A stretch of 19,667 nt of DNA from an uncultured Desulfobacterium sp. Its GTDB lineage: Bacteria; Desulfobacterota; Desulfobacteria; Desulfobacterales; Desulfobacteraceae. The translations under genes were made by a program, and so were the position numbers. The notes beneath the pieces were generated by a model, which did no database searches, was not told the origin of the DNA, and worked only from the letters and a program-made list of their open reading frames with translations. The stretch's first letter is position 1, and each line of letters starts with the position of its first letter. Of the stretch, positions 1 to 19,667 are shown piece by piece. The stretch spans positions 1 to 19,667 of the forward strand of contig CAKZLA010000425.1 of NCBI GenBank assembly GCA_937124525.1, in the 5' to 3' direction.

Positions 1-155
1 TTTAGAAGATAAACCACGACTGCGCCTGCAATCATCCCACAGCAGGAAGCGACTATCGGGTTAAAATGGTGTTTAACCATGATCCAGAGCAGGACATAAT
101 GGCACAATGTCCCCAGCCCCCCGCCAGCTGCAAATTTTCCGATCTGGGTCAGCAT
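1..155 (-). CDS. GtrA-like small membrane protein, 5' part only
   Basis: This is a partial gene on the minus strand that runs off the left edge. The start codon is the complement of 153-155, with a GGGGAG Shine-Dalgarno at about 163-169. The 51 visible residues begin MLTQIGKFAAGGGLGTLCHY and continue with hydrophobic stretches. The pattern of a short N-terminus, FxxxGGxxT and then two membrane segments is typical of the N-terminus of GtrA-family proteins. These are four-helix membrane proteins linked to transfer or flipping of lipid-linked sugars for cell-surface polysaccharide. The rest of the gene is outside the window, so the substrate cannot be inferred. The family call rests on pattern recognition of the N-terminal third only. 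Confidence 0.6.
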   Translation of the reverse strand, partial: MLTQIGKFAAGGGLGTLCHYVLLWIMVKHHFNPIVASCCGMIAGAVVVYLL

Positions 156-293
156 TACAGATGCTCCCCCGCCATTTTAAAAGTAATAAACAAATTAGCC
201 AGTTAGTTCCCCGTCCTCAACTTTCCTGCCTGAAGAACAGAGTGGTTGAAACTGAAGCGATCTGAATCTTTCATATTTACGTTCCTTATACTA

Positions 294-378
294 TTGTGAT
301 TCACAAAATCTCTGGTACATAGAATCATTCAACACATCGTGTGGATAATCTACCATCACAATTATGAAGAAGTTGTGA
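294..378. promoter_or_regulatory. Cluster of TTGTGA/TCACAA half-sites upstream of the rhodanese-ferritin gene
   Basis: The 336-bp gap 156-491 has no gene. It contains a perfect 13-bp palindrome TTGTGATTCACAA (294-306) and a second pair of the same half-sites in the same order, TCACAA (356-361) and TTGTGA (373-378). A short ACAC-ATC-GTGT repeat lies between them at 332-342. The recurring half-site suggests a binding region for a dimeric regulator of the downstream gene. The spacing does not fit the CRP or FNR consensus, so no regulator is named. I see no convincing sigma-70 promoter here. Confidence 0.35.
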
Positions 379-434
379 AGAATAGTTATCTGATTCAATT
401 TTCACCATTTTTCGACACGGAAGAATTGAGGAGG

Positions 435-478
435 TAGGGTATTTGTGGACACTTTCCTAAGAGTGGGTTAATACCCTA
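435..478 (+). promoter_or_regulatory. Leader hairpin directly before the Shine-Dalgarno of the rhodanese-ferritin gene
   Basis: TAGGGTAT (435-442) and ATACCCTA (471-478) form a perfect 8-bp inverted repeat. An inner CACT (450-453)/AGTG (462-465) pair lies inside it. The stem ends one base before the GGAGG at 480-484, so folding could affect ribosome access. Inside the stem a GGAGG at 430-434 precedes a possible 8-codon ORF (GTG at 445, TAA at 469-471). A leader-peptide role is speculative. Confidence 0.3.
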
Positions 479-491
479 TGGAGGCACAGCA

Positions 492-1457
492 ATGAAGGCT
501 GAGTTGAGCCACCCTCGAAAAGATAATAAACGCTTAGATCACATTCTGATGGAGGTTCCAAATCTTGAGCAAAGGAGAGGTGATGGCTTGGGCACCCCAG
601 AACAGGATCATCATTTTTTTAACCCCAAAACATCACAACGGCAGGTGAACATGGAACCCATGTCAGTTAGAGCCTTTCAACGATACAGGACCCAAACCCA
701 TGAAAAGGCCTATCTTCTCATTGATGTGAGGCAGCCAGTGGAATACATGGATGCCCACATTCCCGGTGCTATTCTCATACCTTTAAAAGAATTTGAAGAA
801 CGGGTGGAGGAACTGCCTGGCAAGGATCTCATATTTTACTGCAGGAACGGAGCCAGATCAAAGGCTGCCGCGCTGACGGCAGAGTTCTTTGATGACACCG
901 GCCGAAAAACCTATAATATTGATGGTGGAATGCTGGCGTGGGAAGGAAAAAAGATAAAAGAGGTCCCCCAACTAAAATATTTTAATCCAGGAAAAGGGGT
1001 AAGGGAGACCCTTTTATTTGCCATGAACCTTGAAAAAGGGGCTTTCCAGTTTTACAGCCACATCATTGACCACTATGCCCATTTAGGACTTAACCCGGTG
1101 ATGGAAGAGGTCCGGGATGGCGAAACAGCCCATGCGGCATTGATTTATTCTCATTTGAAAACGGCCACGGAGGAAGTGGCTTCCTATGAAACGATCTATG
1201 CTGGATTATCAGGTGAACTTTTGGAAGGGGGAATTCGCCTAAAGGATCTGTTGGCCAACCTTGCCGTAGACAGTGATAGCATGGGCCTGGATATCCTTGA
1301 AAATGCCATTAATATGGAGTACCACGCCTTTGATCTTTATCGGTTTGTGGCATACAAAACCCATGATGAATCATTAAATTCGGCATTTCTTTCCCTTTCC
1401 CAGGCAGAAAAGGCCCATATACATATTCTCATAGATGCCATTGATCAATATGTTTAA
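492..1457 (+). CDS. Rhodanese domain fused to a ferritin-like (rubrerythrin-type) domain
   Basis: The 321-residue protein has two domains. Residues about 55-155 form a rhodanese-like domain with an IDVRQPVEY motif and the active-site loop YCRNGARSK, so Cys117 is the likely persulfide-carrying cysteine. Residues about 170-321 form a helical ferritin-like domain with repeated Glu/His pairs (Glu181, E211xxH214, Glu276, E306xxH309), as expected for a di-iron site. No signal peptide is present, so it should be cytoplasmic. The start is supported by GGAGG at 480-484 with a 7-base spacer; the first 50 residues are polar and match no domain I recognise. A role in sulfane-sulfur handling coupled to peroxide or oxygen defence in an anaerobe is inferred from the two domains. 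No partner gene is adjacent. Confidence 0.8.
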   Translation: MKAELSHPRKDNKRLDHILMEVPNLEQRRGDGLGTPEQDHHFFNPKTSQRQVNMEPMSVRAFQRYRTQTHEKAYLLIDVRQPVEYMDAHIPGAILIPLKEFEERVEELPGKDLIFYCRNGARSKAAALTAEFFDDTGRKTYNIDGGMLAWEGKKIKEVPQLKYFNPGKGVRETLLFAMNLEKGAFQFYSHIIDHYAHLGLNPVMEEVRDGETAHAALIYSHLKTATEEVASYETIYAGLSGELLEGGIRLKDLLANLAVDSDSMGLDILENAINMEYHAFDLYRFVAYKTHDESLNSAFLSLSQAEKAHIHILIDAIDQYV

Positions 1458-1539
1458 CTCAATGTTCAAATTTTTGATGATAAATTTACCAAAATATCTT
1501 TTCCCATAGCCTCACACACCCCAGGGTAACTCAAACCAT

Positions 1540-2280
1540 TCACGCTGGCCCCAGGCAGTTAAAATCCGCCAAACCATAGGTTTCCCCGGACACCAGCTCT
1601 CCAACCCCAAGACCCCGAAGAAGGCAGGCAGCAACAATGTCCGGATCCATTAAGACTTGATTTTTATGAAGATCCACAAACCGCTGCCGGGCCGGGAATT
1701 GCTGCTCGGATGTCCCCCGGATGATGGCTTGCATGTCGGTATCCATGACCCCGGGATTAAAGTTAATGATCAACACACCGGAATCCAATCTTTCCTGCTC
1801 CTTTGCCACACACCGGGTAAACTGCTCAAGACCGGCTTTGGAAGCACAATAAAGACTCCAGCCCTCGTAGGGAGTCATGGCAGCCCCCGATGAAATGTTC
1901 ACCACCCGTTTGGCACCAGGAAACTCCTGGAACTCCCGGATGAAAATGGATGTCAGTACAATGGGTGCCATGAAGTTTACACTGATGTTAAATATGATCT
2001 CTTCCTGTTCCAGACCTTGCACAGGCCCAATGGGGGGAAGGGTTCCAGCGTTGTTAATCAGGGTCACCGATGACACCCCGGAAAAATCGGTCTCTTTAAA
2101 CAGGTTACCCATGACTTCGTCGAGGCTTTCAGGGTGGGACAAATCCACAGGTTTATGAATACACCGGCCCGGAGGTTTTGTTCGTGATAGAGAAACCACC
2201 ACCGCATCAATGGACTCCAAATGCCTTAGAAAAGAGGCCCCAAGCCCCTTGGACCCGCCTGTAATGATATACATATCCAT
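1540..2280 (-). CDS. Short-chain dehydrogenase/reductase, sepiapterin/benzil reductase-like
   Basis: This is a classical SDR of 246 residues, close to the usual family length. The cofactor-binding motif TGGSKGLG is at residues 7-14, NNAG at 76-79, the catalytic serine near 130, and Y144CASK148 supplies the Tyr-Lys pair. The TGGSKGLG and LSRT context suggests NADP(H) preference. The NFNPGVMDT segment and overall layout resemble the sepiapterin reductase/YueD benzil reductase subgroup, but the substrate cannot be read from sequence. The start is chosen from AGGAGG six bases upstream of the ATG. It lies 30 bp downstream of the TetM-like relic on the same strand and convergent with the rhodanese gene. 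The family is certain; the subgroup is tentative. Confidence 0.85.
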   Translation of the reverse strand: MDMYIITGGSKGLGASFLRHLESIDAVVVSLSRTKPPGRCIHKPVDLSHPESLDEVMGNLFKETDFSGVSSVTLINNAGTLPPIGPVQGLEQEEIIFNISVNFMAPIVLTSIFIREFQEFPGAKRVVNISSGAAMTPYEGWSLYCASKAGLEQFTRCVAKEQERLDSGVLIINFNPGVMDTDMQAIIRGTSEQQFPARQRFVDLHKNQVLMDPDIVAACLLRGLGVGELVSGETYGLADFNCLGPA

Positions 2281-2310
2281 AATCTGCCTCCTTTGAGTAA
2301 TTTCTCTATA

Positions 2311-3301
2311 TTATATTATCCTATCATCTGATTTTAAGGCCCCCCTGTTATGGAGAATCCATTGAGATCTGTCCAAGGGGCTGACGCCCTTAATTTCTCT
2401 TATTTTTTCTTCGGTGACTTCACAAGGTTGATAGCCACCTATTTTTAATTTCAATCGGCCCTTCCCCGAACAGCAGGCATTGAATTTAATGCTGTAATCC
2501 ATGGCTTCAGCCACCGAAACCGTTCCTTTCAAAGAAAACAGATGGCCATCAAACTGAGGATTCCCCAAATCCGCCTTCATATTGTTTAAATCGTTTGTTA
2601 TTGACCCTAACAAATCCTGGGGCGCTTTTATATCAAAATCATAAAAAGGCTCCAGTAATCGGGTTTCGGCATTTTTCAGGGCATTCATGATTCCCATGGG
2701 GGTGGCCAGTAAAAAATCCCCGGGATTGGAGTGCACCGTGTGCTCTTCACCGCTAAGCATACGTATTTTAATATCCGTGACAGGCCATCCTTTTATGCCT
2801 TGCTGCAAAGCCCAAGGGATCGCCCTTGCCACTTCGTTCTGGTATTTTTGACTGATATCGTCAACGCTCACCAAAGATTCAAATACCACCCCGGAATTTA
2901 ATTTTCCAGGGGATACACTGAACGTCATCACGGCCCAGCAGGGCTTTGGCATGGTGTAACGCACGGTGGCTTCGGACTCAGTCATAACCGTTTCTTTGTA
3001 TAGCACCCTGGGTGGTTTGATATTCACTTCAATATCAAATCGCTCTTTTAACATATGATTTAATATTTCAATCTGCATGGGACCCAATAAAAATCCGGGC
3101 TGTGGGATCTACACGGTTCATGTCATTTTTTGATGTGATCCTACAAATGGAATTTGCCAGATTGTCGGTTATGGTGGAGCCTTTGTCCACGCTGCCTGGT
3201 TTTTTGATGGCTCCGGACTGGAAAAGCAGCTGCTCGGTCAACGTGATCTTGCCAGCATCCACATGGGCCACAATACCGATATTGAGTATTTTATTTTTCA
3301 T
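2311..3301 (-). pseudogene. TetM/EF-G-like ribosomal protection GTPase with large internal deletion
   Basis: Two reading-frame pieces on the minus strand match opposite ends of the TetM-type translation GTPases. The upstream piece (about 3301 to 3068) starts [20 protein letters not shown], the family's P-loop N-terminus, but the normally invariant Lys-Thr of the G1 motif is Lys-Ile and the switch region decays quickly. The downstream piece (about 3087 to 2311, 258 residues) begins near [16 protein letters not shown] and covers the C-terminal domains (SVSPGKLNSGVVFESLVS, GWPVTDIKI, LLEPFYDFDI). The two overlap in different frames. Compared with a family length of about 640, roughly 330 residues covering most of the GTPase and following domains are missing. 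It cannot act as a GTPase. A related shorter relic lies at 8003-8205. Confidence 0.8.
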
Positions 3302-3614
3302 TATGACTTTCTGTTACTCCCGGTGTCAGTATGATCAGAGCAAATCCTGATTAAAACCAGGTTTTCGGAGTTCAGACTGTCATCATTATCAAGGATCATT
3401 TGCGCTCCAGTCAAGCTTGCTGTATGGTTGAATGTCTAAAAAAAACCAACGATTTGCATGGAGAATGGAATGGCCCAGGCTTCAGCCATCGTTCCCCGCA
3501 TGCATAGAACTATTTGTATGCATTTTTGTCAATTGTAATATGACAGCCATGGAAACAATATCATGGGCTTTTTGGGGGAACAAAAAACAATAAAGATAAG
3601 AGCATTAAACAATC
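3302..3614. other. Intergenic stretch with a terminator-like hairpin
   Basis: No gene is recognised between the TetM-like relic and the small ORF at 3615. The only clear structure is ATGCATA (3500-3506) pairing with TATGCAT (3517-3523) around a 10-base loop, followed by TTTTGTC. It resembles a weak intrinsic terminator on the plus strand, yet no plus-strand gene precedes it. Confidence 0.3.
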
Positions 3615-3953
3615 ATGAGTAATAGCAGCGGTAACAGCGATAGCGTGCAATTTCAAATGGACGGACTGTTGAAGTTAAACAAAGTGGGGGATTTTCTTAA
3701 GCTGAGGGAAAAAGAAGTTAAGCTTATACTCAAAAGAAAAGAGCCTGTATTAAAAAGCAAAAAAATTTCCAATGCTTATATTGTTGACTTGTCCGAAATG
3801 GGAACTCATTTGATATTGAAAAATGTACGGATAAAGAGATATTTTTTCTTTTCAAAATATATTGGAAAATACAATGTTCAGATTAACAATGTTTTGACAA
3901 TACAGATACTAAGTGACCCAAATATCAGGAGCAACTGCCACAACGAAAAATAA
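3615..3953 (+). CDS. Small protein, possibly PilZ-like
   Basis: This ORF encodes 112 residues. Its middle reads NAYIVDLSEMGTHLILKN, similar to the DxSxxG segment of PilZ (cyclic-di-GMP-binding) domains, and is followed by a beta-rich stretch ending NNVLTIQIL. The upstream RxxxR motif of true c-di-GMP-binding PilZ domains is not clearly present; the basic stretch KLILKRKEPVLKSKK occupies that place. No signal peptide or membrane segment is seen. The start has only a weak purine-rich tract (AAGATAAGAG) well upstream. The AT-rich composition and the isolated setting leave open a decayed or spurious gene. If real, it could be a degenerate PilZ adaptor. Confidence 0.4.
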   Translation: MSNSSGNSDSVQFQMDGLLKLNKVGDFLKLREKEVKLILKRKEPVLKSKKISNAYIVDLSEMGTHLILKNVRIKRYFFFSKYIGKYNVQINNVLTIQILSDPNIRSNCHNEK

Positions 3954-4867
3954 AATTCTAACAATATCAGCATGTTATATGCGGGTTCATATAAAAACAG
4001 AACAAATCAGGGACAATCCTACCCTTAGAACTGTACCATTCGTTTGCAAATAAATACCCACACATATGTTTTCAGTATTCTATGAATATATATCGTTGAT
4101 ATATCTGGGTTTTATCTTGAGGGCTATCTGCTCGGGTACCTTAGTATTATGCTGCCAATCCCAATAGGATCAACAATGACCTACCCGCACAGGTCGAAAA
4201 ATATTTGAGTAATATCTCAGTAAAGATTGCTTGTATATCTCTATTCCCCATGTTATATTTTTTAAAAATGGGATTGCTCATAGAAGCATGATGAGCCACT
4301 AATACCGGTATTATTTTTTTGTAGTTAAAATATTTTTTATTTCAAAAAAAGGCGATTCGAACTGGCCGAAGTTATGGTCACACCTCAAAACCATATTGCA
4401 AAAAAAATTAAACATAAGTTCCATATAACTGCCACGGCTATACCGTATTCTGGACCCGGCCTGCCCACAACGAAGCATGAAAGGATATTAGGCGCACCGA
4501 CTCTTTCATATAACATACATGGCAATAACCACCTGGCACAACGAGAATTATAACTCTCATAAATTCAGCATCTTAGATAGAGTTTCTGATAAATTCTCAA
4601 TAAGTCCGGGCATTCAGGAAATTTTTTTGAATAGCACCCGGCGTTTAAAGGTTAAGCAGGCTTTATCACCCTGGGTTATTGAGAACTTATGGTTTTTGGG
4701 CTCGCTCATAACGTCGGCCATTTTGTGATGGAATTTTAATGTTAAAAGTTAAACCCAGTCATTACAGTGATTTGCGGTGAGTAAAATTTTATCCCCCGTA
4801 TAGTGGCCCAGCTTATGACCAACCCCTGATTTTCAAACCTCAATTCAACTTTTTTAGGAGAAGTCAC
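3954..4867. other. AT-rich region without recognisable gene
   Basis: About 0.9 kb with no convincing coding content. A 69-codon ORF at 4519-4728 has no recognisable motif and no good ribosome-binding site. Short inverted repeats occur, such as ATGAAAG/CTTTCAT at about 4477-4507, but nothing identifiable as a mobile element, RNA gene or promoter set. It may be decayed sequence. Confidence 0.4.
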
Positions 4868-5725
4868 GTGAAATATTATACGCGCACAACCTATTTATTG
4901 ATCACCATATTTTTTATTATGGCCATTTCTTTATCTGCACAGGCCTCGGAAAAAAAGGAACTTATTTTTGGGGCCATTGCCGTGGGAAAAATCTCCAAAG
5001 TTAAGAAATCTTTAAATCCCTTTTTAAATTATCTAAGTGAAAAAAGCGGTTGTACGATAAGGTTTGAAACGGGCAAAGATTATCCAGATACCATCCAAAA
5101 ATTTCAGTCTGGATATTTTGATTTTGGATACATTGGTCCCAGCCCCTATGTTATTGCCACATCCGGTCCCGAAGGAGCGGGTGTATTTAAATTAATGGCA
5201 GGCATTGAAACCAATCATAAACCCTATTTCTATGCTGTAGTCATTGCAGGGAAAAATGATGCATCTATCAACACGCTTGCCGACTTAAAGGGCAAAACAT
5301 TTGCCTTTGGCGCAAGGCAATCTACCCTATCTTGCTACATGCCAGCCAAAATGCTAATGGATGCCGGTGTATTTGATTCCCTTTCCAGCTATGAATTTCT
5401 GGGAAAGCATGACAAAGTGGCTAATTATATTGCCATGGGAGAGTATCCGGCCGGTGGTATTAAAATTGCCGTCGCAGAAAAAAAATTAAATAAAATTAAA
5501 ATTATCGCCAAATCAGAGCCGGTTTATGACTTTTTGATTGTTGCCCATCATACCATGGATGACAGCCAGTATAATTTGTTAAAAAAGGAAATTCTGGAAC
5601 TCAAAGATCCCGCTATATTCGGTAGTATCAAAAAAGGATTGACAGGATTTGTTGCAGCGGAGGATAAAAACTACGATTCCTTGAGAAAAGTCATGGATAT
5701 GGTTGACAAAAAAATACCAAAATAA
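4868..5725 (+). CDS. PhnD-like periplasmic phosphate/phosphonate-type binding protein
   Basis: This 285-residue exported protein starts at GTG 4868, with AGGAG at 4856-4860 and a 7-base spacer. Residues 1-27 are a signal peptide (basic start, LLITIFFIMAIS core, cleavage after Ala-Gln-Ala). The mature part begins ELIFGAIAVGKISKVKKSLNPF and contains FDFGYIGPSPYVIA, LADLKGKTFAFG and STLSCYMP. This is the pattern of the PhnD/PF12974 family of phosphate, phosphite or phosphonate ABC binding proteins. No permease or ATPase gene is adjacent. Instead a methyl-accepting chemotaxis protein follows 213 bp later on the same strand, suggesting a sensory rather than transport role. The ligand is not predictable, since this family also includes non-phosphorus binders. 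Confidence 0.8.
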   Translation: MKYYTRTTYLLITIFFIMAISLSAQASEKKELIFGAIAVGKISKVKKSLNPFLNYLSEKSGCTIRFETGKDYPDTIQKFQSGYFDFGYIGPSPYVIATSGPEGAGVFKLMAGIETNHKPYFYAVVIAGKNDASINTLADLKGKTFAFGARQSTLSCYMPAKMLMDAGVFDSLSSYEFLGKHDKVANYIAMGEYPAGGIKIAVAEKKLNKIKIIAKSEPVYDFLIVAHHTMDDSQYNLLKKEILELKDPAIFGSIKKGLTGFVAAEDKNYDSLRKVMDMVDKKIPK

Positions 5726-5938
5726 ACCCTGCCAAGCCCATATGCCTGTATCTCACAACGGCGCTGCAAGGCAACATCTGTTGAAGACAGGTATTAAAGC
5801 CCTCTATTCGCTTATTTTTTTATAACTTATTGAATTTATTAATACCAAAAAGTTGGCCATTAAAAAATCAAGTTAAGATCATGTAATAATTACATAATCA
5901 TTATAAAAATGAGCGAAATGTGGGTTAAAGGACTCTGT

Positions 5939-7771
5939 ATGAAAGTAAAAGGATTGACAGGCAAACTTGTTATTTCATTCACAGTTGTTGCCTTAGTGCT
6001 CGTTATCGTCGGTATGGTGGGTTTTTTTTCAGTAAGAGAGACTACAAGGTCCATTAATCAGGCATGCTACGTTCAACTACCATCCGTTGAAAGTCTTTTA
6101 ATTATTAAGAACAACATCGCCAGTATTGAAAACGGCTTGATCACATTATTAATGGCCCACCAGGACACTGCGGGAATTGAGCAGCAGTATAAGGAAATAC
6201 GCAGGGAAATCCTTCAATGTGAGGCCCAGTCAGCCATTTTTTCGGAGCTTGATCATGATGAAGTGGGAGCCGAACTTTGGAAAAACTTTTCCGACGCTTG
6301 GGAAAAATTGAGACAAGATACACTTAATTTTGTTGGGTTGTCGGAAAAAGTGGTGGCAAACGGGGTACTTAATCCCAATCTTCTGCGCAAAAATATTGAA
6401 ACAATTAAAGGAGAATATTACTTTATCATCGGGCAGGTGGGTAATATGCTCCAGACAGAGCTTGAAATCCAGGGTTATGATGATATTTCCCAGAGTTATT
6501 TTCACAGGTGGAGTTCAACCTACACCACGAGTAATAGTGAAATCAAAGAGATCTTAAGCCAGATTGTTCCCCCCATGGAGCAGTTTTATGACGCTGTAAA
6601 GGAAATAAAAGAATTCATTCGGCAAGGGGATATTGATGGTGCATCGTTCACCTATGAAGTCAAATTGATGAAATCCGCAGCACATATTTCCGCATTATTC
6701 CATAAATTAAATAACCAGACCCTTATTGCGGAAAATTTATTTAAAAAAATGGAAGCCTTTTTCTCCGAAACCTATGCCGTATCCCGGACAAATATTTTTC
6801 AGGTACTGAATAACCTAAACCAAATTAACCGAAGAAAAACCACAGAAGAGGCGGAGATTGCCCTCAGCCGTTCGGATTCCACCCAGAAGATAACCATCGC
6901 GGGCATTTTCATCGGTTTTCTTTTTTCTCTCCTGTTCGGCACGGGCATCAGCCGTTCCATTACCCGAAAAATAAATATCATGACCGACGAGATGAAAAGC
7001 GTGTCCGCTGAGGTGGTATCGGCATCGGCCCAGGTCTCCCATGCCAGTGAAGCCATGGCACAGAACGCTTCAAATCAGGCGGCATCCATTGAAAGCTCTT
7101 CTGCTGCCATGGATGAAATGGCGGCCATGACGCGTAAGAATACCGATAGTGCAGACCAGGCAAATATCCTGGTTAAAGATGTAAAAACAATGATAAATTC
7201 CGCCAATGAATCCATGTCCCAGATGGTGGGCTCCATGAAAGAGATATCCACAGCCAGTGAGGAAACTTTCAATATTATTAAAACCATTGACGAAATCGCT
7301 TTCCAAACCAATCTTCTGGCCCTGAATGCGGCGGTGGAAGCAGCCCGGGCCGGCGAAGCCGGTGCAGGGTTTGCCGTGGTGGCAGATGAAGTAAGAAACC
7401 TGGCCATGCGGGCAGCCCAAGCGGCAAAAGACACCTCTAAGCTCATTGAGGGAACTGTTCATAAAATCAATGATGGCGCAACGCTTGTTTCCATCACCAA
7501 TGATGCCTTTGCGAATGTATCGGAAAATACCGATAAGCTCAGGCATATTGTATCTGAAATACTGGTTGCCTCCCGTGAGCAATCCACCGGCATTGATCAG
7601 GTCAACGCTTCTATTTCAGAGGTGGAACAGGCCATACTGGATAATGTCGAGCATTCAAGGGACTCTGCAGACGCTTCCCACCGGATAAACACCCAGGTTG
7701 AAGAGTTAGAAGATAGCGTTAAGTCCCTCTCTTTGCTGATTACCGGGAAAAAGAAAAAGAATGAGGCATAA
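5939..7771 (+). CDS. Methyl-accepting chemotaxis protein
   Basis: This is a transmembrane chemoreceptor. I choose the ATG at 5939 (610 residues) because AAAGGA at 5927-5932 gives a 6-base spacer; an in-frame ATG at 5909 has no ribosome-binding site. A first membrane helix lies at about residues 12-34, followed by a roughly 280-residue helical periplasmic sensor domain. The second helix lies near 317-337 ([13 protein letters not shown]). The cytoplasmic signalling domain has the conserved hairpin tip [21 protein letters not shown] near 451-471. A canonical HAMP domain is not obvious after the second helix. No C-terminal CheR-tethering pentapeptide is seen; the protein ends in a lysine-rich tail. 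It is downstream of the PhnD-like binding protein, which may present ligand to it. Confidence 0.9.
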
Positions 7772-7846
7772 TCCTCGGGGTTGGTCATAAGATGGGCCAT
7801 TTATACGGATGCTGATTTTGTATTATCGTCAAGGTATTGTAATTAA

Positions 7847-7945
7847 GGCTACCCGCCTCGGGACAATTTTCAGCCTTGCTGCTGTGCATATCAAGGCTAT
7901 CTAAACCATTGATTTTACAGTTTGTCCAGGTTTAGGTGGGTAGCC
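7847..7945. repeat. 99-bp nested inverted repeat (structured RNA or MITE-like)
   Basis: Three nested stems are visible. GGCTACCCGCCT (7847-7858) pairs with AGGTGGGTAGCC (7934-7945) over 12 bp with one G-T. GGACAA (7861-7866) pairs with TTGTCC (7922-7927). AGCCTTG (7872-7878) pairs with CAAGGCT (7892-7898). It lies between the chemoreceptor gene and the second TetM-like relic. No poly-T follows, so it is not a typical terminator. It could be a small non-autonomous element or a folded RNA. Confidence 0.5.
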
Positions 7946-8002
7946 CTCAAAATTATGTGAAACTTTTTGTCATGGAATCACACTAATCCGCGATGAGCCA
8001 AA

Positions 8003-8205
8003 TTATCTTATCCTGTCCTCGGGCTTTAAGGCCCCTTTGTTGTGAAGTATTCATTGAAATCTATCCAGGGGATTGCCCCCCTTAAGCGGTCTTGTTTTTT
8101 CTTCACTGACGTCACAGGGCTGGTATCCGCCGATTTTTAGTTTCAATCGGCCCCGGCCCGAACAGCAGGCATTAAATTTCATGCTGCCATGGCCTGGGCC
8201 ACTAC
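8003..8205 (-). pseudogene. Second relic of a TetM-like GTPase, C-terminal end only
   Basis: Read on the minus strand, 8182 to 8003 encodes MKFNACCSGRGRLKLKIGGY and onward to ILHNKGALKPEDRIR. It matches the last ~60 residues of the relic at 2311-3301 (KFNACCSGKGRLKLKIGGYQ ... ILHNRGALKSDDRII). It carries a TGA in place of the Trp codon of SQWILHN, and a 4-base deletion just upstream (near 8183-8190) that breaks the frame. Nucleotide similarity continues to about 8203 and then stops. It lies immediately downstream of the lysine-ketoglutarate reductase gene on the same strand. It is non-functional and probably a remnant of a duplicated or independently acquired copy. Confidence 0.8.
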
Positions 8206-8223
8206 AACCCGGGCCAGAAGCAA

Positions 8224-9528
8224 TCACAAAAATTTACGAAGATATTCATACCCAGGGGTTAAGTGGCCATTATAAACAATCACCGCTTTTTTGATCTCGG
8301 GGCAAAGCCCGGACTCATCCAGGGAACTTGCATAATCCGCTTCCAGAATATTGGCCACAAAAGGCTTTAACTGATTACTGAAAAATGTGGATGAGTCATT
8401 GGGGACTTCACAGGGCAGATTATCCACTGCCAGCACCACGATGCCATCCCCTTTGTGGCCGTCGGTGACAGCCTGGGTCAGCGGATTTACCAGGTAGGCA
8501 GGTAGACCGGAATCCGTTGATTTCACATTGCACTCAATGGAGCCATGGGTATCACAGGTGATGTCGGCAATGCCGCAAAACCGGGGAGATTCCTGTTTTT
8601 CATACAGACGTTTCAGATTCTCCCAGGTGACAAACCGGGGATATTGTTTGTCCCAGTACACAGCATTAACCAGCACGCTGATGGCTGGCATATATTGTTC
8701 AAATTTACTTTCAAACCGTTCGGGGTGGTCATAATACTCCTGGAGTTCAAAGGCCTTGCCCTCTTTATTTGCCACCAGATCTTCTTCTTTAAACACAGAG
8801 ACGTAAACGGTTCTGGGATCAAAGTCACCCTTTTCCACAAATGCGTTGAGATCCCCTGGGGCAATGCGCTGGGTGGGAAGGCAATCAAAGATCTGCTGGG
8901 CGCCACCGGAGACATTGCCATATCCCAGCACACCAATAACCATGGGGCTCAACTTTGCTGGTAACCCCTGGGATTTAATGGTCTCCCCGATTTTTGAAAT
9001 ATGAACCTTGGCATCTGCAACGGAGGTGTATTGGTGGGCGGGCTTGCATGCCTTAAAAGGCGTATCAATGCCATGGTGCGCCCAATATTCTCCCATGAGA
9101 CGGAGAATATCAATGGCCCCGGCATCCCCGGCATATCGTCCAAAATAAATAAGCCTGCGATTCTTATCGTCGGTGATCTTTTCGTAATCAATGAGGGTGG
9201 CGTTGCTGTCCATAATTTTTTTCAGAAGCGGCATTCCAGATGATTGCCCCTTGATGGTGTGGGAAAAGAAAATATAGGTTTTATCGTCCAGGATTTTTTC
9301 TTCGGGAATTTCCTTTACCCCAAAGATCACCTCCCCTTTTTCCATGCCCTCACAGGCCTGTGCTCCAGCAGCTTCATAGGCATCTTCGGTGAAAAAACGT
9401 TTTTCACTTTTTTCAATGTACCCCTTGGCTCCGGTCTCTTCCAGGATCAGTTTCAGATCCTCCGGTACAATGGATGCTCTTTTTTCCCAAATATTCTTAT
9501 CTTCTGCCCGAATAAGTAACGATTTCAT
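8224..9528 (-). CDS. Lysine-ketoglutarate reductase-type saccharopine dehydrogenase
   Basis: This 434-residue protein is the LKR half of the saccharopine pathway, as found in the N-terminal part of eukaryotic LKR/SDH fusions. It would condense lysine and 2-oxoglutarate to saccharopine with a reduced nicotinamide cofactor, or run in reverse. Residues about 5-130 form the alanine-dehydrogenase/transhydrogenase-like N-terminal domain (EKRASIVPEDL; FFSHTIKGQ at 88-95 with likely substrate-site His and Lys). The Rossmann motif GYGNVSGGAQ is at 202-211. The C-terminal part continues CGIADITCDTHGSIE and DNLPCEVPNDSS, typical of LKR enzymes. GGGAG five bases before the ATG supports the start. It follows the SDH gene on the same strand after 191 bp, so the two halves are separate genes, probably co-transcribed. 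Cytoplasmic. Confidence 0.8.
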   Translation of the reverse strand: MKSLLIRAEDKNIWEKRASIVPEDLKLILEETGAKGYIEKSEKRFFTEDAYEAAGAQACEGMEKGEVIFGVKEIPEEKILDDKTYIFFSHTIKGQSSGMPLLKKIMDSNATLIDYEKITDDKNRRLIYFGRYAGDAGAIDILRLMGEYWAHHGIDTPFKACKPAHQYTSVADAKVHISKIGETIKSQGLPAKLSPMVIGVLGYGNVSGGAQQIFDCLPTQRIAPGDLNAFVEKGDFDPRTVYVSVFKEEDLVANKEGKAFELQEYYDHPERFESKFEQYMPAISVLVNAVYWDKQYPRFVTWENLKRLYEKQESPRFCGIADITCDTHGSIECNVKSTDSGLPAYLVNPLTQAVTDGHKGDGIVVLAVDNLPCEVPNDSSTFFSNQLKPFVANILEADYASSLDESGLCPEIKKAVIVYNGHLTPGYEYLRKFL

Positions 9529-9550
9529 AACATCTCCCTGATATTTAAAT

Positions 9551-9601
9551 GGGGGTCAGGTCTGGATTATGGGCCTTATTAAACCAGACAAAGACAACCC
9601 C
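9551..9601. repeat. REP-like hairpin between the two saccharopine genes
   Basis: A GGGGGTCAGGTCTGG segment starts at 9551, with GTCTGG (9560-9565) pairing with CCAGAC (9584-9589) and outer GGGG/CCCC. The GGGTCAGRT start resembles the REP-type sequences common in Desulfobacterota and recurs at 12495. It may be an mRNA-stabilising hairpin between the two cistrons. Confidence 0.35.
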
Positions 9602-9719
9602 AGAGCCATAAGTTCTCAGAACCTCTTTAAATAATCATACCCACCAAACATATTTTCAAGAGCCGGAATTAATGCCCATAAGCCAAGCCTGCCCCCTCCA
9701 CAATTGGGAATTTACCACA

Positions 9720-11042
9720 CTAAAGTATGGTTTTACGCTCAACAAATTTAATATTCAACGCTGCCAGTTCCGCCAGCACTGGTTTATATATCTGGTAATG
9801 AACCGGAATGCAAACGCCCTTTAAATCAATTTTTTCTTCGGCAATGAGCCGGGCAGAAATGGCTGCAGGCAACCCAACGGTTTTGGACATGGAGCTGTCT
9901 CCCCCGGGGGTGCCCGTGTCCATGAGTGTGGACATGGTCATCTCTTCTTTACCATCGGGATATCTCGCCACAAATTCATGGTGCTGGAGCAGCAGATCCA
10001 CCTCTCCGTCATTATAGGTCAGTTTTTCTTTTAAAATATGGGCAAACATGTCAAACACGGACACCGTCCCCAGGGTCAGGTAATCATTGCTGAACATGCC
10101 CAGCCATTCCAATTTTTTCAGGGTCAGGGAGTGTCTGGGGATTTTAAGGTAGGCAGCCACATCGCCTTTAACATCATTTCCATTACTGTGAATCATGTTG
10201 GAAATAACTTGGCAGGGAGAGGTCTCGTGCATATCAAACTTCATTTTACGATTCATGAGTCCCAGTTTTTTTAAAAATCCCCATGTTTCACAATACCCAA
10301 CATTCCTTAAGGTGCCACGATAAATATTCTGGGCCGTGGGAATATCATACAGCTTTAAATAGGGAAGCGAATCCCGATTCACATAGGCTTCAAACACCCC
10401 GGAACCGGGAATATCCGTGAGCCAGTAGTGTTCAAACAAGTCACAGCCTGGCACGTCCATAACCTTCCCATCCTCCAGGTATCTGCCATCATTACCCGCG
10501 GCAAGTAAGGCCCCTTCCGGACTCCAGGAAAATTTGTAACCAAGGGGGTTGTTATTATTTGCCATGGCTGGCAATCCACCGCAATAGGAGTGAAATGTGG
10601 TCACCTCACCACCGGCGGCCTTTATTTCATCAATGGTTTTCATGGCAGCCATGTGATCAATACCCGGATCCACCCCCACCTCATTAAGAAAAATCAATCC
10701 TTTCTCTTTGGCAGCAGCATCAAGGGCCTGCATCTCCTCTTTAACATAGGAAGCTGTTACCAGATGTTTTTTATGTTCAAGACACAGCCTTGCGATTTTG
10801 GGATGAAAAATCCAGGGAAGCAGACTGACGACAATGTCTGCCCTGGACACGGTCTCGTTGAGTTGGGCCGTATCCTGGACATCCATGGCAATGGCCCGGC
10901 CCGAAGGATGCCCCTCAATCAGTGCTTCTGCCCTGCTTTGCAATTGATCTGCAAGCACGACTTCAATATCTTCCTGGGCCAACAAATATCGTACAAGGGG
11001 ACGTGCCACAAGGCCTGCGCCTAATACCAGAATCTGCTTCAT
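9720..11042 (-). CDS. Saccharopine dehydrogenase (glutamate-forming type)
   Basis: This 440-residue enzyme corresponds to the SDH half of LKR/SDH. It would oxidise saccharopine to glutamate plus 2-aminoadipate semialdehyde with NAD(P)+. The N-terminal Rossmann motif is GAGLVA at residues 8-13. FLNEVGVDPGIDHM (118-131) and HSYCGGLPAMANNNNPLGYK (151-170) are hallmark saccharopine dehydrogenase segments. I choose the start at 11042 because GGAGG lies just upstream. An in-frame ATG at 11102 would lie inside the putative promoter and operator. The stop codon (9720-9722) is TAG, the only terminal TAG in the window, in an organism that decodes TAG as pyrrolysine. Read-through would add 17 residues up to a TAA at 9669-9671. 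An operator shared with the methyltransferase operon lies 20 bp upstream of the start. Confidence 0.85.
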   Translation of the reverse strand: MKQILVLGAGLVARPLVRYLLAQEDIEVVLADQLQSRAEALIEGHPSGRAIAMDVQDTAQLNETVSRADIVVSLLPWIFHPKIARLCLEHKKHLVTASYVKEEMQALDAAAKEKGLIFLNEVGVDPGIDHMAAMKTIDEIKAAGGEVTTFHSYCGGLPAMANNNNPLGYKFSWSPEGALLAAGNDGRYLEDGKVMDVPGCDLFEHYWLTDIPGSGVFEAYVNRDSLPYLKLYDIPTAQNIYRGTLRNVGYCETWGFLKKLGLMNRKMKFDMHETSPCQVISNMIHSNGNDVKGDVAAYLKIPRHSLTLKKLEWLGMFSNDYLTLGTVSVFDMFAHILKEKLTYNDGEVDLLLQHHEFVARYPDGKEEMTMSTLMDTGTPGGDSSMSKTVGLPAAISARLIAEEKIDLKGVCIPVHYQIYKPVLAELAALNIKFVERKTIL

Positions 11043-11061
11043 TTTGCCTCCGAATTTTAAT

Positions 11062-11081
11062 GTTGCTACTATTGAGGCAAC
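11062..11081 (-). promoter_or_regulatory. Operator site 3 (shared 20-bp inverted repeat) of the saccharopine operon
   Basis: On the minus strand it reads GTTGCCTCAATAGTAGCAAC. It matches sites 12399-12418 and 12587-12606 under the consensus GTTRCYYYAAWRGTRGYAAC, with 6-bp arms GTTRCY/RGYAAC and an 8-bp spacer. It lies between a possible -10 (11083-11088) and the start codon, a position suited to repression. Confidence 0.75.
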
Positions 11082-11082
11082 A

Positions 11083-11109
11083 CTAATACAGCCCTTCCCC
11101 ATGTGTCAA
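11083..11109 (-). promoter_or_regulatory. Possible sigma-70 promoter of the saccharopine dehydrogenase gene
   Basis: On the minus strand TTGACA (11109-11104) is followed by TATTAG (11088-11083) with a 15-bp spacer, shorter than ideal. The operator starts 1 bp downstream. The same order of TTGACA, -10 and operator occurs at the methyltransferase operon, which supports the call. Confidence 0.45.
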
Positions 11110-11160
11110 CTATTTTTTGGATTTGCTTCTAATTTCTTTGCCCCGATATTCAAAGTAGCA

Positions 11161-11203
11161 ATTAAAAATAAAAAAAACCGCCCATACATGTGTATGTAAC
11201 GGC
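11161..11203 (-). terminator. Intrinsic terminator downstream of the TrmB-like gene
   Basis: On the minus strand a hairpin has the core CATACA-CA-TGTATG (complement of 11083+100 region, 11183-11196) with an outer GCC/GGC pair at 11201-11203 and 11180-11182. It is followed by a run of seven T, then A and T-rich sequence (11177 down to 11161). It lies between the regulator gene and the saccharopine dehydrogenase promoter and would separate their transcription. Confidence 0.55.
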
Positions 11204-11275
11204 CTTTTCATTAACTCTTCGGTCTAACACTACAGCGACACTTTCATGATCCATCCTGTTAGGATTTAGATAGAT

Positions 11276-11413
11276 GAGTCTGTTGATTTAAAGGCGATTT
11301 CAGTCTGATTCGATTTTATTATCACAAGATATAGTGATTAACTGAACCAACATACATGATATAGACAGTACTGATACCTGAAATATGAAAATAGCGACTT
11401 AATCAACAGGCTC
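11276..11413. mobile_element. 138-bp MITE-like element with terminal inverted repeats and 6-bp target duplication
   Basis: The ends are GAGTCTGTTGATT (11276-11288) and AATCAACAGGCTC (11401-11413), inverted copies with one mismatch. They are flanked by the direct repeat ATAGAT at 11270-11275 and 11414-11419. The inside has no ORF but contains a small hairpin (ATCAC/GTGAT near 11321-11338). Length, inverted ends and target duplication together fit a non-autonomous miniature element. No transposase is in the window, so the parent family is not assigned. Confidence 0.65.
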
Positions 11414-11489
11414 ATAGATTATGAATAGATTTGCGTTATCACTTCCACAGCGGTCCTTAGCCATCATGCATGCATGAAAAAAAGTAAAC

Positions 11490-12278
11490 TCAAATATCTT
11501 TCTGGATCAGGCGATAAAGAACCTTGTCAGCATCCGACAGAGGCTGCTTGAGCTCTTCAATCTTATGAAGAAAGTAATGGAAAAAATCGTGACGAAGGCT
11601 ATCTCTCCCGGAAATAACAAACCAGTCATTTCTACCCCAGTTGAGCACAGAATTGACTTCATCTCCTGCCACAAACATGCCGCAAAGCATCTCTTTGCGG
11701 TCCACAACAATATCAAAATAGCGATGTTCCGGCCCCGGTTCATCAGTCTTCGTCTGGGGATGGATCACCTGAATTTCAAACATCTTCTCCACCGGTGCCA
11801 TAGAAATGTATTTTACCTGGACCCCCCGAAGCTCGGCGGCCTTTAAAGGTTCATCAAGATGCATCCCCTCTTTGGGAGAGATCCGGACATAAATCTCATC
11901 CCGGGCCGCACCAATCATCTCCTTTGCTTTACCCATGGCCGCCACATGCCCTTTAATTCTCCAGATCACATCACTTCCGGCCTCTTTTTCTGCATCTTTC
12001 AAATCGGTCTCCAGGGCCGACAGGGCCGACTCATGGTCATGGCGAAGCCGTTGAACCAACTCTCCAGAGGGGATGGGCGTATACATACCCCGACTGGACT
12101 CCACCGCAAACCCCTTGGATTTCAGGGTGCGGAGGACATCATAAATCCTTGCCCTGGGAATTCCGGAGTTACGGCTTAATTGAGATCCATTCACAGGATG
12201 ATCTCCCAGCAGCGATTTATATGCCGTTATGACATACTTAGAAAGCCCCACGTTCAATTCCGTAATATCTTTATTCAT
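11490..12278 (-). CDS. TrmB-family transcriptional regulator
   Basis: The 262-residue protein has an N-terminal winged helix (about residues 8-75) with the typical TrmB recognition segment GIPRARIYDVLRTLKSKGFA at 39-58. A short helical linker (SALETDLKDAEKEAG) and a C-terminal TrmB-type effector domain (about 100-262) follow. Proteins of this family bind inverted repeats and respond to small ligands, often sugars in archaea. The C-terminal part looks closer to the phospholipase-D-like effector fold seen in many such regulators; the ligand is unknown. GGGGAG eight bases before the ATG supports the start. It is divergent from the methyltransferase operon, and three copies of a 20-bp inverted repeat lie at its own upstream region and at the two adjacent operons. 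It is the best candidate to bind them. Confidence 0.8.
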   Translation of the reverse strand: MNKDITELNVGLSKYVITAYKSLLGDHPVNGSQLSRNSGIPRARIYDVLRTLKSKGFAVESSRGMYTPIPSGELVQRLRHDHESALSALETDLKDAEKEAGSDVIWRIKGHVAAMGKAKEMIGAARDEIYVRISPKEGMHLDEPLKAAELRGVQVKYISMAPVEKMFEIQVIHPQTKTDEPGPEHRYFDIVVDRKEMLCGMFVAGDEVNSVLNWGRNDWFVISGRDSLRHDFFHYFLHKIEELKQPLSDADKVLYRLIQKDI

Positions 12279-12398
12279 TTATAATTCTCCCCAAAGCCCA
12301 TGATAGAAGGCGATATTTATCAAAAAAACAGAACCCAGGATGTTGCCGTCCTTTAAAATTCTACACAACTTGGTATGGTATTTTTCGGTCCCTTAAGA

Positions 12399-12418
12399 GT
12401 TACTCTAAAAGTAGTAAC
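12399..12418 (+). promoter_or_regulatory. Operator site 1 (shared 20-bp inverted repeat) in the divergent intergenic region
   Basis: The sequence is GTTACTCTAAAAGTAGTAAC, arms GTTACT/AGTAAC perfect, 121 bp upstream of the TrmB-like start and 238 bp upstream of the methyltransferase operon. A degenerate further copy with an intact left arm begins at 12449. It could mediate autoregulation. Confidence 0.7.
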
Positions 12419-12494
12419 ATTTTCCCAGGGGCGTTTCAAGTGTTATTTGTTACTCAATCTACAATCAAGTTTTTAGGATATTTTTGCGAGAACA

Positions 12495-12522
12495 GGGTCA
12501 GATTTGTGCTTTATACTGACCC
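12495..12522. repeat. REP-like inverted repeat
   Basis: GGGTCAG (12495-12501) and CTGACCC (12516-12522) are perfect 7-bp arms around a 14-base loop. The GGGTCAGAT start resembles the element at 9551. It sits between operators 1 and 2 and could instead be a protein-binding site. Confidence 0.35.
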
Positions 12523-12533
12523 GTATGACTGAA

Positions 12534-12547
12534 AATCAAGCTTGATT
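12534..12547. promoter_or_regulatory. 14-bp perfect palindrome upstream of the methyltransferase promoter
   Basis: AATCAAGCTTGATT is a perfect palindrome ending six bases before the -35 box. The half AATCAAG recurs at about 12463-12469. The position suits an activator site distinct from the shared operator. Confidence 0.35.
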
Positions 12548-12553
12548 ATTCCC

Positions 12554-12583
12554 TTGACAGGGAAAGCAAACCATTGATATAAA
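12554..12583 (+). promoter_or_regulatory. Sigma-70-like promoter of the methyltransferase operon
   Basis: TTGACA (12554-12559) and TATAAA (12578-12583) are separated by 18 bp. Operator site 2 begins three bases after the -10 box and covers the expected transcription start. The untranslated leader would be about 65 nt. Confidence 0.6.
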
Positions 12584-12586
12584 CCT

Positions 12587-12606
12587 GTTACCCTAATGGT
12601 GGCAAC
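12587..12606 (+). promoter_or_regulatory. Operator site 2 (shared 20-bp inverted repeat) of the methyltransferase operon
   Basis: The sequence is GTTACCCTAATGGTGGCAAC, matching sites 1 and 3 under one consensus. It overlaps the predicted transcription start, so a bound regulator should block transcription until an inducer releases it. Confidence 0.75.
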
Positions 12607-12655
12607 ACTTACAAATTAAGTCGGGTCGACTATTAACAAAAAAGCAAGGGGACCA

Positions 12656-14080
12656 ATGCCAATGGCAGCTGTCACACCGTCACTTCATCTGTTAAAAACC
12701 GAACAGATCCAACAGATCCATCAACAATCCCTGGATATTCTGTCCGCCACGGGGATACAGGTGAATTCCCCCAAAGCGGTGGAGCTATTTGCCAAATTTT
12801 CCTGTCGCATTGAAAACAACAACCAGGTCTTCATCGAAGAAGAACTGGTGCAATGGGCCCTGGATCAGGCACCATCCAGCATTAACATCCATAACCGTAC
12901 CGGAGAGCAGCGGTTTGTGCTGGGGGATCTTTCCCAGGATTCCACCCGTTTTGGAGTGGGGGTAACCAATCTCCACTACCAGGACCCTTTAACAGACCAG
13001 ACCACCCCCTTTTCCATTAAACATATGGAAACAGCGGTGCGTCTGGGGGATGCCCTGGAACAGTTTGATGTGATCTCCACTCCGGGCATTGCCCAGGATC
13101 TGGATCCGAGAAACGCCGATCTTTTCTCCAGCCTTGCCATGCTGGCCAATACCACCAAACCCCTGGTGCTGCTCATGTCGGAAAGCAACTGCTTTGAACC
13201 GACCCTGGATATGATGGAATCCCTCCATGGAAACCTGGCAGAAAACCCCTTTGTGATTCCCTATTTCAATCCCATCACCCCCTTGGTACTCAACCAAGAG
13301 ACCGTCGAAAAAATTCTGGTCACCGTGGACCGGGGCCTGCCTTTTATCTATAACAATTATGGGATGTCCGGGGCAACGGCCCCCATCACCCCGGGGGGGA
13401 CCCTGGCGCTTCTCAACGCGGAGCTTCTGGCGGGCATCGTTTTTGCCCAGATCGTCAAAAAGGGTACGCCCATCATCGCCGGAAACCTGCCAGCAGGCTT
13501 TGACATGAAAAACATGATGAGTGTTTACACCCCCCATACCATGCTCATCAATCTTGCCTGCGCTGAGATGATGAACCATTATAAAATCCCCCACTCCGGA
13601 ACCTCGGGAAGTGGACCCGGATGGGGACCAGATCTCCTGGCAAGCGGCACCTTCTGGATGAATCATCTCACAAGTATCATGGGCAAGGTGGGTCTTGCTC
13701 CCTTTGTGGGTGGCAACTTTGACTCCATGGCCTTCAGCCCGGCGGCCGTAGTATATGCCAACGAGGTGATCCGTCTCTCCCGCATCTTTAACCAGGGCTT
13801 TTCCATTGACCCTGAAACGGTGAACCTGGCTGAAATAAACGCCATGGGATCCGCAGGAAATTACCTGGCGGCCCCCTCCACGGGGAAACACTTCCGAGAA
13901 TTTCGGTTTGAAAGCCCCATCTGGCCGGGACATACCCTGGACCAATGGCAGGTCAATCAATGCCCGGATGCCGGAAAACTGTTGCGGGAATATACCCATC
14001 AGATGATTGAAACACTTACCCCGCCCGATGACCATGACGAACTCATAGACCGGGGAAAACAATTTATTGCAGCATATTGA
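12656..14080 (+). CDS. MttB-superfamily methyltransferase without pyrrolysine
   Basis: The 474-residue protein belongs to the trimethylamine methyltransferase superfamily (COG5598, TIM-barrel), slightly shorter than true MttB. Motifs shared with the next gene include the APITPGGTLALLNAELLAGI and QIVKKGTPIIAG region. Where MttB has VAGG-Pyl-GDSK, this protein has GTSG-Ser-GPGW (Ser319 in an ungapped alignment), and no TAG occurs. Pyl-lacking relatives such as MtgB demethylate quaternary amines (glycine betaine, proline betaine, carnitine) and pass the methyl to a corrinoid protein. The substrate here is unknown. AAGGGGA at 12646-12652 is only 3 bases from ATG 12656 and 9 from an in-frame ATG at 12662, so the latter may be the true start. 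It is the first gene of the operon, 34 bp before mttB. Confidence 0.85.
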   Translation: MPMAAVTPSLHLLKTEQIQQIHQQSLDILSATGIQVNSPKAVELFAKFSCRIENNNQVFIEEELVQWALDQAPSSINIHNRTGEQRFVLGDLSQDSTRFGVGVTNLHYQDPLTDQTTPFSIKHMETAVRLGDALEQFDVISTPGIAQDLDPRNADLFSSLAMLANTTKPLVLLMSESNCFEPTLDMMESLHGNLAENPFVIPYFNPITPLVLNQETVEKILVTVDRGLPFIYNNYGMSGATAPITPGGTLALLNAELLAGIVFAQIVKKGTPIIAGNLPAGFDMKNMMSVYTPHTMLINLACAEMMNHYKIPHSGTSGSGPGWGPDLLASGTFWMNHLTSIMGKVGLAPFVGGNFDSMAFSPAAVVYANEVIRLSRIFNQGFSIDPETVNLAEINAMGSAGNYLAAPSTGKHFREFRFESPIWPGHTLDQWQVNQCPDAGKLLREYTHQMIETLTPPDDHDELIDRGKQFIAAY

Positions 14081-14114
14081 AAAAATTGACTTAAACCTAA
14101 AGGAATGATTTCCT

Positions 14115-15599
14115 ATGAAACGAAACTTACACGCCGGAAGACTTTTGGGTTCCGGGCTGAGTCTCAACATCCTCACCGAGGATGAGCTGGAAGAGATTCA
14201 TCTGGGAACCTTGGAGGTTCTGGCTGAAACAGGTGTGTTTGTGGAGGACCACGAGGCACTTGATCGCTTTGCACAAGGCGGTGCCCATGTGAACCGTGAC
14301 ACCCGCATGGTGAAAATCCCCCCCCATGTGGTGGAAGATGCCATTAGATGGGCCCCCTCCAAAGTGGTATTGCACGGCCGGGACCCAAAACATGACATTG
14401 TACTTGAAAGCACAAGGGTTCATTTCACCAATTTCAGTGAGGGGGTGATGATCAACGACCCCTACACCGGAGAGAACCGCCCCCCCTTTAAAAAGGATGT
14501 GGTGGATTCTGCAAAGGTAATTGATTATCTTGAAGAGATCGATTTTTGTGAAAAGGCCCTGGGTGCCCATGATGTAAACCAGGACAGTGTTGCCCTGCAC
14601 AATGCCGAAGCCTATCTCACCAACACCACCAAGCATTGCGCCTTTGGCCCGGTGAACGGCAAATTCTTAAATAAAATAATCGACATGGGAAAAGCCATTG
14701 CCGGAGGCGAGGAGGCCTTTGAAAAACGCAGACTGGTCTCATTCACCACCTGCCCGGTGAGCCCCTTGAAACTCATTGCAGACTGCTGTGAGATCATCAT
14801 GGAGTCGGCCAAAAACAATGTGGTCTGCAACATTCTCTCCATGGCCATGGCCGGCGGCACCTCTCCGGTGACCCTGGCCGGTACCCTGGTGAACCACAAT
14901 GCAGAGATCCTGGCTGGCATCACCCTGGCCCAGCTCACACGACGGGGCACCCCGGTGATCTACGGCAGCTCCACAACGGCCATGGATTTAAAACTTGCCG
15001 CTGCCACCGTGGGGACACCGGAATGTGCCCTCATCAGCGGAGCTGTGGCAAGACTTGCACGCTACTATGCGCTTCCGAGCTATGTCGCCGGTGGTTAGGG
15101 CGACAGCAAAATATCTGATACCCAGACAGGCCATGAAAAAACATTAACCGGACTGATACCCGCATTGGCAGGTGCCAATATGATATACGGTCTGGGGATG
15201 CTGGAAAGCGGCATCACCTTTGATTATGGCCAACTGGTTCTGGATTGCGAATTCGCACGGATGATCAAACATACGGTGCAGGGAATACCGGTGAATGATG
15301 AAACCCTTGCCCTGGATGCTGTCAAGGAGACAGGCCCCGGCGGAGATTACCTCATGAACCCCCACACCTTTAAATGGATGAGAAGCCAGTCCAGAGCAGA
15401 AATAATTGATCGAAAAATGCGTGGGGCCTGGGAAAAAGCCGGTGCCACCACGGCCTATGAACGGGCCATAATAAAAGTCAAAACCATAATTGAAAATCAT
15501 CAGCCCACCCCCCTGCCAGACGATGTTCTGGCCACCATTCGGTCCATTGTGACGGACACGGAACGGGAGATGGGCATTTTTAATGGAGACAACACATGA
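14115..15599 (+). CDS. mttB: Trimethylamine:corrinoid methyltransferase with in-frame TAG (pyrrolysine)
   Basis: This is one gene of 494 residues if the TAG at 15096-15098 is decoded as pyrrolysine (residue 328). The frame upstream (327 residues) and downstream (to TGA 15597-15599) is continuous. Homology runs across the TAG: PSYVAGG-Pyl-GDSKISDTQT matches the Pyl site of MttB, and the total equals the known MttB length of about 495. It transfers a methyl group from trimethylamine to the Co(I) of a corrinoid protein, leaving dimethylamine, with Pyl orienting the amine in a TIM-barrel. It contains TCPVSPLKLIADCCEI and AGTLVNHNAEILAGITLAQL, conserved in the family. The start has AGGA with a 10-base spacer. 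It overlaps mtbB by ATGA, indicating translational coupling. Cytoplasmic. Confidence 0.93.
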
Positions 15600-17002
15600 G
15601 CAACCAGATTTTAACCCGCATGGGGGATGGTGAACGGCTCTTCATGGATGTCGAAGATGTGATGGATGACATCCAGGACGGCTGTGCCGATGCGGCAAAA
15701 CGCATGGGTGTTCCCGAGCTGAGTCAAGGAGATCAGAAAAAACTCTTTGACATCCTGGCTGAACCCTCCCGCATTGTCAGTGTCAATCCCGGCGAAGAGG
15801 TCGTTGTGTCCGACGACGGCACCACCATGAGCTTTTACTCCGGCCAGGACGGCGGTGGCGTGGGCACCCCTTTAAGCCGCCAGCAGGCAGTGCTGACCTA
15901 TGAACGTGCCTGCGGGGCAGACACCACCTCCCTTGGCCACAGCGATTACTCTTACAAACCTGTCAAGAGTATCATCAACTTTGAGGCCAACGACTATTAC
16001 AATATTTCCCAGGCCACCACAGCCCCCTTCTTTTACGGTGCCCAGCCCAACATGGGGCTTTATTTCCAGCCCGATGGCCCCTGCCCCAATGCAGCAGAGC
16101 TGATGCCCCTTGGTAAAATCGAAGAGGCCAGGCGTGCCCAGGAACAGGCCTGTGAATACCTGGCCGATGATCTGGTCTTTGTGGGATCCAAACTGGCAGA
16201 GGTGGGTCTTGAGGGATTAAACTTTGACACCTCGGGCTCTGCCGGAGATGCCGACTTTCTGGCAGCTCTCAATGGAGTTGAGCGGCTCAAGGAAAAATTC
16301 CCGGATCTTCCCATCCTCATGGGAGGGGCCGGTGAGTTCATCCTTGGCATGCATGGGGAGTTGACCTATAACGATAAACGCATTGCCGGGATGTACACCA
16401 TAGACCAGGTCAAGGCCGTTGAAAAGGCCGGGGCCGACATCTACGGCATGGCGGTAAACACCTCCACCACGGAATCCGTTCCCTGGAACCTTGCCCGGGC
16501 AGTGACCTTTTTAAAGGCCACCACCGATGCGGCCACCATCCCGGTCCATGCCAATGTGGGCATGGGGGTATGCGGTATTCCCATGATGGAACAACCACCC
16601 ATTGACTGCGTCACCCGGGTGTCCAAAGCCCTTGTACAAATTGGCAAGGCCGACGGGCTGTAGATTGGCGTCGGCGATCCAATGGGAATGGCCATTGCAC
16701 ATATCATGGCATCATGCATGGGCGGTATTCGAACAGCCGGAGATCTGGTTGCCTGGATGCAGATGACCCGCAAGATGAAAATAAATGACGCCAAGGCATA
16801 TGTTGCAGAAAAACTGGGGATTGAGGTATTTGACCTGACCAATGAAGAGGTTATGCGCGAACTCAGGAAGGACCTGGGACTCGGCACAGTTACCTCCATT
16901 GCAGGCGGCCCCAAGGGCATTCGCGCAAAGATGAAAATTGCAGAACTATTAGATATTAAAATTCGGTCGGTGGAATTGTTCAAGGCTCAGATGGGCCTTT
17001 AA
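15596..17002 (+). CDS. mtbB: Dimethylamine:corrinoid methyltransferase with in-frame TAG (pyrrolysine)
   Basis: One gene of 468 residues if TAG at 16661-16663 is read as pyrrolysine (residue 356). The frame continues to TAA at 17000-17002, and the length agrees with known MtbB (about 467). The N-terminus [20 protein letters not shown] and the segments [32 protein letters not shown] and [20 protein letters not shown] are characteristic. It removes a methyl from dimethylamine, giving monomethylamine and methyl-corrinoid. TGGAG at 15584-15588 gives a 7-base spacer, and the ATG overlaps the mttB stop. ATTGG/CCAAT (16664-16668/16679-16683) can form a small hairpin directly after the TAG. No monomethylamine methyltransferase (mtmB) is seen nearby. 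Confidence 0.93.
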
Positions 17003-17019
17003 TTGTCCTGCCAGTAAAA

Positions 17020-17048
17020 TCATCGCCTTGACGTATGTCGGGCGATGA
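17020..17048 (+). promoter_or_regulatory. Strong hairpin between mtbB and the corrinoid protein gene
   Basis: TCATCGCC (17020-17027) pairs with GGCGATGA (17041-17048). An inner GAC-GTAT-GTC stem (17030-17039) nearly completes one long hairpin. On the plus strand it is followed by A, not T, so it is not a canonical terminator for this operon. A role in mRNA processing or stability within the 149-bp gap is likely. Confidence 0.45.
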
Positions 17049-17151
17049 AAAAACGGACACCGTTCTCTCAAAAACGACCCCAAAGCAGATATGCCGAATA
17101 ACCAACGAAACAATACAGATCAGTTCTATTGATTGTGGAGAAAAGAGACAG

Positions 17152-17793
17152 ATGACAACAAAAATATTTGAACAGGCCAGGGAATCCATTGTTAAGGGCG
17201 ATGCCGGGCTTGCAGAAGAGATGGCAAAAAAAGGGCTGGGAGAAGGAATCAACCCCATTGAACTTATCAACAAGGGATTCATCCCCGGCATCAACAAAGT
17301 GGGAGAACTCTTTGGCATGGGGACCCTGTTTCTGCCGGAACTGATCCAGGCCGCAACAGCCATGCAGACGGCCACAGAGCTTATTAATGAAGCCATCCCG
17401 GAAAACGAAACCACCTCCGGCGGAAGGATCATCATTGGCACGGTGGCAGGGGATGTCCATGACATCGGCAAAACCATTGTGGTCTCCCTGTTCAAGGCCA
17501 ATGGATTTGAGGTAAAAGATCTGGGTCGGGATGTGTCTGTTGAAAAATTCATTGAAGGGGCTGACAAATTCAATGCCGATATCATTGGCACCAGCGCCCT
17601 TTTAACCACCACCATGCCAGAACAGAAAAAACTGGAAGAAGAGCTTAAAAAAGCAGGACTGAAAGGCCGTTTTAAAACCATGGTGGGCGGCGCGCCGGTG
17701 ACCCGGAGATGGGCCAAACGCATTGGGGCAGATGCCTTTGCCGAGAATGCCGGAGACGGGGTCAAACTTGCCAGGGAGCTGCTTGCTGGATAA
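17152..17793 (+). CDS. Methylamine corrinoid protein (MttC/MtbC type)
   Basis: This 213-residue protein fits the small corrinoid proteins that accept methyl groups from MttB/MtbB enzymes. The N-terminal helical cap (about residues 1-88) contains GINKVGELFGMGTLFLPELI. The C-terminal Rossmann-like B12 domain has GDVHDIGK (100-107), where His103 is the lower cobalt ligand of the DxHxxG motif, then GTSALLTTT and MVGGAPVT. I choose ATG 17152 because upstream GGAG and AAGAGA precede it and homologues start there; an in-frame ATG at 17035 would add 39 unrelated residues. It is the likely shared methyl acceptor of mttB, mtbB and perhaps the first methyltransferase. Sequence alone does not separate MttC from MtbC. 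A reductive activase (RamA type) and a downstream methyltransferase are not in the window. Confidence 0.9.
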   Translation: MTTKIFEQARESIVKGDAGLAEEMAKKGLGEGINPIELINKGFIPGINKVGELFGMGTLFLPELIQAATAMQTATELINEAIPENETTSGGRIIIGTVAGDVHDIGKTIVVSLFKANGFEVKDLGRDVSVEKFIEGADKFNADIIGTSALLTTTMPEQKKLEEELKKAGLKGRFKTMVGGAPVTRRWAKRIGADAFAENAGDGVKLARELLAG

Positions 17794-17813
17794 TGGTAGA
17801 GCCAATCCAGCGT

Positions 17814-17859
17814 TGATCATTGAAACATAGAGAAATAAATCAACTGACCATTGAGACAT
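17814..17859 (+). promoter_or_regulatory. Direct repeats upstream of the ABC binding protein gene
   Basis: TGATCATTGAAACAT (17814-17828) and TGACCATTGAGACAT (17845-17859) match at 13 of 15 positions with a 31-bp period, about three helical turns. They lie in the 274-bp gap after the corrinoid gene and may be regulator sites. The only other structure in this gap is a hairpin ATCACC-CT-GGTGAT at 18025-18038 followed by T-rich sequence, a possible weak terminator just before the ribosome-binding site. Confidence 0.3.
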
Positions 17860-18067
17860 CCATAAAAAAAAACGATCATATCATAGAAAAACCCTATTCT
17901 TTTTAAATGGTATAGAGATCACGTCCATGTTATATTAAGAAAATTTCCGGAACGGAACAGTTACGCTCTCCATCCGTTATCATGTCACAGATACTTCCAT
18001 TCAATGGGAAGGAGGGCAATTTTGATCACCCTGGTGATTAATTATTATTTTTAATTGAGGAGAAAAA

Positions 18068-18931
18068 ATGCAAATGAAACGGAACCTGTTTTTGGGACTA
18101 TTGATGGCCGGACTCTTGATCTTTTCTGTACAAAGCACCATGGCCGCAGGATCGGTCCTTGACGAAATCATGGCCGCAGGCGTTATTAAAGTCTCCACCG
18201 ACGCCAACTATGCGCCCCAGAGTTTTCTCAACGAAAAAGGAGAACTGGAAGGCTTTGATATCAGCGTAGCCACAGAAATAGCCAAACGTCTGGGCGTTAA
18301 AGTTAAATTTATCACGCCGGACTGGGACCTCATCACCGCCGGTAAATGGGGCAAACGATGGGATATGTCTGTGGGTTCCATGACCCCCACCAAAGAGCGG
18401 AAAAATGCCCTGTTGTTTACCATTCCCTATTACAGCTCCCCTGCCCAGTTTGCCATCCACAAAGATAACACCACCATCAAAACCATTGATGACTTAAAGG
18501 ATAAAAAAATCGGTGTTGCCTCGGAGACAACCAATGAGAGATTCATGCAGCAGGATCTTGATATCCAGGACACCAAAATCACCTATCTCTCCTGGAAGCC
18601 CAGCCATTCAAATTTAAAAACCTATCCCACCGATGCCAATCAGATTGAAGATTTGGCCCTGGGTGATGGTGCCCGTCTGGACGCTGTTTTTACCTCCCGC
18701 CAGACCCTGGCCCAGTCCATTACAAGTGGATGTGGTAAGGGATGTCCCCTGAAAATGCTGGGCGATCCCACCTATTATGAACCCTTAAGTGTTGCCCTTG
18801 ACAAAAGCCGTAAAAACAGCGAATCCCTGGTGCAAAAACTAAATGAAGTTATTGATTCCATGTACAAAGACGGAACCCTTGTAAAACTCTCCATGGATTT
18901 TTATGGCACCAATCTGATTCCCAAATTGTAA
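18068..18931 (+). CDS. Amino-acid-type ABC transporter substrate-binding protein
   Basis: This is a 287-residue periplasmic protein of the family-3 (polar amino acid, PF00497) binding proteins. A signal peptide covers residues 1-26 (MQMKRNL start, LLMAGLLIF core, cleavage after Thr-Met-Ala). The mature part has the family signature VIKVSTDANYAPQSFLNEKG, then LEGFDISVATEIAKRLG, VGSMTPTKERKNALLFTIPY and LKDKKIGVASETTNERF. GAGGAG at 18057-18062 with a 5-base spacer fixes the start. It follows the methyltransferase operon after 274 bp and precedes a cognate permease. The ligand is likely an amino acid or a methylated amino-acid derivative given the neighbours, but the binding-pocket residues were not assigned. 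Confidence 0.85.
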   Translation: MQMKRNLFLGLLMAGLLIFSVQSTMAAGSVLDEIMAAGVIKVSTDANYAPQSFLNEKGELEGFDISVATEIAKRLGVKVKFITPDWDLITAGKWGKRWDMSVGSMTPTKERKNALLFTIPYYSSPAQFAIHKDNTTIKTIDDLKDKKIGVASETTNERFMQQDLDIQDTKITYLSWKPSHSNLKTYPTDANQIEDLALGDGARLDAVFTSRQTLAQSITSGCGKGCPLKMLGDPTYYEPLSVALDKSRKNSESLVQKLNEVIDSMYKDGTLVKLSMDFYGTNLIPKL

Positions 18932-18952
18932 AAACTAAAATTTTACTTAATT

Positions 18953-19002
18953 TGCGTCCCTGCTACAGTGTTCTCCGTGGCGTGCAGGGACGCATTTTTA
19001 TT
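18953..19002 (+). terminator. Intrinsic terminator or attenuator after the binding protein gene
   Basis: TGCGTCCCTGC (18953-18963) pairs perfectly over 11 bp with GCAGGGACGCA (18984-18994) and is followed by TTTTTATT. It lies 22 bp after the binding protein stop and before the permease gene, so it can yield more binding protein than permease through partial termination. Confidence 0.85.
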
Positions 19003-19088
19003 AAGGCTCACGTGTCTAACTTGTGCAAAATACACACCTGCCCTTTCCCCATATGCCAACTCAAAAAATTGAGTTAAATATTTTTTAT

Positions 19089-19232
19089 ATGAAAGTCTTA
19101 CCAACATGCTGGAATTAAAGGACTTTCATTTTTCGTTGTGACAGGCCAGCTCCAGAATACGGTCTGCCCGTGGCAGTTATATGAAACTCCATCCAAAATG
19201 CTGTAATCCTGAGAGTTTCAACTTTCATTGTG
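19089..19232 (+). repeat. Duplicated hairpin with compensatory base change
   Basis: Two homologous ~50-bp units begin at 19089 and 19181 (92-bp period), about 70% identical without gaps. Unit A has ATGAAAGTC (19089-19097) pairing with GACTTTCAT (19121-19129). Unit B has TGAAACTC (19182-19189) pairing with GAGTTTCA (19213-19220). The G-C pair in A is C-G in B, so both stems are kept. Unit A is followed by TTTTCG and could act as a weak terminator. They lie upstream of the permease. Confidence 0.6.
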
Positions 19233-19287
19233 GCAAAGGTTTACTGCCATGTATGTTATATTTACCACTTGATGTTAAGGAGTTCCC

Positions 19288-19667
19288 ATGAGTGAAACCC
19301 AAGAGCCAGGTGGCTGTACCATTCCCCCTGAGGCCCATGCCGTACTCGAAGAGATAGAAAACAGGCAAAAACGTTTTAAGCGAAATACCACCATTGCATT
19401 ACTCGCATTGACTGCTTTTATTTTCTTCCTTTTTTACATCATTAAACTTGATTTCGTATTCATGGGAAAATGGGTGGGATTTATTCTAACAGGTATGGGA
19501 TTTACCCTGCTTGTGTCATTTCTTGCCATCACCCTTGCCTGCATTCTGTCCATTCTTGGCGCACTGGGAAGACTTTCCAAAAATCCCATTGCCAACAGTG
19601 TTGCCACGGCCTATGTGTCCCTGATCCGGGGAACCCCTCTTCTGGTTCAGGCGTACACGTGGTATCT
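19288..19667 (+). CDS. Amino-acid ABC transporter permease (partial, cut by window end)
   Basis: The visible 126 residues start MSETQEPGGCTIPPEAHAVL, a cytoplasmic helix, then a first membrane segment (about 37-52) and a second (about 63-90, GFILTGMGFTLLVSFLAITL). The segment YVSLIRGTPLLVQ at about 111-123 is the signature of HisM/ArtQ-type amino-acid ABC permeases. AAGGAG at 19277-19282 fixes the ATG at 19288. It follows the binding protein by 356 bp containing a terminator and a duplicated hairpin. The gene continues beyond the window, so the ATPase and other partner genes are not visible. Confidence 0.88.
   Translation, partial: MSETQEPGGCTIPPEAHAVLEEIENRQKRFKRNTTIALLALTAFIFFLFYIIKLDFVFMGKWVGFILTGMGFTLLVSFLAITLACILSILGALGRLSKNPIANSVATAYVSLIRGTPLLVQAYTWY

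Follow-up and report, generated by a model that had tools for sequence, protein, structure and literature searches.

We identified in the window, the whole stretch of 19,667 nt analysed here, three 20-bp palindromes that are best explained as operators of a TrmB-like protein encoded in the same stretch. The protein would be an autoregulated repressor of lysine/ornithine-type catabolism and of pyrrolysine methylamine methyltransferases, a reading to which sequence comparison leads us to assign a probability of roughly 0.8. The sites recur with the regulator family in related genomes, they are placed at predicted promoters, and their gene partners recur as well. From these observations we infer binding, dimerisation, repression and a ligand. 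The TrmB-like protein (11490-12278) would bind the three palindromes as a dimer, with one palindrome arm per monomer, and would repress its own promoter, that of LYS9-LYS1 (saccharopine-route lysine breakdown) and that of mttB1-mttB2-mtbB-corrinoid protein (quaternary amine/methylamine demethylation). At mttB1 and LYS9 the bound site, lying over the -10 end or the start point, would exclude RNA polymerase, and a small molecule tied to lysine or ornithine breakdown would release the repressor.

Predicted site 1 (11062-11081, minus strand, GTTGCCTCAATAGTAGCAAC) is located upstream of LYS9 and is separated from its start codon by 19 bp. Predicted site 2 (12399-12418, GTTACTCTAAAAGTAGTAAC on the plus strand and GTTACTACTTTTAGAGTAAC on the minus strand) precedes the start of the TrmB-like gene (12278) by 120 bp, and predicted site 3 (12587-12606, plus strand, GTTACCCTAATGGTGGCAAC) lies upstream of mttB1. 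All three are imperfect palindromes, and all have counterparts in the corresponding locus of Desulfocicer vacuolatum DSM 3385 (L008), where the regulator is 90% identical: L008:11026, in the same place as site 1, L008:9697 for site 2 and L008:9607 for site 3. The earlier note on this DNA had described three copies of a 20-bp inverted repeat, two of them directly after -10 boxes and one upstream of the TrmB-family gene, and had proposed a TrmB-type operator defining a local regulon. The positions are borne out. With up to three mismatches, the consensus of that note has exactly three matches and no fourth place in the whole window, compared with a mean of 0.14 in 200 shuffles (largest count 2), a test with some circularity, as the three sites themselves had supplied the consensus. 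Predicted -10 boxes are present at mttB1 and LYS9, the third site was found where the note had placed it relative to the regulator gene, and the comparisons below support a predicted operator whose sites recur with the regulator family. In addition, DNA looping between sites 2 and 3 was considered and rejected, as their start-to-start spacing is 188 bp in the window and 90 bp in D. vacuolatum, so that no phase is conserved.

On the minus strand the window encodes a LYS1-type enzyme (8224..9528), whose nearest solved chains are alpha-aminoadipic semialdehyde synthase (AASS), and a glutamate-forming LYS9-type saccharopine dehydrogenase (9720..11042), whose nearest solved chains are saccharopine reductase, saccharopine dehydrogenase and human AASS; the start of LYS9 was set at 11042 and not at the mechanical 11102. 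The plus strand carries mttB1, an MttB-superfamily methyltransferase (12656..14080; Pfam MTTB) that has no in-frame TAG and stays under the trimethylamine (TMA) equivalog cut-off (237.6 of 525 bits). It is followed by mttB2, a trimethylamine methyltransferase (14115..15599; 731.5 bits, cut-off 525) with an in-frame TAG at residue 328, and by mtbB, a dimethylamine methyltransferase (15596..17002) with Pfam Dimeth_Pyl on the part before its in-frame TAG at residue 356. The single TAG in each of mttB2 and mtbB is read as a codon read through as pyrrolysine, and Rfam places pyrrolysine insertion elements at 15096-15195 (PYLIS_3) and 16661-16760 (PYLIS_2). Profile matches further identify a methyltransferase corrinoid protein (17035..17793, plus strand) and a family 3 amino-acid-type solute-binding protein (18068..18931, plus strand). 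Judging from the closest relatives, the host looks like a marine sulfate reducer.

The predicted mttB1 promoter (12554..12583, plus strand) consists of TTGACA at 12554-12559, an 18-nt spacer and TATAAA at 12578-12583, and the operator begins 3 nt after TATAAA; the TTGACA is present in D. vacuolatum too. The predicted LYS9 promoter (11083..11109, minus strand) has TTGACA at 11104-11109 and TATTAG at 11083-11088, with the operator one base after TATTAG; in an alternative reading the -10 box runs into the operator. A TTGACA 27-28 nt before the LYS9 site is also found in L008, L001, L011 and L019. At the trmB site there is no TTGACA at the usual distance, either in the window or in the D. vacuolatum counterpart. 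When both sides of each of 96 distinct sites with flanks were examined, an exact TTGACA was found to start 24-35 nt before the site in 78 of them, a count that is partly circular since the 27-site model selects the sites. The commonest distance is exactly 26 nt, with 36 hexamers; rearranged hexamers gave 0.83 on average and at most 26. With a 17-nt spacer the -10 box and the operator would overlap, the former ending in the letters with which the latter begins; TATGTT of L017 is an example. The 78 sites that begin 24-35 nt after TTGACA thus lie over the -10 box or start point of the predicted promoters. A protein bound over the core promoter would block RNA polymerase, so that repressor geometry is the simple reading of this placement.

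Members of the TrmB family in archaea can repress or activate depending on the position of the site, according to the passages of the TrmB review on their regulation. The present protein might accordingly be an activator, or a dual regulator like archaeal TrmBL1/Tgr, that switches on the methylamine and lysine operons, and the trmB site of the window, 120 bp upstream of the start and without a good -35 box ahead of it, would agree with such a role. However, the 78 of 96 sites just described fall where a bound protein normally blocks transcription. In addition, strong -35 boxes usually work without an activator, and these sites follow a perfect TTGACA. Activation thus appears unlikely, and an autoregulated repressor remains the preferred reading.

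The regulator (262 aa; 11490..12278, minus strand) combines a winged helix-turn-helix with a short PLD-fold effector domain. Its N-terminus matches PF01978 (TrmB) over residues 10-67 (48.3 bits, cut-off 25.6), and its C-terminus matches PF11495 (Regulator_TrmB) at 23.2 bits (cut-off 22.2) over only profile positions 2-58 of 233. The predicted structure (pLDDT 87.6, pTM 0.70) folds as TrmB and TrmBL2, with a folded domain from about residue 100 to 262, and the effector domain aligns with TrmB residues 110-260, which form the first part of the sugar-binding domain. According to this model the regulator is a TrmB relative whose sugar-binding domain, compared with the archaeal one, is missing its final portion, and a ligand other than the TrmB-type sugar would therefore be expected. 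None of the NCBIfam equivalog cut-offs of TrmB, TrmBL1, TrmBL2 and halobacterial TrmB was reached by the regulator (56.5 of 600, 55.2 of 650, 34.6 of 530 and 34.0 of 500 bits).

A profile search with the regulator yielded 79 genome loci, comprising the closer L001-L054 (40-90% identity) and L055-L079, with distantly related members from other bacteria. In a quick midpoint-rooted tree built from 85 different rows, two large branches of 24 and 61 rows (SH-aLRT 99 each) stand out. The smaller branch includes the window and has LYS9 or mttB nearby in 20 of its 24 rows; in the larger branch a class III aminotransferase of ornithine type lies near 53 of the 61 rows. Both branches thus adjoin enzymes that turn the terminal amino group of lysine or ornithine into an aldehyde, namely the aminotransferase in the larger branch and LYS1-LYS9 in the window's branch, suggesting a ligand linked to lysine/ornithine breakdown, and the effector is probably a small molecule of that type. 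In the recognition helix, comparison of 80 of the 85 rows, with five left out, shows R42, R44 and Y46 to be invariant. Position 41 is A (S in three rows) and position 43 is S in the large branch (61 rows), and the two positions are P in 18 and A in 15 of the 19 rows of the window's branch. Between the two branches the site also changes in its inner letters, a shift that the helix changes at 41 and 43 would fit.

The palindrome can also be recovered from the larger branch without any assumption about its letters. For 27 larger-branch loci, all fetched by protein, the 320 nt preceding trmB were taken, and every 7-6-7 palindrome (7-nt arms, 6-nt middle) in them was collected whatever its letters, without use of the window sites; an intermediate run had still contained 28 motif-fetched loci, and the final run contained only the 27 protein-fetched ones. 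Fourteen perfect palindromes were obtained, 13 of which carry the arm GTTGCTA in the form GTTGCTA-N6-TAGCAAC. A model built from the perfect palindromes puts 11062, 12587 and 12399 at ranks 1, 2 and 3 of the window (21.7, 13.3 and 12.7 bits; next position 8.0), and in a one-mismatch model the same three positions lead (16.0, 13.1 and 11.3 bits; next 10.5). Applied to the D. vacuolatum locus, the letter-blind models are led by two of the corresponding sites, with the third in fourth or fifth place. With a 36-site model the three sites rank first in both the window and the D. vacuolatum locus, and site 1 has window rank 1; the 36 training sites come from other loci, yet they were chosen with the 27-site model, which makes this ranking partly circular. 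Most loci behind the 36-site model lie beside the aminotransferase, with exceptions such as L027 (LYS1-LYS9) and L029 (mttB and mtbB). Training of the 27-site model included the three window sites, and its scores are therefore partly circular. When the 36-site model was applied to 25 loci from the window's branch, its best match was within the 250 bp preceding a cluster gene in nine (p 4e-6, expected 5.5% of the sequence); in the other 16 it lies elsewhere because the palindrome has drifted there.

In the window's branch, a site is present in 20 of the 25 loci, the window included (a count partly circular because the 27-site model selects the sites), so the site is not missing from orthologous promoters. 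It precedes trmB, mttB1, mttB2 or LYS9 in 19 of these loci and an aminotransferase-family gene in L015. The five loci without it comprise L005 and L009 with weaker sites (12.1 and 13.6 bits), L014 with a variant, L024, in which no site was found in the locus, and L050, whose sequence starts inside a gene. The Desulfosarcina group has the variant palindrome GTTGTNC-N6-TGACAAC, which occurs only twice in the 7.3 Mb of D. alkanivorans, before trmB and LYS9, twice in genome G167, before trmB and mttB1, once in D. widdelii, before trmB, and once in D. infernum, before mttB1. It has no match in genome G188, and the reversed variant has none across the five genomes; as the variant was derived from the same loci, the added information is the absence of further matches in those genomes. 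In L011, L012 and L013, the trmB site and a second site before LYS9 or mttB1 flank a run of genes that we read as pylSn-pylD-pylC-pylB-pylSc, and the second site is in the divergent region adjoining pylSc. In L011, only PylD matches its own Pfam domain, the own-domain match of PylC is below cut-off, and the PylB and PylSc assignments come from generic domains and gene order. Away from trmB, no site was found within about 9 kb on either side of pylS in D. vacuolatum or D. infernum; the best place near pylS reaches 7.1 bits in the former and 4.0 in the latter, and in Desulfamplus it reaches 13.8 and falls inside an open frame. D. alkanivorans and D. widdelii keep LYS9-LYS1 beside the regulator, and in both a pylS family search gave no match over cut-off, suggesting that the lysine link is independent of pyrrolysine.

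Several of the above counts use loci fetched for holding the regulator. The variant search and a search for the exact palindrome GTTGCTA-N6-TAGCAAC are free of that choice, if not of the choice of pattern. The exact palindrome was searched in 193 relatives of D. vacuolatum, most of them draft or metagenome assemblies, and 60 sites were found in 55 genomes, 51 of which have a single site; the reversed-pattern control gave eight. Fifty-three of the 60 sites lie 19-83 bp (median 37) upstream of a regulator-family match, two lie at 234 and 436 bp and five elsewhere, the distances being measured to the 5' end of the protein match and not to a mapped start. From these, 30 loci were fetched; the regulator is present in 28, and in 26 of them the aminotransferase lies behind it. 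Among the stray sites, L116 is directly before an aldehyde ferredoxin oxidoreductase gene; L101, the same locus as L184, has neither regulator nor aminotransferase and is surrounded by a Na+/H+ antiporter gene and a pyruvate-ferredoxin-oxidoreductase-type gene; L183 has a family 3 binding-protein gene nearby; the only ORF of L186 encodes an ABC-type ATPase; and a family scan of one ORF in L185 gave no family.

The regulator subfamily is carried by 54 of the 55 genomes with an exact site and by 12 of the 138 without, a comparison that is partly circular since the 27-site model selects sites. The one site-bearing genome without the subfamily, G056, encodes a homologue of low similarity (27%, E 4e-16) at a distance of 37 bp from the exact site, which is counted among the 53. 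Carriers are defined by a best match of about 240 bits or more, together with fragments in G059 (154 bits) and G009 (103 bits), and 19 other genomes of the 85 that match at 1e-20 (best about 84-144 bits) are counted as non-carriers. If all 85 matching genomes are taken as carriers, the site is found in 54 of 85 compared with 1 of 108. In D. vacuolatum, 24 places were scored (12 from one pattern search and 12 picked among the matches listed of a degenerate-pattern search), and the three at the regulator locus come out on top (22.6, 20.8 and 18.2 bits; next 15.9); of five places with lower scores that were examined, four fall within open reading frames at least 100 codons long. In the relatives examined the motif is thus not frequent in unrelated places, a finding that, like its presence in orthologous promoters, supports the operator and local regulon of the earlier note. 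Two looser searches were discarded: GTTRYY-N8-RRYAAC was of no use in Desulfamplus because its matches there are swamped by a dispersed repeat, and a degenerate pattern with three mismatches had fewer matches than its control (307 vs 965).

These data also bear on whether the palindrome belongs to another regulator encoded nearby, for which an AraC-type gene after LYS1 in D. vacuolatum and a GntR-type gene before mttB1 in L009 are candidates. However, it is the TrmB-like gene that recurs at the exact sites (55 of 60 within 436 bp), and neither the AraC-type nor the GntR-type gene clusters with a gene of another locus, which makes a different owner very improbable. Hardly any weight can be given to the view that no protein recognises the palindromes and that they are RNA hairpins, attenuators or repeats arisen by chance: each inverted repeat could form a short hairpin and two of the three are shortly upstream of a coding sequence, but the spacing to the -35 box is narrow, the sites are in divergent promoter regions, and Rfam at gathering thresholds gives only PYLIS_2 and PYLIS_3 in the window. 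A chance origin of the three palindromes was rejected on the basis of the shuffles, the blind genome search and the letter-blind model.

The gene neighbourhood allows a further, rather doubtful suggestion, namely that the regulon of the proposed repressor marks an anaerobic pathway for methylated lysine such as N6-trimethyllysine, the laminine of marine algae. It is prompted by the gene order of L018, in which a binding protein, the site, mttB1, LYS9, LYS1, mttB2 and mtbB follow one another. In such a pathway the amino-acid transporter would import methylated lysine, MttB1 and the methylamine methyltransferases would pass methyl groups to the corrinoid pathway, LYS1-LYS9 would degrade the lysine skeleton, and the TrmB-like repressor would sense lysine, methylated lysine or the semialdehyde product. 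If so, the repressor would couple the supply of lysine to the use of pyrrolysine, which is itself derived from lysine. A pairing of trimethyllysine with MttB or a corrinoid was not found in the open-access papers searched, which neither supports nor contradicts this suggestion.

With the three palindromes, a family known chiefly through its archaeal members would gain a concrete predicted operator and regulon in one of its bacterial branches, and marine sulfate reducers a candidate switch for their methylamine and pyrrolysine genes. The placing of lysine-breakdown enzymes and methylamine methyltransferases under a single site suggests a substrate or signal common to both, which is not named in the titles of the open-access papers found. 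The recurrence beside the regulator in dozens of relatives predicts both the controller of these genes and its binding place. Judged by title, none of the open-access papers listed is a study of this operator or of bacterial members of this branch, and no half-site text match on the subject was seen by title among the matches listed; within that scope the operator appears undescribed, as the earlier note had held.

The passages of Kivenson et al. 2021 (PMC8318568) on marine Deltaproteobacteria describe genes for a TMA methyltransferase, a LAO-binding protein and an ABC transporter together, along with a 'transcriptional regulator' to which no role is assigned and a methyltransferase of the glycine-betaine type. 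This neighbourhood resembles the present locus, and its regulator is given in those passages without family, operator or regulon; from the gene order, it would be the same gene as the present TrmB-like one. Archaeal TrmB (Pyrococcus furiosus, Thermococcus litoralis) differs from the present regulator in several respects. Its chain has 342 residues compared with 262 aa here, and the alignment ends near TrmB residue 260-265; its neighbours are sugar genes, whereas those of the present regulator are amino-acid and methylamine genes; and its operator is TACT-N3-AGTA, in contrast to GTTGCTA-N6-TAGCAAC here. By inspection, the site model with the arm GTTGCTA matches none of the three archaeal TrmB-family operators given in the relevant part of the TrmB review (TACT-N3-AGTA, TATCAC-N5-GTGATA and TACT-N7-8-GAGTA). 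Site 2 of the window contains TACT-N5-AGTA, but the core conserved in the other branch is a different one.

Among other members of the family, MreA of Methanosarcina acetivorans likewise represses genes of a methylotrophic pathway, according to the section of the TrmB review devoted to it, where no binding motif is reported as identified. As described there, MreA lacks the C-terminal regulator domain and is a global regulator, whereas the present regulator has a folded domain in the model and looks local. The archaeal chromatin protein TrmBL2 is similar in length (264-residue chain) and has the same domain order, and it is related to the present regulator by a sequence match (E 3e-15) and a fold match. 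However, TrmBL2 binds coding as well as intergenic regions according to the TrmB review, whereas the sites predicted here are few, palindromic and local.

In the Desulfocicer vacuolatum locus (L008), a weaker candidate for a fourth operator site, GTTAACACAAAATTGGCAAC, lies at positions 2632-2651, between the binding-protein and permease genes. This possible site scores 13.8 bits with the operator model and ranks third or fourth in the locus with two models derived from letter-blind palindromes upstream of regulator homologues, and a -35 box with one mismatch is located 29 nt upstream of it. At another locus, L116, an operator site is found immediately upstream of an aldehyde ferredoxin oxidoreductase gene. 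Genes for this enzyme also occur near the aminotransferase and regulator genes at four loci of the large branch of the regulator tree (L034, L036, L039 and L049).

The 20-mer GTTGTCTGAACCAGGATAAC and its close variants are scattered over many places in the Desulfamplus genome G002, which carries locus L001, and form the majority among the matches listed, out of 183 to a loose pattern in that genome. The dispersed 20-mer looks like a genome-wide repeat with no relation to the operator.

In the window, a 27-nt inverted repeat lies between the regulator and LYS9 (11274-11300 and 11389-11415); its arms are 78% complementary and 88 nt apart. On visual inspection, a pair of ORFs on the minus strand at 2311-3301 looks like an elongation-factor-G-like gene that has been broken in two. 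The genes mttB2 and mtbB are each cut in two at an in-frame TAG in the mechanical ORF list, and the Rfam pyrrolysine insertion elements PYLIS_3 (15096-15195, in mttB2) and PYLIS_2 (16661-16760, in mtbB) each come with an in-frame TAG.
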